64,000 nt of DNA, taken from Novipirellula galeiformis (GTDB taxonomy: Bacteria > Planctomycetota > Planctomycetia > Pirellulales > Pirellulaceae). Numbering within the stretch: position 1 is the stretch's first letter; each line of letters opens with the position of its first letter. Under the pieces are notes generated by a model. That model searched no databases. It was not told the DNA's origin and saw only the letters and a list, made by a program, of their open reading frames with translations. The position numbers and the translations under genes were made by a program. The stretch covers positions 295,461-359,460 of the forward strand of contig NZ_SJPT01000008.1 in the NCBI RefSeq assembly GCF_007860095.1, in the 5' to 3' direction. Positions 1 through 64,000 of the stretch are shown piece by piece.

Positions 1-318
1 TCGCTCCGCAGCATGGTTGGCTCGAACTTTTATGGCAACCGTCACCTGAACGGCTATTACGGTTGGCGTTGGACACCCAATGCCCGGGCTTCGTGGATGC
101 ATGAGTATCTGGATCCATCGACCAGCGTCACCGGCACCCAGAGCGGATCGAGTTTTGCAACCAACGGCTTGGACCTGGGCCGCGACTGGGCATTGGTAGG
201 CATCGGGTTGCAAGGCAATCGCAACGCGGCGCTAACGCTATACGGCAACTATGATCTGCAGGTCAACGACCGTAGCCAATTCCACACCGGCAGCGCCGGC
301 GTGGTTTGGACGCGATAA
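1..318 (+). CDS. C-terminal end of an autotransporter-like outer-membrane barrel protein (5' truncated by window edge)
   Basis: The frame is open from the first base and stops with TAA at 316-318, so only about the last 105 residues are visible. The segment alternates short aromatic and glycine-rich strands (NGYYGWRWTP, WALVGIGLQG, AALTLYGNYDLQ) and ends in GSAGVVWTR. That is the pattern of the closing strands of an autotransporter beta-domain. Known for the family: the C-terminal barrel inserts in the outer membrane and carries or exports a passenger domain. The passenger lies outside the window, so its function cannot be given. Another outer-membrane barrel protein remains possible. Confidence 0.6.
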   Translation, partial: SLRSMVGSNFYGNRHLNGYYGWRWTPNARASWMHEYLDPSTSVTGTQSGSSFATNGLDLGRDWALVGIGLQGNRNAALTLYGNYDLQVNDRSQFHTGSAGVVWTR

Positions 319-620
319 GAGAGCGTCATTCGGGCCAGCAAATACAATGAAAAACCGAACGCCACGCCGACATCGTCGAATCGTTAGAGAAACGTTGTTC
401 AAGCTGGCGCAGAATCGAGATCAAACTGGCTGGATCAGTCACGAAGTGACGACAGGCAATAGCCACGGACGCGAGTCCGTGGTTGACGGCCGACCCGGAT
501 TGGGACAGTCGCAACGCGACGACATGTGTCATTACCGAACGATTGCATTGCCTTGAACAGACAGAAAACATTCAGGCTGCACCTAGCGTCAAATTTGCTG
601 GCGGGCACCAATCACCGGTC

Positions 621-778
621 ATTTTTTAATCTTCCATTTTTTAACCTCGCTTACCTGCCAATCGGCATCGGCACGATGCAAGCGACTGGCACGGCCGAGA
701 TCATTCTCGATCGTGAGCCAATGCAATACGACCTAGCGCGGAGTAACAGGAGGTTAAAAGATGGGGTGGTAAAAAAAT
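621..778. repeat. 158-bp hairpin element, copy 1
   Basis: The left arm (621-648) contains two T-rich motifs, TTTTTTAATC and TTTTTTAACC, separated by 5 nt. The right arm (749-778) contains the inverse pair, GGTTAAAAGAT and GGTAAAAAAAT. The interior of about 100 bp matches the copy at 3144-3301 almost base for base. The arm design (doubled TTTTYTAACC motif, inverted at the other end) is the same as in the 29.76-31.56 kb elements, although the interior differs. It encodes nothing recognisable. Confidence 0.75.
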
Positions 779-1036
779 CCGAGCGGCAAGCTTACCTCGT
801 TGAATCCTTTGAGGAAACTTTGTTCAAGCTGGGGCAAGTACGAGATTGATCCGTCTGACGCGTTCGCCGAAGGATTTCGACCACTTACCACATTGTCTCT
901 TTGGTGAGTTCTCACGCTAGCGATTTCAGTTGAAACCCGAGGTTGCCCCAGTCGCGAAGCGTCTCCAAAGTAAGTGCGATGTCCCCAGACGTTTTTTCTC
1001 CCTAGCGATTTGCTCTGTCTCCCGGTATTAGTCCCC

Positions 1037-1078
1037 AGGCATTAGGCATTAGGCATTAGGCATTAGGCATTAGGCATT
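1037..1078. repeat. Heptamer tandem repeat (AGGCATT x6)
   Basis: Six perfect head-to-tail copies of AGGCATT, with a seventh isolated copy at 1088 after a repeat of the flanking CCCC. It lies about 290 bp upstream of the next gene. Low-complexity array likely to vary in copy number by slippage; no function can be assigned. Confidence 0.85.
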
Positions 1079-1369
1079 TCCGTCCCCAGGCATTTCTGTG
1101 GGGGACGCCGGTAACTTCGGATTACAATTGCATGTGGCATCCCGTTTGTCTTTTTGGCATAGCAGCCGTAGAAGAGTTCGGTACTGAATCCGTGGATTGC
1201 AGATGGAGTGGTTCCAGCCATCGTCAGACCGAGTTGATTGGTCCTGTGCGGGGAAAAAATTGCATCTTTGGGTTGCCAAGTTAAAGAAATTGCAAAGGCC
1301 TGCGACTGGGGCTTTGTCTGTCGAAAGAGATCTCTGGAAAGTACACCTCGCTGAGCGAAAGATAAAATT

Positions 1370-2854
1370 ATGACGAACCGTATGCAGTGTTGCCGGGTTT
1401 TCGGGTTGGTCGTTTTTATCGCGTGCGGGTTAGGGCTGCCTGCAGACACGTTGCAAAATTGCTGGGGGCAAGACGTACCCGAGGATGTCGCGACAGATGC
1501 TCAAGGACAGCAAACGGAGCCGACCAAGGCCCTATTGATTGAAACCTTGAACAAGGTCTTGAGCCTGCTGGAAAAGGAAGATTACGTTTCCGCATCGGCG
1601 CATTTTGTACTGCCACCGAATTTTCGCCCCGAGATGTTGGATGGATTTATCAAACGAAGCGAAATTTCGCGGGCGGGGATTGAGGTGTTAGCACAGGACG
1701 GGGTGTTTGGTAACGCCGAACAGACCTTCGGCGCCGAACGAGCGGCCAGCCATGCAGAACGTGCCAAAGTCGATCGCGAGCAGTGCTATGGTTTCTATCA
1801 CACTACCGAAGATGCGACCGGCGAGGTGATGGCGTTTTGGGACGGTTCAGGATTCCGAATTGTGCGGCTAGATGACGTTGGGAAACTGTCCGCAACCAGC
1901 GGCGGCGCGGATCCTGAACCTGCTAGTCCCAGCACGAAAGCGTTGCCCAATATGGCTGCCAACCTAGCCACAAAGGATGCCGCCGCGGTACCCGTCGGGG
2001 ATCTGGCAGCCATCGCGCAGCGGTTGCCGGAATTGGAGTCGGCCACGACCGAGAACCCGCTGGACGTCGCTGCTCGAGCGAACTACGCAATGGCGCTTTA
2101 TCAAATCGGAAACTTCCCGCAAGCCTGGACTCAGTTGCGGGTTGCGGCAAAGCTTGATCCGAAGCATGCAGGAGTCGCTAAAGGGTTGGCGGCTCTGTTC
2201 AGCAAATTTGAATCGATGGCTGTTTTTACGGTGGGTGTCCAACCCGAAACCGTCACCGGGTTGTTGGGCGAGCCCGACCAGGTTGTCGATTTAGGGAACG
2301 ATCGCGAACGTTATGTGTATGCGTTCTACGCGGTCGATTTCCGCGATGGACGCGTTCATGAAGTGATCGATTTGCGCAATGCAACCGAAGCGATGTTTCG
2401 CCCCACAGAAATCGTCTCGGTTGATTTGGATGGTCGTGGATGGATTTGTGGCATTCGCAATAAAGCCGATGGGCAAGTCACGGCTCGGTATTACTTGCCT
2501 GGAGAAATGATTTCCAACTGGACGGAACAGGTCGAAGTCCAACGGATTTTGGGGGCGGCCAGCATCGGAACGATCAAAGAGATTGCGGCAAAATTCATCG
2601 CCCAGGTCAAAGCGATCCAACCGAAAATGGAGTACCAGATCTTAGACGTCCAGGACGACTCCGTGATCGTTGCTCTCGAACTACCGGGCAGCCCTTCGTT
2701 TGCCAAACGTCATCAATTGGTCCGGCTGTTCAAGGCCAACGACGACGTGCACCGTCTGGCTTACTCGCTGAAGGTCGACCAGCCATCCGATGAAACCAAA
2801 AAGAAATGGTTTGCGATCATGAAGTCGGCATCGCTGGAAGCGGTAACGAAATAG
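1370..2854 (+). CDS. Secreted hypothetical protein with a TPR-like segment
   Basis: 494 aa. The N-terminus (MTNRMQCCRVFGLVVFIACGL) looks like a Sec signal peptide and is followed by a low-complexity linker rich in D, Q, E and T. Residues about 50-170 form a predicted helical domain of unknown type. Around residues 230-270 a stretch (ARANYAMALYQIGNFPQAW, then AAKLDPKHAG) resembles a tetratricopeptide repeat, suggesting protein binding. The C-terminal half is not recognised. The gene stands alone, bracketed by two direct copies of the 158-bp hairpin element (621-778 and 3144-3301). Export is inferred from the signal peptide only. Confidence 0.7.
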   Translation: MTNRMQCCRVFGLVVFIACGLGLPADTLQNCWGQDVPEDVATDAQGQQTEPTKALLIETLNKVLSLLEKEDYVSASAHFVLPPNFRPEMLDGFIKRSEISRAGIEVLAQDGVFGNAEQTFGAERAASHAERAKVDREQCYGFYHTTEDATGEVMAFWDGSGFRIVRLDDVGKLSATSGGADPEPASPSTKALPNMAANLATKDAAAVPVGDLAAIAQRLPELESATTENPLDVAARANYAMALYQIGNFPQAWTQLRVAAKLDPKHAGVAKGLAALFSKFESMAVFTVGVQPETVTGLLGEPDQVVDLGNDRERYVYAFYAVDFRDGRVHEVIDLRNATEAMFRPTEIVSVDLDGRGWICGIRNKADGQVTARYYLPGEMISNWTEQVEVQRILGAASIGTIKEIAAKFIAQVKAIQPKMEYQILDVQDDSVIVALELPGSPSFAKRHQLVRLFKANDDVHRLAYSLKVDQPSDETKKKWFAIMKSASLEAVTK

Positions 2855-3143
2855 ACGATCGATTTTCAATCGAGTGGATTACATCACTGTACCTGAGTCC
2901 CAGAGAGACATCGCACTTCCCCGACGCACCAGGGTTTACCGCGATAGGACTGTGTTTGAAAACGAGGCGAACATTGGACGGTGGCCAAGCTCCATCGACT
3001 AGAGCTCGCGGCGACATCGAGAAACATGTGACATCGAGGGACATCGCATTTTTCTGGCGTGTCCTGGACGGGCAGAAAATTTCAAGGCTGCCCGACACCA
3101 ATCCCGACACCAATCCCGCACCAATCCCGCACCAATCCCGGTC

Positions 3144-3301
3144 ATTTTCTAATCTTCCATTCTTTAACCTTGCTTACCCGCTAATCGGCATCGGCACGAT
3201 GCAAGCGACTGGCACGGTCGAGATCATTTTCGATCGTGAGCCAACGCAATACGATCTTGCGCGGAGTAAAAGGAGGTTAAAAGATGGGAGGATTAAAAAA
3301 T
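3144..3301. repeat. 158-bp hairpin element, copy 2
   Basis: Same orientation, length and arms as copy 1: left arm 3144-3170, right arm 3272-3301, interior nearly identical. Just upstream (about 3090-3140) lies a short array of CACCAATCCC-type units that copy 1 has only once. The rest of the gap 2855-3496 shows no supportable gene. Confidence 0.75.
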
Positions 3302-3496
3302 CCGAGCAGCAGACTTACATTGTCGAATCCTTTGTAGCGATAGATTCTGGCTCCAGGCATTCCCGCTGGATGAAAAGGAGATCCGCGTTGCATGACGGCT
3401 ATTGGAGGCTAGCGGAAGTCGTAGAGGATTTCGAGTTCCGCAGCGAGGGCACGAAACGCTGGATCCGTTCTGCTACGTCCGCAAACGAGAGTGGAT

Positions 3497-4915
3497 CTAC
3501 GCCTGCGGCAGTCGCAACGTAAAGGTGCTGCCCTTGCCCAACTTGCTTTCACACTCGAGCGATCCGCCCAGCGATTTTGCGATGCGGCTGGCAATCGCAA
3601 GTCCCAACCCGTTTCCAGTAATCCCCGCACCTCGGGCTTCGGCCGTTCGAAAGAAGGGATCAAAGATTGAAGCAAGATCACCTTGGGCGATGCCGGTTCC
3701 TGAATCCGAAACGCGAATCACAACTTGACCCTGCTCGCAGCTAGCCGCCACGGTAACACGCGTTCCCGACTGACTGTACTTCAACGCGTTGGAAACCAAA
3801 TTGTCCAAAACACGCGACAACAACGACGCCGGAGCAGCGATTTGCGTGTCGTCATCGAGTTGGTTATCCAGCTCCAAATCGGCTTGACGAGGAACGTGCG
3901 GTCGCGAGTCCCAGTGCGAATCGAGCCACTCGGAAATGACCCATGATTCGCTTCGCGGCAGCACCCCATCCTCGTCGCTGCGGGCGAGAAACAACAACGA
4001 CTCGACGATCTCTTGTAGCGAGATCGTTTGCTTTCGCAGCAACTGCAGGTTCGACGTGTATTCCGCTTCGGTTCGCGTTCGTCGCAAGGTGATATCAATG
4101 TGTCCAAGCAACACGGTCAGCGGCGTTCGCAGTTCGTGCGCCGCATCGCCCGCAAATCGTCGCTGCTGCTCAAACGCGATTTGTTGCCTATCGAGCAGTC
4201 GATTGAATACGGTTCCCAGGTTGGACAATTCGTCTTTCGACGGATGGACGGGAAGCCGTGTTTGAAAATCGGCACCAGCGATTTTTTGTGCTTCGCCTGA
4301 CATCTTGGTTAGCGGTCGCAATGCCTGAGCTACAATCCAGCGTCCCAGTGCTGCGATGGTGAGCCACGCGGCGAGCGGAACGAGAACCACTAACCAGCCC
4401 AGACGGGCAACCGTTTGGTCACGCTGCATTGTGGGCCGACCGACCATCATCAACAGTTCATCAAATTCATCCAGTTGGCGATCGACACGCTGGGGGTTGG
4501 GAGCAATCAGACGCTGATAAAATAAGGTTTGGTGCGATGGGGGATCGTTCAACGTGAACGTCTTCTGTGGCTCGGGAGCTGAGCTCGCGATCTTCATTGC
4601 CCGAGCCGTAAACGGATCGTCGGCGTTGGTCGATTTTTCGACAACGAAGTTTCCATCGCCAATCACGATCCAGCGCAACGGGTCGGACGGTTCGCTGGAA
4701 CCGAGTGCGATCGAATGCTCGAGCGGTTGCCATTTCACCTCGGTCTCTTCGACCTCGGCGGCTGCAACGAGCGAATCCAGCGAGGCACGCAACTGATGTT
4801 CAAACTGATAGTCAATGTGATTTCGGGCTAGCGAGTAGAACACCAACGAATAGATGCCCAGCGCGATTGCTAGAGTCGCCAGGAAGAAGGCGGAAACGCG
4901 TGTGGTCAATTTCAT
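3497..4915 (-). CDS. Sensor histidine kinase of an OmpR-type two-component system
   Basis: 472 aa. A transmembrane helix at about residues 8-28, a periplasmic sensor loop (about 30-170), a second helix (about 172-190) and a HAMP linker (about 195-245) precede the HisKA domain with the H-box DAAHELRTPL; His260 is the expected autophosphorylation site. The ATPase domain shows the N-box (NLVSNALKYS), DSGTGIA (G1), a phenylalanine box (DPFFRT) and GNGLGLAIA (G2), so it should be catalytically competent. Layout resembles QseC/CusS-type kinases. The gene lies 134 bp downstream of its cognate regulator on the same strand. The stimulus cannot be read from the sequence. An AAGG Shine-Dalgarno lies upstream of the ATG at 4915. 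Confidence 0.92.
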   Translation of the reverse strand: MKLTTRVSAFFLATLAIALGIYSLVFYSLARNHIDYQFEHQLRASLDSLVAAAEVEETEVKWQPLEHSIALGSSEPSDPLRWIVIGDGNFVVEKSTNADDPFTARAMKIASSAPEPQKTFTLNDPPSHQTLFYQRLIAPNPQRVDRQLDEFDELLMMVGRPTMQRDQTVARLGWLVVLVPLAAWLTIAALGRWIVAQALRPLTKMSGEAQKIAGADFQTRLPVHPSKDELSNLGTVFNRLLDRQQIAFEQQRRFAGDAAHELRTPLTVLLGHIDITLRRTRTEAEYTSNLQLLRKQTISLQEIVESLLFLARSDEDGVLPRSESWVISEWLDSHWDSRPHVPRQADLELDNQLDDDTQIAAPASLLSRVLDNLVSNALKYSQSGTRVTVAASCEQGQVVIRVSDSGTGIAQGDLASIFDPFFRTAEARGAGITGNGLGLAIASRIAKSLGGSLECESKLGKGSTFTLRLPQA

Positions 4916-5049
4916 TTCGTGTCGCCTTGAGACGGCTGCGCCGCGATCTGAGATAGGCTTTTAGCGTGTCGTTTCGAGATAATGGTTGGTCGAAAGCCTA
5001 TCGCAACTCAACTTCCGCTTCGGCCATCAAAACGCATCCACGGCTCGCG

Positions 5050-5730
5050 TCACAGATTGCCTGACTCCAAGATATACCCTTGTCCTCGGCGTGTTTGAAT
5101 GACACGCGGTCCCCACTTTTCCAGCTTGCGACGCAAATCCTTGACATGCACTTCAAGCGTATTGGAAAGCCCATCAAAGCTTTCGTCCCAAACGGTCTCG
5201 TAGATTCGCGTTCGCGAGAGGACACGCCCGGGATGCCGCAGGAACATGGTCAACAAAGACAACTCTTTGGCCGTCAAGTCGAGTGGCACGTTTCGGCGAG
5301 TGGCCTTTTGCAGTGCCAAGTCGATGCTGATGTCCTGGTAATCTAAATGCAGTGAGTCGGATTGGTTGGGGCGCCGGAGCAATGCGCGCACGCGGGCCAG
5401 CAATTCCTCGAACGCGAATGGTTTGGTCAGATAATCGTCCGCTCCGGCGTCCAGCCCAGTTACTCGTTCGTTGACGCCATCGCGTGCGGTCAGAAACAGT
5501 ACGGGGGTGGTCCGGTTTTTTTGCCGGAATCGTTGCAGAATTTGAATGCCGTCCTCACCTGGAAGCCACCAATCCAACAAAACCAAATCCCAGGTTTCGG
5601 ACTGCAATCGCAGCCAAGCGTGCCGCCCATCCGCAACGTGCTCAGCGACGTAGCCCTCCTCCGTTAGGCCGCGAACCAAAAAATCCGCGATCCCAGGTTC
5701 GTCTTCAATCACTAATATGCGAATGCTCAT
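5050..5730 (-). CDS. OmpR/PhoB-family response regulator
   Basis: 226 aa. The N-terminal receiver domain has the acidic pair at Glu9/Asp10, phosphoacceptor Asp53 (LLDWWLPGEDG), the conserved Thr of FLTARD and the Lys of LTKPF. The C-terminal winged helix (about 130-223) contains LDLTAKELSLLTMFLRHPGR and ends in the RRKLEKWG...TRRGQGYIL pattern typical of OmpR/PhoB DNA-binding domains. Complete and standard length. It is the promoter-proximal gene of a two-gene operon with the histidine kinase at 3497-4915. An AGGATAGG stretch upstream of the ATG may be the ribosome binding site. Confidence 0.95.
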   Translation of the reverse strand: MSIRILVIEDEPGIADFLVRGLTEEGYVAEHVADGRHAWLRLQSETWDLVLLDWWLPGEDGIQILQRFRQKNRTTPVLFLTARDGVNERVTGLDAGADDYLTKPFAFEELLARVRALLRRPNQSDSLHLDYQDISIDLALQKATRRNVPLDLTAKELSLLTMFLRHPGRVLSRTRIYETVWDESFDGLSNTLEVHVKDLRRKLEKWGPRVIQTRRGQGYILESGNL

Positions 5731-6623
5731 TGTTCGGTTTTACCTATCCTCGATGTTTCGGCAACGGCATCATCCTCTTTGACCCCTTGGATGGGAAGCG
5801 GTTCCTTGGGCACCCGTCGAAGCCTGACATCAGCAATGATCGCTTATAGCGATAAGCGGCAGTTAAACCCTGGATAAAGAAAACTTTAGGTACAAGATAA
5901 AGTTGATTTTATCCACCATTCAACGTCCGTTTTCGGTGAACAGGAATGATCGGTTCGTGCTTGGTCGTTGCCAGGCAACGGCACCACCATTTCTCCCCCG
6001 GCCGACTCCGAACCGGATACCGCGTTCGAACCATGCCTTGCCGATCATCAGTCGCTCCTCTAAAGACCCATCAAGAGTCTCGCAACCATACCCTGATTCC
6101 ACTTCATCTTTGTGGCGGGCGTTTCCACACGCTCGGCCGATCGAATCGTTTCGTTCGGTTGCTGCGGTTTGACCAGCCGAATGCAGTCGTGGAGTGTCAT
6201 CGACATCGCGTCCTTATTTCGCGGGTCAGAGGTTTGGGCGAAGAAGTTTCGGATCGCGGTTTTGATCGAACGTTGCATGGTTTACTTCTTTCATCGGAGG
6301 GTTTGCAAAACCGCGTTGGTGCGGTTGACGCGGGCGTGGTGTCAGCGTCCGAAAGAAGTATCGTGTCGGCAGTTAAGAGCACCCTGAAGCAAAGATGAAA
6401 TCGACTTCATCATACGGGAAATGTGAGGCGGCCGATGCTGCCGCGTCGCTTTACTCCATCGCATTCAATGTCTGATTGTCCACAAACGTCGGCCAAGCCG
6501 ACATCGTCGAACCGTTTATCGACAAATGGTTCAAGCCGGGGCGAGATCGAGATTGAGCTGGCTGGCAAAATCGCATTGCGGTTGGTTTTCGACGTCGCTC
6601 GCATTCCTGTTTCCCTGGGCCGT
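5731..6623. other. 0.9-kb intergenic region, mostly without recognisable genes
   Basis: An AT-rich patch at about 5870-5925 probably holds the promoter for the response regulator operon. A degenerate copy of the TTCAAGC(T/C)GG motif lies at about 6502-6566. Only one weak small ORF (6060-6278, minus) is listed; the other open frames overlap one another with no family resemblance. Confidence 0.5.
6060..6278 (-). CDS. Possible small hypothetical protein (72 aa)
   Basis: An ATG at 6278 is preceded at about 7 nt by an AAAGAAG stretch that could serve as a ribosome binding site. The product (starting MQRSIKTAIRNFFAQTS) is polar, with no signal peptide, membrane segment or recognised motif. It is the best candidate for a gene in this gap, but several other frames are open across the same bases, so it may be spurious. 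Confidence 0.3.
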   Translation of the reverse strand: MQRSIKTAIRNFFAQTSDPRNKDAMSMTLHDCIRLVKPQQPNETIRSAERVETPATKMKWNQGMVARLLMGL

Positions 6624-8477
6624 CTACGATTTGCTTGAATGAAATATCTTGGCTTGGTTGGGTAACAATTGATTGACGGTGACTTGCTCGACCGAGGACT
6701 CCGGTAGCGAGTCGAGCAGCAAATTGCCTATGGGCTCGATGGTGATCGGCGCGGCACCCGTTTCGTCGGAGGTGAGTCGCGAGTAGACCGTCGCGGTCTC
6801 GCTTCCGTGCTGATAACGGATCACGTGTAAACTCGATTCACTGTCGTAATGCGTTTCAATGTTCGCATCGCTCAATAGTCCCGTCGCTCGCCACTGTTTC
6901 CTCAGTTTGATCAGCGATTGGTACCAGTGCCACATACTCAGGTTTCCGTCCTCTCGGGATTCCAGTTTCGAGGATCGGAAGGCAGCCTCTTCGGTTGGCA
7001 GCAAGCCTTCGGACCAATCGTGTTGTGGGTATTCTAGCCGTCGTCCCTCGACCACCGCTTGTTGAAGTTCCGCATCCGTAAAATCGACGAAGAACAAAAA
7101 AGGACGCGTCGAGGCAAACTCTTCGCCCATAAACAGCATCGGAATCGCGGGCGTTAGGCACAGTAGCGCCGCCGCCGACTTCTGTGCCGCAGGTGAAGTC
7201 AATTGATCCAGTCGTTTCGCTAATGGATGGTTGCCGATGAAGTCGTGGTTCTGGATTGAATAAACCAAACCATGGGTTTCGGTTCTCGTTTCCGGCGTCT
7301 TTCGGCTTCGTTCCTTTCGCATCGTTCCTTCAAACACGAATCCTTTGGACAGCGATTGAGCCAAATCGGTTCCCGAACGATAGATGCGATTGGAAAGTTG
7401 CTCGCCAGGTCGCACGACCGCAAACACGCTGTGCAAGAAATCGTCACACCATTGGGCGTCGAATCCGATTCCCCCCTCCGCATGCGGTCGGTTCATATCA
7501 GGGTCATGCACGTTGGATTCGGCGATCAACAATGCGTTTCGATTTGCTGCTTCGGACCATCGTCGCACCGCCGCGCTCATTTCGGCGACAATATGGGGAT
7601 CGGTGTCATCGCGGGTGCAGTGAATCGCGTCAACACGTAGCCCGTCGATATGAAATTCGTCGAGCCAGTAGATGGCGTTGGCGATCACATAGCGGCGGAC
7701 TTCGCTGCCCCATTTTGGATCATCAAAACTCGGCGCGTCGCCCCACGGCGTGCCATGTTTTGCAGAAAAGTAGGGTGCAAACTCGCCAAGATAATTGCCC
7801 TCCGGGCCAAGGTGGTTGTAGACCACATCGACGATCACCCCCAAGCCTTTGCGGTGCGCCGCGTTGACGAACTGTTTTAGTTCCGCGGGCGTTCCGTAGT
7901 TATGGTTCGGGGCGAACCAGTTTACGCCGTCGTAACCCCAGTTCCAGCGGCCCGCCGCGTCGGCCAGCGGCATCAATTCGATTGCCGTCACGCCGAGTTC
8001 AACCAATTCATCAAGTCGTTCGATCGCGGAGAGAAACGTGCCCGATGGCGTGAAGGCGCCGACATGCATTTCATAGAGGATCAAATCGTCTCGCTCGACC
8101 GATTGCCATTGCGAATCGGTCCAATCGAACGCGGAGTCGACCACTTCGCTGGGGCCGTGCACGCCAAGCGGTTGATAACGTGACACGGGATCGGGCCGCG
8201 GCGGACCGCCGTCACAGCGATAGAAATAACGCTGGGATGGGCCACAGTCGTGCACGACGCCGCGATGGTATCCGTCGGCATTTTTATGCAACGTGACGTT
8301 GCGGTCTTGCCCGACCAATTCGACTTCGACCTGGTCTCGCTCGGGGGCCCAGACGACAAAACGCGTCTGGTCTTTTCCGACCAACATCGCCCCAAGCGAT
8401 TGGTGGGGGGCGACGTTTGCGGAGTTGAGAGTTGAAGAATCAAATTGCGAAGATAGCGAACGTTTCATGGTCACCAT
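6624..8477 (-). CDS. treZ: Malto-oligosyltrehalose trehalohydrolase
   Basis: 617 aa, near family length. TreZ releases trehalose from maltooligosyl-trehalose, the second step of the TreY/TreZ route from glycogen-type glucans, in the cytoplasm. The N-terminal beta-sandwich (about 25-115) carries the glucan-binding sequence RFVVWAPERDQV. The GH13 barrel shows VIDVVYNHLG, GLRVDAIH (nucleophile Asp283), LIAESN (general acid Glu320) and a third conserved Asp in NHDFIGNHP. FMGEEFASTRPFLFFVDF near residue 440 is highly typical of TreZ. Starts at 8477 or at the in-frame ATG at 8468 are both possible. Neither treY nor a glycogen-debranching gene is adjacent. It is divergent from the gene at 8552 with only 74 bp between. 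Confidence 0.93.
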   Translation of the reverse strand: MVTMKRSLSSQFDSSTLNSANVAPHQSLGAMLVGKDQTRFVVWAPERDQVEVELVGQDRNVTLHKNADGYHRGVVHDCGPSQRYFYRCDGGPPRPDPVSRYQPLGVHGPSEVVDSAFDWTDSQWQSVERDDLILYEMHVGAFTPSGTFLSAIERLDELVELGVTAIELMPLADAAGRWNWGYDGVNWFAPNHNYGTPAELKQFVNAAHRKGLGVIVDVVYNHLGPEGNYLGEFAPYFSAKHGTPWGDAPSFDDPKWGSEVRRYVIANAIYWLDEFHIDGLRVDAIHCTRDDTDPHIVAEMSAAVRRWSEAANRNALLIAESNVHDPDMNRPHAEGGIGFDAQWCDDFLHSVFAVVRPGEQLSNRIYRSGTDLAQSLSKGFVFEGTMRKERSRKTPETRTETHGLVYSIQNHDFIGNHPLAKRLDQLTSPAAQKSAAALLCLTPAIPMLFMGEEFASTRPFLFFVDFTDAELQQAVVEGRRLEYPQHDWSEGLLPTEEAAFRSSKLESREDGNLSMWHWYQSLIKLRKQWRATGLLSDANIETHYDSESSLHVIRYQHGSETATVYSRLTSDETGAAPITIEPIGNLLLDSLPESSVEQVTVNQLLPNQAKIFHSSKS

Positions 8478-8551
8478 GGATCAAGCTTAAAAGAAAAACG
8501 GTTACACTGCGTACCAACTTGGATAGTCTATTCCCGCGGTGCAATCCCCTC

Positions 8552-9802
8552 ATGTTTACAACTTCGGTTCACGGCTTGCTTTTCAGTAGCCTGCTCGTTT
8601 TGCTGGCGGTTGGTGCCCCCGGAGGTTCTGCCGCGGAGCGTAGCAGCCCTGTACCCGTCAGCCCTGTACCTGTCAGCCCTGTGCCCGCCACCCCCGTGCC
8701 CCCCACGCCTGTGAAAATCCGCATCGCGACCTTTAACGTTTCTCTGTTTGGCAAACAGGCCGGCGAGGTTTACCAGCGGTTGATTGATGGGCGAGATCAA
8801 AAGGCCATCCAACTCGCTGCGATCGTGCAAACGGTGCGCCCGGATCTGCTGTTGGTGAACGAAATTGATTACGAACCCAACGCCGCGACCGCTCGATTGC
8901 TAGCGGAAGAGTATTTTTCGATTCCCAAGTCCAACCGTAGCCCGATCGAGTATCCCTACATCTACTCAGCGGCGAGCAACACGGGAATCGATTCGGGATT
9001 GGATTTGAACGGGAACGCAGCAAACGGCGAAGCCAACGACGCTTGGGGTTACGGCGACTACCCAGGTCAGTATTCGATGGCGATTTTTAGTCGCTTTCCC
9101 ATCGAGCAGGAAAACATTCGCACCTTCCAGAACTATTTGTGGTCCGAATTGCCCGAGGCGAATCAGCCTCGCGATCCGGATACACAAAAACCGTATTACG
9201 AGGATCGAGTATGGGCGAAGTTGCGGTTATCGAGCAAGAATCATCTTGATGTTCCGGTTCAAATTGGCAACACCACGATTCATCTTTTGGCTAGCCATCC
9301 GACGCCGCCGGTGTTTGATGGTGCCGAGGACCGCAATGGTTGCCGCAACCATGATGAGATCCGTTTTTGGGGCGACTATCTCGACGGTCCTGAGGCGACT
9401 TATTTGCGAGACGATGCAGGGCGCGCCGGAGGATTGGATCGAGACGCATCGTTTGTCATTCTCGGCGATTTGAACGCAGATCCTGCTGACGGCGACGCTA
9501 AAACGGACGCGATCAAGCAATTGCTCTGCCACCACCGTGTTCAAGATCCCAGACCAAGCTCAGAAGGTGCAGCAGAGGGAAACGCAAAAGGTAAGGTGAA
9601 TGTTAAACACGCGGGCGACCCCGAGCTAGACACCGCTGATTTTGGCAGCAGCGGTCATTTTCGCGTCGACTATGTGTTGCCGAGCAAGCAATTAAACGTG
9701 GTTGACGCTGGCGTGTTTTGGCCGAAACGCCAGGGACCACTTCGCGACTTGATTTCGGCGAGTGACCACCGATTGGTGTGGGTGGATGTCGAGGTGCAAT
9801 GA
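8552..9802 (+). CDS. Secreted endonuclease/exonuclease/phosphatase-family protein
   Basis: 416 aa from the ATG at 8552, chosen because it begins a good signal peptide (MFTTSVHGLLFSSLLVLLAV); an upstream in-frame ATG would run back across the treZ promoter. After cleavage comes a Pro/Val/Ser repeat linker (PVPVSP-type units), then the EEP fold: RIATFNVSLFG, LLLVNEIDY (metal-binding Glu), FVILGDLNADP (Asp/Asn of the active site) and the terminal SASDHRLVWVDV with the catalytic Asp-His. These are the metal-dependent phosphodiesterase residues of the family, so an exported phosphodiesterase or nuclease is likely; substrate unknown. The stop overlaps the next start as ATGA. Confidence 0.85.
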   Translation: MFTTSVHGLLFSSLLVLLAVGAPGGSAAERSSPVPVSPVPVSPVPATPVPPTPVKIRIATFNVSLFGKQAGEVYQRLIDGRDQKAIQLAAIVQTVRPDLLLVNEIDYEPNAATARLLAEEYFSIPKSNRSPIEYPYIYSAASNTGIDSGLDLNGNAANGEANDAWGYGDYPGQYSMAIFSRFPIEQENIRTFQNYLWSELPEANQPRDPDTQKPYYEDRVWAKLRLSSKNHLDVPVQIGNTTIHLLASHPTPPVFDGAEDRNGCRNHDEIRFWGDYLDGPEATYLRDDAGRAGGLDRDASFVILGDLNADPADGDAKTDAIKQLLCHHRVQDPRPSSEGAAEGNAKGKVNVKHAGDPELDTADFGSSGHFRVDYVLPSKQLNVVDAGVFWPKRQGPLRDLISASDHRLVWVDVEVQ

Positions 9803-10941
9803 TGCGAAAACGTGTACTGTTGATGATCAGCTCGATGCGTGGTGGTGGCAGCGAGCGACAAACCCTGCTGCTGCTGCGGCATTTGGATCGAGCTCGGTTC
9901 GAGCCGCATTTGTATGTGATCGAGCGAGCGGGGGACTTGATGTCGGAGATTCCCGGCGATGTGTCGGTGCACGCGTTTGCAGATGTTCAGCAGCCCAACC
10001 AACTTTATTTTCCCGGACGAATTTTGCGTCAACAGATCGCTCATCTGCGTGAACTGTTGATCGAGGAAAAGATCGCCGTGGTTTACGATCGCACGTTTGC
10101 AATGAGTTTGATCGCAGCGCCGGCGTGTCAACGGCTTGGGATCCCGCGAGTTTCAACGATTGTCAGTCCGCCTGAGCGTGCGCTGCCGTTGGTCGAGAAG
10201 CGTTTTGTTCGCTGGAAACGATGGCGATTAGCGACCGCGTATCGTCAAGCTCGAACGGTCGTCGCGGTCAGTAAGATTGCGGCTCGATCGGCCGAAACGT
10301 TTTACAAACTGTTTCCGGATTCAGTCATCGTGATTCCCAATCCGGTCGACCGCGATGATCTGCTTTTGAAGTCGGGGACGTCCATGCCGCGTGATCCCGA
10401 TCACATCACGATGGTTTGCGTGGGACGCATGACGAGTGAGAAAGGGCACGCGGATTTGATTCGCGCGGTGGCGATGACCGAGTCGGATTGGCCGGCGGGG
10501 GCTCCGCCGCTGAAGTTGGTGATGGTGGGGGATGGACCACTCAGGTCGCAATTGCAGCAATTGGCATCCGAGCAAGTCAAACGCCACGTGATCGAGTTTG
10601 TTGGAGTGGAGCCGAATCCGGCAGTTCGAATCGCCTCGGCGGATGTACTGGTGTTGCCTTCGCTTTTCGAGGGGATGCCCAATGTGGTTTTAGAGGCGAT
10701 GGCGTTGGGGACTGCGGTGATCGCAACGCGAGCCGGAGGCACGATCGAGTTGGTGGATCAAGAGCCGACGGTCTTGTGGGCGGATCCTGGCAAGCCGTTG
10801 TCGTTAGCCAGTGCGATTCGCGAATTTGTCAGCGATCGTGATGCGGCGATTCTGCGTGCCGAGGCGGCATTGCGTTATGTTCGTGATTTTCATGACGTGA
10901 ATCAAACCACGCGGCGAATCGAAGCGTGGTTGTCGTCGTGA
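9799..10941 (+). CDS. Glycosyltransferase family 4 (GT4) protein
   Basis: 380 aa from the ATG at 9799, which overlaps the stop of the upstream gene by four bases (ATGA) and implies translational coupling. The N-terminal Rossmann half opens with RVLLMISSMRGGGSERQTL, the glycine-rich loop of GT-B enzymes. The C-terminal half has VCVGRMTSEKGHADLIRAV, LVMVGDGPLRSQL and the donor-binding motif PSLFEGMPNVVLEAMALG with the conserved E-x7-E spacing. GT4 enzymes are retaining transferases that use nucleotide sugars, usually for polysaccharide or glycolipid synthesis. Donor and acceptor cannot be predicted, and pairing with an exported EEP protein gives no clear pathway. Confidence 0.9.
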   Translation: MMRKRVLLMISSMRGGGSERQTLLLLRHLDRARFEPHLYVIERAGDLMSEIPGDVSVHAFADVQQPNQLYFPGRILRQQIAHLRELLIEEKIAVVYDRTFAMSLIAAPACQRLGIPRVSTIVSPPERALPLVEKRFVRWKRWRLATAYRQARTVVAVSKIAARSAETFYKLFPDSVIVIPNPVDRDDLLLKSGTSMPRDPDHITMVCVGRMTSEKGHADLIRAVAMTESDWPAGAPPLKLVMVGDGPLRSQLQQLASEQVKRHVIEFVGVEPNPAVRIASADVLVLPSLFEGMPNVVLEAMALGTAVIATRAGGTIELVDQEPTVLWADPGKPLSLASAIREFVSDRDAAILRAEAALRYVRDFHDVNQTTRRIEAWLSS

Positions 10942-10948
10942 TGCCGAA

Positions 10949-11392
10949 TTAGTCGAGCTTCGCCATTTGCTTGAGCGTGGCAATAAAGCCATCGCGATCT
11001 TTGGGCGAGACCAGGTATTCTCGCTTTGCGGTTTCAATTCGGACGCGGCGAAGGGAGAGCGCCGGAGCACTTTTTAGGCTCGATGACGTTTCGATCTTTT
11101 GAATGTCCGCGATCGGAATTTGATAACAAAGGATGCCGCATCGCACCGAGACGGCATCCTCGAGGATCGTGTAGCGACAGGGGACGACGAAGATGCCTTG
11201 GACAACGAGGGTTACTACGCCGGCCAGAAACAACAGCGATGCATCGCCAGGCCGATCGTTTACCATCAGGTAACTGCCAATCACGACCGCCACTACGGGC
11301 GACAACATCAGCAGCATCAGTAGCCAAAGATCGAACGCAGATTCGTATCGGATCGGCGTTTTCACGGCAGAGTCGGGGGCAGCTTCGTTCAT
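10949..11392 (-). CDS. Membrane protein with bacterial PH domain
   Basis: 147 aa from the ATG at 11392, chosen because it overlaps the stop of the upstream VTT-domain gene as ATGA; a longer frame to 11563 would lie entirely inside that gene. Two transmembrane helices (about residues 25-42 and 50-70) are followed by PCRYTILEDAVSVRCGILCYQIPIADI and a terminal LVSPKDRDGFIATL, the pattern of bPH domains where a beta-sandwich packs near the membrane. Role unknown. Co-translation with the VTT protein suggests a shared membrane function. Confidence 0.7.
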   Translation of the reverse strand: MNEAAPDSAVKTPIRYESAFDLWLLMLLMLSPVVAVVIGSYLMVNDRPGDASLLFLAGVVTLVVQGIFVVPCRYTILEDAVSVRCGILCYQIPIADIQKIETSSSLKSAPALSLRRVRIETAKREYLVSPKDRDGFIATLKQMAKLD

Positions 11393-12147
11393 GGCAATCG
11401 AGGTTCGGTGGTGGGCTGGCTCGGCGTAGGTTGGCTCGGCGATCGTGGATGGCTCGGGGCTCGCGAATGGCTCGTTCGATTGCGTATTCGCTTCATCGCT
11501 TCGCGTGGGCCCAGGATGCTCATCGTCGCGGCCACACCAATCGAAACCAGGGTGCTCAGCCACGCTAGGTTACTTTCATAAGGGGTGCCCAGCAGTATTG
11601 CCGAAGATCCGCTGTGTACCCAGACGGCTTGAGGGAATACCGCCAGCATCGCGGCGGCGAGGTAGGGTTTGGGTTTGGCCTGAAACGCCCCCATGCTGTA
11701 GCCAATCACCATCGTTGGAATGGGGGATAGGCGAACCAGCAAGTGAACGCCGATGTTGGCATCTGCCGCCATTTCGCGAAGCGCGGTATGCCAGGAATCA
11801 TGATCGTTGACTGGATCTTCCGAGGTGCGTTTGCAGAGCAAACGACGCCCGACCCAGTAATTGATCCACGCCGCAGTCGTCGCGATCACCAAGATTAAGA
11901 GCGTGCCCCAAAGCGTTCCGTACATTGCCCCGGCGGAAACGGAGATGGCGGTCTTGGGGGTCACGGTCGAGATCATCAGAATGCTAATGAGCGTGAAGAC
12001 AAGCATGCCAATCGCTCCTTGGGATTGCACCCAATCGCGTGCTGTGTGGGGATCGAAATCGTTGGCGATTCGTATCACCGCGACGACCGCGAGCGATGCC
12101 GCCACGGCGAAACCGATCCCGCGTTTCTTTTTCTGGGTTTTAATCAT
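11389..12147 (-). CDS. VTT-domain (TVP38/TMEM64, DedA-like) membrane protein
   Basis: 252 aa from the ATG at 12147. A longer frame begins with TTG at 12180, but the ATG is followed directly by a basic cap (MIKTQKKKRG) and the first membrane helix, so it is preferred. About six hydrophobic segments are visible. The core has TVTPKTAISVSAGAMYGTLW, AAWINYWVGRRL and LLVRLSPIPTMVIGYSMG, matching the (F/Y)-x-x-x-R and G-x-x-x-(V/I/A)-P region of the VTT superfamily, implicated in lipid scrambling. The C-terminal 25 residues are a Ser/Pro/His-rich low-complexity tail. It overlaps the PH-domain gene by 4 bp. Confidence 0.85.
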   Translation of the reverse strand: MIKTQKKKRGIGFAVAASLAVVAVIRIANDFDPHTARDWVQSQGAIGMLVFTLISILMISTVTPKTAISVSAGAMYGTLWGTLLILVIATTAAWINYWVGRRLLCKRTSEDPVNDHDSWHTALREMAADANIGVHLLVRLSPIPTMVIGYSMGAFQAKPKPYLAAAMLAVFPQAVWVHSGSSAILLGTPYESNLAWLSTLVSIGVAATMSILGPREAMKRIRNRTSHSRAPSHPRSPSQPTPSQPTTEPRLP

Positions 12148-12273
12148 GGAGGGTGCCAGCCTTGTGTCGCTCCCGTGCAACTTGTGAGAGGATGGGGGGC
12201 GGCTTGGCGTGTCCGAGTCGATGTCAATTTGTGAAGCAAATTCTGTACGCTCAAGGATTTTTCGGCAAGCGTG

Positions 12274-12990
12274 ATGAACTCAACCCCTTCGGTCGATCGT
12301 CCCATTCCTCCTCTTGAGAGTCGCCATGGCCACCGGGGCGGATTGCCATGGGCGTGGTGTAATCTGTGGCGGAATCCGTTTGGCGAATTAACGCGTGAAG
12401 AGCGAGCCGAGTTGGCGGTGGTCGACGTCGCAGAGCTCGCCGCGGGAGTGCAGGGCGAGAAAGCCGCAGTACAACTGATCGGCGATTGTGGGCGCGGCAA
12501 GACGACACGGATGTTGGCGTTGTGGCGTCATTTTCCTGATGCCTCGTACGTTTATCTCGACGAAGATTTGCCTTGTGGTGCGATTGCCGAGGGAAACCCG
12601 TTATTGATTGACGAGGCGCAGCGGTTGCCGCGAAAGGTCATGCATCGGATCTTCGCGGTCGGTTTGCCCTTGGTGTTGGCGACCCATCGTGATTTGACGC
12701 GGGCGTTAAAAAAAGCAGGCTACCGTGTCACGACGTACCACTTAGGTGATACAAATGATGCACGATTGGTGCTCGAGTCTGCAAACCGTAGAATCGAAGC
12801 CTCTCGCTTGGGCCCAGGTTCGGTTCCGAATTTGTCGCTGCAAGATGCAAACGAGTTGGTATCGCGTTTTGGCAGCGATATCCGTGGGATCGAAGGTTAC
12901 CTCTACGAGCAAGTTCAAAATCAGGCTTATAGCGATGGCGAAATGCGATTTGTCGATTGTGTTAGAAAAGGACGCGGACTTTATCTATGA
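12274..12990 (+). CDS. P-loop ATP-binding protein of unknown role
   Basis: 238 aa from the ATG at 12274 (a GTG directly before it is also possible). The Walker A motif GDCGRGKTT lies near residue 75 and a Walker B-like PLLIDEAQRLP near residue 115, followed by VLATHRDLTRALKKAG, which looks like a sensor-1 region. This suggests a small AAA/STAND-type ATPase without obvious partner domains. The final 56 bp overlap the start of the arrestin-like gene in another frame, so the two are probably co-expressed. I do not recognise a named family. Confidence 0.75.
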   Translation: MNSTPSVDRPIPPLESRHGHRGGLPWAWCNLWRNPFGELTREERAELAVVDVAELAAGVQGEKAAVQLIGDCGRGKTTRMLALWRHFPDASYVYLDEDLPCGAIAEGNPLLIDEAQRLPRKVMHRIFAVGLPLVLATHRDLTRALKKAGYRVTTYHLGDTNDARLVLESANRRIEASRLGPGSVPNLSLQDANELVSRFGSDIRGIEGYLYEQVQNQAYSDGEMRFVDCVRKGRGLYL

Positions 12991-14329
12991 CGGCGGAGGG
13001 ACGATCCGTGGAAAGGTGCGTGTCGATGTCGACCAAAACGTAAAATGCAATGGCTTGGAGGTTGAGTCCGGTTGGAAAACGCATGGGCGTGGAAACGTCG
13101 CCACCGGCAACTTCACCAGTGTGACGTTGTTCGAAGGCGAATGGGTTGGCGGGCAAGTGGTGGAATATCCGTTCGAATTACCGGTGGGCGATTGGCCGCC
13201 AAGCTATCACGGACACTACTTGAACATCGATCACTGCATTGACGCTCGTGTGAAAATTCCCTGGGGCTTCGACCCTAAGGCTTCCGTCCCCTTCTTGATG
13301 CGTCCGACCTGTGGGCCCGAAGCGGCGGTGTCCGAGAAATCAACCAAGGCAGGTGCGTTTGTCGCGACGTTTGTCGGCGTCTTTATGCTGATTTGGTGTT
13401 CGGGGTTTTTGTTTTTTATGGCCCAGAACCCCTTGTCGCTGGTCTGTGTGGGAATCTTTCCATTGCTGTTCCTCGGTGGTTATGCGGTCAAGGTTTGGTT
13501 GCCCAAGTATTTGTTGGGCGAGGTGACCTGTGAACTCTCGCAAACGGTGGTGACTCCGGGCGATTCCGTCAGCGGCGAGCTCGTCGTTCGGCCGCGTAAA
13601 AACGTGAACGTGAATGCGATCACGATCGATTTTCAAGCTCGCGAGGTTTGTGTTAGCGGCAGTGGCAGCAACAAGACGACGCACAAACACGTGTTTTTTG
13701 AGCAAGCGATCGAGCTTGAAAAGGCGACCACGTTGCAGGCGGGGCAAGAGCGACGCTTTCCAATCTCCTTCGCCTTGCCTAGCGATGCTCCCTATTCAAT
13801 CGAGTTGCCAAGCAATCGATTGGTTTGGGCGACAACGATGCGAATCGACATTCCGCGTTGGCCCGACTGGACCAAAGAGATTGCCTTGCAAGTGTTGCCA
13901 TCGGGAGAGCCGCTGGACCCCTCGGCTCGGCCGCAAGCGACATTGCGAGGCACCGATGCCCCATCGTCGTTGGCATCGGAGGGCGAGATCACGTTCGCCG
14001 AAACCGCAAATTATTTGTGGAGTGCGCGTGAGAATCCAGATCAATTGGAGGCGCTCGTTGACGCCGTCACGGGGCTTTCGTTTCGGCTTGAAGCATTTAT
14101 CGAGCGGCGTTTGCTCTATGCTGGCACCGAAGATCCTCATTTGTTTAAGGGAGGCTATGCGGTTTGGGCGCATTTCGGCGAGCCCCCTTTGCCGCTGGTT
14201 TTGTATGTGCCACAAGAACTGGGCGACGAGTTCGAGCAACTGGGACGCGATCGCTGGATAGGCCAGGGGACCGTTGTTGGTTGGGACCGCCGCCATCAGC
14301 GGTTGCAAATCAAGTTAGAGACGCGATGA
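12935..14329 (+). CDS. Arrestin-like (Spo0M/VPS26-fold) membrane protein, hypothetical
   Basis: 464 aa from the ATG at 12935; the frame is open further upstream but lies inside the P-loop gene. MAKCDLSIVLEKDADFIYDG then GGTIRGKVRVDVDQ is the opening of an arrestin-type beta-sandwich, and VEYPFELPVGDWPPSYHGHYLNI fits its second sheet. Two membrane helices (about residues 145-170 and 172-190) follow. A second sandwich begins GEVTCELSQTVVTPGDSVSG and includes FPISFALPSDAPYS. The remaining 140 residues are not assigned. A membrane-anchored double arrestin-like protein next to an ATPase is unusual; the role is unknown. Confidence 0.7.
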   Translation: MAKCDLSIVLEKDADFIYDGGGTIRGKVRVDVDQNVKCNGLEVESGWKTHGRGNVATGNFTSVTLFEGEWVGGQVVEYPFELPVGDWPPSYHGHYLNIDHCIDARVKIPWGFDPKASVPFLMRPTCGPEAAVSEKSTKAGAFVATFVGVFMLIWCSGFLFFMAQNPLSLVCVGIFPLLFLGGYAVKVWLPKYLLGEVTCELSQTVVTPGDSVSGELVVRPRKNVNVNAITIDFQAREVCVSGSGSNKTTHKHVFFEQAIELEKATTLQAGQERRFPISFALPSDAPYSIELPSNRLVWATTMRIDIPRWPDWTKEIALQVLPSGEPLDPSARPQATLRGTDAPSSLASEGEITFAETANYLWSARENPDQLEALVDAVTGLSFRLEAFIERRLLYAGTEDPHLFKGGYAVWAHFGEPPLPLVLYVPQELGDEFEQLGRDRWIGQGTVVGWDRRHQRLQIKLETR

Positions 14330-14541
14330 CGTCCGCGCTATCAAATGGCTTGAACGACGGAGGATTTTCTCGCATTTCCGTTGCGGGATCATCACGACAA
14401 AGATCGGTAACGGGTACAATACAGGCAATCGAGTCATGCAACATCGGTGAATTTCTTGAGTGAGAGAAGCGATCGGGAACCTCTCTCGCTCGCAGATCAT
14501 CTAACACGTAGATGACCCCCTTCTTTTCATGGAAAATTCCG

Positions 14542-15750
14542 ATGCAAACTATTCTGAAGTTCGTTGTCACGCTGGCGTTGGTGATCGGTTTCGTCCCCCG
14601 TTTTCTACCGACGGTCAGTGCTCAAGACATCACGATCACGATCGAAAAAGGGGACGAAAAAACGTCGAGCTCCACCAAGAAATCGCCGTTTTCGGGGAAA
14701 CGTCCCTCGGTCGATGTGGCGATCTTGCTCGACACCTCTAATTCCATGGACGGCTTGATCGACCAAGCCAAGAGCCAGCTTTGGAATATCGTGCAGGATT
14801 TTGCCAAAGCGAAGAAGAAAGGCAAAACGCCGCTGCTTCGCGTGTCGGTCTTTGAGTATGGCAATTCAGGCTTGCCCGCCAGCGAAGGCTATATCCGCCA
14901 AGTTGTGCAGCTTACCGATGATTTGGACAAGGTTTCTGAAGCTCTCTTTGCGCTTCGCACCAACGGCGGTGATGAATACTGTGGCGCGGTGATCCAAGAG
15001 GCGATCAAGCGGTTGGATTGGAGCAAGGAGCCGAACGCTTACAAAGCGATCTTCATCGCTGGCAACGAGCCCTTCACTCAAGGCTCCGTCGATTACCGCA
15101 AAGCGTGCAAAAAGGCAATCGGAGCCGGGGTCGTCGTGAACACCATTCACTGCGGTGATTATCAACAAGGGGTCGACGGAAAGTGGAAAGAGGGAGCCGA
15201 GTTGGCCGAAGGCGAATATTTGAACATCGATCAAGATGAAAAGGTGGTCCACATCAAATGCCCGCAAGATAAAATCATCATCAAACTCAATCGTGAGCTG
15301 AACCAAACCTACCTGTGGTACGGTTCCAAGGATCGTCGAATGAGCTATGCCGAAAATCAAGCGGTGCAAGATTCCAACGCCAGCGGCTTAGGCGGACTGA
15401 GCGTTCGCGCGGCGACCAAGTCGAGTTCGGTTTATCGCAATGTCGGTCGCGATCTAGTTGACACCTACGAAGAGGACAAGGACGCGGTCCTGAAGATCAA
15501 GGCTGATGAGTTGCCCGAGGCGCTGCAGAAACTCGCTCCCGCCGAACGGCTCAAACACGTCGAGTCGATGGCGCAGCGTCGTGCCGAGATCAAAGCGGAA
15601 TTGGCAGCGGTTAGCAAAGAGCGGCAAGCCTATCTCGATGCCGAGCGATCTAAGATCGCCAACGAATCGGATGCGGTTACCTTGGGGGATGCGATCTCGG
15701 CTGCGGTTAAGCAGCAACTCAAAGCATCCGGCTTCCAGTTCGAGAAATAG
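14542..15750 (+). CDS. Secreted von Willebrand factor A domain protein
   Basis: 402 aa from the ATG at 14542, preferred over the in-frame ATG at 14512 because it starts a standard signal peptide ending in VSAQ. The vWA domain runs from about residue 55. The MIDAS motif DTSNSM (DxSxS), a Thr in the VVQLTDD loop and an RTNGGDEYCG segment are visible, so metal-dependent ligand binding is plausible. The last 100 residues are a charged helical segment (RLKHVESMAQRRAEIKAEL) likely to form a coiled coil. No pathway can be assigned. The next gene is convergent. Confidence 0.82.
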   Translation: MQTILKFVVTLALVIGFVPRFLPTVSAQDITITIEKGDEKTSSSTKKSPFSGKRPSVDVAILLDTSNSMDGLIDQAKSQLWNIVQDFAKAKKKGKTPLLRVSVFEYGNSGLPASEGYIRQVVQLTDDLDKVSEALFALRTNGGDEYCGAVIQEAIKRLDWSKEPNAYKAIFIAGNEPFTQGSVDYRKACKKAIGAGVVVNTIHCGDYQQGVDGKWKEGAELAEGEYLNIDQDEKVVHIKCPQDKIIIKLNRELNQTYLWYGSKDRRMSYAENQAVQDSNASGLGGLSVRAATKSSSVYRNVGRDLVDTYEEDKDAVLKIKADELPEALQKLAPAERLKHVESMAQRRAEIKAELAAVSKERQAYLDAERSKIANESDAVTLGDAISAAVKQQLKASGFQFEK

Positions 15751-16011
15751 CGGTCGCGGGCCGCTGCGTGCTTCTTTTCCATAGCGAAACTCGCCAATCG
15801 TTTCAGCCACCCCCAACCGCATGGCATCATCGTTCCCTGGCCGGCGTGTCCGGTAGGAGCGAGTTTGGGCGAGTTGAGCTTGACGAAAAAAACGTGGTGG
15901 ATTGGACGAAATGGATGGTCAAAAATCCCACCGCGTGAGAGACGCCAACCGGGGGTGGTCGGACCGTTGGTTGACGACGCTGCACGCGGCGGAAAATACG
16001 GGGGGCGAGGG

Positions 16012-17367
16012 TCAGTCCCCGATCGCAACGAGGCGTGTCGGGGTACCGCCGACGGTGAATGTTTCCAAAACGCGTAACTCGGTTAGCGAGATCAGCGAAA
16101 CGGTTCCATCAGCCGGGTTGCTGATCAGCAATTCTCGGGCGTTTGGCAGAACCACCGCCTCGTGATGGCCCGAGTGGCCTTCGATTTGGTTGCCTCCGAT
16201 CGAGAGATCTGCTCGCACGGCAGCATCGGAGTGATCCCCATCGGAGTTCGGATCCAGGTCCACGATTAAAAGTGAATCATCCGAGGGCGACGTTTTGTTT
16301 TCGCGAAACATTGTGGCCATTTGCTTGCCGCCGCGAGCTCTCACCGCCAAGGGGGTCGTCAAGGATTCGCCTTCGGCTAGTTCGATCGGCAACGTTGTTA
16401 CCGCGGGGGAGTCGATCGTCGCATCGATCCAGCAAAGCTGAGCATCGTCGCCTTTGCCAGCCGTAAACAGAACAAGTCGGTCGAGGTTCGCAAAGGCTCC
16501 GGTGCGAAGCGGAGTGTCGTCGGCGTCTTTGCCGAGCGAAAGGTAGTTTACTTCGACCGACTCTGGCGCAGAATCGAGATCCAAGTCCGCGTGAACCCAG
16601 CACACGCCATCGCTTGGTGCCAGGAAGATTTTGCCTGAGTTAGCCGTCGCTCCATGAAGACCACCGGTTGGGCAGTGGATGGAGTACTGTTTGCCCTGGT
16701 TTTCACCGAGCCCGACGACGTCGACGCGGCCGGCATTTTCACCGTCGCGATCGATCCAGGTAGCATAAGCGACGTGGTCTTCGATGACCGCCAGCGTGAT
16801 GTGGCCGTTGCCGCCCTCGTGAAAGGACGTTGCGGATTCCGGGCTCTTCGACGTCCGTAAGCGTGACGCACTCGTGATCGTAAACCCATTGTGCTTGTCG
16901 ATGGCAAATGCAAACGATTTTCCATACTTGTAAACGTGTGCCGGGTTGCCTTGATCGGTATCAATTTGGCGATGCAGAATGCTTGGCACGTGTTTGAACC
17001 GCAGATGTGAATGATCACCGTGGGATTCCTCGACCACGCCCGAATCGATCGCAACCCAGCCGCTGCCGATGGTGCCGGCTGCGTGGTCGTGGATCCCTAG
17101 CACGACGATGCCTGCATCCGTTTGCATCTGCACCAGCGTTTGCTCGGCAGTGTCGAGCGAAGGGAAACCGGGGACGGGTTCAGGTTCAAGTGACCATCCT
17201 GCTGTGGACTTTTTTAGGTCGCCGTAACGCACGGTTGCGTCGTGGTTGTCTTGCCAAAACAGTCGGGCGACGGTTCGGCCTTGCGCGTGTGCGGTTGCCG
17301 TCGCCATCATCGTGATCAAGACAGCGGCGGTCAAAGGGAATAGGGGTTTCATTGTGGGGTATCTCAT
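16012..17367 (-). CDS. Exported beta-propeller protein, AztD-like (possible metallochaperone)
   Basis: 451 aa; an alternative start at 17352 gives the cleaner signal peptide MKPLFPLTAAVLITMMATAT. The mature part is made of repeated blades with His-rich loops (GIHDHAAGT; EESHGDHSHLRFKH; EGHSGHHEAVVLP) and ends in NPADGTVSLISLTEL, a YVTN/YncE-type blade. Such a propeller with clustered histidines resembles the zinc-binding protein AztD, which in other bacteria passes zinc to an ABC transporter; no such transporter is in view. The start codon at 17367 directly follows the TAA of the lipoprotein gene, so it is the last gene of a minus-strand operon 18833-16012. Confidence 0.65.
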   Translation of the reverse strand: MRYPTMKPLFPLTAAVLITMMATATAHAQGRTVARLFWQDNHDATVRYGDLKKSTAGWSLEPEPVPGFPSLDTAEQTLVQMQTDAGIVVLGIHDHAAGTIGSGWVAIDSGVVEESHGDHSHLRFKHVPSILHRQIDTDQGNPAHVYKYGKSFAFAIDKHNGFTITSASRLRTSKSPESATSFHEGGNGHITLAVIEDHVAYATWIDRDGENAGRVDVVGLGENQGKQYSIHCPTGGLHGATANSGKIFLAPSDGVCWVHADLDLDSAPESVEVNYLSLGKDADDTPLRTGAFANLDRLVLFTAGKGDDAQLCWIDATIDSPAVTTLPIELAEGESLTTPLAVRARGGKQMATMFRENKTSPSDDSLLIVDLDPNSDGDHSDAAVRADLSIGGNQIEGHSGHHEAVVLPNARELLISNPADGTVSLISLTELRVLETFTVGGTPTRLVAIGD

Positions 17368-17784
17368 TTAGTGGTGGTGAGTTGGGGTGAGCGGGCGAAC
17401 GGCGCCGCGGGGAAGTTTGATTTGTTGTGGATCGTCCGTTGCAAGCGACTTTAATTTCAGTCCGCTGTCGGTTGGTTTCAGGTACTTGGCATCGAGAATC
17501 CAGCCGCCATCGCCGAGCGAGGAGAGCGAGACGAAGTATTCATCGGGTTGCGGGAGCGGCGTTTCAGCAAAGCGAGCGATTCCATCGGTCGATGAAACCG
17601 CTTCTGCCAAAATCGGACCTGTTGCCGAGCCATGCAAGCGAACATGCACGTCGGTGAGTGGATCGGAACGGTAGCTCACGGCAACGCCAAGGCCATCGGT
17701 CACCGTTGGATTGGAGTCCCATCCACCGCAACCGGTGAACGTTACTGTTGATGAAACCAATAAAATCGAGACGAGCGTTTTCAC
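17368..17784 (-). CDS. Small lipoprotein in DUF1559 operon
   Basis: 138 aa starting with GTG at 17784, overlapping the stop of the DUF1559 gene as GTGA. The signal sequence KTLVSILLVSSTVTFTGCGG ends in a lipobox (TFTGC), so the mature protein should be acylated at that Cys. The body (GVAVSYRSDPLTDVHVRLHG, then SSTDGIARFAETPL) resembles the small Ig-like carboxypeptidase-regulatory domains common in planctomycete lipoproteins. It ends in three histidines. Its neighbours suggest it belongs with the His-rich propeller downstream. Confidence 0.75.
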   Translation of the reverse strand: MKTLVSILLVSSTVTFTGCGGWDSNPTVTDGLGVAVSYRSDPLTDVHVRLHGSATGPILAEAVSSTDGIARFAETPLPQPDEYFVSLSSLGDGGWILDAKYLKPTDSGLKLKSLATDDPQQIKLPRGAVRPLTPTHHH

Positions 17785-18833
17785 TGCGGCACCTCCGCCA
17801 CTTCGCGTCCATCGCGTGAGAACAGGGCATGGTACAAGTCGCGATCGACTGAATCGGTGATGAAATGAACGCTGCCGTCCACCATCGCGTGCATGCTTCC
17901 ACCGGAGTGGTAAGAGCGCGACGCAAAGAAGCCACGCCCGTGGATTCCAATGTCGGGAATGCGGTGGTTGGGGGTCATGTAGCCATTGATCACCGTTGCA
18001 TACGGCACACCCCGAATCCACGATTGGCCTCGATTGCCACTGTAGGACGAAATGCGAGCGGGAAAGATGGTTTCCAAGTCCGGATTTTCGATTAGCGTTC
18101 CACCGTCAAGAAACCCGGGATTCGGTGCAGTGTTTGCGGTGGTGCCACCCCAGTTCGCGATACGACGATGCGGACCCTGCGGCGTTGGTTCACTCAAACC
18201 GCTGGTTTGGTCTCCCAGCACCGTCTCGGCCATCAGCACCGTGTTGGATGTTCCATCGAGACAGTCACGAAATCCCGCCCACGAATCAGTCCAAACCATT
18301 CCGTCGGTCCGGTAACGATCGTCATAGTGCGTGTGAGTGCCGCTACCGTAGCTGAACATATAGCTCAAGCCACCACACGTTCCGGTGCTTCCGTCGGCGA
18401 ACACCGTGGCAAAGTTCGGGTCTCCGGCGTCGCTAGGACAGAGAAAGGTTGGCACGACGGTTGTGATGGCGTCGCGTTGCTCGGGATTAAAACGAGCCAT
18501 CCAGGCAGGACCCACGAGCAGAGGTTCTGCAAAATTAATCAGCTCGCTCAGTCCGGCCTGTTCGACGTACGGCAGCACGCGGGCCTGCGCTGAAAAACTG
18601 CTCGAACCGGTCATTCCGGGAATGACTTTGAAGGTGCTTTCGTAGTTGTGAACTGCCAGCGCGATCTGCTTGATGTTGTTGCTGCAAGACATTCTTCGGG
18701 CGGCTTCGCGAGCGGCTTGGACGGCGGGCAGCAACAAGCCCACCAGAACGCCGATGATCGCAATGACGACAAGCAGTTCGATGAGGGTAAAGGCCTCGCG
18801 GTGCTGGCCGCGATTTGGAGGTGGATGTTTCAT
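17781..18833 (-). CDS. DUF1559 protein with prepilin-type N-terminus
   Basis: 350 aa from the ATG at 18833, which gives the usual short leader before the prepilin motif ([16 protein letters not shown]); upstream in-frame codons are unlikely. Conserved features are [21 protein letters not shown] after the helix, GTSNTVLMAE in the middle and the H-X9-DG motif near the end (SYHSGGSMHAMVDGSVHF). This copy differs from the nine in the 41-63 kb array in sequence and tail. Family knowledge: the N-terminus is processed by prepilin peptidase and the protein is probably surface or pseudopilus associated; exact function is not established. First gene of the operon with the lipoprotein and propeller. Confidence 0.9.
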   Translation of the reverse strand: MKHPPPNRGQHREAFTLIELLVVIAIIGVLVGLLLPAVQAAREAARRMSCSNNIKQIALAVHNYESTFKVIPGMTGSSSFSAQARVLPYVEQAGLSELINFAEPLLVGPAWMARFNPEQRDAITTVVPTFLCPSDAGDPNFATVFADGSTGTCGGLSYMFSYGSGTHTHYDDRYRTDGMVWTDSWAGFRDCLDGTSNTVLMAETVLGDQTSGLSEPTPQGPHRRIANWGGTTANTAPNPGFLDGGTLIENPDLETIFPARISSYSGNRGQSWIRGVPYATVINGYMTPNHRIPDIGIHGRGFFASRSYHSGGSMHAMVDGSVHFITDSVDRDLYHALFSRDGREVAEVPQ

Positions 18834-19116
18834 CTCGACTATATTTTTTTGCAAAGGATTGGTTTGGTTAAAGGTTGCGTGCAGTCGGCGCGCAATTTCA
18901 GCATGCGTCTCGCCGGGGCAAACAAAGCAGCTTGACGCTGCATCGAGCCGACGCGCGACGGTTGATTGAACAAGTGGCCAACAAGGTTTCACGCTAGGTG
19001 GCAACGCAATCTCGGATTGGCGGCACAAAGACCGCTAGGGAGATGCGCAGCGCACACCGTGGCGTGTGTTAGCTGGACCTAATGCAAGGGCAAAAGAAGT
19101 TCGCAAGCCAAATGGC

Positions 19117-19587
19117 TCACGCGAAGATGGGAGGGCCGCGAGGGGCGGCGACAACGAGAAACGCCGAAGCGGGGATGAAGCTGCAGTGGTTTTCCGCTGG
19201 CTCGATGTAAACGTCGCTGAGAACAGCAGCTTCGAGCTCCCATGTGAAGCCACAGGGAGTGCTCAGTGATTGACAAATCGGGCAGCGGTCGTGGTCGTGA
19301 TGCTCAAGTGGCTGCGGGGCCGAAGAATCCGTCTCCGCAACCGGTTCGTCATCGTGATGATGGCAACCGTGCGAGCAGCTAACGCGGGTGGATCCTGGTT
19401 CGCTGCTGGGGGGTAAACTCACGCACTGGAGTTTGTCTTCCTCTGCCGCTCCACCGACGCAAGTTAAATCACCATGGCACGATACGTCACCATGGCACGT
19501 CGAAACATGCAGCCATGCAGGGGCATGTCCCAGAGCGACAACGCTGCACAAAACAGCGGCAACATACGGTCGGATTAGCGAAAGCAC
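19117..19587 (-). CDS. His/Cys-rich exported protein, putative metal binding
   Basis: 156 aa with an N-terminal hydrophobic export segment (MLSLIRPYVAAVLCSVVAL). The mature part contains CHGDVSCHGD, CSHGCHHHDDE, LEHHDHDRCPICQSL and a few further His and Cys residues; the CPICQ pattern recalls DUF2946-like proteins. The density of His, Cys and Asp indicates metal binding, probably zinc or copper (inference). It lies 283 bp upstream of the DUF1559-lipoprotein-propeller operon on the same strand. Confidence 0.65.
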   Translation of the reverse strand: MLSLIRPYVAAVLCSVVALGHAPAWLHVSTCHGDVSCHGDLTCVGGAAEEDKLQCVSLPPSSEPGSTRVSCSHGCHHHDDEPVAETDSSAPQPLEHHDHDRCPICQSLSTPCGFTWELEAAVLSDVYIEPAENHCSFIPASAFLVVAAPRGPPIFA

Positions 19588-19930
19588 GGCGGCATTCGTG
19601 GCGAGAGTTCAGGAAGAAAAAAGTGGTCCGACCAAGGACAGTTTCGTTACGTTAGTGCGAGGCATTCGGTTCGTCAAGTCAACCAAATTGTCGGGCAGCG
19701 ATCAAAGTCATGGTTCAAATCATCGGTTCACGCACGATCGTGCAATTGCACAAAAGACAGATGCCTCTTGTTTGTCCCTGATGGCTGCTGCGCTGCGCTG
19801 ATGCCGCCAGGCTTGTTGAACGCCACAGGGAGATAGCATCGAACTCGCTTTAGAGCGTGCGATTGAAATCGGCGAGCAAATCTCATCGTGAGCTTGATCG
19901 TTAAATTGGAGCGAAAGAGTTGCGGAGATT

Positions 19931-20116
19931 AAAGTTGCGAGGGTTTCAGTGGCATGGGTCGCCGGAGCGGTTTTGATAGTCGGTTGCGGCGAACCGCGTC
20001 CCGAGGGCATGCCAGAACGGTGTCGAGCAATCGTGACGGTAACGCAATACGGCAACGCGTTTTCCGCTGCGACGGTAACCTTGTATTCGGATGATGCGTC
20101 GCAGCGGCGTGTTTAG
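19931..20116 (+). pseudogene. Truncated planctomycete lipoprotein (lipobox present, start lost, early stop)
   Basis: The frame from 19931 reads KVARVSVAWVAGAVLIVGCG followed by EPRPEGMPERCRAIVTVTQ and GNAFSAATVTLYSDDAS, then stops at TAG 20114-20116. The lipobox LIVGC, the RPEGMP motif and the VTV...G...ATVTLYS strand pattern match planctomycete lipoproteins that are normally about 130-150 aa. Where an ATG is expected before KVARV the sequence has ATT (19928-19930), and only about 55 codons remain before the stop. A GTG at 19949 could start a shorter product. A tandem GTGCGTGTTTAG repeat lies at the break. Probably a decayed gene. Confidence 0.55.
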
Positions 20117-20235
20117 GTGCGTGTTTAGGTGCGTGTGATGGCGGGAGGTGCCGGGCAAGTGGGCGTTGGGCAAGTCGGCGTTGCCGTAGCAGCGTGGTTT
20201 CTCGATGCGCCGTTCACACGCCCGCCACCGCTGGC

Positions 20236-22170
20236 TCAAGATTTGGAGGGGCGGGTCATTATCACAAACGCGGTAACGATCCCCACCGCCACCACCAACG
20301 TTGTTGTGGTGAGGATGGTTCCGGAGAGTTCGAGGTCCATTGCGGCGATCCCGAATGCGGCCAGACCGGCGAGTCCGACTGCGGTCAGCGCTTCGCCAGC
20401 GATCACGCCCGAGGAGAACAGGATGCCTCGATGCAAGACGCCGTCATGCTCGTCGCGCGCGGTGTCACGCGTGCAGAAATAGGCAATGATGCCGCCGATT
20501 AGAATCGGGGTGGCCAATCCGAACGGCAAGTACATGCCGACTGCGATCGGCATCAGGTGGGCGCGGTGGCGGGTTCGCCGCTTGAGGACTTCGTCGATGA
20601 TCAAGACCACCACGCCAATCACAGCTCCGATGCCGATTAAATCCCACGGTAACTCGCCTTCGCCGGCAAAGCCTCTCGCTAAGCTGGCAAACAAACTCGC
20701 TTGCGGTGCCGATAACTTTTCGCCGCCAATCCCGCCCGGCGTGTTGTTATGCAATAGCGTCAGCACGGGCGCCATCACAAAGGATGCGACGCCAACACCG
20801 GCAATCTGCATGATTTGTTGCCGAAACGGCGACGCGCCGACGATCGAACCCGTTTTCAAGTCGTTGCAAACATCGCCGCTAGTACAGGCGACACAGCACA
20901 CGACCGCGGCGATCCCCAGCGTAGCCACCATCCCTTGGGTGCCCGAATAGCTGAACAACCATAGCAAACCACCCGCGGCCAATACGGCGGTGATCGTCAT
21001 GCCCGAAACCGGGCTGTTGGAATTGCCGACCAACCCGACGATGTAGCTGGCCACGGCGCTGAAGAAGAAGCCCATCGCCAACATGATTGCCGTCGAGAGT
21101 GCGGTGACACCCACATCCGCGGTGAAACGATAATTCAAAATCGCCAGCATCACGGTGCACACCACGCCTAGCGTCAGGATCAACCAGGAAGGGATGTCTC
21201 GCTCGGAGTTCTGGTGTTGTACGGCGTTGTTACGGATTCCTTGTGACAATTCTCGAACCGCGGCTAACAGCCCCGCACGTACGGCAAACAAGGATCCCAT
21301 TCCACCGACGACCATGGCACCGACACCGATGTAGCGGATTTCGCTGCTCCAGATCGCCCAAGCCCCGGCGATGGGATCTTCATACTGGCTTGCGCCTCCG
21401 AGCAATGGGATGCCGATCAGCCACCCCAGTGTTCCGCCGATGAAGATCAAAATCGCGACGTGCAAACGCACGATGAAGCCGACCGCAACGAGCATGGGTG
21501 ACAAGTCGCCACCAAAGTAAAAGATTCGCTCACCCGAGGTTTTAGCAACTTGCAGCGTGTCTTGGACGATGCCCATGAAACCAGCGGCGACCTTGAACAC
21601 GGCACCAAGAATGCCACCGATGATCAAGCTTTGGGCTGCGTTGTTTTGGTGCTCGTCGCTTTCACCCGCTTTGAGTACTGCGGCGCAGGCGACACCTTCG
21701 GGAAAGGGGAGGTCCTCGTTGTTGACCACAAAGACGCGTCGCATCGGAATCATAAACAAGATGCCGAGCAGTCCGCCGGTCAGGGCCACCATCGAGACGG
21801 TCCAGAAATCAAAGGATTGCCAATAACCGATCAGAATCATCGCGGGCATCGTAAAGATGATGCCCGCGGCTAACGATTCACCCGCCGAAGCACAGGTTTG
21901 GACTTGGTTGGCCTCGAGTACCGTGGATCGACGAAAGAGCAGGCGAAAGAGCAGCATTGCCATCACCGCCGCAGGGATCGAAGCTGAAACGGTCATGCCC
22001 GCCTTCAGTCCGACATAAACGTTCGCTGCCCCCATCACGACCGACAGGATCAGCCCCAGCACGATCACACGCAGGGTCAATTCACCACCGCCGAACTTGT
22101 CGTTTTCTGCGTTGCCGCCATCGTGCGGCGGAGATGCCAAGTCGGAATTCGAAGGAGCGGAATCGTTCAT
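20236..22170 (-). CDS. OPT-family oligopeptide transporter
   Basis: 644 aa from the ATG at 22170 (a TTG codon precedes it), with an AAAGGAA ribosome binding site. At least 14 hydrophobic segments are visible. The first block (LTLRVIVLGLILSVVMGAAN, VYVGLKAGMTVSASIPAAV) and TCASAGESLAAGIIFTMPAM are hallmarks of prokaryotic OPT proteins, as is CVACTSGDVCNDLKTGSIVGASPFRQQ. OPT proteins are proton-coupled importers of short peptides or metal chelates at the cytoplasmic membrane; the substrate is not predictable. Its stop is close to the lipoprotein remnant, and the gene appears monocistronic. Confidence 0.93.
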   Translation of the reverse strand: MNDSAPSNSDLASPPHDGGNAENDKFGGGELTLRVIVLGLILSVVMGAANVYVGLKAGMTVSASIPAAVMAMLLFRLLFRRSTVLEANQVQTCASAGESLAAGIIFTMPAMILIGYWQSFDFWTVSMVALTGGLLGILFMIPMRRVFVVNNEDLPFPEGVACAAVLKAGESDEHQNNAAQSLIIGGILGAVFKVAAGFMGIVQDTLQVAKTSGERIFYFGGDLSPMLVAVGFIVRLHVAILIFIGGTLGWLIGIPLLGGASQYEDPIAGAWAIWSSEIRYIGVGAMVVGGMGSLFAVRAGLLAAVRELSQGIRNNAVQHQNSERDIPSWLILTLGVVCTVMLAILNYRFTADVGVTALSTAIMLAMGFFFSAVASYIVGLVGNSNSPVSGMTITAVLAAGGLLWLFSYSGTQGMVATLGIAAVVCCVACTSGDVCNDLKTGSIVGASPFRQQIMQIAGVGVASFVMAPVLTLLHNNTPGGIGGEKLSAPQASLFASLARGFAGEGELPWDLIGIGAVIGVVVLIIDEVLKRRTRHRAHLMPIAVGMYLPFGLATPILIGGIIAYFCTRDTARDEHDGVLHRGILFSSGVIAGEALTAVGLAGLAAFGIAAMDLELSGTILTTTTLVVAVGIVTAFVIMTRPSKS

Positions 22171-22173
22171 CAA

Positions 22174-22758
22174 TTTAATGTTCCTTTGGGAAGCCCGCGA
22201 GAGAGGCTGTGGTTTGCCCCGTGGCTTAGGGGCGGGCTCTGCTTGTCGCAGGCCGACTCCTCGAGCAGCCCTTTCGTGTTGTCTCGTCGCTAGAGAGATC
22301 GCAGGTTAACAAAAAGTAGGGGCGGCAACGATCACCCGCAGGCGTTTGGCGGGCATGAATTGAGTTTTACTGCTCGGTTGACGCAGGACGCAGGTTTTGA
22401 ATTCGTTACCGTGATATTTCCTCGCGGACGCAGCGGGTTATGAAAAGCACCCCGGCGTCCCCACGCAGGAAACCGCTGAAATCGGTGTCGCGGAGAGCCA
22501 TTCTGGATCTCCGCGTGGGAATAAAACGATAGCGGAACCTCGTTTTTCAATCGCTCGGTGCCCACGTCGCGGACCGAAGCAATTAAGATGGGGCACATCG
22601 ACCTTATCCGCCATTCCACGTGTTACCTGCTATCCTTCGAGGTTGCCCGCGATGCATGAAACGGGTGCATCGGATGAATCGCGGCGGTTTGCGAAATTTT
22701 GGGGGGCGGCCGTATCGTGACGCGCCGAAGATGATCGTTTGAAGGGCATCGATGGAAT
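22174..22758. other. Intergenic region between divergent OPT and sulfatase genes
   Basis: 585 bp that must hold both promoters. I see no gene, RNA or clear operator. Open frames here are short and unlike any family. Confidence 0.5.
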
Positions 22759-24333
22759 ATGATGAAGCACTTACTCACTCTATTGCTCTTGTGCGTTACG
22801 GTTTTCTTTTCGTCTGGGGTTTCTGTAGCCCAGTCGGAAGTCCCGTCGGCTGGCGATTCGCGTCCGAACGTGATGGTGTTTCTGGTCGATGACATGGGGA
22901 TCATGGACACGTCGGTTCCGTTTTTGACGGACGCCGATGGGAAACTCAGACGCTATCCATTGAATGATTTCTACCGCACTCCCGCGATGGAGCGGTTGGC
23001 CAAGCAAGGGATTCGGTTCAACCAGTTTTGTGCCATGAGTGTTTGTTCGCCCACGCGAAATTCGATCATGACGGGGCAAAACGCGGCTCGGCATCGCGCG
23101 ACCAATTGGATCAATCCGCAGCGCAATAATGCCGGCCCGCACGGCGCACCCGATTGGAACTGGGCAGGGTTGACAAAGGCGGATCTGACGCTGCCCGGCG
23201 TCCTCCACGCCAGTGGTTACCAGACGATCCATGTGGGCAAGGGCCACTTTGGTCCTGAGCAACATGAGGGCGCTGAGCCATTGAATGTGGGCTTTGACGT
23301 CAATATCGCTGGAGCCGCGTTTGGTGCTCCGGGAAGTTACTTTGGCGAACAGAACTATGGGCTCGGAACCAAGCGTGCCCATCATGCCGTTCCGCACTTG
23401 GAAAAATACCATGGCACTAAAACGTTTCTCAGCGAAGCGTTGACCCTCGAGGCCAAGAAACAGGTGACTGAAACGGTCGAGCGTGGGGAGCCGTTTTATC
23501 TTTACTTTTCTCATTATGCCGTTCATGCACCCTTCGAGTCGGATCCGCGTTTCGCGGCACATTACAAGGACTCGGGAAAACCAGCGAACGCACAGGCGTT
23601 TGCCACTTTGATCGAAGGCATGGACAAGTCGCTCGGCGATATGCTGGATCATTTCGATGAACTCGGCATCGCAGAGAACACGCTGGTCTTTTTCCTCGGC
23701 GACAACGGAACCGACGCGCCCCTGGGCCATCAGCACAAAGTCGCATGTGCGGCACCGCTGCGTGGGAAAAAAGGGGCGCATTACGAAGGCGGCATGCGAG
23801 TTCCCTTCATCGCCGCCTGGGCCAAGCCTGATCCGAACAACGCATTTCAACATCAGGTGCCGATTCCTGCTGGTGCGATTCAAAGTCAGATAGCGGCGGT
23901 ACAGGACCTGTTTCCCACGATCGTTGAGGTTACTCAAGCGAGGGTGCCCAAGGATCATGTCGTCGATGGTCTCCGTTTGCAAACGCTGCTGAGCGGAAAG
24001 CGTGATCCCGGTCGCCCGCAAACGTTCTTGATGCACTACCCGCATGGCCCGCATCGGAGCAACTATTTCACGACTTGGCGCGATGGCGATTGGAAGGTGA
24101 TCTACCACACCTTGCCTGAGGAACCGACCACGGGCGGGCACATTCAATTTGCCGGCGGGCATTACGAATTGTTTAACCTTGCCAACGATCCATTTGAATC
24201 GACCAACCTTGCCGTGACCAATCCGCTACAGTTAGTGCGGATGATGGACGGATTGATCGCGGCACTCGAAAAGCACGATGCACTTTACCCTGTCGACGAG
24301 TCGGGAAAGGAGCTGCGTCCCCGATTGCCGTAA
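22759..24333 (+). CDS. Secreted sulfatase (formylglycine-dependent)
   Basis: 524 aa with a signal peptide (MMKHLLTLLLLCVTVFFSSG). RPNVMVFLVDDMG provides the metal-binding Asp pair at 44-45. The sulfatase signature VCSPTRNSIMTGQNAARH has Cys96 as the residue converted to formylglycine; the fourth position is Thr (CSPTR), a variant common in planctomycetes. FYLYFSHYAVHAPF, LGDNGTDAP (distal metal site) and a C-terminal subdomain with ELFNLANDPFEST follow the alkaline-phosphatase fold. It should hydrolyse sulfate esters, probably on algal polysaccharides; substrate unknown. No formylglycine-generating enzyme gene is in the window. First of four same-strand genes for exported carbohydrate-type proteins. 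Confidence 0.95.
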   Translation: MMKHLLTLLLLCVTVFFSSGVSVAQSEVPSAGDSRPNVMVFLVDDMGIMDTSVPFLTDADGKLRRYPLNDFYRTPAMERLAKQGIRFNQFCAMSVCSPTRNSIMTGQNAARHRATNWINPQRNNAGPHGAPDWNWAGLTKADLTLPGVLHASGYQTIHVGKGHFGPEQHEGAEPLNVGFDVNIAGAAFGAPGSYFGEQNYGLGTKRAHHAVPHLEKYHGTKTFLSEALTLEAKKQVTETVERGEPFYLYFSHYAVHAPFESDPRFAAHYKDSGKPANAQAFATLIEGMDKSLGDMLDHFDELGIAENTLVFFLGDNGTDAPLGHQHKVACAAPLRGKKGAHYEGGMRVPFIAAWAKPDPNNAFQHQVPIPAGAIQSQIAAVQDLFPTIVEVTQARVPKDHVVDGLRLQTLLSGKRDPGRPQTFLMHYPHGPHRSNYFTTWRDGDWKVIYHTLPEEPTTGGHIQFAGGHYELFNLANDPFESTNLAVTNPLQLVRMMDGLIAALEKHDALYPVDESGKELRPRLP

Positions 24334-24503
24334 ACAATCCGCGCTCGGAAATGGAGTGAACGCGGCCACGCGTGTCCCCTGGCGAATGATGATTTGCCAT
24401 GATTCTTGGACTCGTGGCCCCGTTCACTTCCAGAGTGTTGTATGTAAAACCGAGAGTCTGTCATTCCCACCTTTATCATCGTCCAAGTAACTTAGGAAAC
24501 GAG

Positions 24504-25637
24504 ATGCGTCGTTTGGTCCTTTCCCTCTTCAGTCTGCTATTTATCTCTATGACGTGCACTGCTAGCGAACCGATAATTTTTGTCTCCGCGTTCAAGCCGG
24601 GCGACGAAGGCGCTATTCATGCCTTTCGGTTTGATACTCAAACGGGCACATTAAAGCCGTTAAATCAAACCACCGGCATTGGGCATCCGTTCTTCATGGC
24701 GCTCTCGCCCAATGGGCGATTCTTGTATGCGATTGATGCCGAGCATTTCGGTGGCGAGGAGGATGAATTCATCGCGGCGTACGCCATCGCAGGCGAGACA
24801 GGAAAGCTAACGCGGTTGAACCGACAATCGACGCGTGGAACGGCGTCGTGCTATCTCGACGTGGACGCCAGCGGGAAATCGGTGGTGGTCGCGAACTATA
24901 CGTCCGGCAACGTTGCTGCATTGCCGGTACGCGAGGATGGATCGCTCGAGGAAGCTGCCTCGTTTATCCAACACGAAGGATCTAGTGTCGATCCTAAGCG
25001 TCAAAAGGGACCGAACGCACACAGTATCGTGATCAGTCCCGATAACCGCTTTGCATTGGCGGCCGATTTGGGGATCGACAAGGTGTTGATTTATCGACTC
25101 GATGCGGACAACGGCAAACTGGTCGCAAGCGACGTGCAACCGTTCGCGAAATTGCCACCTGGCTCGGGACCTCGCCACTTGACCTTCGATCCGAGCGGTC
25201 AACGGGTGTATGTCATTAACGAGTTGACGAACACGGTGACCTACTTCACCTATGGCACGGAATCGGGCACGTTAACGCCTCAGCAAACGATTTCCACGTT
25301 GCCCGAGGGTTTCTCCGGTACGAGCAATTGCGCAGACTTGAAAATCACGCCGGATGGCCAGTTCTTGTACGGCACCAATCGTGGGCACGACAGTATCGCG
25401 ATCTATCGCATCGGTTCGGATGGCCGGTTGAGTCTGGTCGGTATTGAACCCAGCTTGGGTGGCGGCCCACAGAATTTGTTGATCACTCCCGACGGTCGCT
25501 GGTTAATTTGTGCGAACATGGTCGGGAACAACGTGAGGGTGTTTCGAATCGATTCAAAGACCGGTGGGTTGACCGCTAGCGGAGATCCGATTTCGGTCTC
25601 CATGCCAGCCTGTGTGCGTTGGTTGTCGTCAAATTAA
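24504..25637 (+). CDS. Lactonase-family (7-bladed propeller) exported protein
   Basis: 377 aa from the ATG at 24504, which has an AGGAAACGAG ribosome binding site and begins the signal peptide MRRLVLSLFSLLFISMTC. Blades carry the recurrent F-x-x-x-P-x-G/N-R-F-x-Y signature (MALSPNGRFLYAID; LTFDPSGQRVYVIN; LKITPDGQFLYGTN; LLITPDGRWLICAN). This is the 6-phosphogluconolactonase / carboxy-cis,cis-muconate cyclase-like family (PF10282). The secreted location argues against a role in the pentose phosphate pathway; a sugar-lactone hydrolase is more plausible (inference). Confidence 0.9.
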   Translation: MRRLVLSLFSLLFISMTCTASEPIIFVSAFKPGDEGAIHAFRFDTQTGTLKPLNQTTGIGHPFFMALSPNGRFLYAIDAEHFGGEEDEFIAAYAIAGETGKLTRLNRQSTRGTASCYLDVDASGKSVVVANYTSGNVAALPVREDGSLEEAASFIQHEGSSVDPKRQKGPNAHSIVISPDNRFALAADLGIDKVLIYRLDADNGKLVASDVQPFAKLPPGSGPRHLTFDPSGQRVYVINELTNTVTYFTYGTESGTLTPQQTISTLPEGFSGTSNCADLKITPDGQFLYGTNRGHDSIAIYRIGSDGRLSLVGIEPSLGGGPQNLLITPDGRWLICANMVGNNVRVFRIDSKTGGLTASGDPISVSMPACVRWLSSN

Positions 25638-25727
25638 ACAATTCAACACGTAATGAAATGTGATCGATAATCACAACCCGACGCGTAAGTTTTGAAGTTG
25701 CGTTATTGCCGTTTTCCAGCAAATCAC

Positions 25728-25789
25728 AACCCGAAGCGTGAGCGAGGGACCGAATCAGAAACGATAGTCCCTCGCTGACGCGTTGGGTT
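25728..25789. repeat. Imperfect 23-bp inverted repeat (intergenic palindrome)
   Basis: Left arm 25728-25750 (AACCCGAAGCGTGAGCGAGG...) and right arm 25767-25789 pair with about three mismatches around a 16-nt loop. A partial copy (CACAACCCGACGCGTAAG) sits just upstream at about 25673. It lies after the lactonase stop and could act as a bidirectional transcript end or a REP-like dispersed repeat. Confidence 0.65.
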
Positions 25790-25853
25790 ATCTGAACCGT
25801 GAATCATACGTTTACCGAATGGCACGTCTGTGCGGGCTTAACGACCTTTAAAG

Positions 25854-27149
25854 ATGAGTATCCAAGCAATGAAGTCTAAAACAATCGCAAACTCGCTTTC
25901 TTCTTCGACGCGGCGGCAATTTCTCGCCACCGCCACCGCCGTGACCGCTGGCGGTTTGGTTCTGCCTAGCAGCGAGTTGCACGCGGCAGCGTCCGACATT
26001 CGTTCCACGGATCACTTTTGGTATCGGCTTGCCCCGGAAGGGCCGTACATCGATTCCCAGCGTGGGAACAAGGCGTTTGGCTTCGGGCTCGGCAAGATTT
26101 ATCTGTCCGAGGACAATGGAAAAACGTGGCCGCATGAGGCGGTGTTTCGCAATGCGGATAACATCACGTTCAGTTGCATTCTTAGTAGCGGAAACATCGT
26201 CTTTGCCACGCGAACGAAGCTTTATCTGAGCACCGATAATCTGAAGACACACAAGCAGATCATCGTCAAGGATCTTGATGGCAGCGATTACATTCCGCAC
26301 ACGCCATTGGATCCGAACGCTCCAGGATGGTATTTCCATCCGCTCGATGGCGAGCACACGTGGGACGTCGACGGGACGGAAATGTTGGTGTGGGGCAATT
26401 ACTGCAACGTGCTTGGCGGCGCGGTTCCCGTCAACATTTATTACTCGACCGACCAAGGTGAAACGGTCAAAATTGCTTACGCGTTTGGAAAAAATCCAAC
26501 GTTCCAACAACCGGGATCCAAGGAACAAGATCGGTTGGGCAACGCCGACAATCCGGTGGTGGCTCGGCACATTCACTCGGTTGCCTATAACCCGGTTGAG
26601 AATGCATTTTACGCCTGCACCGGTGACCACGATCGTGGCGACGTGCACGAGTGTCATTGGTTGCGTGGCACCTATGACGCGGCAAATGATTCTTGGGATT
26701 GGAAGGTTCTTGTCTCGGTCAATTCCAATTCGCGTTTCAAGTCGGGCGGCATCAACTTCGTTGATGGACGGCTTTATTGGGCCGCTGATGCGAATGGCAA
26801 CAACGGTACGATGCCTCATGACCGTGGCCTTTTTCACTGTGATCCCGCCGACATTGCCAATGTGGAAAAGCACACGATGATGTTCAATCCGAAATATGAG
26901 TCGGCGAACATGATCATCGAAGACGATGTGATTTTGTCAGCACATTACGCGCCGGCTTCGCCTTATAACACCGGGTTCATCGTTTCAACGGACATGGGCA
27001 AGTCTTGGGCTCAGTACGACTTGAAGGAATTCGGGAAACGCTCGCCCACACGTTTTCATAAAAAGAACAGTGACGGATGGTTCCGAGTCGATCTGCGAAA
27101 GGTCTGGATCGAGCGTGGCGAAGTGTTATTCATCAAACCTAAACCGTAA
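25854..27149 (+). CDS. Tat-exported sialidase-like (BNR-repeat) protein
   Basis: 431 aa. The N-terminus has a twin-arginine signal (STRRQFLATATAVTAGG). Asp-box/BNR-type motifs appear as YLSEDNGKTWPHE, YLSTDNLKTHK, YYSTDQGETVK and VSTDMGKSW, placed as expected for blades of a sialidase-fold propeller. Catalytic sialidase residues cannot be confirmed by eye, so enzymatic activity is uncertain. It is 4 bp upstream of the DUF4838 gene and most likely co-transcribed with it. Confidence 0.82.
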   Translation: MSIQAMKSKTIANSLSSSTRRQFLATATAVTAGGLVLPSSELHAAASDIRSTDHFWYRLAPEGPYIDSQRGNKAFGFGLGKIYLSEDNGKTWPHEAVFRNADNITFSCILSSGNIVFATRTKLYLSTDNLKTHKQIIVKDLDGSDYIPHTPLDPNAPGWYFHPLDGEHTWDVDGTEMLVWGNYCNVLGGAVPVNIYYSTDQGETVKIAYAFGKNPTFQQPGSKEQDRLGNADNPVVARHIHSVAYNPVENAFYACTGDHDRGDVHECHWLRGTYDAANDSWDWKVLVSVNSNSRFKSGGINFVDGRLYWAADANGNNGTMPHDRGLFHCDPADIANVEKHTMMFNPKYESANMIIEDDVILSAHYAPASPYNTGFIVSTDMGKSWAQYDLKEFGKRSPTRFHKKNSDGWFRVDLRKVWIERGEVLFIKPKP

Positions 27150-27153
27150 GTGA

Positions 27154-29742
27154 ATGTTTATGCCGAATGTGAAACGTCGTTACCGTCGCGCGGGAGTGTT
27201 GATTGCCTTCGTTGCATGGTGGATCGTCCCGCTGAGTTCGTTGCCGGCTCAGACGCCGCCGGAAGTCATCTTGGCATCGGAGGGGCAATCGCGGATGCCG
27301 GTTTTGGTCCATCGCGAAGCCGCTACGGAGGTGCGTGAGGTTGCCACGGAGCTCGCCGATTATCTCGGCCGTATTAGCGGGACGGCGTTTCCCGTTGAAG
27401 AGGCTGTCGCGGGGGCGGGAATCGCCGCCGGGAAACGAGGGGTCGTGGTCGGATTGGTCTCGAGTTTCACGGACCTTCCTTTTGCGATCGACTTTCCATC
27501 GGGCACCGCGGTGCGTGATCAAATCGTACTGCGAACGACGAACGAGGGGCTCTATGTGCTCGGCACAACCCCGGCGGCGGTCCAATCCGCCGTGTGGGAC
27601 TTTCTGCATCGGCAAGGGTATCGGCTCTTTTTTCTCACCGATACTTGGGAGGTTGTGCCAAAACGTCCGCATTTGACCGCGGCAATCAATGTCGTCGAGC
27701 AGCCTGATTATGTCACGCGGGATGCACCTCGCGGTGCGCCGTGGTCGGACCGGGACTTGTGGAATCGGTGGCAGCGACGCAATCGCATGAATTCGTCCTT
27801 TGCGTTAAGCACGGGACATGCCTATGGCGGCATTGTCCGCCGCAACGCGAAAACGTTTGCGGAGCATCCTGAGTACTTTGCTTTGGTCGCCGGAGAACGC
27901 CCCCGCGGTGGGAATGCCAAATTCTGTGTTAGCAATGCCGGGCTGCGGCAAGTCGTTGTCGCGGATGCCATCAAGCAGATCAACGATCGTCCCGAGAGTG
28001 ACAGTGTTTCGCTCGACCCGTCCGACGGTGGCGGTTGGTGCGAGTGTGAAGCGTGTCGCGAAATGGGCAGTGTCAGCGACCGAGCATTAACGCTTGCGAA
28101 CGATGCCGCCGCCGCGATCAACGACCTCGGGCTGGGAGAAAAGTATGTGGGCATGTATGGCTACAACGAACATAGTCCGCCGCCCAGCATCAAGGTGCAC
28201 CCCAACGTCGTGATCAGCGTCGCGACCGCGTTCATCCGAGGTGGACACTCGATCGAAGAGCTCGTCACGGGATGGCAAACTCAAGGTGCCGTCCTCGGGA
28301 TTCGCGATTATCACGACGTCTTTGCATGGAGTCATGATCTACCTCGCAGCGCACGCGGTGGCAACCTTGACTATCTCACACGCACGATTCCTTGGTTTCA
28401 TGAACACGGTGCACGGTTCATGAATTCTGAGAATATGGATAGCTGGGGTGCCAATGGCTTGGGGTACTGGATCACCCCGCAATTGCTCTGGGATGTGGAC
28501 AATGCTGAGCGAGTGGATGCGATTGTCGAGGACTTTCTCGACCATGCGTTTGCCAAGGCGAAAGAGCCGATGCGTACTTTCTATGCATTGATCAACCGCG
28601 ATCACGACTCGGTTCGTTCGCACGAGGACGTGGTCGCGCGGATGTATCGCGCTCTGGATCAAGCCCGGATGTTGGCGAAGGATCCGCAGGTGCACGCCCG
28701 GCTTGACGATCTGGTGCTCTACACTCGTTATCTCGATCTTTATGGCAAGTACCGAAGCGCCGAAGGCAAGGCGAGACAACAGGGGTTCGAGCGGGTGTGG
28801 CGACATGCCTATCGAATGCGCGACCGGATGATGCTCTCGACCGTCGCCCTTTGTCACCGGGATCGATTTCGTGATCGCAGCGTGCAAGTCCCCGACGAGG
28901 CAAAGTGGAGCGTGGCCGAGCCGACGAACCCCTGGAAGAGCAGCCAGCCGTTTGATGAAGCGGAGATTGCCGAATTGTTGGCTGCGGGTATCGCGGCGAA
29001 CCAACCGACGGAGCTCGACTTTACGGCAAAAAAATTCAGCGGTGATCTCGTGCCCGCTACACAATTGAATCTGCCGCATGTGCCGCCGGGGCGTTACGAC
29101 CAACGTGGTCGCGGTCGACAGCAAGTCTATACGTGGCTTCCCGAAAATCATCGTCAGATCGAATTGGACGTCACCGGCGGGATGATCAAGCACTACCGCG
29201 ATCGCGGCAACGTCAAGTTTTCGCTTTATTCATCCAAAGAAGCGACACTCGATGCCGTCGACCAAAACGACAGCGTGCCTCCAGACGGCGAGCCGCGGCA
29301 GATCGTGCTGACCAGCCCTTTTGATGGGCTGCATCGAATCGAGTGGAGCGATGGTAGTGATATGACAAGGGTTGTTTTGCCAGCGGAATTGCCGTTGACG
29401 ATTCGCTCGACGCTGGAAGATCCAATGCGGCTGGGCGGACGATGGGATCTTTATTTCTACGTCCCACGCGGCACCGCGGTGGTCGGCGGTTACAGCAACG
29501 CAACTCGAGGGAAGATGCTCGACGCAGACAGCAATGTTATCTTTGACTTCGGTACGATGGATGCGGCCGGGTACTTCAGCGTGCCGGTGCCGGAGGGACA
29601 GGACGGCAGGTTTTGGAAGTTCTCGGATTCTCGCGGCAGCCGGATGTTGATGACCGTTCCACCTTACTTGGCGACGAGCGTCGAGACGTTGTTGTTGCCA
29701 CGCGAAGTGGTCGAGGCCGACAAGAGGCCGTCGCCACGTTAA
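27154..29742 (+). CDS. DUF4838-domain exported protein, glycosidase-like
   Basis: 862 aa with an N-terminal signal anchor (RRAGVLIAFVAWWIVPLSSL). Residues about 45-160 resemble the non-catalytic GH20 domain-2 fold (REVATELADYLGRISGTAFP). The DUF4838 core includes GHAYGGIV, EHPEYFALVAGERP, KFCVSNAGLRQ, SLDPSDGGGWCECEACREMG and YNEHSPPPSIKVHPNV. The last 200 residues are beta-rich. Members are often encoded in polysaccharide-use loci and may be glycosidases, but activity is not established. It starts 4 bp after the sialidase-like gene. Its stop is followed after 15 bp by the inverted-repeat array. Confidence 0.85.
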   Translation: MFMPNVKRRYRRAGVLIAFVAWWIVPLSSLPAQTPPEVILASEGQSRMPVLVHREAATEVREVATELADYLGRISGTAFPVEEAVAGAGIAAGKRGVVVGLVSSFTDLPFAIDFPSGTAVRDQIVLRTTNEGLYVLGTTPAAVQSAVWDFLHRQGYRLFFLTDTWEVVPKRPHLTAAINVVEQPDYVTRDAPRGAPWSDRDLWNRWQRRNRMNSSFALSTGHAYGGIVRRNAKTFAEHPEYFALVAGERPRGGNAKFCVSNAGLRQVVVADAIKQINDRPESDSVSLDPSDGGGWCECEACREMGSVSDRALTLANDAAAAINDLGLGEKYVGMYGYNEHSPPPSIKVHPNVVISVATAFIRGGHSIEELVTGWQTQGAVLGIRDYHDVFAWSHDLPRSARGGNLDYLTRTIPWFHEHGARFMNSENMDSWGANGLGYWITPQLLWDVDNAERVDAIVEDFLDHAFAKAKEPMRTFYALINRDHDSVRSHEDVVARMYRALDQARMLAKDPQVHARLDDLVLYTRYLDLYGKYRSAEGKARQQGFERVWRHAYRMRDRMMLSTVALCHRDRFRDRSVQVPDEAKWSVAEPTNPWKSSQPFDEAEIAELLAAGIAANQPTELDFTAKKFSGDLVPATQLNLPHVPPGRYDQRGRGRQQVYTWLPENHRQIELDVTGGMIKHYRDRGNVKFSLYSSKEATLDAVDQNDSVPPDGEPRQIVLTSPFDGLHRIEWSDGSDMTRVVLPAELPLTIRSTLEDPMRLGGRWDLYFYVPRGTAVVGGYSNATRGKMLDADSNVIFDFGTMDAAGYFSVPVPEGQDGRFWKFSDSRGSRMLMTVPPYLATSVETLLLPREVVEADKRPSPR

Positions 29743-29757
29743 TGGGTTCTCTTTCTA

Positions 29758-30014
29758 TTTTCTAACCCTCCATTTTCTAACCATCTCCGGATTCGCCCCG
29801 CGTGATCCGGCAATACGTTTTACGCTGAATGTTTGATTTTCGGATTCATTTGGAGCGAAAGCGCCGTACGGCTGGCCTGAAGATGTTTCACTGGATCAAC
29901 GTCAGCGACCGTCGGGTACGACTGGAGTCGGTCGGATGGAGGTTAGAAAATAACGGGGTTAAAAAATGGGATGCCTGCGTAGACTCGATTCATGAACGGT
30001 CTGTCTGTTTTTTA
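29758..30014. repeat. Inverted-repeat element A (257 bp, deletion derivative)
   Basis: The left arm has two TTTTCTAACC motifs separated by 5 nt (29758-29782). The right arm has GGTTAGAAAA and GGTTAAAAAA (29941-29967). Then comes a tail (TAGACTCGATTCATGAACGG) and the next unit. The interior keeps only the left 35 bp of element B and the part of B that encodes its last 35 codons. Confidence 0.8.
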
Positions 30015-30918
30015 TTTTCTAACCCTTTATTTTTTAACCATCTCCCGATCAACCTCGTGCGATTAGGCAATGCGATGCCGGTTGAATGCCCGATCCCGAT
30101 ACCACGATTGACCAGCGAGCAGTTTGGCACTCTCGATTACAGAGTGATGCCCATCGCATTTGATGTCCACGATCAATTGGGTTGCCATTGGAAGGAACAT
30201 GCTTATCAATCGGAAATGCATGTTAAGGTTTTGGAAAGGTTTGACAGTTCCGCATGCGAAGTCCCGCTAAGAATCTCATTCGGAAATTTTCGTAAGACTT
30301 ATCGGCTTGACCTGATCGTTGATTCGATCGGACTTTATGAACTCAAGGCCGTCGCGGCCATTGAGAAAAATCACATTGGTCAGGTTCTGAATTATCTTCG
30401 TTTGCTCGATGCTACTCGGGCCAAAATTATCAATTTCCGTCCGCACCGCGTCGAGTCCAAGTTCGTCAACTGTTCGGACAGATTAGTACAGCGCCGAGCA
30501 TTTGATGTTGAGTTAGGGGAGTATCGTGGTCCAAAGGTCTTGCCTGAGACATCGATTGCAATGTTCCGGGATCTCGGCACCAAGCTGTCTAATGCGCTTT
30601 ACACTGAATGTTTGATTTCAAATGTTGGGCGAACCGAGCCACGGCAAATTTGGCGAGACCGAAGCATTTACCAGAATTTTGATCTGGTTGAGCAAGATGA
30701 GGCGTTCGTAGTCACGTCGCTGGAGGCAACGAACTTTGATTTCCGGATTCATTTGGAGCGAATGCGCCGTACGGCTGGCCTGAAGATGTTTCACTGGATC
30801 AACGTCAGCGACCGTCTGGTACGGCTGGAGTCGGTTGGATAGAGGTTAGAAAATAGCACGGTTAAAAAATGAGATGCCAGCGTAGACTCGATTCATGAAT
30901 GGTCTGTCTGTTTTTTAA
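30015..30918 (+). mobile_element. Inverted-repeat element B (904 bp) carrying the GxxExxY gene
   Basis: Same arms as the neighbouring units (left 30015-30040, right 30843-30872) and the same 3' tail, but 646 bp longer. The gene begins 35 bp after the left arm and its TAG (30840-30842) abuts the right arm, so the element is a compact arm-gene-arm package. I propose it is the full-length parent of units A, C and D. There is no transposase. It resembles in layout the inverted-repeat-flanked intervening sequences known from some 23S rRNA genes, but it is intergenic here. Confidence 0.65.
30075..30842 (+). CDS. GxxExxY-family protein, PD-(D/E)XK nuclease-like, with C-terminal extension
   Basis: 255 aa from the ATG at 30075; the frame is open further upstream only because it reads through unit A. 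The family core is recognised by LGCHWKEHAY (residues 35-44, with Glu41 and Tyr44 kept but the eponymous Gly replaced by His38), YRLDLIVD (Asp79/Asp83), LYELKAV (Glu89-x-Lys91, the ExK of the nuclease site) and IGQVLNYLRLLDATRAKIINF. Usual members are about 130 aa; here 120 more residues follow, ending with FRIHLERMRR and KMFHWINVSD, present as fragments in units A, C and D. Biochemical role of the family is not established. No clear Shine-Dalgarno is visible. Confidence 0.8.
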   Translation: MPVECPIPIPRLTSEQFGTLDYRVMPIAFDVHDQLGCHWKEHAYQSEMHVKVLERFDSSACEVPLRISFGNFRKTYRLDLIVDSIGLYELKAVAAIEKNHIGQVLNYLRLLDATRAKIINFRPHRVESKFVNCSDRLVQRRAFDVELGEYRGPKVLPETSIAMFRDLGTKLSNALYTECLISNVGRTEPRQIWRDRSIYQNFDLVEQDEAFVVTSLEATNFDFRIHLERMRRTAGLKMFHWINVSDRLVRLESVG

Positions 30919-31177
30919 TTTTCTAACCCTCCATTTTCTAACCATCTCCGGATTCGCCCCGCATGATCCGGCAATACGCTTTACGCTGAATGTTTGATTT
31001 TCGGATTCATTTGGCACGAATACGCCGTCCTGCTGGCCTTAAAATGTTTCACCGGATCAACGTCAGCAACCGTCTACTACGACTGGAGTCGGTTGGATAG
31101 AGGTTAGAAAATAGCACGGTTAAAAAATGAGATGCCAGCGTAGACTCGATTCATGAATGGTCTGTCTGTTTTTTTAA
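30919..31177. repeat. Inverted-repeat element C (259 bp, deletion derivative)
   Basis: Same arms, tail and deletion junctions as unit A, but with more substitutions in the residual coding part (a CACGAATACGCCGTCC variant). It shares the TAG and the ATAGCACGG right-arm spacer with B, so it is closest to B in its right half. Confidence 0.8.
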
Positions 31178-31436
31178 TTTTCTAACCCTCCATTTTTTAA
31201 CCATCTCCCCGATTCCCCCATGCAATCCGGCAATACGCTTTGTGCCGAAAGTTTGATTTTCGGATTCATTTGGAGCGAATGCGCCGTACGGCTGGCCTGA
31301 AGATGTTTCACTGGATCAACGTCAGCAACCGTCGGGTACGGCTGGAGTCGGTCGGATGGAGGTTAGAAAATAACGGGGTTAAAAAATGGGATGCCAGCGT
31401 AGACTCGATTCATGAATGGTCTATCTGTTTTTTTAA
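31178..31436. repeat. Inverted-repeat element D (259 bp, deletion derivative)
   Basis: Arms and tail as in the other units. The right half (TAACGGGG spacer, TGG instead of TAG) matches unit A rather than B or C, so two subtypes alternate in the array. Confidence 0.8.
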
Positions 31437-31558
31437 TTTTCTAACCCTCCATCTTCTAACCAACTCTTCGCATTTCACCAGTCGCTTGGAATGATGACGA
31501 AACCGTTAACGCGACTGATGCGGGAACAATCGAGGTTAAAAAATCGAAGGATAAAAAA
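31437..31558. repeat. Inverted-repeat element E (minimal hairpin, about 122 bp)
   Basis: The left arm is nearly identical to the other units; the right arm is GAGGTTAAAAAATCGAAGGATA-like at 31531-31558. The interior (about 70 bp) is unrelated to the GxxExxY gene. It ends 80 bp before the aat start codon, so it may affect aat transcription. Confidence 0.65.
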
Positions 31559-31638
31559 CCTGGGGCCGACGTGGGCGTTGTGGAAGAACGTTGATCAGAC
31601 GGTTGATCATGGGGTGTTTGCTGGGATAGCATGGGCGG

Positions 31639-32298
31639 ATGGAAATTGCACGCCTGCGAAACGATGACCCGACCTGGTTTCCGCCCTTGGATGCTGCGAT
31701 TTGCACTGACGAGATCGATGGGTTGCTGGCCGTTGGCGGCGATCTAAGTAGCGAGCGTTTGCTCGCCGCGTATCGCAACGCCATCTTTCCTTGGTATGAC
31801 GAAGATGGGCCGATTTTGTGGTGGTCGCCTGATCCCCGCGCTGTCATCTTTTGCGACACGATCCACGTCTCCAAAAGCATGACGCGTCTGATCCGTCGCC
31901 GAACGTTTCACGTGACTTGGAACCAGGCGTTTGAGCAAGTCATGCGCCAGTGTGCGATGCCCCGCGATGGCAATCCCGGTACTTGGATCTTGCCCGAGAT
32001 GATCGAGGCCTATCGTCAACTGCACCATCGTGGACATGCCCAGTCGTGTGAGGTGTGGAGCGGCGAAGAGCTCGTCGGAGGCATCTATGGCGTCACGATT
32101 GGCAATGTGTTTTGCGGCGAATCGATGTTCCATCGGCAACCCAATGCGTCCAAGTTGGCACTCATCTCAGTCGCGCAATGCGAACGCTTTGATGTGATCG
32201 ATTGCCAATTCCCCAGCGAGCATCTGTTGTCGATGGGAGCCGAGATGATTTCTCGCGATGCGTTTGTTCGTTTGGTGAAGTCAGCGCTGGGCAAGTGA
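31639..32298 (+). CDS. aat: Leucyl/phenylalanyl-tRNA--protein transferase
   Basis: 219 aa, full length. It transfers Leu or Phe from tRNA to N-terminal Lys/Arg of proteins, marking them for ClpS/ClpAP degradation (N-degron pathway), in the cytoplasm. Family motifs are clear: GLLAVGGDLSSERLLAAYRN, GIFPW-type AIFPWYDEDGPILWWSPDPR, TWILPEMIEAYRQLHHRGHA, SCEVW, GGIYGVTIGNVFCGESMFH and DCQFPSEHLLSMGAEMISR. It stands alone between the repeat array and a convergent DUF1501 gene 22 bp away. Confidence 0.97.
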   Translation: MEIARLRNDDPTWFPPLDAAICTDEIDGLLAVGGDLSSERLLAAYRNAIFPWYDEDGPILWWSPDPRAVIFCDTIHVSKSMTRLIRRRTFHVTWNQAFEQVMRQCAMPRDGNPGTWILPEMIEAYRQLHHRGHAQSCEVWSGEELVGGIYGVTIGNVFCGESMFHRQPNASKLALISVAQCERFDVIDCQFPSEHLLSMGAEMISRDAFVRLVKSALGK

Positions 32299-32320
32299 GC
32301 CGTGACTCGGATTTCACCCT

Positions 32321-33718
32321 TCACGCTAGAATTTCTTGAGGGACGCTGCCGTGCACGTCGGTCAAGCGAAAGTCGCGGCCTGCGTAACGGTAGGTCAGAC
32401 GCTCGTGGTCGATGCCGAGCAGATGCAAGATCGTGGCGTGCAAATCATGGGTATGGACTGCTCCTTCGGCTGTCATGATGCCGTGTTCATCCGACGCCCC
32501 ATGCACGAATCCTCCTTTCACCCCGCCTCCAGCCATCCAGGACGAGAAGCAATGGTTGTGGTGCTCGCGGCCAGCGTGGTCTACCTGTTTATGAAACGGA
32601 GTGCGACCAAATTCCGTTGTCCACACCACCAGCGTACGCTCCAGCATGCCTCGTTGTTTTAGATCGGCTAGTAACCCGGCAATCGGTTGATCGATCGCTT
32701 TGGCCAACCGCTCGTGGTCGCCCATGTTTCCGTGAGAATCCCAGTTGGAACTTGAGCCGACATCGATCAGCTCGAGAAAACGCACTCCGCGTTCGGCCAA
32801 TCGACGCGCAACAAGGCATTGCCAACCAAACCCACTGGTGGCACCACGTTGTAAGCCATACATCTTCATCGTCGCGTCGGTTTCACCTGAAAGATCGAAT
32901 GCCTCGGGAGCTTCACGCTGCATCCCAAACGCCGTTTCAAACGAGCGGATACGTGCATCGAGTGCTTGGTCGGCATCGCGTTGTTGCAGATGAGCACGAT
33001 TCAATTGATCCAACATCGCGAGCTCCATTTGCTGCAGCTCGGCGGGGACTTTGGCGTGGATGTTCGGTAGCGGTTGCGCGCCGGGCATGACGTGCGTTCC
33101 CTGGTGACAGGCGGGCAGAAAATCGCTGCCCCAGGTTTGCGCACCTGCGTACGGAGCCGCCGGGGCGAGCACCATGAAGGACGGCAAGTTTTGGTTTTCC
33201 GTTCCCAAACCGTAGCTGACCCAAGCACCGGCACTCGGTCGAGCGAACTGGGCCGATCCCGTGTGAGCGGCCAACGTCGCCTTATCATGACCGTCACTTT
33301 CACAGTGCATGGCATTGAGCACGCACACGTCGTCGATTACCGAGCCCAAGTGTGGGAATAGATCGCTGACCCACGTGCCGCTCTCCCCATACTGTTTGAA
33401 TCCCCATCGCGGCTTGATCAGGAACCTTTCAAATTGGCCCGATTTATTGAGCCAACGGGATGCGGTGATCGATTTGCCATGGTCGGCGGTGAGCCGAGGT
33501 TTGTGATCAAACGTGTCGACATGTGAGACACCGCCAGTCGAAAAAATGAAGATCACGCGATCCGCGGTAGCGGGGAAATGACCTGGTTTGGCAACCAGCG
33601 GATCGGTCGATGCGGCTTGAATCTCGTTCCACATTCCCGCCAATGCCAACGCACCAAAGCCACCCGAGGCGCGGTGCAAGAATTCGCGGCGGTTCGTTTG
33701 CAAAGGAATGTTCATCAT
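32321..33718 (-). CDS. DUF1501 protein (Tat-exported, sulfatase-fold-like)
   Basis: 465 aa from the ATG pair at 33715-33718; the frame is open to 33754. It begins with a Tat-type signal (TNRREFLHRASGGFGALALAG). Conserved DUF1501 blocks are FIFSTGGVSHVDTFDHKP, LFPHLGSVIDDVCVLNAMHC, LPSFMVLAPAAPYAGAQ, VVWTTEFGRTPFHKQ, GREHHNHCFSSWMAGGGVKG and HDLHATILHLLGIDHERLTY. The fold is related to alkaline phosphatase/sulfatase. In planctomycetes it is nearly always encoded with a PSCyt/PSD1 protein, as here (next gene upstream, 135 bp gap), and the pair probably acts together in the periplasm. Substrate unknown. Confidence 0.93.
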   Translation of the reverse strand: MMNIPLQTNRREFLHRASGGFGALALAGMWNEIQAASTDPLVAKPGHFPATADRVIFIFSTGGVSHVDTFDHKPRLTADHGKSITASRWLNKSGQFERFLIKPRWGFKQYGESGTWVSDLFPHLGSVIDDVCVLNAMHCESDGHDKATLAAHTGSAQFARPSAGAWVSYGLGTENQNLPSFMVLAPAAPYAGAQTWGSDFLPACHQGTHVMPGAQPLPNIHAKVPAELQQMELAMLDQLNRAHLQQRDADQALDARIRSFETAFGMQREAPEAFDLSGETDATMKMYGLQRGATSGFGWQCLVARRLAERGVRFLELIDVGSSSNWDSHGNMGDHERLAKAIDQPIAGLLADLKQRGMLERTLVVWTTEFGRTPFHKQVDHAGREHHNHCFSSWMAGGGVKGGFVHGASDEHGIMTAEGAVHTHDLHATILHLLGIDHERLTYRYAGRDFRLTDVHGSVPQEILA

Positions 33719-33853
33719 TGATGCTCGGGAAAAAAGGATGTCGGTTGACGTCATTTCACGTACACGAAATCACCGGACTATCGTCGTTGATCGCTCCGCG
33801 GTCCAAACGTGAGTTCGCGGCGCGAACAACGATAATCATAAATTGGGGCCTAC

Positions 33854-36800
33854 TCAGTCCACGTACAAGAATTCATTGCTCGATAACAACACGCGTGCGA
33901 TCGCGGCCCAGGCGTCCGTTGTCGGAGTCTCCGTCGAGGTTTCCACGCTGGCAAGCTTGTGCTCGTAGGCAGAGAGGAATGTCAACGTCTGGTTCACTTC
34001 GGCGTCGGTAGCGACACGCCCCAGGATGCGTTCGTACGTCAAGCGAACACGCGACGCATCATCCTCCGACGATGCCAGTATCTGATTCGCAAACGCCTCG
34101 GATTGCTGATGCACGAAGGGAGAATTCATTAGAAACAACGACTGAGTCGGAGTGGTCGTCGGTAGCCGTTTGGGAACGCTCACGTTCGGGTCCGCCGCAT
34201 CAAACATCGCTAAAAAAGGATGTCGACGGTTCCGCTGGAGCATCAGATAAATGCTGCGGTGATTGGAGTCGTAAACCGCGTGAAAGGGCCTGTGAATCGA
34301 AAAGGACCAAGTTTCGACCGCTGGAAAGGGATGCGGTGGTGGAATCGTACGATCGAGTTGACCGCTGACGGCGAGCATCGCGTCGCGAATCGATTCCGCA
34401 TCGAGCGGTCGTCGCGCGTAATGCCACAGCCAACGGTTGCTTGGGTCGGCAGTCAGGTTCTTGGCGTGATGCTTGCTCGCCAGGGTGTAGGTTTGGGAGT
34501 TCATCATCATGCGATGAAGCGATTTGATTGACCAACCCGAGGCGATGAATTCCGAGGTCAACCATTCGAGCAATTCCGGGTGACTTGGTAACTCACCCCT
34601 GGCTCCAAAATCGCTTGGCGTTGAAACCAAGCCCTGACCAAAATGCCATTGCCATACTCGGTTCACAATCACGCGAGCGGTTAAGGGATTGGAGGGTCGG
34701 GTCAGCCAATCGGCTAATTCGAGTCGCCCGCTGCCCGTGGATTCGGGATCCAGCGTGTCGCCGCCGAGGACTTCCAAGAAACGCCGTGGAACTTCGTCGC
34801 CGAGTCGCTCGGGTTCACCGCGTCGTTGCAGTCGTGTGTTTGTCGGCTTGCCTTCGCTGACACCGTAGGCGACCGGGTAAGCCGGCGTCGCGAGTGTCTC
34901 GTCGCGTTGTTTCGTCAGTGCCGCTAGTTGTGCGTTCAATTCCGCTAAGCGTTGTTGCGACGCGAGCTCCGGTTCTGGGACGACGACCGGCCCGCTGCCC
35001 GGAATCCCAAACGAGATATCTTGGAGTCCAAGGTTGTCGAGGTCACGCGTCGGAGCCGGTCCTTCGACATGTCCGATCCCGTCGCAGATAAACGTGTCGG
35101 CAATGCCATCCCAATTTGGATTGAGTGGTTTGTCATTGAATTCGCTGAGGTCGTCGATCGTGCCCACAATGCCTGAGTAGGTTTGCTTGGCTTGGTCGAG
35201 CGTCACTCGCAGCGTGTACCAAGTTCCGGGTTCAAGCTTGCGAATGATTTCCCATTCTCCGCCGCTGCGAATCGCGAACTCGGTAGCAGTCACACTGCAC
35301 TCGATGGCCAACGATTGGACCACTCCACGGCCGAGATAGAAACGATACGCCCCCTGCGGTGTCGATGCGGCACCGGTGCGGAAGTCGATGGTAAAGTGGA
35401 TTTGCTTTCCCGGAACCGAATGCAAGGCTTGTTCAAAACTGTAGCGGATCCCGTCGTGCGGTTTGGGGGCTGCCACGCGGACACCCCGTGTTCCCGCGGG
35501 ATGAATGTGGGTGTAGGGGCTCTGTGCGTCGGCGAGAACCACGTTGGGGCCACCGCTGAACCACGGCTTGGACGGTGGTTTGTCGAGCGTTTGGGCTTCC
35601 CAGCCCAGGTCGACTCCGCCAGCGAACGATTTGCCATCCAATTTCGATTGCTCTCGCGTTAGACGTGCAATGTCACCATTCAAGCGAGCCAGTTCGTCCG
35701 CTTTCACTTTGTCAAGCCGAACGGCGTCCGCAGCTGGCACCAAGGCGGGGAAGTGAGCGGGCCGCTTGTGCTCTTCGCCCCCAGGAAATGCCCACTTTGT
35801 GCTTTCAAAAATGCCATACAGTGCGTAGTAATCGGCAGCTGACACGGGATCGAATTTGTGGTCGTGACAGCGAGCACATCCCAGCGACAGCCCCAGGATC
35901 GAGCGACCCACCGAATCGATCACATCGGCGAAGTCAAGGTATTGATAAGTCGTATTGGGGGCGTAACCGTATCGTTTTCCAATGGCGAGGAAACCGGTCG
36001 CGGTCACCCGCTCGGCGTACAGATCCGCAGGGCCGTCCTGGGCTAAAATGTCGCCCGCGATCTGTTCGCGGACAAATTCGTCAAACGGCTGGTCGCGATT
36101 GAACGCATTCACAACCCAGTCGCGATACTGGCCTGCTTCGGGGACGGGATAGTCGGATCCATCACCGGCCGTGTCCGCGTAACGCGCAACGTCTAACCAG
36201 TGGCGTCCCCAACGTTCTCCGTAAGCCGGCGATTGCAGCAAACGATCCACCAGCGATGCGAACGCATTCGGCGATGAATCATTTAGAAACTCGTGAACCT
36301 CTGCTGGAGTCGGTGGCAACCCCGTCAAGTCGAACGTCGCGCGGCGGATCAAAGTGCGTTTGTCTGCCTCGCCAACCGGGGTTAACTCGTTTTGTTTCAG
36401 TTTCGCGCGAACAAAGGCGTCCACCGGATTTGCCGCCCAACGAGCGTCCTTGACTTCGGGAGGGGAGACCTTTGACAACGGTTGAAACGACCAGAACTGT
36501 TTTGCCGCTTCGAGATCCATGGGGCCCGATGCCGATGCGCTCTCCATCGCCTCGACTCGCGGGTCAATCGCACCTTGCTTGACCCAAGTGACGAGGTGGG
36601 CGATTTCATCCGGGGTCAGCTTTCCATCGGGCGGCATCTGCGCCGCGTCATCGGAGCCGTTTACAGCCTTGATCAACAAACTGCTCTCGGGATCCCCCGG
36701 CACAATCGCCGCGCCACTATCGCCTCCGTGCAACCACCCCTCGCGTGAATCGAGTCGCAATCCCGATTCCTGTTTCTTCGCTCCATGGCACTCGATGCAG

Positions 36801-36955
36801 TGGGTGATCAGCAGCGGACGAATCTGGGATTCAAAGAAATCGTCCGCACAACTCTCAGCGGGGGCCGCGACGCAGAGGATCGATAGGCCAAAAAGCCCGC
36901 ACGCGAATCGAGAAAACATTCGGTTGCGTTGGCGGCGTCGATGGATCGATTGCAT
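33854..36955 (-). CDS. PSCyt1-PSCyt2-PSD1 planctomycete cytochrome protein with LamG-like insert
   Basis: 1033 aa; ATG at 36955 or 36919 (the latter starts a cleaner signal peptide, MFSRFACGLFGLSILCVAA). The N-terminal PSCyt1 haem-type motif is CIECH (Cys53, Cys56, His57), followed by GLRLDSREGWLHGGDSGAAI and MPPDGKLTPDEIAHLVTWVK. DUF1549 (PSCyt2) spans about 165-390 (RRATFDLTGLPPTPAEV; GERWGRHWLDVARYADT; CARCHDHKFDPV, a second CxxCH). A beta-rich region (about 450-640) with WYTLRVTLDQAKQTYSG looks like a LamG/concanavalin domain. DUF1553 (PSD1) closes the protein (ARVIVNRVWQWHFGQGLV; FDAADPNVSVPKR). Probably a periplasmic redox protein coupled to the DUF1501 partner. Confidence 0.93.
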   Translation of the reverse strand: MQSIHRRRQRNRMFSRFACGLFGLSILCVAAPAESCADDFFESQIRPLLITHCIECHGAKKQESGLRLDSREGWLHGGDSGAAIVPGDPESSLLIKAVNGSDDAAQMPPDGKLTPDEIAHLVTWVKQGAIDPRVEAMESASASGPMDLEAAKQFWSFQPLSKVSPPEVKDARWAANPVDAFVRAKLKQNELTPVGEADKRTLIRRATFDLTGLPPTPAEVHEFLNDSSPNAFASLVDRLLQSPAYGERWGRHWLDVARYADTAGDGSDYPVPEAGQYRDWVVNAFNRDQPFDEFVREQIAGDILAQDGPADLYAERVTATGFLAIGKRYGYAPNTTYQYLDFADVIDSVGRSILGLSLGCARCHDHKFDPVSAADYYALYGIFESTKWAFPGGEEHKRPAHFPALVPAADAVRLDKVKADELARLNGDIARLTREQSKLDGKSFAGGVDLGWEAQTLDKPPSKPWFSGGPNVVLADAQSPYTHIHPAGTRGVRVAAPKPHDGIRYSFEQALHSVPGKQIHFTIDFRTGAASTPQGAYRFYLGRGVVQSLAIECSVTATEFAIRSGGEWEIIRKLEPGTWYTLRVTLDQAKQTYSGIVGTIDDLSEFNDKPLNPNWDGIADTFICDGIGHVEGPAPTRDLDNLGLQDISFGIPGSGPVVVPEPELASQQRLAELNAQLAALTKQRDETLATPAYPVAYGVSEGKPTNTRLQRRGEPERLGDEVPRRFLEVLGGDTLDPESTGSGRLELADWLTRPSNPLTARVIVNRVWQWHFGQGLVSTPSDFGARGELPSHPELLEWLTSEFIASGWSIKSLHRMMMNSQTYTLASKHHAKNLTADPSNRWLWHYARRPLDAESIRDAMLAVSGQLDRTIPPPHPFPAVETWSFSIHRPFHAVYDSNHRSIYLMLQRNRRHPFLAMFDAADPNVSVPKRLPTTTPTQSLFLMNSPFVHQQSEAFANQILASSEDDASRVRLTYERILGRVATDAEVNQTLTFLSAYEHKLASVETSTETPTTDAWAAIARVLLSSNEFLYVD

Positions 36956-37100
36956 TTCTATCCACTTTCTTCGGAACGGCTAGGTGGGACTCGGGGAGGG
37001 AGCTCGATCGATGTCGCGGTGGCACTTGGCGCGCGTCCTGCCGATCGAGAGCCAAGTCAGTGCGGCGAAACCGGATGGCCAAGTACCGCGAAAGGTTTAT

Positions 37101-37150
37101 CCTACCCCCTCTGTAACGGGAGTGTTGTATACAATGTACAGTAGGGTAGG
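37101..37150. promoter_or_regulatory. Nested palindrome upstream of the PSD1 operon (candidate operator or terminator)
   Basis: Outer arms CCTACCC (37101-37107) and GGGTAGG (37144-37150), inner arms CTGTA (37111-37115) and TACAG (37137-37141), and a perfect 10-bp palindrome TTGTATACAA (37125-37134) in the middle. A 13-bp direct repeat CGAGAAACGAACG follows at about 37171-37206. It lies between the PLP-enzyme stop and the PSD1 gene start, so it could end the first transcript or control the second. Confidence 0.5.
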
Positions 37151-37251
37151 GGGGGATTGCAACTTTTTTCCGAGAAACGAACGAACGTTCCCCGAGAAAC
37201 GAACGGAAATGAAGCTGGGACGACACACCCTGCGAGCGTTGTCGCGACGGA

Positions 37252-39042
37252 TTAACCGAGATGCTCGGCCATCGAGGCCTTGGATTCGATGTACCGGCGG
37301 TGGGTGCCCAGATAGCAATCGTGAACTAATTGGTCGATCTCCGCTGGCGATAAAAACAGGGCCGTGAATCCGGGAACGTGCGGCTCGATGGCCAACTTCG
37401 CCGCTTGGATGAAATGAGCGATCAAGTCCTTGGGATCCTCGTTGCCGATCGCCATTCGCATCGTCGTGGGGCCAATCCCGCTGGCGGCCAACGCCGCTTC
37501 GTCCAATTCCGAATGGGTCGTCAGGGCAGGGCAGCTGACGATCGTGTTGGATTGGCCCAGGCTGATCATGTGGGCAAACATCGGTTCGAGCGAATCAAAG
37601 AAACGCTGGAAAACCTCTGCCGGAACCCCCTCGACATCGATTGTAAACAGGGGAGCGGGTAGGCCGATAAAGGACAGTTTTTCTCGAAGCGGCGAATTTT
37701 CGTCGTCCGTCAACGCATTGCAGTGGACGATGATATGGGGATGGGCGTCAAAGAAACGGGCCAGAATCTCGGTGTTAATGCATTTGTTCAGCATGCGAAC
37801 GCCCAGCGTTCGCATGCCTTGGATCACTTCGAAAGCGGTGTCAGCATTCAGGAACGCGCCTTTCACATAATAGACGTTCCAAAACATCGTCTCATTCCAG
37901 GCCACGCCATCTGCGGTCTCGCCTTTGGGGATGAACATGTCATGGTTGCGGCCAATCACCACACCAGCAATCGTCGAACCCGCTCCCGATAGGTCCTTGG
38001 TATAGCTGTGGATCACGAAATCGGGGCGTTCGCGGGGGTCGACGCGCTGTAAAGGTTGCATCAGAAAGGGGGTGCCGACGGTGGCGTCGAGAATCACACG
38101 TAGTCCCGCGTCATGGGCTGCGCGACAGATCGCGGGGACGTCGAGCGTGTAGCCGTGCGGATTGCAGGGGGATTCGAGGTAAACGTAAGCGTTGCGGCCC
38201 GCAGCCAGACGATCGGCATACTTGGTCTTCGTTTGCTCCCAGCACTGTTGGAAGTCATCGGCGCCGTATCCAGAGAATGTTTCCACGCCGATACTCAGAT
38301 TTGATGGTTTGGCGTACCAATCGTGAATCAATTGATGGGCGCCTCCGTAGATGTTGCGGCTGCTAATCAAAATATCGTCGCGGCCTAGAACATGCGAAAG
38401 GACGCTGTCGATAGCGGCCATCCCGCTGTTGAAATTCCAGGCAAAGTATTCGGTCGCGTACGGACCGGCTTCAATGTCGACGATAAAATTGGCCAGCGAC
38501 ACGGAGGTCGGGTTGAGTAGGCGCGAGTAGATTTCCAACAGCAGTTCTTTGCCCTTGAAAGCGTCTTCGATCCATTCGGCACAGGCGTAGATGTAGGTCG
38601 CGGTACGCGCGATTACAGGGGTCGCCGAAAAGACGGCGGTGACGTTATCAAAAATGGCGTACGGCCCCTTGGCCGTCTGAGTCGAGTCATCGAGCTGGAG
38701 CGATTGATAGCTGCGGCGAAAGGGAGATTGCAGCGAATCGAGCAGTTTGGCCGTTTGAAAAGAGAGGAACTTCTTAGCGTTGAAATATGCGATCCGGTCC
38801 GAGCGATCGAGATTGTGAATCGACTGCTGTGTCAATCGCCACAGGGCGTCCATATCGGCGCCGGCTTCATACAAACGCCCGGCAAGGCTAGCCAGCGTAC
38901 GTCCGTGCTGCGTGGCGGGGTCGATTCCGAAATGCACGAGTTGCTCGGTTACCAGTTCATCGACGGTTTCGGCGCTTGTCGTATTGCGCCGCGGAGAAAG
39001 GTTCCGCATCGCCGCTAGCGATGGGGTGTTCGTTTCGGACAT
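37252..39042 (-). CDS. PLP-dependent Cys/Met-metabolism-type enzyme
   Basis: 596 aa from the ATG at 39042, preferred to an upstream frame with no ribosome binding site. The fold-type I core includes EIYSRLLNPTS (YSR near 172), NFNSGMAAIDSVLSHVL, SSRNIYGGAHQLIHDW, AYVYLESPCNPHGYTLD, VILDATVGTPF (Asp319, which contacts the PLP pyridine nitrogen) and HSYTKDLSGAGSTIAG with Lys349 as the likely Schiff-base lysine. This is the trans-sulfuration family pattern (cystathionine/methionine gamma-lyase type). An extra N-terminal domain of about 120 residues and a length well above the usual 400 aa set it apart. Substrate unknown; monocistronic. Confidence 0.85.
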   Translation of the reverse strand: MSETNTPSLAAMRNLSPRRNTTSAETVDELVTEQLVHFGIDPATQHGRTLASLAGRLYEAGADMDALWRLTQQSIHNLDRSDRIAYFNAKKFLSFQTAKLLDSLQSPFRRSYQSLQLDDSTQTAKGPYAIFDNVTAVFSATPVIARTATYIYACAEWIEDAFKGKELLLEIYSRLLNPTSVSLANFIVDIEAGPYATEYFAWNFNSGMAAIDSVLSHVLGRDDILISSRNIYGGAHQLIHDWYAKPSNLSIGVETFSGYGADDFQQCWEQTKTKYADRLAAGRNAYVYLESPCNPHGYTLDVPAICRAAHDAGLRVILDATVGTPFLMQPLQRVDPRERPDFVIHSYTKDLSGAGSTIAGVVIGRNHDMFIPKGETADGVAWNETMFWNVYYVKGAFLNADTAFEVIQGMRTLGVRMLNKCINTEILARFFDAHPHIIVHCNALTDDENSPLREKLSFIGLPAPLFTIDVEGVPAEVFQRFFDSLEPMFAHMISLGQSNTIVSCPALTTHSELDEAALAASGIGPTTMRMAIGNEDPKDLIAHFIQAAKLAIEPHVPGFTALFLSPAEIDQLVHDCYLGTHRRYIESKASMAEHLG

Positions 39043-39271
39043 CGGTATCGCCCTGACGTAACAAAGAATGGAGGTGCTCGAACCTTCGAATTGTAACACA
39101 ATCGCCGATCCACAGGCTGGAAATCAGACGTGTGAATCAAGGCTTCCCATCCGCGTCACACGAAGGATTAGAATCGAGGAAGGAAAATCAACGGCGATGC
39201 ACTCGGCGTCCAAACGATTGCCGAATCGTTCCGTAGCCAGTTCGATCAAGTTTTAAGGGGAAAACGACACC

Positions 39272-41098
39272 ATGCATTTGACCGCGATGCGACTTTTAAT
39301 CGTGACCATGATCGGAACGTTGCTGATCAGTGGTACCACGCTGTGTGCGGAAACGCCCGTTGCCGAAGCGCCCGTCACCAAAGCGCCCGTCACCAAAGCG
39401 CCCGTCACCAAAACGCCCGTTGCCGAAGCCCATGGCGGCGAAGCACGGACCCGCGAAGCAAAGGTGGTCGGCCCTCGTGATTTGCAATTGAGCTACGTGT
39501 CGGATGTTGACGGTACCACTCAACCCTATCGCGTGTTTCTGCCGTCATCCTACGATGGCACGACGCCGCTGCCGATGCTTGTTGCACTGCACGGAACCGG
39601 AGGTAGCCAAGACACCTACGCAACCACATACCATGACGGAATCTATGTTCGCGAAGCGGACAAGCGTGGCATCGTCCTGGTTTGTCCGCATGGCCGGGGC
39701 ACAACGGAGTATCGTGGCATCGGCGAGAACGATGTGTTGACGGTGATCGAAAAGGTGTGCCAAGACTTTGCGATCGATCGAGACCGGATTGTGTGTAGCG
39801 GACAATCGATGGGGGGCACCGGCACGACGTATTTGTGTTGTCGATATCCTGACTTGTTTGCCGCGGGGATTCCGCTCGCATCGACCTATGGTCACCTGTC
39901 ACTCGTCGCGAATCTGATGCATGTCCCGATGCTGTACGTGCAAGGCGAAAAGGACTGGCCTGTGTATGCGAAGAATGGGCCGATTCCGATTACTCGCCGG
40001 CTAAAAGAGTTGGGCTACAACGGGCGGTTGTGGATGGTGCCTGGTGCGAAGCACAACACGATGGACATCACGACGGCCGAGGTGCTCGATTGGGCGCTCG
40101 CACAGAAACGCGTGACGCATCCCCGCCGTGTGTTGTTTCGTGCCTACTTGCCGTTTCAAGGTCGTGCTTATTGGACCGAGATCGTCGAGATTCGTGAGCC
40201 AGGACTCTACGCTGAGATCGATGCAACGATTCAAGGCGACAACACGATTGCGGTCTCGCTAAAAAATGCAAACCGCGTGACACTGCGGCCTGATCCTGAG
40301 CTGTTGGATTTGGCAAAACCGATTCAGGTCGTTGTCGATGGCAAGTCGTCATTCACAGGGAGCTGTGCGGCCGATCAACAGATTCAACTCGCTTGGGACG
40401 GTGCACAATGGAGGGGCAGTGTTGCCGAGCGACAATTGACGCCCTACACCGCCTATCGTACGCATGTCATTGGCGTTGTCGCGGAACCTCCTTCGCAACC
40501 GTTGCGCTGGGACACCTCAGGGGCAAACCAAGTCGCGGTCCGTCAATCACGAACGTTTCCCGCGGAAACCACGATGGGAAGTTGGATGGCCGATGCGATG
40601 CGCTCGGCGACCGGTGCCGATGTCGCTGTTTACAACCGACGTTACTATCGTGGCGTGCCGTTGGAAAAGGACCAGCAACTGTTTGCGGTTGATTTGTTCA
40701 ATTGGCTGCGACCCACCAACAGCAATCTGGGCACCTTTGAAGTTACCGGAAAGGACCTGCTTGAGATCATTGAAGACAACATTCGCGACGCCGAAGGCGA
40801 AGATGAATTCTTGTTACAGGTCTCCGGTTGTCGCTATGCGTTTGACCGTAATCGAGCCAAGGGAGAGCGAATCGTGTCGAGCGATATCGATTCCGAACGT
40901 CGCTACACGGTGGTGTGTGAAACGCACATGCTCGCTCGTGGCGACACCTGTTTTTTGGCCGGGCACACTGAAAAACTGCAATATACCGACACCGATATCT
41001 CGAATGTTTCAGCGGCTTGGCGCTACATTGTTGCAAAGGATGGTGTCGTCGAGGGCATGCGTGACGGCCGCGTTCGTGATCTCACGGGGAAACGCTAA
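39272..41098 (+). CDS. Exported esterase (alpha/beta hydrolase) fused to a 5'-nucleotidase C-terminal domain
   Basis: 608 aa with an AGGGGAAAA ribosome binding site. After a signal peptide (MRLLIVTMIGTLLISGTTL) comes a repeat linker of APVTK/TPVAE units. The hydrolase domain (about 70-290) has LVALHGTGGS (oxyanion loop), CSGQSMGGTG (nucleophile Ser179) and GAKHNTMD (likely catalytic His), as in PHB-depolymerase/feruloyl-esterase-like enzymes. A middle beta-rich part follows. The last 170 residues (MGSWMADAMRSATGADVAVY, FEVTGKDLLEIIEDNI) match the 5'-nucleotidase C-terminal domain, though the metallophosphatase domain that normally precedes it is absent. Substrates unknown. Confidence 0.82.
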   Translation: MHLTAMRLLIVTMIGTLLISGTTLCAETPVAEAPVTKAPVTKAPVTKTPVAEAHGGEARTREAKVVGPRDLQLSYVSDVDGTTQPYRVFLPSSYDGTTPLPMLVALHGTGGSQDTYATTYHDGIYVREADKRGIVLVCPHGRGTTEYRGIGENDVLTVIEKVCQDFAIDRDRIVCSGQSMGGTGTTYLCCRYPDLFAAGIPLASTYGHLSLVANLMHVPMLYVQGEKDWPVYAKNGPIPITRRLKELGYNGRLWMVPGAKHNTMDITTAEVLDWALAQKRVTHPRRVLFRAYLPFQGRAYWTEIVEIREPGLYAEIDATIQGDNTIAVSLKNANRVTLRPDPELLDLAKPIQVVVDGKSSFTGSCAADQQIQLAWDGAQWRGSVAERQLTPYTAYRTHVIGVVAEPPSQPLRWDTSGANQVAVRQSRTFPAETTMGSWMADAMRSATGADVAVYNRRYYRGVPLEKDQQLFAVDLFNWLRPTNSNLGTFEVTGKDLLEIIEDNIRDAEGEDEFLLQVSGCRYAFDRNRAKGERIVSSDIDSERRYTVVCETHMLARGDTCFLAGHTEKLQYTDTDISNVSAAWRYIVAKDGVVEGMRDGRVRDLTGKR

Positions 41099-41269
41099 TC
41101 GATGCGTGCTGCGGAAGGGGGCGCGACTTGCCAACGGAAATGGCACCCGCACTGAGTCGTTTTCAAAGAATCGCAGAGCACCGCGGGGTTGCACTGTCAT
41201 TATTTCAAAATGACCCAGCGTCTTCGAGATTCGTTGCTCTCATCACGATTTTGAACCGGAGCAAACAAC

Positions 41270-41301
41270 AGCCAGAGCGAGGTGATGGCGTCGCTCCGGC
41301 T
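41270..41301. terminator. Hairpin downstream of DUF1559 gene
   Basis: Arms AGCCAGAGCGA (41270-41280) and TCGCTCCGGCT (41291-41301) with one mismatch. The same hairpin recurs after other array genes (43288-43319, 43960-43991, 49498-49529, 51123-51154, 52873-52903). No T-tract in the gene's direction, so factor-independent termination is uncertain. Confidence 0.5.
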
Positions 41302-41352
41302 CGATTGAATGCGGTGGCTAGGATGGCGTTATCGCGTGATTGCGATCGGCAA

Positions 41353-42399
41353 TTAGGGCAGTTCGACGGTCTCGCTGCCGTCCTTGGAACCTAACGCACC
41401 CCACACGCCGTAGGGCGACGGGCCTTGCAAAACGCTACCACTCGAAAGGTCGCCCGTGTCGATGGAATCGGTAATGAACGAGACCGATCCGTCACACTTC
41501 AATACCGTGATGCCACCGGGATGGTAGCTGCTAGCCGTCGCGTAACTGCGATGAGCAGGATCGGTAATAAGACCACAACTGGGGCCGTTGGGAGGTAAAA
41601 TCGTGTTGATCGACGACCATCCGGTGAACCCCCAGGACCAAGCGATACCGGACGAGCCATACGTAGCAAGTCCGGTTTTATACAAGCCGTGGTCTCCGAC
41701 GGTTGAAAGGCATGTAATTGGATTGTTCGCCGTCGGAGTAGAGCCAACCGAAGAATGGGTTTGGACCATTCCTCCTTTAACAATTCTGCCCCCCGGACCT
41801 TCGCCGATGCCGCGTTCGCCCATCGCAATCGTGTTGCTTAGGCCATCGAGGATTGCGGAAAAGTTGAACGCCTTCGATCTCGCAAAAGGACCACGAGTCG
41901 TCGCGTCGCCATAAAAGGGCGTCCAGTCGCCCGTGCTAAAGTTGTAACTAATGCGACCTCGGTCGGTGCTTTGTTTGCTGCTAGAGCGGGGGTCAGAAGG
42001 GCAGACAAAACCAGGGATTTGTGTGTACCAAGGCGCGTACCCAATACCACTTTCCGGGTATTTGTCGTAAGGATCGTAGGTGACTCCGTTGATCGTCGTG
42101 GTCGAGGTGATTTGATCATACAGCGCCTGTTGCTCGACGAATGGCAAGATCGCAATGGAACCACTGTGGTAGTTATGTCGATGGCTTCCAATGGACCAGA
42201 AGGGCAACGAGTCGTTGCTGTCGTGATAGTTGTGCAGTGCCAGCCCCAACTGTTTCATGTTGTTGCTGCACGACATTCGGCGGGCCGCTTCGCGGGCAGC
42301 CTGTACCGCCGGTAGGAGCAATCCGACCAGCACTCCGATGATGGCGATCACCACCAATAATTCAACGAGTGTAAAACCCATTTTTGACCGATGACTCAT
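41353..42399 (-). CDS. DUF1559 protein, array subfamily A, copy 1
   Basis: 348 aa. It begins [20 protein letters not shown], with prepilin peptidase cleavage expected after Gly8. The helix is followed by the invariant [20 protein letters not shown] and [10 protein letters not shown]. The middle (about 75-290) is specific to this copy; [17 protein letters not shown] and the H-X9-DG motif ([19 protein letters not shown]) are conserved. It ends [18 protein letters not shown]. Probably a pseudopilin-like surface protein; function of the family is not known. No lipoprotein gene follows it. A GAGAGAGTT stretch precedes the ATG. Confidence 0.92.
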
Positions 42400-43457
42400 G
42401 ATAACTCTCTCCAGACGGGTAGATAAGAAGACAAACGAGTGATGATGGGAGTCTGCAATTAAATAATCGCTGAGCAGTTCGTCGGAACGCTGACGAGCTG
42501 TAGGCGGTTTTTTCAGAGTGTGAGTGTTGAGAGACGTACTGCGCGGGAAGCGGTGTCGGGTGGGGGTGGCTTAGTTCCGGGCAAGGGGGTGGCGCAATAT
42601 AGTGGGATTGAAATCAAGAAGCAACAAAAAGAGCTTCTGATTCACTGGGGGCTGGTGGTCGTAACCGCGAGGCTGCACGCAGGAATGCGCAGACGGGCAC
42701 CATGGCTAAGCAGCGAGGCAGGAATGATCGGGTGAAATCCCATTAGCCGCTTGCGCGTTAGCCTCGGTTGAACGTGCGAACCGTGGCTAACGCCAAAACG
42801 GCTAATCTACCGAAAGACTCCTGCCGAGCTGCTTAGCGTTTAGCCAATCCAGAAGTGGGACATGCTTTGGTGCTGAGAGTCTTGTTTTCAGCACTGGTAT
42901 CCCCGCTTTTCAGCCACTCTCACGTCAGCAGCGATTCAAAAAACACACTTGATTTGTGGAGGAAGCGAGATTGGTTCCCAACGCCATTCGCCAACGCGAG
43001 CATTCATCTGAAATCCGAGTTCTTAAACGCAAGGAGACCGGGGATGTTTTGCCTTGTAGGCTGTTTGCGACGTCTTGGCAATCAATGCTTGGGAAGCAAA
43101 CAATTCGTCACGACGCATTTCAAAATTGCCGCATCGAATCGCAGGCTCGGTGGCCCTAGCGATGAGAATGATTAGGGATCAGGCAACGTTTTTGTATGGC
43201 AAAGCAGGCAGGTCACGGATTCAGAGTGCCAAAGATTGCATCCGAGATCGATTGCTCTCATCTCGATTTTGAACCGAGGCAAACCAGAGCCAGAGCGAGG
43301 TGACGTCGTTGCTCCGGCTCGAATGATTGCGCTGTTCAAGTCGGTGGTGAATGGCAGAAGGGACCATCGCTCGTCGAGGGAGGGTCGTTCGCAAGATTTA
43401 GCGCAAGCAAGATTTCACGCTACGTATCGTTCACATTCAAAACGCGATTGGGTTTGC
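42400..43457. other. 1.06-kb non-coding leader region of DUF1559 copy 1
   Basis: No gene is supportable. The stretch about 42870-43020 and the hairpin 43288-43319 have recognisable counterparts in the regions 45083-46006, 50607-51219, 52276-52969 and 56250-57136, with the same order of motifs (CTTGTTTTCAGCACT-like, CACGTCAGCAGCGATTC-like, AACGCGAGCATTCAT-like). A palindromic GCTAACGC/GCGTTAGC-type pair lies around 42745-42800. Confidence 0.6.
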
Positions 43458-43913
43458 TTAATCAGCTAGGTCGAACGTGAAATCGTTCTCTCCGCCCTCG
43501 GTCACGTCGGCGGTCAAGTCGGACGACTTTGCCGTTTTGTATTTGACCGGCAGCGATTCCTTGATGGAAATCGTGGGTTCCTTGCCATTCTTTTCCATGT
43601 AGGCGATCGATTCTTCGTGCGACAGGGCGCCCACGACTTCGGATTTCGAGATCAGGACTTTGTATTTCCCCGGCATTGCCCCATCGTTGGGTTGCAGTGT
43701 CGTCATCTCGAAGTGGCCGTTCTCGTCGGTAAAACCACTCGATGCACGTCCCGATCCATCGGGCGCAAATGTCACGGTCGCCCCGGCGACCGGTTGGCCT
43801 TGGTAATTCACCGTGCCTTTTGTCGGCACGACACCGTCGACGCTGGCAGGGCTGTTACAGCCAAGGAAAAAACTGGCTTGGGCAAGCACCAGCAAGCAAA
43901 CTAAATTTCTCAT
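43458..43913 (-). CDS. Lipoprotein with carboxypeptidase-regulatory-like fold, type A
   Basis: 151 aa from the ATG at 43913; the frame extends to 43931 but the paralogue at 48996 starts at this codon. The signal MRNLVCLLVLAQASFFLGC ends in a lipobox (FFLGC). The body is a small transthyretin-like beta-sandwich: VPTKGTVNYQGQPVAGATVT, FTDENGHFEMTTLQP and MPGKYKVLISKSEV. It is 119 bp downstream of the DUF1559 gene at 44033 with a hairpin between. The protein is identical to that of 48996-49451. Inferred to act with its DUF1559 partner at the outer membrane. Confidence 0.9.
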   Translation of the reverse strand: MRNLVCLLVLAQASFFLGCNSPASVDGVVPTKGTVNYQGQPVAGATVTFAPDGSGRASSGFTDENGHFEMTTLQPNDGAMPGKYKVLISKSEVVGALSHEESIAYMEKNGKEPTISIKESLPVKYKTAKSSDLTADVTEGGENDFTFDLAD

Positions 43914-43959
43914 TGAAAATCGAATCCTCAAATCACGTTTTTACACGGGGGTAAACGAG

Positions 43960-43991
43960 AGCCGGAGCGAGTTTGTATGATCGCTCCGGCT
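43960..43991. terminator. Perfect 11-bp hairpin between DUF1559 and lipoprotein genes
   Basis: AGCCGGAGCGA (43960-43970), a 10-nt loop and TCGCTCCGGCT (43981-43991), followed on the plus strand by TTAAAAAA. In the direction of the genes the A/T run precedes the stem, so it more likely acts as an mRNA processing or stability element, or partial attenuator, setting the ratio of the two products. Confidence 0.6.
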
Positions 43992-44032
43992 TTAAAAAAT
44001 GGATGGTGTTATCGCGAGATTGCGATCGGCTA

Positions 44033-45082
44033 TTAGGGCAGGCTGACGGTCTCGTTGCCGTCCTTGGAACCTAACGCACCCCAGATGCCGTAGGGCGATG
44101 GGCCTTGTGCAACGCTGCCACTCGAAAGGTCTCCGGTGTCGATCGAATCGGTAATGAACGAGACCGCTCCGTCACACTTCAGTGTCATGACTCCGCCGGG
44201 ATGGTAGCTGCTAGGCGTCGCAAACATGCGGTGAGCTGTATCGCCGGTGTGGACGCAGCTGGGGCCGTTTGGAGGCAAAATCGTGTTGATCGAGGTGTAA
44301 CCGGTGAACCCATACGACCAGGAGTTGCCCCCGGTGCCTCGCGCCGAGAACGTCGATTTGTACATGCCGTTGGTTCCCACGGTCGCCAGGCACGCGATCG
44401 GATTGTTTGCTGTCGGAGAGGCGCCAACCGAAGGGTGGGTTTGGATTGCTCCACCCTTGACTCTGCCTCCGAGGACAATCGCTCCATCGCCAATCGAGCG
44501 TTCGCCCATCGCGATCGTGTTGCTAAGTCCATCGAGGATTGCGGAAAAGTTGAATGCCTTCATTCGCGCAAAGGGACTGCGTGTGGACGTGTCGCTGTAG
44601 TAGGGGGTCCAATCGCCCAGGCTAAAACAGTAGTTATTACGGCCAAGGTCTCCGCTTTGGTTGTTGCTGGCTCGGGGATCCGAGGGACAGACAAAGCCAG
44701 GGATCTGAGTGTACCACGGCGTATAGCCACTACTGACTCCGTATTGGTCATAGGGCGGGTAGGTCACGCCGTTGATCGTGGTGGTCGAGGTGATTTGTTC
44801 GTACAACGCGTTCTGCTCAATAAATGGCAAGATCGCAATGAAACCACTGTAATGGGAATGCCTATGGCTTGCGTAAGACCAGAAGGGCAACGATCGGTAG
44901 GTGTCGTGGTAGTTATGTAGTGCCAACCCCAGCTGTTTCATGTTGTTGCTGCACGACATTCGCCGGGCCGCTTCACGGGCGGCTTGTACCGCCGGTAAGA
45001 GCAATCCGACCAAGACTCCGATGATGGCGATCACCACCAATAATTCAACGAGCGTAAAACCTTTTTCTGAACGACGACGCAT
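44033..45082 (-). CDS. DUF1559 protein, array subfamily A, copy 2
   Basis: 349 aa from the ATG at 45082, preceded by the array's standard GGAGAAAG ribosome binding site. It begins [20 protein letters not shown], a start shared only with the subfamily B copy at 55266. Core features: [56 protein letters not shown] (H-X9-DG) and [18 protein letters not shown]. Followed by hairpin and type A lipoprotein gene. Confidence 0.92.
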
Positions 45083-46006
45083 AAAAACTTTCTCCAGAGA
45101 GGTAGCAAAAGAAACGAACAATGAGGGAAATTTGATATCGGATAATTACGGTGAAGCTCGTCAGAAAGCGGGGCAAGCAAGCGTTGAGTGAAACACTGAG
45201 CACCGCAGGGAGGACAAGGTTGGTTCGGTGTGTCTAAGTTGCAATGTTGTAGGACTGAAGTTGAGCAGCAGCGAAGGAGCTTAAGAACTCAAAGCAGCGA
45301 GCGGTGGTGGGTGTCTCGCTGCAATGGACGCCGCGGGTGGCGGTTCGCCAATCTCAAGAAAGGGGGTTTCTAGTGGCGATCAGGGCCTTGTCTTCAACAA
45401 TGGAATCCAAGTATTTCGGTCATGTTCACGTCAGCAACGATTCGAAAATCAAACTCGATTCGTTGAGGAAGCAAGAACTGTTCCCAATTGCATGCGCAAC
45501 GCGAGCGTTCATCCGATCGCTGATCATGTATCCTCGACCGAGGGGCGTCAAGGGCGGTTTGTATGCCACCATGGCTTATTTGCGGTGAGAAGGTTTGTGA
45601 TCGATCGGCAAGGAATTCTTGCAAAATCGGACGATTCGTCACGATGCAATTTAAGATTGCCATAATGGATTGCAGGCTCGGTGCTCCCGGGCCACAACAA
45701 TGCCTAGGAATCAGGCAGCTTGCTTGCGTAATAGGATGTTTCAGGAAGTCGAGTTGATGGACCAAGGGGCGCATCCGAAATCCATTGCTCGAATCGATCA
45801 TTCCATGGGATCAAGCAAGAGCAAGAGCGAGGTGTCGCTCGGTTCGATTTGGATTGGCGCCTATTCCAGCACCGATGGGCTTGCCATCGGGATGGATTGG
45901 CTCATCAAGGGATGAGCTTTGAGATGGTTGTGTAGGCATAGGTCATGCCTACAGCGACTCCTGGCCGATGGGCCAGGAGTCAGCGATTGATAACGAAGCC
46001 TAGGGC
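45083..46006. other. 0.92-kb leader region of DUF1559 copy 2
   Basis: No gene. The first 400 bp next to the start codon match those upstream of the DUF1559 gene at 55266 (GAACAATGAGGGAAAT, TACGGTGAAGCTCGTCA and later GAAGCAAGAACTGTTCCCAAT are common). Two hairpins sit near the far end (45932-45952 and 45956-45981). Confidence 0.65.
45932..45981. terminator. Paired hairpins after the DUF1080 gene
   Basis: GTAGGCAT/ATGCCTAC (45932-45952) and a perfect GACTCCTGGCC/GGCCAGGAGTC stem with a 4-nt loop (45956-45981), 26 bp beyond the DUF1080 stop. Compact GC-rich stem suggests a terminator although no T-tract follows. Confidence 0.6.
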
Positions 46007-46825
46007 TTATTTGGAAGCTGGCAATTCTTTGATTTCAATGTTGCGGTAACGCACTTCGGCGCCTTCAACTTGGAATAGGATTTTGCCTGATTTCAAAGGG
46101 ATCCAATCTTCGCCGTTGCTATCCAATTCACGGATGTCGCTGCCGCGATTGTTGACCACTCCATTGACGATGTGAGTAAATTCATCGGAACCTCGGACGA
46201 TGATTTCGACTGTGTTCCAGCCTTCTTTTTCCTCGGTGGTGCTTTTGACGATCCGAGTGACGCCCTTGCTTCCCTGAGTCAGGGGAACGCCTCCATCTTT
46301 CGCTTCCATGAATTGGGGGCTGGAGCCTTTGCGTTTGGGGTCGACCGTGGTGGTGACCTGGGTGCCATAGACGGTGAAAATATCGCCCGTGTCCTTTTCT
46401 TGGACCTGGCATTCTACGCCTCGTGGCCAAACCTTATTGGGGCCAACCATGTGGAAAATGACCCCCGAATCACGGACGACATTGGTTCGTGGAGCGAACT
46501 TCTTTTCTCCCCAACGGTATTCAAATCGAAGGTGGTAATGTGAGTATTCTTTTTGCGTCACAAAGTAACCAAACGGAGCCTCCGCTCCCTGTTCGGTATC
46601 CTTGTAAATATGAATCTCACCATTTTGGACCGAAACGATGTTTTGGGGGTCATCATTGAGTCGGTCTGGTCCATACCTTCCTAGAAAGGTGTCGAAGCCG
46701 TCGAGATTTTTGCCGTTGAATAGGGACGTCCACTCCGAGGACGACTTGGCCGTTTCGGCTTGAGCGACGGAAGCATTGACGACGGTCAACGCAGATAGGA
46801 AGAAACAGAGAGTTGCAATTTTCAT
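46007..46825 (-). CDS. DUF1080 (3-keto-disaccharide hydrolase-like) secreted protein
   Basis: 272 aa from the ATG at 46825, with AAGGA upstream and a signal peptide (MKIATLCFFLSALTVVNASV). The DUF1080 opening EWTSLFNGKNLDGF is diagnostic; RFEYRWGEKKFAPR, DSGVIFHMVGPNKVWPRGVE and QVEGAEVRYRNIEIKELP follow the concanavalin-like family pattern. Members include glycoside 3-keto-disaccharide hydrolases and many uncharacterised exported proteins. It interrupts the DUF1559 array with the ceramidase-like gene upstream. Confidence 0.92.
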   Translation of the reverse strand: MKIATLCFFLSALTVVNASVAQAETAKSSSEWTSLFNGKNLDGFDTFLGRYGPDRLNDDPQNIVSVQNGEIHIYKDTEQGAEAPFGYFVTQKEYSHYHLRFEYRWGEKKFAPRTNVVRDSGVIFHMVGPNKVWPRGVECQVQEKDTGDIFTVYGTQVTTTVDPKRKGSSPQFMEAKDGGVPLTQGSKGVTRIVKSTTEEKEGWNTVEIIVRGSDEFTHIVNGVVNNRGSDIRELDSNGEDWIPLKSGKILFQVEGAEVRYRNIEIKELPASK

Positions 46826-47126
46826 GGAACGTGATTCCTTGGGTATCGTGAAATGCGAAGTTGTAAAGTACTGAAACGAGGAGGGAAGGCGACCGCGTAG
46901 GACGCCACAGGGTTGAGGGAGGGGATGGGGTGAGGGGGGACGATGGAGAATTGAGGGGGGACGATGGAGGCTCCGGCCCGCCACTCCACAGTCTCCGTTA
47001 CGAGACGCAGAGCTGCATTGCCCACGCTCCACGGTCATTTAGGACCGTGGTGCGAACGGATGGAGGATCCGTTCGATGCCCGCCTGTGAACACACTAGCC
47101 GATGCGAGGGCAAGTATATACGTATA
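46826..47126. other. Spacer between ceramidase-like and DUF1080 genes
   Basis: Contains a direct repeat of GAGGGGGGACGATGGA at about 46934-46970, a hairpin CCACGGTC/GACCGTGG (47029-47050) that could end the ceramidase-like transcript, and a perfect palindrome TATATACGTATATA next to the 15-bp array. Confidence 0.6.
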
Positions 47127-47231
47127 TACGGAGCTGAGGATTACGGAGCTGAGGATTACGGAGCTGAGGATTACGGAGCTGAGGATTACGGAGCTGAGGA
47201 TTACGGAGCTGAGGATTACGGAGCTGAGGAT
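47127..47231. repeat. 15-bp tandem repeat, seven identical copies
   Basis: Seven perfect units of TACGGAGCTGAGGAT. The ceramidase-like gene's stop codon (47216-47218) lies in the last unit, so the end of that protein (ESSAP) is set by the array. Identity of all copies suggests recent slippage expansion. Confidence 0.92.
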
Positions 47232-48691
47232 TCGGGGGTGGCCCACAGCAAGTTGAGTGATTCGATGGTTTGCTCGACCAACACTTGTCCGCCTTCGGGG
47301 CCGACCTCGTTGCTTTCCACGATCGCGCTGTAACCGCCTCCGCGTGCGGCTCGCTCGCTGGGCAGGTAAGTGCCGGAACCGGCCAATTGAATAACGAAGG
47401 TTTGCAGCGCAGGGCTCCGTGCTTTCATTTGGATTCCATAGTCGGTGTAGAGCTCGAAATCGTTTGTGGCGATGGCGATGTCGCCCAAGCGAATGGTGTG
47501 CAGTTCCATTTTGTAAGGCTTCGATTCGCCAGCCTGTTGGCGCTCAAATCGATCCACCGCTTCTTGGTGCCATAGCATGCGTCGTTTCTGTTTGGGATCG
47601 GTGGATAGATCGCTGACTTTCGCTTGCAGCGCAAAGGCTTCTTCTCGAGTGACAATGCGTTCGGGCAATTCGATCGTCTTTACTTTGTGAACCAGCGGCA
47701 CATCGGCGTGCCGCTCTTGGCTGGCGCCGGCGTAGGCCTCTTCCCAGCCAGCGACAATGCGTTGGGACAGCTCTTCGAGCCGTGTCAGTCCACGCAGTTT
47801 TCGCATCCGTTCTTCCGCCGGCTTGCTGTACATCAAGTGAGGCGATTGGTCGCCTGCGGCGCCGGTCCAAGCGAGGACGTGTAGATCCTTGCCGTACTTC
47901 TCTCGCAACGCTTCACGAACCGGGTGCCAAAAGTCGGCATTGACCGCCATGCCCGACTCGACTTCTTGCGATGGACAGGCGACGTTGATCGCGGTGGCGA
48001 TTAGGTTTTCTTGGTCATCCCAAAAACAAAGGACTTCAACTCCGTGGTCTTCGTAGCCTTCGATGCCGCGGAAGTTTGGATTGTTAGTGTTACCGTACAT
48101 CGCCGCGGTTCCGTTGGCGTAGGTGGTACGCCGATTCTGAGCCACCACGGCGTGACCGAGTCCCCAGCCGACGTTGCCAGCGCGTCGCGTTTGCCATGCA
48201 TTGACCGCGGCGTCCGCGACACGATCGGCCAAAAACTCGATGTATTCCTTCGGTTGCATAATGCCTTCGGTGGGCAATTCGTAAAGACCTTCTCGCGTGA
48301 CGGGAGCGGTGTGCGTGTGGGTGGCATTCATTACCAACTTGCTGGCGTCAAAGTCGGGCAGTCGATCTTTGAGCCGTTGACGGACCTTCTCGGGAATCCC
48401 TTTGTTAATCAAGACCAAATCGCACGATACCATGATCGCTTGGTCGAGCACTTTGTCGCCCTCACGCGATTCCAGGGCGAGTGCGGTCGCCATCGCAGCG
48501 CTCTCGACCGTGCGGGCAATCCGTGTGGCAAATTGGCCTGAAATCGCAACGGGCTCATCGGGCGTGATGCTGATCGTCGCTCCGCCGATGTGCAGCTCGG
48601 ATGCCGTCAGTGGACGTGCCGGCGAGGTCATAAGGACAACGGCACTAACGATGGCAAAGCAGGAGCACCATCGTGGTATACAGTGAGGCAA
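47216..48691 (-). CDS. Neutral/alkaline ceramidase-like exported protein, TTG start
   Basis: 491 aa. The start is TTG at 48691, with a GGAGAGA ribosome binding site 6-7 nt upstream; the next in-frame ATG would cut the signal peptide (FAIVSAVVLMTSPARPLTAS). HIGGATISITPDEPVAISGQ and the metal-binding NATHTHTAP match the N-terminal region of neutral ceramidase-like proteins, as do AWTGAAGDQSPH and the IRLGDIAIATNDFELYTDYG segment. Zinc-dependent amide hydrolysis is known for the family; many bacterial relatives act on other, unknown substrates. The C-terminus runs into a 15-bp tandem array. Confidence 0.85.
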   Translation of the reverse strand: MPHCIPRWCSCFAIVSAVVLMTSPARPLTASELHIGGATISITPDEPVAISGQFATRIARTVESAAMATALALESREGDKVLDQAIMVSCDLVLINKGIPEKVRQRLKDRLPDFDASKLVMNATHTHTAPVTREGLYELPTEGIMQPKEYIEFLADRVADAAVNAWQTRRAGNVGWGLGHAVVAQNRRTTYANGTAAMYGNTNNPNFRGIEGYEDHGVEVLCFWDDQENLIATAINVACPSQEVESGMAVNADFWHPVREALREKYGKDLHVLAWTGAAGDQSPHLMYSKPAEERMRKLRGLTRLEELSQRIVAGWEEAYAGASQERHADVPLVHKVKTIELPERIVTREEAFALQAKVSDLSTDPKQKRRMLWHQEAVDRFERQQAGESKPYKMELHTIRLGDIAIATNDFELYTDYGIQMKARSPALQTFVIQLAGSGTYLPSERAARGGGYSAIVESNEVGPEGGQVLVEQTIESLNLLWATPESSAP

Positions 48692-48995
48692 GGTGTTCTC
48701 TCCGAGGTAGGGAAGCGGTCCGATTCCGAACGCGTTGGATGCAGATGCAACCGCAGTCGATTAAGTGCAAGGCGGGATTCACAAGCGATGCGTTTGGACC
48801 CCTTGGTTTCTTTGAGGTCGAGACGCGTCGTGGTGAAGGGGTTAGGGACGCTCACTTGTCCAGTGAGGGGCGTGAACAGGACTTGGCAACGCTGGCGCAA
48901 CGAGTGACGGTTTAACCGTAATTGATCCGGCGTTTGGAGCGCGAGCAAAAGCTCACGCTAAGTATAGTCCAAATTCAAACGGCGATTGGGTTTGC

Positions 48996-49451
48996 TTAAT
49001 CAGCTAGGTCGAACGTGAAATCGTTCTCTCCGCCCTCGGTCACGTCGGCGGTCAAGTCGGACGACTTTGCCGTTTTGTATTTGACCGGCAGCGATTCCTT
49101 GATGGAAATCGTGGGTTCCTTGCCATTCTTTTCCATGTAGGCGATCGATTCTTCGTGCGACAGGGCGCCCACGACTTCGGATTTCGAGATCAGGACTTTG
49201 TATTTCCCCGGCATTGCCCCATCGTTGGGTTGCAGTGTCGTCATCTCGAAGTGGCCGTTCTCGTCGGTAAAACCACTCGATGCACGCCCCGATCCATCGG
49301 GCGCAAATGTCACGGTCGCTCCGGCGACCGGTTGGCCTTGGTAATTCACCGTACCTTTTGTCGGCACGACACCATCGACGCTGGCAGGGCTGTTACAGCC
49401 AAGGAAAAAGCTGGCTTGGGCAAGCACCAGCAAACAGACTAAATTTCTCAT
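48996..49451 (-). CDS. Lipoprotein with carboxypeptidase-regulatory-like fold, type A, second copy
   Basis: 151 aa, identical in protein sequence to 43458-43913; about seven nucleotide differences, all that I checked synonymous. Lipobox FFLGC. It is the downstream partner of the DUF1559 gene at 49572, with a perfect hairpin (49498-49529) between. Downstream bases up to the stop and a few beyond are also duplicated. Confidence 0.9.
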   Translation of the reverse strand: MRNLVCLLVLAQASFFLGCNSPASVDGVVPTKGTVNYQGQPVAGATVTFAPDGSGRASSGFTDENGHFEMTTLQPNDGAMPGKYKVLISKSEVVGALSHEESIAYMEKNGKEPTISIKESLPVKYKTAKSSDLTADVTEGGENDFTFDLAD

Positions 49452-49497
49452 TGAAAATCAAATCCTCAAATCACGTTTTTAAACGGGGGTAAACGAG

Positions 49498-49529
49498 AGC
49501 CGGAGCGAGTTTGTGTGATCGCTCCGGCT
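49498..49529. terminator. Perfect 11-bp hairpin between DUF1559 and lipoprotein genes
   Basis: Same arms as 43960-43991 (AGCCGGAGCGA/TCGCTCCGGCT, 10-nt loop), including the adjoining TTAAAAAATGGATGG on the plus side. Conserved at the equivalent position of the duplicated gene pair. Confidence 0.6.
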
Positions 49530-49571
49530 TTAAAAAATGGATGGCGTTATGCTCGCGATTGCAATCGGAGA

Positions 49572-50606
49572 TTAGGGCAGCTCGACGCTCTCGCTGCCTT
49601 CCTTGGAACCTAGGGCACCCCACACGCCGTAGGGCGACGGGCCCTGCAAAACGCTGGGACTCGAAAGGTCTCCGGTGTCGATCGAATCGGTAATGAACGA
49701 GACCGATCCGTCACACTTTAGTACCGTGATGCCGCCAGGATGGTAGCTGCTAGGCGTCGCAAGCATGCGGTGAGCTGAATCGGTGATGTGGGCACAACTG
49801 GGACCGTTTGGTGGCAAGATGGTGTTCATCGCCGTCCATCCGGTGAATCCATAGGACCAAGCGTTGCCTCCGGTGCCTCGGGCCGTGAACGTCGATTTGT
49901 ACAGGCCATTGGGGCCCACTGTTGCTAGACAAGCGATTGGATTGTTCGCTGTCGGAGAGGAGGCAACCGAAGGGTGAGACACGACAAATCCACCTTTGAC
50001 TTTCGATCCATCTCCGATACCGCGTTCGCCCATGGCAATCGTGTTGCTCAATCCATCGACGATCGCAGAAAAGTTGAAGGCTCTCATTCGCCCAAATGGA
50101 CTGCGAGTGGCCGTGTCGCCGTAGAAGGGTGTCCAGTCGCCCAGGCTAAAGCAATAGCTGTTGCGGCCAAGGTCGGTGCTTTGTTTGCTGCTCGATCGGG
50201 GATCCGAAGGACAGACCAAACCAGGAATCTGTGCGTACCACGGTGTATAGCCACTACTGACCGGGTATCTGTCATAGGGCGGGTAGGTCGTTCCGTTGAT
50301 CGTGGTGGTCGAGGTGATTTGATCATACAACGCCTGTTGCTCAACAAAAGGCAACAGCGCAATGAATCCACCGTAATGAGAGTTGTTGTGGCTTGCGTAA
50401 GCCCAGAAGGGCAACGAATCGTTGGTGTCGTGATAGTTGTGCAGCGCTAGGCCCAACTGCTTCATGTTATTGCTGCACGACATTCTGCGGGCCGCTTCAC
50501 GGGCGGCTTGTACCGCTGGTAACAGCAATCCGACCAAGACTCCGATGATGGCGATCACCACCAATAATTCAACGAGCGTAAAACCCGTTCTCGAACGACG
50601 ACTCAT
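49572..50606 (-). CDS. DUF1559 protein, array subfamily A, copy 3
   Basis: 344 aa, starting [20 protein letters not shown] after a GGAGAAAG ribosome binding site. Middle region differs from copies 1 and 2 by scattered changes; [36 protein letters not shown] and [18 protein letters not shown] are conserved. Paired with the type A lipoprotein at 48996. Confidence 0.92.
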
Positions 50607-51219
50607 AATATCTTTCTCCAGACGAGGTAGCGAAAAGAAACGGACAATAATGGAATGCTGAGAATCGATTTAATGTGGTGAACATTGCCGGAAATTCGAC
50701 AGTGTTTACCGCGATATTTTGAGAGGTAGAGAGGGGGAGTAAGAGCACAAGCAGGGATGGGATGCAAGAGCCTCTGCAGGGGTGCAAAATTGCAATGTAA
50801 TGGTTCCAGTGCCAACATGCAACAAATTGTACACAATAATCATGTCGGTTTAGTGGAGGGCTGTGGTTCGCTATCGGGTATGTGGGGTAGCGAATGCTCC
50901 GTTAGTGAATCGCGGTCCTGTTCAACAGAAGGGGGGCGTGATGAGAGCGTTGTCTTCATCACTGAGATTCAAGTTCTTCCGTCGCGCTCACGTCGGCAGC
51001 GATTCGAGAACCACGCTCGATTTTTTGAGGAAGCAAGCGCGGTTCCTGAGGCCATGCGCCAGCGCGAGCACTCATCCGATCCCCATTCCTCAAATCTCGC
51101 TTTTGAAATGAGGGGAACAAGAGCCGCAGCGAGGTGGTGTGGTCACTCCGGCTGTAACGAAATTGATGGCCTGAGGTGGCGTTGTCACCCCATTGCAGTC
51201 GCGTGACCGCGATCAGCAA
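50607..51219. other. 0.6-kb leader of DUF1559 copy 3
   Basis: No gene. It contains the array leader motifs (TTGTCTTCATCACTGA, GCAGCGATTCGAGAA, GCGCGAGCACTCATCCG) and the AGCCGCAGCGA/TCACTCCGGCT hairpin (51123-51154) just after the next DUF1559 gene. Confidence 0.6.
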
Positions 51220-52275
51220 TTACGGCAGCTCGACGGTCTCGCTGCCGTCCTTGGTGCCAAGCGCACCCCACACACCGTAGGGCGACGGGCCTTGTGCAAC
51301 GCTGCCACTGGAAAGGTTGCCGGTGTCGATCGAATCGGTAATAAACGAGACCGATCCGTCACACTTCAATGCCATGACTCCGCCGGGATGGTAGCTGCTA
51401 GCCGTGGCGAACGAGCGGTTGCCCCAGTCGTTTGTGAGCCCACAACTGGGGCCGTTTGGAGGCAGGATCGTGTTGACCATGGTCTCTCCAACAAACCCAT
51501 GCGACCATGCGATGCCTGCGGAGCTTTTGACCGAAAAAGTCGATTTGTACATGCCGTTTGCCCCCAGCGTTGCAAGGCAAGCAATCGGATTATTTGCATC
51601 CGGAGTGGCGCCAACCGAAGGGTGGGTTAAGGCAACTCCACCCTTGACCCTGCCTCCGCTGACCACCGTTCCGTCTCCCATGCCGCGTTCGGCCATCGCA
51701 ATCGTGTTGCTCAATCCGTCGAGGATCGCGGAGAAGTTAAAGGCCTTCAGTCGCGCAAAAGGACCGCGAGTGTTACTGTCGCTCCAGAACGGTGTCCAGT
51801 CGCCTACGCTAAAGTTGTAGCTATTTCTACCTCGATCGGAGGCTTGCTTGTTGCCGGCTCTTGGGTCGGAGGGACAAACGAGTCCTGGGATCTGAGTGAA
51901 ATACGGCGTATAGCCAGTCCTCGCGCTATCGGGATACAAGTCGTAGGGCTGGTAGGTTACCCCATTGATCGTGGTCGTCGTGGTGATTTGATCATACAAC
52001 GCCTGTTGCTCAACAAAGGGCAAGATCGCGATGAAGCCACTGTAATGGGCATGGCCATGGCTGCCATGGGACCAGAAGGGCAACGAGTTGTTTGTGTCGT
52101 GATAATTGTGCAGCGCCAGCCCCAGTTGTTTCATGTTGTTGCTGCACGACATTCGTCGGGCCGCTTCGCGGGCAGCCTGTACCGCCGGTAAGAGCAACCC
52201 CACAAGCACTCCGATGATGGCGATCACAACTAACAATTCAACGAGGGTAAAACCCATTTTTGAACGACGACTCAT
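51220..52275 (-). CDS. DUF1559 protein, array subfamily A, copy 4
   Basis: 351 aa from the ATG at 52275 (GGAGAAAG upstream). Begins [56 protein letters not shown] and [18 protein letters not shown] are present. No lipoprotein gene follows; the next gene downstream is copy 3 after the leader region. Confidence 0.92.
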
Positions 52276-52969
52276 GAGAACTTTCTCCGGGCTGGGTAGC
52301 AAAAGAAATGAACATATGGAAAGCGGATGGTGGATTGACGGCGGTGAAGTTCGTCGAAGCGTCGACGATGTTCCCGCGGTCTTCTGAAGGTTTGTGGGGG
52401 GTAGGTGGAGGGCGTCCAGGAGGCTGGCGGGTTAGTTCTCTCTGGGGGGGCGAGGTTGCAGTGTAGTGGCTCCGATTCCGAGATGCAACGAATTGCGATC
52501 AATAATCCTTCTGACCTAACGGAGGGTCGTGTACCGCTCTCGTTTTTCTTGGGGTGCAGGTGTTCCGCTAGCGGATCGCAAACCCGATTGAAAGAAAGGG
52601 GGGCCGGTGGTGGTGGTGATTAGAGTCCTGTCTTCATCACTGAAGTCCAGGCTTTTGGGGCACGTTCGCGCTAGCGAAGAGACGAACGCCCAGTAGAGAG
52701 ACGAACGCCCAGTAGAGAGTCGGGCGCCCAGTAGAGAGTCGAAGACCCAAGGAGAGTCAAAAGCCCAGCGAGAGTCGTTGGGGAAGCAAGAGCGATTCGT
52801 CGCGGTCGGCGCTAACGCGAGCGCTTATCCGGGGTCGTTGCTCGACTCGCTGTTTTGAAGGGGGAAAAGAAAAGCCGGAGCGAGGTGTGAGGTCGCTCCG
52901 GCTTCAATGAAAATGGGGGGGCCAAGGTGGCGCTATCGCGCACCGGCAATGGGGGATCGCGATCGGCGA
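52276..52969. other. 0.69-kb leader of DUF1559 copy 4
   Basis: No gene. Array leader motifs (CTGTCTTCATCACTGA, GTTCGCGCTAGCGA) are interrupted by an 18-19 bp tandem array (52678-52770). A perfect AGCCGGAGCGA/TCGCTCCGGCT hairpin lies at 52873-52903. Confidence 0.6.
52678..52770. repeat. Degenerate 18-19 bp tandem repeat, five units
   Basis: Units AGAGACGAACGCCCAGTAG (twice), then AGAGTCGGGCGCCCAGTAG and two shorter diverged forms. It splits the array's leader sequence between the GCTAGCGA and GGAAGCAAGAGC motifs; other leaders have only a single corresponding AGA-rich stretch. Confidence 0.8.
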
Positions 52970-54022
52970 TTACGGAAGGGTCACGACCTCGCTGCCGTCC
53001 TTGGAACCTAAAGCACCCCAAATGCCGTAGGGCGACGGGCCTTGTGCAACGCTGGGGCTTGATAGGTCTCCGGTGTCGATCGAATCGGTGATGAAAGTAA
53101 CCGATCCGTCACACTTCAAAGCCATGACTCCGCCGGGATGGTAGCTGCTAGCCGTCGTAAGTATACGCATGCCAAAATCGCTTTCGCGGTTACAACTTGG
53201 GCCGTTTGGAGGCAAGATGGTGTTGATCGAGGTCACCCCGGTGCTCCCATTTCTCCAAGCGATGCCGCCTGGGCCTCGGGTCTGGAAAGTCGTTTTGTAC
53301 ATGCCGCTTGTGCCTACCGTTGCGAGGCAGGTAATCGGATTGTTCGCTGTGGGAGAGGAGCCAACGGACGTGTGAGATACGACAAACCTACCTTTAATCC
53401 TGCCTCCTGAGATCGTCGACGTCGAGTCTCCGATACCGCGTTCGCCCATGGCAATCGTGTTGCTCAGTCCGTCGAGGATCGCGGAAAAGTTAAAGGCCTT
53501 CCTTCTCGCAAAAGGACCGCGAGTGGATGTATCGTGGCGGTCGGGTGTCCAGTCGCCCAGGCTAAAGCAATAGCTGTTGCGGCCCTGGTCTGCGCCTTGG
53601 TTGTTGCCGCTTCCTGGATCGGAGGGACAGACATAACCAGGGATGTGCGTGTACCACGGCGTATAGTCAGAATCAAAGGTGTATATGCCATAGGGCGGGT
53701 AAGTCACCCCATTGATCGTGGTGGCCGAGGTGATCTGGTCATACAACGCCTGTTGCTCAATGAAGGGCAAGATCGCGATGAAACTGCTGTAAACGATATT
53801 GTCAGGACTTTGGTAAGACCAGAAAGGCAACGAGTTATGGGTGTCGTGATAATTATGCAGCGCTAGGCCCAACTGCTTCATGTTGTTGCTGCACGACATT
53901 CTGCGGGCCGCTTCGCGGGCGGCTTGTACCGCTGGTAACAGCAAACCGACCAGCACTCCGATGATGGCGATCACCACCAATAATTCAACGAGCGTAAAAC
54001 CCGTTTTTGAACGATGACTCAT
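52970..54022 (-). CDS. DUF1559 protein, array subfamily A, copy 5
   Basis: 350 aa, starting [20 protein letters not shown]. Middle region is the most divergent of subfamily A ([40 protein letters not shown]). [36 protein letters not shown] and [18 protein letters not shown] conserved. No lipoprotein gene follows. Last subfamily A copy before the subfamily B modules. Confidence 0.92.
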
Positions 54023-54447
54023 GAGATCTTTCTCCTAATAAGAAACAGCAAGAAGCAAATGCCTATCGATACCGTCGAAAAATGCGAAGGCATTCAGCGT
54101 TTGATTGAGATCGCGAGCGCGGAAGAGGGCACTCGTCTTGGCGGGGCTGGTCTGGGGTGGGGTGGGGTATTAGTTCTGTGTACTTAGGGGCCAGTGTAGT
54201 AAATGTCGATTGAGGATCAAGAAGTAATAAAGTACCGCACCGTGCTCGGTGTCTAATGGTGCTTATCGTCACGCTAGCGGTGATCGGTGCTGCTGTATAG
54301 TACCGCTAAGCGGCGAGCGGAATCGCGGCGAACGGTGCGGCGAACGGTGCCACCCATAGGACGAACGAGCTAACCAACCGGCAAACGGTGCCAACTCGAG
54401 GGGCGAACGGTGCCACCCATCAAAAAAAGGGGCGAACGGTGCCACCC

Positions 54448-54499
54448 ACCAAGGGGCTTCACCAAGGGGCTTCACCAAGGGGCTTCACCAAGGGGCTGC
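54448..54499. repeat. 13-bp tandem repeat, four copies
   Basis: Four units of ACCAAGGGGCTTC, the last with one change. Adjacent to the GGCGAACGGTGCC units. Confidence 0.88.
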
Positions 54500-54622
54500 C
54501 TGGCGGCTAACTACTTTGGTGAGGACACGATGTTTGAGGCGTCGTTCAATTTGAGAGGAGCCCTGGCATGCTTCGCTCTGAGCGCGATGACGGAGCGATG
54601 CGTCAATCAGCCGGTAAACGCA

Positions 54623-54684
54623 ATCAGCCGAAGAACGCTAACGTCCGGTAGTGGTTAACCGTGAGCCAGTGTTCTTCGGCTGAT
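54623..54684. terminator. 14-bp-stem hairpin after type B lipoprotein gene (copy 1)
   Basis: Arms ATCAGCCGAAGAAC (54623-54636) and its exact complement (54671-54684), with a 34-nt loop that is itself partly paired (GCTAACG...CGTGAGC). The whole hairpin recurs at 59323-59384 and 61390-61451. About 50 bp beyond the stop codon of each lipoprotein gene, so probably the operon's terminator. Confidence 0.75.
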
Positions 54685-54736
54685 CAAACCGAAAATGGAG
54701 TGCTTATCCCCAAGCGGATCTGCCGAGCAGATGCGA

Positions 54737-55189
54737 TTACTTGAGCTTCAAATCGAAGCTCAAGTTGTCGGCGCCGTCCGCGGCAATCGTAACCGTTTCG
54801 GGGGAAGTGCTTGGGTCAGTATAGCGCTGCGGGATTTGGTTGACCGCACCGGAATCGGCCGGCGTCTGGCCCTCCGGGATCGGAGAACCATCGGGCAGTG
54901 TCCACCGTTCAAACAGCGCAGTGTATTGTCCCACTGGCGCTCCGCTCTCGGTCTCAGACACCTTGAGCGTGAACTTACCCTCGGCATCGCTTTTGCCATA
55001 CGGAAAGTGCTGCTTGCCCTCACCGGATTGCCGCAGCAAGGTCACGGTGATGCCCTCGGTCGGCTTACCTGCGACCGTGACGGTTCCCGAAACAGGCACC
55101 AATTCAACATCGGTACCTCTACTGCATCCCGTCAAAGCGACGGTGAACGCCGCCAGCGCGAGGGAGCTTAAACAGAAAAACTTTGACAT
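54737..55189 (-). CDS. Lipoprotein, type B, copy 1
   Basis: 150 aa from the ATG at 55189; the open frame goes further but the paralogues share this start. Signal MSKFFCLSSLALAAFTVALTGC with lipobox ALTGC. Body is a carboxypeptidase-regulatory-like sandwich: PVSGTVTVAGKPTEGITVTL, SDAEGKFTLKVSE, ADGADNLSFDLKLK. Differs from the copy at 59437 at two residues (Ser8, Arg24). Follows the DUF1559 gene at 55266 by 76 bp. Confidence 0.9.
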   Translation of the reverse strand: MSKFFCLSSLALAAFTVALTGCSRGTDVELVPVSGTVTVAGKPTEGITVTLLRQSGEGKQHFPYGKSDAEGKFTLKVSETESGAPVGQYTALFERWTLPDGSPIPEGQTPADSGAVNQIPQRYTDPSTSPETVTIAADGADNLSFDLKLK

Positions 55190-55265
55190 GAAAAATCGAT
55201 GGAGGGTAGTTGAGTGAGAGGGGAAATGAATCGCCAACGAGAGCGGCGGTGTTGGAAGGATGAGC

Positions 55266-56249
55266 TCAATACTCCGGAATGACCTGGCCATCGGAGATGT
55301 AGGTCAGCCGTTGTAGCGTGGTTAGATCGATCGAATCGGTTAGAAAGTGAACCGAACCATCGCCAAAGGTAAACTGCGCGCCTCCGGTGTGCAGGCTGCC
55401 CGACGTCATGTACGTCCCCAGTCGGTAGGGAACCAGCGGATTGGTTGAGTATCTTCGGTAATTGATCCCGTATGTGTAGGCCGGATCCACTCCGTTGCCG
55501 ACCCACTTGGCATAGCCCCAGGTTGGTGCCACGCCATCCCAGACGTTTCGAATCGTCTCGGCAATCGCGATCGAATTGCTGGTGCCGTCCAAGACGTCTC
55601 GCATTCGTGACTGATCATCCATCCCGAACATGCGGCGGGTTGACTGAGTCGTGCCGCTCCAGACGTTACTGATGGAACTGAGTCTCGTCGCACTGAAATC
55701 GTAATTGGTGTAGGCACCTTGCAGCGTCGTTGCGCTCGAAATGCGGTACGCGTCGTGGGTCGAGGTGGAATTAGTGGGGTTGGGGTCTGACGGGCAGAGG
55801 AAAGCGGGCACGACGGTGCTGACGACAACGTCGTTTGCATTGCCCGCCGCACCAGGCTGAGGGCCACTAATGGTATTACCAGCACCGCCATAGGTGCAGC
55901 CGCTCGCCGCCAGACTGAAGTCAAATGCATCGTAGAGCGCAGCCTGTTCGATGAATGGCAACAGCATCGTCCAACCGCGATGATTGCGAGCTTTTAGCGG
56001 ACCTGGGACAGCCGTTCCCGATGCCATCGAGCCAGAAGCGGACACTGACGGCGGAAACTTTTGGTGCGTGTCGTGGTAGTTATGTAACGCCAACCCCAGT
56101 TGTTTCATGTTGTTGCTGCATGACATTCGGCGGGCCGCTTCACGGGCGGCCTGTACCGCCGGCAAGAGCAATCCGACCAGCACTCCGATGATGGCGATCA
56201 CCACCAATAATTCAACGAGTGTAAAGCCTTTTTCTGAACGACGGCGCAT
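55266..56249 (-). CDS. DUF1559 protein, array subfamily B, copy 1 (subfamily A-like N-terminus)
   Basis: 327 aa from the ATG at 56249. The first residues, [20 protein letters not shown], and the upstream sequence are those of the subfamily A gene at 44033, while the body ([85 protein letters not shown]) is subfamily B and nearly that of 59966. H-X9-DG motif intact. Evidence of recombination; see findings. Confidence 0.92.
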   Translation of the reverse strand: MRRRSEKGFTLVELLVVIAIIGVLVGLLLPAVQAAREAARRMSCSNNMKQLGLALHNYHDTHQKFPPSVSASGSMASGTAVPGPLKARNHRGWTMLLPFIEQAALYDAFDFSLAASGCTYGGAGNTISGPQPGAAGNANDVVVSTVVPAFLCPSDPNPTNSTSTHDAYRISSATTLQGAYTNYDFSATRLSSISNVWSGTTQSTRRMFGMDDQSRMRDVLDGTSNSIAIAETIRNVWDGVAPTWGYAKWVGNGVDPAYTYGINYRRYSTNPLVPYRLGTYMTSGSLHTGGAQFTFGDGSVHFLTDSIDLTTLQRLTYISDGQVIPEY

Positions 56250-57136
56250 GAAAACTTTCTCCAGGATAGGTAGCAAAAAAATGAACAATGAGGGAAATCT
56301 AATATCGAATATCTACGGTGAAGCTCGTCACAAAGCTGAAACAGCAAGCGTTCTGAGAAACACTGAACATCGAAGGGCGAACGCGGTGCGTTCGGTCTGT
56401 CGTTGGTTGCAATTGAGTGGGGTGAAATTCGAGAAGTAGCAAGCGATCTTTTGAATCACAAGGAGCTAGCGACGGTGTGTGTCTCGCTGCAATGGAGGCG
56501 TGCGGGACGGGTTCTCGTTTATGGCTGTGGTCCAATCCCAAGGAGGGAGACTTTCAGCGGTGATGAGCACCTTGTCTTCAGCACTTAGCGTCCAAGGTTT
56601 TCTGTCACGTTCACGTCGACAGTGATTCGAGAACCAAGCTGAAGTCGTTCAGAAAGCAAGAACTGTTCCCAATCGCATGCGCAACGCGAGCACTTATCTC
56701 GAATCTCATGCTGTGTTTCGAACGCGAGCCGGTAAGGATGGGGTTTTGGCCGCTAGCGTTCGTTTGCGGTGGGTGGAGGTGCGATGGATCGGCAACGAAT
56801 TTTTGCAAAATCGAGCGATTCATGACGATCCATTCCAAGGTTGCTGCAACGGATAGCAGTTGCGGTGCCCCCTAACAACGAGAATGCTTAGGAATTAGGC
56901 AGCTGACTAGCAGGGAACGACGTTTCAGAAAGTTGGTTTGATGGACCAACGAATGCAGCCGAAATCGATTGCGCGAATCCATTAATCAAGGGGACCAAGC
57001 AAACGCGAGAGCGAGGTCATGGCGTCGCTCCGGTTCGATTAAATTCGGTACCCATCTAGGGCACCGATGGCCGGTAAACACAATCAGCCGAAACAGGGGG
57101 AGCTTATCCCCAAATGGAGTTGCCGATTAGATGCGA
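56250..57136. other. 0.89-kb leader of subfamily B copy 1
   Basis: No gene. Homologous to the leader at 45083-46006 over several hundred bp. The end near 57070-57130 has a shortened version of the type B lipoprotein 3' region (CAATCAGCCGAAACAGG...) without the long hairpin. Confidence 0.6.
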
Positions 57137-57589
57137 TTACTGAAGCTTCAAGTCGAAGCTCAAGTTGTCGGTGCCGCCCGCAGGAACGGTGACCGATTCG
57201 GGGGAAGTGCCGGGGTCACTGTAAGTTTGGGGGAGTTGGTTGACCGCACCAACATTCGCTGGCATCTGGCCCTCCGGGACCGGGGAGCCGTCAGGCAGCG
57301 TCCATCGTTCAAACAGCACCGCGTATTGGCCCACAGGCGCACCGCTCACCGACTGCGACACCTTGACGGTGAACTTACCCTCGGCGTCGGTTTGACCCTG
57401 CGGTATGAGTCGTTTCCCTTCACCGGAATGTCGAAATAAGGTCACGGTGATGCCCTCGGTCGGCTTGCCCGCGATGGTAACCGTTCCAGAAACAGGCACC
57501 AATCCAATCGTCTCTCCGCTGCATCCCGCAAAGGAGACGATGATGAAAGCCGTCAGTCCGAGCGAGCCAAGGCAAAAGAACTTCGACAT
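57137..57589 (-). CDS. Lipoprotein, type B, copy 2
   Basis: 150 aa from the ATG at 57589. Signal MSKFFCLGSLGLTAFIIVSFAGC with lipobox SFAGC. The most divergent of the type B copies (FRHSGEGKRLIPQGQTDAEG; ANVGAVNQLPQTYSDPG). Downstream partner of the DUF1559 gene at 57750 (160 bp). It lacks the 14-bp 3' hairpin found after the other three. Confidence 0.9.
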   Translation of the reverse strand: MSKFFCLGSLGLTAFIIVSFAGCSGETIGLVPVSGTVTIAGKPTEGITVTLFRHSGEGKRLIPQGQTDAEGKFTVKVSQSVSGAPVGQYAVLFERWTLPDGSPVPEGQMPANVGAVNQLPQTYSDPGTSPESVTVPAGGTDNLSFDLKLQ

Positions 57590-57749
57590 GAAAGCCTCAT
57601 GGGTTAAGGGAGGAGAAGGGGAAGGATTTCGCACACTCCAAGGTGCCGCGTTTACTGGTTCCCAGACGCGAGCCAAGGAACCAGAACGAAACGCAAATCA
57701 ACCCGTGGAAGGTAACCACAGAAAACGAGCGAGATTGCCTTGAATCAGC

Positions 57750-58736
57750 TCAGAACTCCGGGACGACCTGGCCATCGGAGATATAGGCGAGTCGCTGTTG
57801 CGTGACGAGATCGATCGAATCGGTCAGGAAGTGAACCGAGCCGTCGCCAAAGGTAAACTGGGCTCCTGCGGGATGCAGGCTGCCCGGCGTCGACCAGTCG
57901 GCTAGCTTATAGGGAACCGGCGGGGTGGTAGACCAGAGGTTGTCATTGATGCCTTGATAGTAAGCCGCATCGACTCCCTGGCCGACCCACTTGGAATAGC
58001 CCCAGGTGGTTCCCGTGCCATTGACGACGTTTCGAATCGTCTCACAAATTGCGATCGAATTGCTGGTGCCGTCTAAGATGTCCCGCATCCGGGATTGATC
58101 CATGTGTCCGAACATGCGGCGGGTTGATTGAGCCGTGCCGCTCCAGGTGTTGGCACTGTTGTACGTTCTCTCCGCGTTGAAATCGTAATTCGTGAAGGCG
58201 CCTAGTAACGTCGTCGTTCCGGGCGAAATGGAGTAATGAACACTACTGTTGGACGAGTAGTGGGTCGGATTGGGGTCCGAAGGGCAGAGGAAAGCGGGAA
58301 TGGAGGTACTCACGACAACGTCGTTGGCATTGCCAGCCTCGCCTGGCTTGGGACCACCAAGGGTGTTCGTCGAACTGACTGTGCAGCTACTCGACGCCAG
58401 ACTGAAGTCAAATGCTTCGTAGAGCGCAGCCTGCTCGATGAATGGCAACAACATCTGCCAACCGCGATGATTGCGAACGTTGCCCACACCTGGCTTGGCC
58501 GATCCCGATTCAATCGGGCCACTGGCAACCACCGAGGGTGGAAACTTTTGGTGCGTGTCGTGGTAGTTATGGAGCGCCAAACCCAGCTGTTTCATGTTGT
58601 TGCTGCACGACATTCGGCGGGCTGCTTCGCGGGCGGCCTGTACCGCTGGTAACAGCAATCCGACCAAGACTCCGATGATGGCGATCACCACCAATAATTC
58701 AACGAGCGTAAAGCCCATTTTTGAACGACGACTCAT
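57750..58736 (-). CDS. DUF1559 protein, array subfamily B, copy 2
   Basis: 328 aa from the ATG at 58736; a long upstream in-frame extension is rejected because the prepilin leader must be short. Begins [20 protein letters not shown]. Body: [59 protein letters not shown] (H-X9-DG), LAYISDGQVVPEF. Confidence 0.92.
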   Translation of the reverse strand: MSRRSKMGFTLVELLVVIAIIGVLVGLLLPAVQAAREAARRMSCSNNMKQLGLALHNYHDTHQKFPPSVVASGPIESGSAKPGVGNVRNHRGWQMLLPFIEQAALYEAFDFSLASSSCTVSSTNTLGGPKPGEAGNANDVVVSTSIPAFLCPSDPNPTHYSSNSSVHYSISPGTTTLLGAFTNYDFNAERTYNSANTWSGTAQSTRRMFGHMDQSRMRDILDGTSNSIAICETIRNVVNGTGTTWGYSKWVGQGVDAAYYQGINDNLWSTTPPVPYKLADWSTPGSLHPAGAQFTFGDGSVHFLTDSIDLVTQQRLAYISDGQVVPEF

Positions 58737-59436
58737 GAGATCTTTCTCTGAAGTAAGAAAAATGGAAAAAAGCGAACGGGTATGAAAGCCCTCGGATAGC
58801 CGAAAGATTGGGGCCTTTGGTTGAGGTCGTGAGTGTGAAAAAAAACACTCGAGCTGGGTGGGGCTTTGGTTTAGCTCTGTAGGTGCAGGAGTGCAATGTA
58901 GTGGGGCGGGAATCAAGAAGCAACAAAAGACAGCATCATTTTCGAGACCCAATGGTGATTTGTAGCACCCTAGGGTGATCTCATGCCGCCTAAGTTCCCG
59001 TACCCTTCGGATGCAGCTCTGCAATCGAGCGTGGACGAAAAGGGGAGCGATAAGCCGGTCGGCACCCGCAGCGTGCAGGCGGTCTAGAGCATTTTGACAA
59101 ACGTCGTGGGGTTGAATCTGTAGCTACGTTCGCCAGAACGTGGGCCAACGTCTAGGACGAATCGACGCATGACGCCACCCACCAAGACGTCTAGCATCTT
59201 TGGTGAGAGCGTGATCTTTGCATTGTCGATCCCATGCCAACGGAGTCCATGCATGCTTCGCCCTCAACGCATCGAAGCAGTGATGCATCAATCAGCTGGC
59301 AAAACCTAAACCGGTAAACACAATCAGCCGAAGAACGCTAACGTCCGGTAGTGGTTAACCGTGAGCCAGTGTTCTTCGGCTGATCAAACCGAAAATGGAG
59401 TGCTTATCCCCAAGCGGATCTGCCGAGCCGATGCGA
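58737..59436. other. 0.7-kb leader of subfamily B copy 2
   Basis: No gene. The part 59195-59436 is almost identical to 61260-61503 (AGCATCTTTGGTGAGAGCG, CATGCATGCTTCGCCCTCAA, then the hairpin), marking a duplicated block boundary. Confidence 0.6.
59323..59384. terminator. 14-bp-stem hairpin after type B lipoprotein gene (copy 2)
   Basis: Identical to 54623-54684 in both arms and loop. Confidence 0.75.
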
Positions 59437-59889
59437 TTACTTGAGCTTCAAATCGAAGCTCAAGTTGTCGGCGCCGTCCGCCGCAATCGTAACCGTTTCG
59501 GGGGAAGTGCTTGGGTCAGTGTAGCGCTGTGGGATTTGGTTGACCGCACCGGAATCGGCCGGCGTCTGGCCCTCCGGGATCGGAGAACCATCGGGCAGTG
59601 TCCACCGTTCAAACAGCGCAGTGTATTGTCCTACTGGCGCTCCGCTCTCGGTCTCAGAGACCTTGAGCGTGAACTTACCCTCGGCATCGCTTTTGCCATA
59701 CGGAAAGTGCTGCTTGCCCTCACCGGATTGCCGCAGCAAGGTCACGGTGATGCCCTCGGTCGGCTTACCTGCGACCGTGACGGTTCCCGAAACAGGCACC
59801 AATTCAACATCGGTACCTCCACTGCATCCCGTCAAAGCGACGGTGAACGCCGCCAGCGCGAGGGAGCCTAAACAGAAAAACTTTGACAT
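59437..59889 (-). CDS. Lipoprotein, type B, copy 3
   Basis: 150 aa from the ATG at 59889, differing from the copy at 54737 only at residues 8 and 24 (Gly for Ser, Gly for Arg). Lipobox ALTGC. Partner of the DUF1559 gene at 59966 (76 bp upstream). Confidence 0.9.
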   Translation of the reverse strand: MSKFFCLGSLALAAFTVALTGCSGGTDVELVPVSGTVTVAGKPTEGITVTLLRQSGEGKQHFPYGKSDAEGKFTLKVSETESGAPVGQYTALFERWTLPDGSPIPEGQTPADSGAVNQIPQRYTDPSTSPETVTIAADGADNLSFDLKLK

Positions 59890-59965
59890 GAAAAATCGAT
59901 GGAGGGTAGTTGAGTGAGAGGGGAAATGAATCGCCAACGAGAGCGGCGGTCTTGAAAGGATGAAC

Positions 59966-60955
59966 TTAATACTCCGGGATGACCTGGCCATCGGAGATGT
60001 AAGTCAGCCGTTGTAGCGTGGTTAGATCGATCGAATCGGTTAGAAAGTGAACCGAACCATCGCCAAAGGTAAACTGCGCGCCTCCGGTGTGCAGGCTGCC
60101 CGACGTCTCATACGACCCTAGCTTGTAGGGAAGCAGCGGATTGGTTGAGTATCTTAGGTAGTTGATCCCGTACGTGTAGCTCGGATCCACTCCGTTGCCG
60201 ACCCACTTGGCATAGCCCCAGGTTTGAGGGATGCCATCCCATTGGTTTCGAATCGTTTCGGCAATCGCGATCGAATTGCTTGTGCCGTCCAAGACGTCTC
60301 GCATCTTGGATTGACTATCCATTCCAAACATGCGGCGGGTTGACTGAGCAGTGCCGCTCCACACATCGCTGGAGGCAAGTACTCTTGCACTACTGAAATC
60401 GTAATTTGTGTAGGCACCTTGCAGCGTTGTTGCGCTCGAAATGCGATACGCAGCGTGAGTCGAGGTGGTGTTAGTTGGGTTGGGGTCCGACGGGCACAGG
60501 AAAGCGGGCACGACGGTGCTGACGACAATGTGGTTAGCATTGCCAGCCGCGCCAGGCTCAGGACCACTAATGGAATTAGAATTAGCTGGAGAGCTATAGG
60601 TGCAGCCGCTCGCCGCCAGACTGAAGTCAAATGCTTCGTAAAGCGCAGCCTGTTCGATGAATGGCAACAGCATCGTCCAACCGCGATGATTGCGAGCTTT
60701 TAGCGGGCCTGGGACTGCCGTTCCCGATGCCATCGATCCAGAAGCGGACACTGACGGCGGAAACTTTTGGTGCGTATCGTGGTAGTTATGTAGCGCCAAC
60801 CCCAACTGTTTCATGTTGTTGCTGCACGACATTCGGCGGGCTGCTTCACGGGCGGCCTGTACCGCCGGCAACAGCAACCCGACCAAGACTCCGATGATGG
60901 CGATCACCACCAATAATTCAACGAGCGTAAAGCCCATTTTCGAACGACGACTCAT
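59966..60955 (-). CDS. DUF1559 protein, array subfamily B, copy 3
   Basis: 329 aa from the ATG at 60955; a long upstream extension is rejected as above. Begins [20 protein letters not shown]. Body closely follows the copy at 55266 ([71 protein letters not shown]), with a small insertion around [16 protein letters not shown]. Confidence 0.92.
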
Positions 60956-61503
60956 GAGATCTTTCTCTAAATGAGGTAACTGAAAGAAAGGAAATGAACA
61001 CTTATGGAAACCGTCAGAAATCCGAAGGTATTTAGCGTTTGATTGAGATCGCCAGTGCGGAAGAGGGCACTGGCAGAGAAGAAGGGAGGAGGGGGGCAGT
61101 ATGGCTCTGTGGCGCCAGAGAGGCGATGATAGAGAGTGGGTAGTCAAAAAGCAATAAATTTCCCTGCAAATTTTAGATTTGACTGCGGGAAACGGCACAT
61201 TGAGGTGAAGGACGAGCGGCGAATGGTGAATGGTGAATAACGCCACCTGCCAAGCGTCTAGCATCTTTGGTGAGAGCGTGATCTTTGCATTGTCGATCCC
61301 TCGACAACGGAGTCCATGCATGCTTCGCCCTCAACGCATCGAAGCAGTGATGCATCAATCAGCTGGCAAAACCTAAACCGGTAAACACAATCAGCCGAAG
61401 AACGCTAACGTCCGGCAGTGGTTAACCGTGAGCCAGTGTTCTTCGGCTGATCAAACCGAAAATGGAGTGCTTATCCCCAAGCGGATCTACCGAGTAGGTG
61501 CGA
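60956..61503. other. 0.55-kb leader of subfamily B copy 3
   Basis: No gene. The start-proximal 100 bp (TTTAGCGTTTGATTGAGATCG) resemble those of the leader at 54023 (ATTCAGCGTTTGATTGAGATCG), and the distal 240 bp those at 59195-59436. Confidence 0.6.
61390..61451. terminator. 14-bp-stem hairpin after type B lipoprotein gene (copy 3)
   Basis: Same arms as 54623-54684; one base change in the loop (CCGGCAGTGG for CCGGTAGTGG). Confidence 0.75.
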
Positions 61504-61956
61504 TTATTTGAGCTTCAGGTCGAAGCTCAAGTTGTCGGCGCCGTCCGCCGCAATCGTAACCGTTTCGGGGGAAGTGCTCGGGTCAGTGTAGCGCTGCGGG
61601 ATTTGGTTGACCGCACCGGAATCGGCCGGCGTCTGGCCCTCCGGGATCGGAGAACCATCGGGCAGTGTCCACCGTTCAAACAGCACCGCGTATTGACCCA
61701 CAGGCGCGCCGCTCTCGGTTGGCGACACTTTGGTGGTGAACTTTCCCTCGGCGTCGGTTTGACCCTGCGGTATAAGTCGTTTCCCCTCTCCGGATTGTCG
61801 AAATAAGGTCACGGTGATGCCCTCGGTCGGCTTGCCATCGACGGTGACGGTGCCCGAAACAGGCACCAATTCAACATCGGTGCCTCCGCTGCACCCGGCA
61901 AAAGAGACGATGAAAGCCGCCAGCGTGAGCGAGCCTAAACAGATGAACTTTGGCAT
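61504..61956 (-). CDS. Lipoprotein, type B, copy 4 (mosaic)
   Basis: 150 aa from the ATG at 61956. Signal MPKFICLGSLTLAAFIVSFAGC with lipobox SFAGC. The first half resembles the copy at 57137 (RLIPQGQTDAEGKF; VGQYAVLFERW), while from DGSPIPEGQTPADSG to the end it is identical to 54737 and 59437. Partner of the DUF1559 gene at 62031 (74 bp). Confidence 0.9.
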   Translation of the reverse strand: MPKFICLGSLTLAAFIVSFAGCSGGTDVELVPVSGTVTVDGKPTEGITVTLFRQSGEGKRLIPQGQTDAEGKFTTKVSPTESGAPVGQYAVLFERWTLPDGSPIPEGQTPADSGAVNQIPQRYTDPSTSPETVTIAADGADNLSFDLKLK

Positions 61957-62030
61957 GAAAAACTGATGGGGTTGAGTTGAGTGAGAGGGGATGAATCGCC
62001 AACGAAAACGACGGCTTTGGATAACGGAGC

Positions 62031-63014
62031 TCAATACTCCGGGACAACCTGTCCGTCGGCGATGTAGTCGAGTCGGCGGAGCGTGACGATGTCGATCGAA
62101 TCGGTCAGAAAGTGAACCGAACCATCGCCAAAGGTATATTGAGCACCTCCGGGATGCAGACTGCCCGACGTCATGTACGTCGCTAATCTGTAAGGGAGTA
62201 GCGGAGTGCTTGCGTCTGTTTTGTGATTGATTCCGAAGTAAGACACACTCACTCCGTGGCCGACCCACTTGTTGTAGCCCCAGGTTGCCGATTCGCCATT
62301 TCTAGTATTTCGAAGCGTCTCCGCAATCGCGATTGAATTGCTGGTGCCATCTAAGACGTCTCGCATTCGGGATTGATCATTCATCCCGAACATACTTCGG
62401 GTGCTCAGCGATAGGTCGCTCCATTTGCCGGTAGAGCTGTAGAAATAGTTAACGCTGAAGTCGTAATTCGTGAAGGCGCCTTGCCGCGTCGTCGTCCCGT
62501 CCGAGATGGAGTACGCTGAGTGGCCTGCTGTGTAGTGGGTCGGATTGGGGTCCGACGGGCACAGGAAAGCGGGAACCGAGGTGCTCACGGCAATGTCGTT
62601 GGCATTGCCAGCCTCACCAGGCTTGGGACCATCGATGGTATTACCACCACCACCATAAACACAGCCGCTCGATGCCACGCTGAAGTCAAATGACTCGTAG
62701 AGCGCTGCTTGCTCGATGAATGGCAACAACATCGTCCAACCGCGATGGTTACGAGTTTGCCCGAGAGCTGGTTTGGCCGTTCCCCCGGTCATCGATCCAC
62801 TTGCGACCCCCGAAGGCGGAAACTTTTGGTGCGTGTCGTGGTAATTGTGCAGTGCCAGTCCCAGCTGTTTCATGTTGTTGCTGCACGACATTCGGCGGGC
62901 TGCTTCACGGGCGGCTTGTACCGCCGGCAACAGCAATCCGACCAAGACTCCGATGATGGCGATCACCACTAATAATTCAACGAGTGTAAAACCCGTTTTC
63001 GAACGACGACTCAT
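62031..63014 (-). CDS. DUF1559 protein, array subfamily B, copy 4
   Basis: 327 aa, starting [20 protein letters not shown] with GGAGAAAG upstream. Body: [59 protein letters not shown] (H-X9-DG), LDYIADGQVVPEY. First gene of the array in transcription order. Confidence 0.92.
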   Translation of the reverse strand: MSRRSKTGFTLVELLVVIAIIGVLVGLLLPAVQAAREAARRMSCSNNMKQLGLALHNYHDTHQKFPPSGVASGSMTGGTAKPALGQTRNHRGWTMLLPFIEQAALYESFDFSVASSGCVYGGGGNTIDGPKPGEAGNANDIAVSTSVPAFLCPSDPNPTHYTAGHSAYSISDGTTTRQGAFTNYDFSVNYFYSSTGKWSDLSLSTRSMFGMNDQSRMRDVLDGTSNSIAIAETLRNTRNGESATWGYNKWVGHGVSVSYFGINHKTDASTPLLPYRLATYMTSGSLHPGGAQYTFGDGSVHFLTDSIDIVTLRRLDYIADGQVVPEY

Positions 63015-63535
63015 GAGATCTTTCTCCGAATGAGGTAATAGAAAAAAAGAAAAAGCGAGCAGGTATGGAAACCGTCGGAAAACCGAAAAAATCAGGCGTC
63101 TTGATTAAGAGCGGTGAGCGTAGGGATTGGAGGGGGTGGTTGGTTAGTTCTTCAGGTGTAGGGTGGCGATTTTAAGGGATCGCGGATCCAGAAGCAACAA
63201 ATTACGGCACAATTCCGAGGCAATCATGGTGCTTGGTGCCACACGATGGCGGTTAGATGAGGTTTGGATTTCCGTAGTTAGTCTTTGCTTTTGCCGATCG
63301 AGGCGGTGGCAGAGGGACGCCAAGTCGGTTGAAAACCGCAGGGGACGGGCGGTCCAGAGCAATTTGAAAAACGACGTGGGATTCAGACGTGGGATTCAAG
63401 TGGTAGCTGCGTTCGCCAGCGCGTACGCCACCGCGAACACGACGGTAGCGACATCAGAAATGAAAATGCTCTAATGCCGCTGGCGAAACGTCGATTCGAG
63501 GTATCGGTCGGTTGCGGTCCATGTCGTTCAGCGTG
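63015..63535. other. Leader of subfamily B copy 4 and end of the array
   Basis: 521 bp without a supportable gene. Contains the array's usual start-proximal sequence and a GACGTGGGATTCA direct repeat near 63374-63398. Confidence 0.55.
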
Positions 63536-64000
63536 TCATTTTTGCGGCAGTTTTACCGAGACGAGCCGGCCTCGGGCGTTGCGAGCATAGACGTGACCAT
63601 CAAGCAGCACCGGGACGGTCCAGCAGCGACCTTGGAGGATTTCGGCTCGCGCGAGTTCTCGATAGGCGTCGCCCGTTGCCTCGGCGATCACGAGTTGGCC
63701 ATCCTCACTGAGCAGGATCAGTTTGCCATCGGCAATCATCAGCGAACCGCAGCCGAGCCCACGCTGCTGCCACAGTACCTCTCCGGTCTTGTGATCCATA
63801 CAAACCAGTTGCACGACGCGGCCGAGATTCGAGTTGCCATCGAATCCATACAGCTTTCCTTGATACAAGATGCTGTTGTTGAAGTGGTTTCGCATCTCGC
63901 GGTTGTCATAGATCAGTTCAAGTTTCCCGTCGCTGAGTCGAAACAAACCGCAACCGACCCCGTAGCCCGTCGAGACAAAGATGGTGTCATCCTTGACGAT
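63536..64000 (-). CDS. PQQ-type beta-propeller protein (5' end beyond window)
   Basis: The frame is open to the window edge, so about 154 C-terminal residues are visible. Blade motifs LVCMDHKTGEVLWQQRGLG, GSLMIADGKLILLSEDGQL and GHVYARNARGRLVSVKLP match PQQ-binding-like (outer membrane assembly BamB/quinoprotein) repeats. Without the N-terminus, export and cofactor binding cannot be judged. Confidence 0.82.
   Translation of the reverse strand: MVKDDTIFVSTGYGVGCGLFRLSDGKLELIYDNREMRNHFNNSILYQGKLYGFDGNSNLGRVVQLVCMDHKTGEVLWQQRGLGCGSLMIADGKLILLSEDGQLVIAEATGDAYRELARAEILQGRCWTVPVLLDGHVYARNARGRLVSVKLPQK

What the first reader, a model, noticed from the sequence alone, without database searches (positions are those of the whole stretch)
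29758..31558. Arm-gene-arm element with a GxxExxY nuclease-like gene and tandem deletion derivatives
Seen: four tandem units with periods 257, 904, 259 and 259 bp share doubled TTTTCTAACC arms, inverted at the far end. Only unit B has the gene. Units A, C and D equal B minus two segments: one between AATGCG at 30069-30074 and AATGCG at 30591-30596 (522 bp), and one between TTTGATTT at 30611-30618 and at 30735-30742 (124 bp). 904-522-124=258, the observed size. This is the autonomous/MITE relation, but with a PD-(D/E)XK-like protein and no transposase. Inference: the element is mobilised or maintained as DNA or RNA through its hairpin, possibly by the GxxExxY protein.
Basis: partly seen in the sequence, partly recalled or inferred. 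Interest (0 to 1): 0.85.

Follow-up and report, generated by a model that had tools for sequence, protein, structure and literature searches.

The report
Nuclease gene inside self-repeating DNA arrays
In a bacterium related to Rhodopirellula, a nuclease gene sits in a row of shortened copies of itself marked off by paired short DNA tags, and the same gene-between-tags arrangement recurs in other bacterial groups, which suggests an unrecognised kind of selfish DNA whose spreading enzyme would be a nuclease rather than a transposase.

Summary
Units A, C and D are unit B minus 522 and 124 bp (89-90% identical); a fifth small unit E was missed. It is not a local oddity. PDDEXK_3/GxxExxY genes often lie between inverted sets of short tandem iterons: 53 of 79 testable unique genes of the window's two-domain subfamily have doubled iterons (spacing 13-18, mostly 15 bp) on both sides, against 0 of 265 control intervals; 41 of 69 single-domain relatives, from many phyla, have iterons at 9-11 bp, against 3 of 288. 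The long iteron is a conserved 11-mer, GRYARRAARAT, whose variants follow the protein more than the host. Gene-less satellites and dispersed palindromes with such iterons occur, up to 80 pattern hits per carrier genome and none in five genomes without PF13366 hits. A sister species has only an E-like unit at this site. RAYT genes checked do not carry these arms (0 of 18). In one genome the arms behave as recognition sites rather than paired stems. Most likely: a nuclease-driven, REPIN-like selfish element with deleted non-autonomous copies. Nuclease action on the arms is inferred, not shown.

The parts
29758..30014 (+). Unit A, gene-less satellite (B minus 522 and 124 bp)
   Evidence: 89.5% identical to B with both segments removed
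30015..30918 (+). Unit B, gene-bearing unit
30075..30842 (+). GxxExxY / PDDEXK_3 gene, 255 aa, two domains; E41, D79, E89, K91 of the presumed PD-(D/E)XK site present
   Evidence: invariant columns (and in other numbering); AlphaFold model pLDDT 92.3
30069..30590 (+). First segment (522 bp) absent from satellites, bounded by AATGCG direct repeats
30611..30734 (+). Second segment (124 bp) absent from satellites, bounded by TTTGATTT direct repeats
30919..31177 (+). Unit C, satellite
   Evidence: 88.8% identical to deleted B
31178..31436 (+). Unit D, satellite
   Evidence: 89.9% identical to deleted B
31437..31558 (+). Unit E: fifth arm-bounded unit with another interior; an E-like unit (its interior differs from this one) is the only unit seen upstream of aat in sister genome G013
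29758..29782 (+). Left arm A, two iterons at 15-bp spacing
29941..29967 (-). Right arm A, two iterons at 16-bp spacing
30015..30039 (+). Left arm B
30844..30870 (-). Right arm B, begins 1 bp after the stop codon
30919..30943 (+). Left arm C
31102..31128 (-). Right arm C
31178..31202 (+). Left arm D
31361..31387 (-). Right arm D
31437..31461 (+). Left arm E (second iteron TCTTCTAACC)
   Evidence: family D3
31534..31558 (-). Right arm E, degenerate
   Evidence: pair I1

Best explanation
The array is a local cluster of a REPIN-like selfish element whose full-length form carries its own PD-(D/E)XK (PDDEXK_3/GxxExxY) nuclease. SHOWN: many of these genes lie between inverted sets of short tandem iterons; iteron type and spacing follow the protein subfamily; in one pair of orthologous arrays arms are conserved more than interiors; gene-less copies with the same arms occur beside the gene and dispersed; the presumed catalytic residues are invariant in the aligned proteins, and the protein is under purifying selection in the pairs tested. 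INFERRED: the nuclease recognises the iterons as double-stranded sites, probably as a multimer (perhaps through the C-terminal domain in the long subfamily), and nicks or cuts at arms. Host repair of the break then copies arm-bounded DNA into the cut site (homing-like spread to other arms), expands the array locally, and loses gene segments by microhomology (AATGCG, TTTGATTT), leaving satellites that can still be served in trans.
For: Association: 53 of 79 vs 0 of 265 (Fisher 5.5e-43) and 41 of 69 vs 3 of 288 (1.4e-31). Long-type spacing occurs in 4 of 69 short-subfamily loci. Iteron/protein Mantel r 0.28, 0 of 1000 permutations (0.21 and 2 of 1000 for protein distance >0.5); the nearest protein in another host has mean iteron distance 1.70 vs 3.30 overall and 2.88 for 8 same-host pairs. 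Dispersed pattern in 14 of 15 chosen carrier genomes and 0 of 5 genomes without PF13366 hits, one control match in all 20. G107: palindromes of about 62 bp at many sites, with the homology between several copies ending at the palindrome. Dispersed iterons resemble those of the own genome's gene (0.85 vs 1.39; 107 of 5000 permutations as low). Own genome: L014 shares a gene-less element with L019 and L037 that ends at the arms. Sister site with an E-like unit only. Arms 0.87 vs interior 0.72 identical between orthologous arrays, 0 of 5000 circular shifts as large. dN/dS 0.06-0.19 in 10 of 10 pairs. E, D, E, K invariant in 31 of 31 aligned proteins and 32 of 32. Best PDB match of the model is SSO0001.
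Against: No movement was observed and no clean empty site with both flanks and a target duplication was found. 26 of 79 long and 28 of 69 short genes lack detectable arms. The array's linkers are repeated with the units, so this array grew by local tandem duplication, which ordinary recombination can do. Gene-piece satellites are a minority: 16 of 157 loci (one of them, L267, added because its satellites had been seen) vs 10 of 306 control ORFs. Palindrome iterons in G140, G152, G154 and G164 are on average 1.07-1.75 mismatches from any gene iteron known there. Many of the 20 G107 sites also share another repeat of about 100 bp nearby, so they lie in repeat-rich intergenic DNA. Left and right spacers match (0.75 around genes, 0.70 in array palindromes, 0.40 between loci), as a stem would. 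Fold match is weak (E 1.6e-3, TM about 0.3). Transposases other than Y1 were not tested.
Confidence: 0.45

Rival explanations
1. Passenger: the arms are ordinary dispersed palindromes moved by another enzyme (RAYT, IS), and GxxExxY genes are captured between them.
For: Pattern hits outnumber the genes in most carriers; some genomes carry iteron types with no matching gene found; 26 of 79 long genes lack arms.
Against: Iteron class and spacing follow the nuclease subfamily; 0 of 18 Y1_Tnp loci in G107, G226 and G000 carry the arms, while several have inverted flanks of their own; five of five genomes without PF13366 hits lack the pattern.
Confidence: 0.2
2. Control array: the iterons are operators or decoys that hold the nuclease in check (or RNA antitoxin-like repeats, as in type III toxin-antitoxin loci), and the nuclease has a cellular or defence role.
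For: Iterons beside the gene on both sides; arms conserved over interiors in one orthologous pair; repeats next to a nuclease gene recall ToxIN (listing and abstract starts only).
Against: Arms also lie after the stop codon and at many other sites; no PADLOC match for the window protein (E up to 0.1; weak Cas4 matches for two relatives, E 0.0054 and 0.041); no covariation in 10 palindromes.
Confidence: 0.15
3. RNA-level element like the 23S rRNA intervening sequence: arms pair in RNA and are processed, making insertions harmless.
For: S23 (PF05635) genes of the same genome are also framed by inverted short repeats in 6 of 12 loci; 3 of 3 dispersed palindromes folded are far more stable than shuffles; spacers match across gene flanks.
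Against: No Rfam match in 20 of the 47 named short loci or in window 25000-36000; unequal iteron spacing in the window and no covariation in 10 palindromes.
Confidence: 0.1
4. No function: one ancestral arm-bounded unit, ordinary tandem duplication, slippage deletions, neutral decay.
For: Linkers are repeated with the units; deletions lie at 6- and 8-bp direct repeats.
Against: Recurs with different arms at other loci; arms conserved in an orthologous pair; protein under purifying selection; dispersed copies.
Confidence: 0.1

Closest known systems
REPIN / RAYT systems (REP-associated HUH tyrosine transposase; PMC3116915, passages read)
   Same: Inverted pairs of short conserved sequences dispersed in the genome, tandem clusters of them, and an enzyme gene flanked by the same sequences.
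   Different: Enzyme is a PD-(D/E)XK nuclease, not HUH; the arms are doubled or tripled iterons at about 15 or 10 bp spacing; the gene sometimes lies inside arrays of its own deletion derivatives.
PD-(D/E)XK homing endonucleases such as I-Ssp6803I (PMC3943268, passages read)
   Same: Same nuclease superfamily; proposed spread by cutting and repair.
   Different: The gene is carried with its own inverted iterons and satellites; whether it ever lies in an intron or intein was not tested.
23S rRNA intervening sequences with S23 protein (PMC4990558, outline and abstract read)
   Same: Small gene in a short element, regarded as selfish.
   Different: No rRNA found at the loci scanned; different protein.
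COG4636 PD-(D/E)XK paralogs (PMC551604, passages read)
   Same: Proliferating putative PD-(D/E)XK genes with mobile-element-like distribution and no known mobiliser.
   Different: The passages I saw report no preference for mobile elements and mention no flanking repeats; different family.
Cas4 nucleases (PDB 4ic1 SSO0001, recalled to be a Cas4; ACE1 9iab)
   Same: Top fold matches and weak profile matches of the nuclease domain.
   Different: All matches are weak; CRISPR context was not looked for; the C-terminal domain has no confident match.

Membership tests
GxxExxY / PDDEXK_3 protein family | Match over curated cut-off | tested here: met
   PF13366 73.4 bits (cut-off 22); TIGR04256 65.4 bits (cut-off 35)
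GxxExxY / PDDEXK_3 protein family | PD-(D/E)XK catalytic residues | tested here: met
   E, D, E, K invariant in 31 of 31 and 32 of 32 aligned proteins, window protein included; that these are the catalytic residues is inferred
REPIN/RAYT | HUH/Y1 transposase encoded between the repeats | tested here: not met
   Gene is PDDEXK_3; 0 of 18 Y1_Tnp loci of three genomes carry the arms
REPIN/RAYT | Dispersed inverted doublets of the conserved sequence | tested here: met
   (other genomes); in the own genome
Classical MITE/IS pair | Cognate DDE or HUH transposase with the same ends | tested here: inconclusive
   Only Y1_Tnp was sought; DDE transposases were not
Classical MITE/IS pair | Target-site duplication | tested here: inconclusive
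   No clean two-flank empty site found
Homing endonuclease gene | Cuts an allele lacking the element | not testable with these tools
   needs biochemistry
23S rRNA IVS | Located in an rRNA gene | tested here: not met
   No Rfam match in window 25000-36000 or in 20 of the 47 named short loci (117,875 bases); the named long loci were not scanned
Type III toxin-antitoxin | Processed RNA repeats that inhibit the toxin | not testable with these tools
   no covariation in 10 palindromes of G107 is weak evidence against an RNA fold

The most novel reading that the evidence does not exclude
PDDEXK_3/GxxExxY nucleases are the mobilising enzymes of a previously unrecognised, phylum-spanning class of prokaryotic selfish DNA: the nuclease recognises paired iterons, copies arm-bounded DNA through break repair, and carries both satellite arrays and dispersed mini-palindromes in trans, with no transposase, recombinase or reverse transcriptase. 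It would explain a large class of short palindromic repeats in environmental genomes.
Probability: 0.35. Interest if true: 0.92.

Novelty: new variant of a known kind. Interest (0 to 1): 0.8.

Why it matters
GxxExxY/PDDEXK_3 proteins are widespread (85 of 119 genomes of the window's family) and functionally unexplained; two papers in the held library name GxxExxY, neither about its function in the passages I saw. Linking them to specific iterons and dispersed palindromes gives a testable function, a candidate new type of DNA mobility based on a restriction-type nuclease, and an origin for some unexplained palindromic repeats.

Tried and rejected
Hairpin/RNA as the selected feature: not supported by the dispersed palindromes of G107, but left and right spacers match around genes and in arrays, so it is not excluded. 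RAYT as mobiliser: no arms at 18 of 18 loci. rRNA intervening sequence: no Rfam match in what was scanned. Two identical copies in G222 (L267/L268): rejected as evidence of dispersal, since 6.3 kb are identical throughout and look like one sequence assembled twice. Empty site of L014 in G013/G077: none. Empty site of L287 in its genus: relatives too diverged. G226 array versus five congeners: the array is not beside the shared right flank, G229 has a lone doubled arm and G223 a single iteron, but the left flanks are not syntenic, so it is no clean empty site. A first iteron regex was too strict and was dropped for template-free words. The 11-mer consensus was aligned to a template, which biases it: real template score 10.15 vs 7.20 for random 22-mers of the same flanks. 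In one search the gene boundary of L056 was wrong; it was mended, before the tests. Arm strings in papers found nothing relevant. Viral contigs gave one weak relative. No sequence-profile match in PDB for the short-subfamily alignment (E up to 1).

Full report
OBSERVATION. The window (G000:C8:295461-359460 of a 7.4-Mb genome) holds five arm-bounded units at 29758-31558. The satellites keep the 3' part of the gene; A and D still encode the family-conserved W and N of the C-terminal domain (W241 and N243), while C has lost the W codon. This argues that satellites derive from the gene unit and not the reverse. The protein is 255 aa: a PDDEXK_3 domain plus a C-terminal part that only a two-domain subfamily has among the proteins aligned. 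AlphaFold gives a confident model (pLDDT 92.3, pTM 0.88); its best PDB match is SSO0001 (4ic1, E 1.6e-3, TM about 0.3; recalled to be a Cas4), with VC1899 and Cas4-family ACE1 proteins next, all weak; a profile search also gave 4ic1 first (E 0.0086).

SAME ANATOMY ELSEWHERE. The own genome has four PF13366 loci. L011 and L009 show the same plan with quite different arms: one full gene in a row of short units bounded by inverted arms, the short units keeping the 5' end of the gene. L012 is truncated and did not pass the inverted-flank test. In other genomes: L057, L082, L077 (about 16 gene-less units of about 120 bp in the 2.7 kb shown), L120 and L124 (219- and 191-bp units on both sides), L142 and L158, L267. 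Satellites that carry recognisable gene pieces were found at 9 of 82 long and 7 of 75 short loci (L267 among these was added because its satellites had been seen), against 10 of 306 control ORFs (p 0.003), so this form is a minority.

ARMS ARE A FAMILY TRAIT. Inverted-flank score at least 30: 20 of 30 testable long (33 loci), 25 of 42 testable short (47 loci), controls 15 of 1119 (the 80 named loci kept of 419 found). With a template-free test for a 10-mer repeated at 13-18 bp and inverted across the gene: 81 unique long genes plus the window, 79 testable, 53 positive, 0 of 265 control intervals; spacing 15 bp in 162 arms, 14 in 71, 17 in 35, 16 in 33, 13 in 4. The short subfamily has 9-11 bp spacing: 41 of 69 testable (of 74 unique) vs 3 of 288; with a 9-base word 25 of 69 vs 1 of 288; the long-type spacing occurs in 4 of 69 vs 0 of 288. 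Short loci with arms come from records titled Acidobacteria/Terriglobia, Gemmatimonadetes, Chloroflexi/Anaerolineae, Deltaproteobacteria, Kiritimatiellae, Opitutaceae, Magasanikbacteria and others. 26 of 79 long and 28 of 69 short genes lack such arms.

ARMS LOOK LIKE RECOGNITION SITES OF THE ENCODED PROTEIN. The long iteron is an 11-mer: G 51/53, G or A 50/53, C or T 52/53, A 48/53 (T in the window), R 53/53, R 51/53, A 49/53, A 41/53, R 51/53, A 52/53, T 52/53 (template bias measured). Its variants track protein distance (Mantel r 0.28, 0 of 1000; 0.21, 2 of 1000 among distant pairs) and are closer to the nearest protein's iteron in another host (1.70) than to iterons in the same host (2.88, 8 pairs) or overall (3.30). 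In orthologous arrays L011 and L122 of two species arms are 0.87 and interiors 0.72 identical, 0 of 5000 circular shifts as large. In ten palindromes of G107 there is no covariation between the halves, so DNA recognition rather than pairing seems to be what is conserved there. Against this, left and right spacers match better than between loci around genes (145 of 194, 0.75) and in array palindromes (120 of 171, 0.70; between loci 0.40), though inheritance of one arm from another could also do that.

COPIES AND POLYMORPHISM. Own genome: 34 doubled-arm hits, control 0; 8 in this array, 17 in one 15-bp tandem run at C2:666210-666474, 9 elsewhere. L014 shares 79-81% identity with L019 and L037 over a gene-less element of 160-170 bp that begins and ends at the arms; L019 and L037 share a longer stretch with each other. 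In 20 chosen genomes the long-type pattern has 0 to 80 hits: 14 of 15 carriers (G226 80, G013 76, G077 66, G107 38; G098 none) and 0 of 5 genomes without PF13366 hits; the reversed control pattern hit once in all 20 (gene-adjacent hits included, list of places cut by the tool). Of 20 G107 sites fetched (of 38 hits), nine palindromes of 60-74 bp and one of 126 bp were seen; homology between several copies ends at the palindrome, but many of these sites also share another repeat of about 100 bp nearby. Dispersed iterons resemble those of the own gene (0.85 vs 1.39 mismatches; 107 of 5000 permutations as low). That test used 78 of the 94 hits printed for 7 genomes: 8 at or beside genes were left out, plus 3 further G140 rows on the contig of a gene, and 2 overlapping and 2 repeat-sequence rows of G152, chosen by me; G013 rows and genomes cut from the listing were not used; three of the gene iterons (one for G140, two for G013) came from loci that failed the two-sided test. 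At the window's site, sister genome G013 has an E-like unit alone (its interior differs from the window's E), while G077 has the 3' end of a B-type unit (97% identical residues 233-271) directly before such a unit, at a contig end. The 862-aa gene before the array was not seen there in G013, where a relative of the 431-aa protein lies next to the unit.

SELECTION. Ten protein pairs give dN/dS 0.06-0.19.

MECHANISM AND RIVALS. I favour a nuclease-driven REPIN-like element: recognition and cutting at iterons, repair that copies arm-bounded DNA, local expansion, and microhomology deletions that make satellites. Recognition, cutting and movement are inferred. The strongest rival is a passenger gene in palindromes moved by another enzyme; its Y1/RAYT version is weakened (0 of 18 loci), other transposases are untested. 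A control or decoy role, an RNA-level role and pure decay remain possible at lower weight.

LITERATURE. 'GxxExxY' occurs in two held papers, neither on function in the passages seen. PF13366 occurs in one (listing only). Arm strings gave none. A search on planctomycetes, miniature repeats, nuclease and tandem listed nothing on this among the 12 of 114 shown. REPIN/RAYT (PMC3116915, passages) is the closest analogue; PMC3733652 (passages) reports REP families in Planctomycetes and Verrucomicrobia. Subscription papers were not searchable, so earlier description cannot be excluded.

Noticed in passing
L043-L054 (own genome): Four-helix-bundle S23 (23S_rRNA_IVP) genes, 12 matches in this genome, are also framed by inverted short tandem repeats in 6 of 12 loci (above the best of 50 shuffles; for example AGTGAGG units in L045, TCGTACTCG in L047), and L044 lies in a tandem array of them.
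   Followed up: partly
G000:C2:666210-666474 (L019): The arm iteron has expanded to an 18-copy 15-bp tandem run inside one dispersed element.
   Followed up: partly
L077, 300-3000: About 16 tandem gene-less units of about 120 bp on both sides of one short GxxExxY gene.
   Followed up: partly
L072, L057, L067: In some short GxxExxY genes the start codon lies in the arm, so the iterons are translated into repeats such as NHEKHETHEK or DEQDTQD.
   Followed up: no
L106, L109, L148, L154, L160, L218: A related group of long GxxExxY genes, several of them in one genus (g36), lacks two-sided doubled arms and may be domesticated.
   Followed up: no
window 27154-29742: The 862-aa gene before the array was not seen in G013 between the corresponding neighbours.
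   Followed up: no
window 47127-47232: Perfect 7-copy 15-bp tandem repeat (TACGGAGCTGAGGAT).
   Followed up: no
L316, L319, L322 (G107): Y1/RAYT genes have strong inverted flanks of their own (scores 90-103) without these arms.
   Followed up: partly
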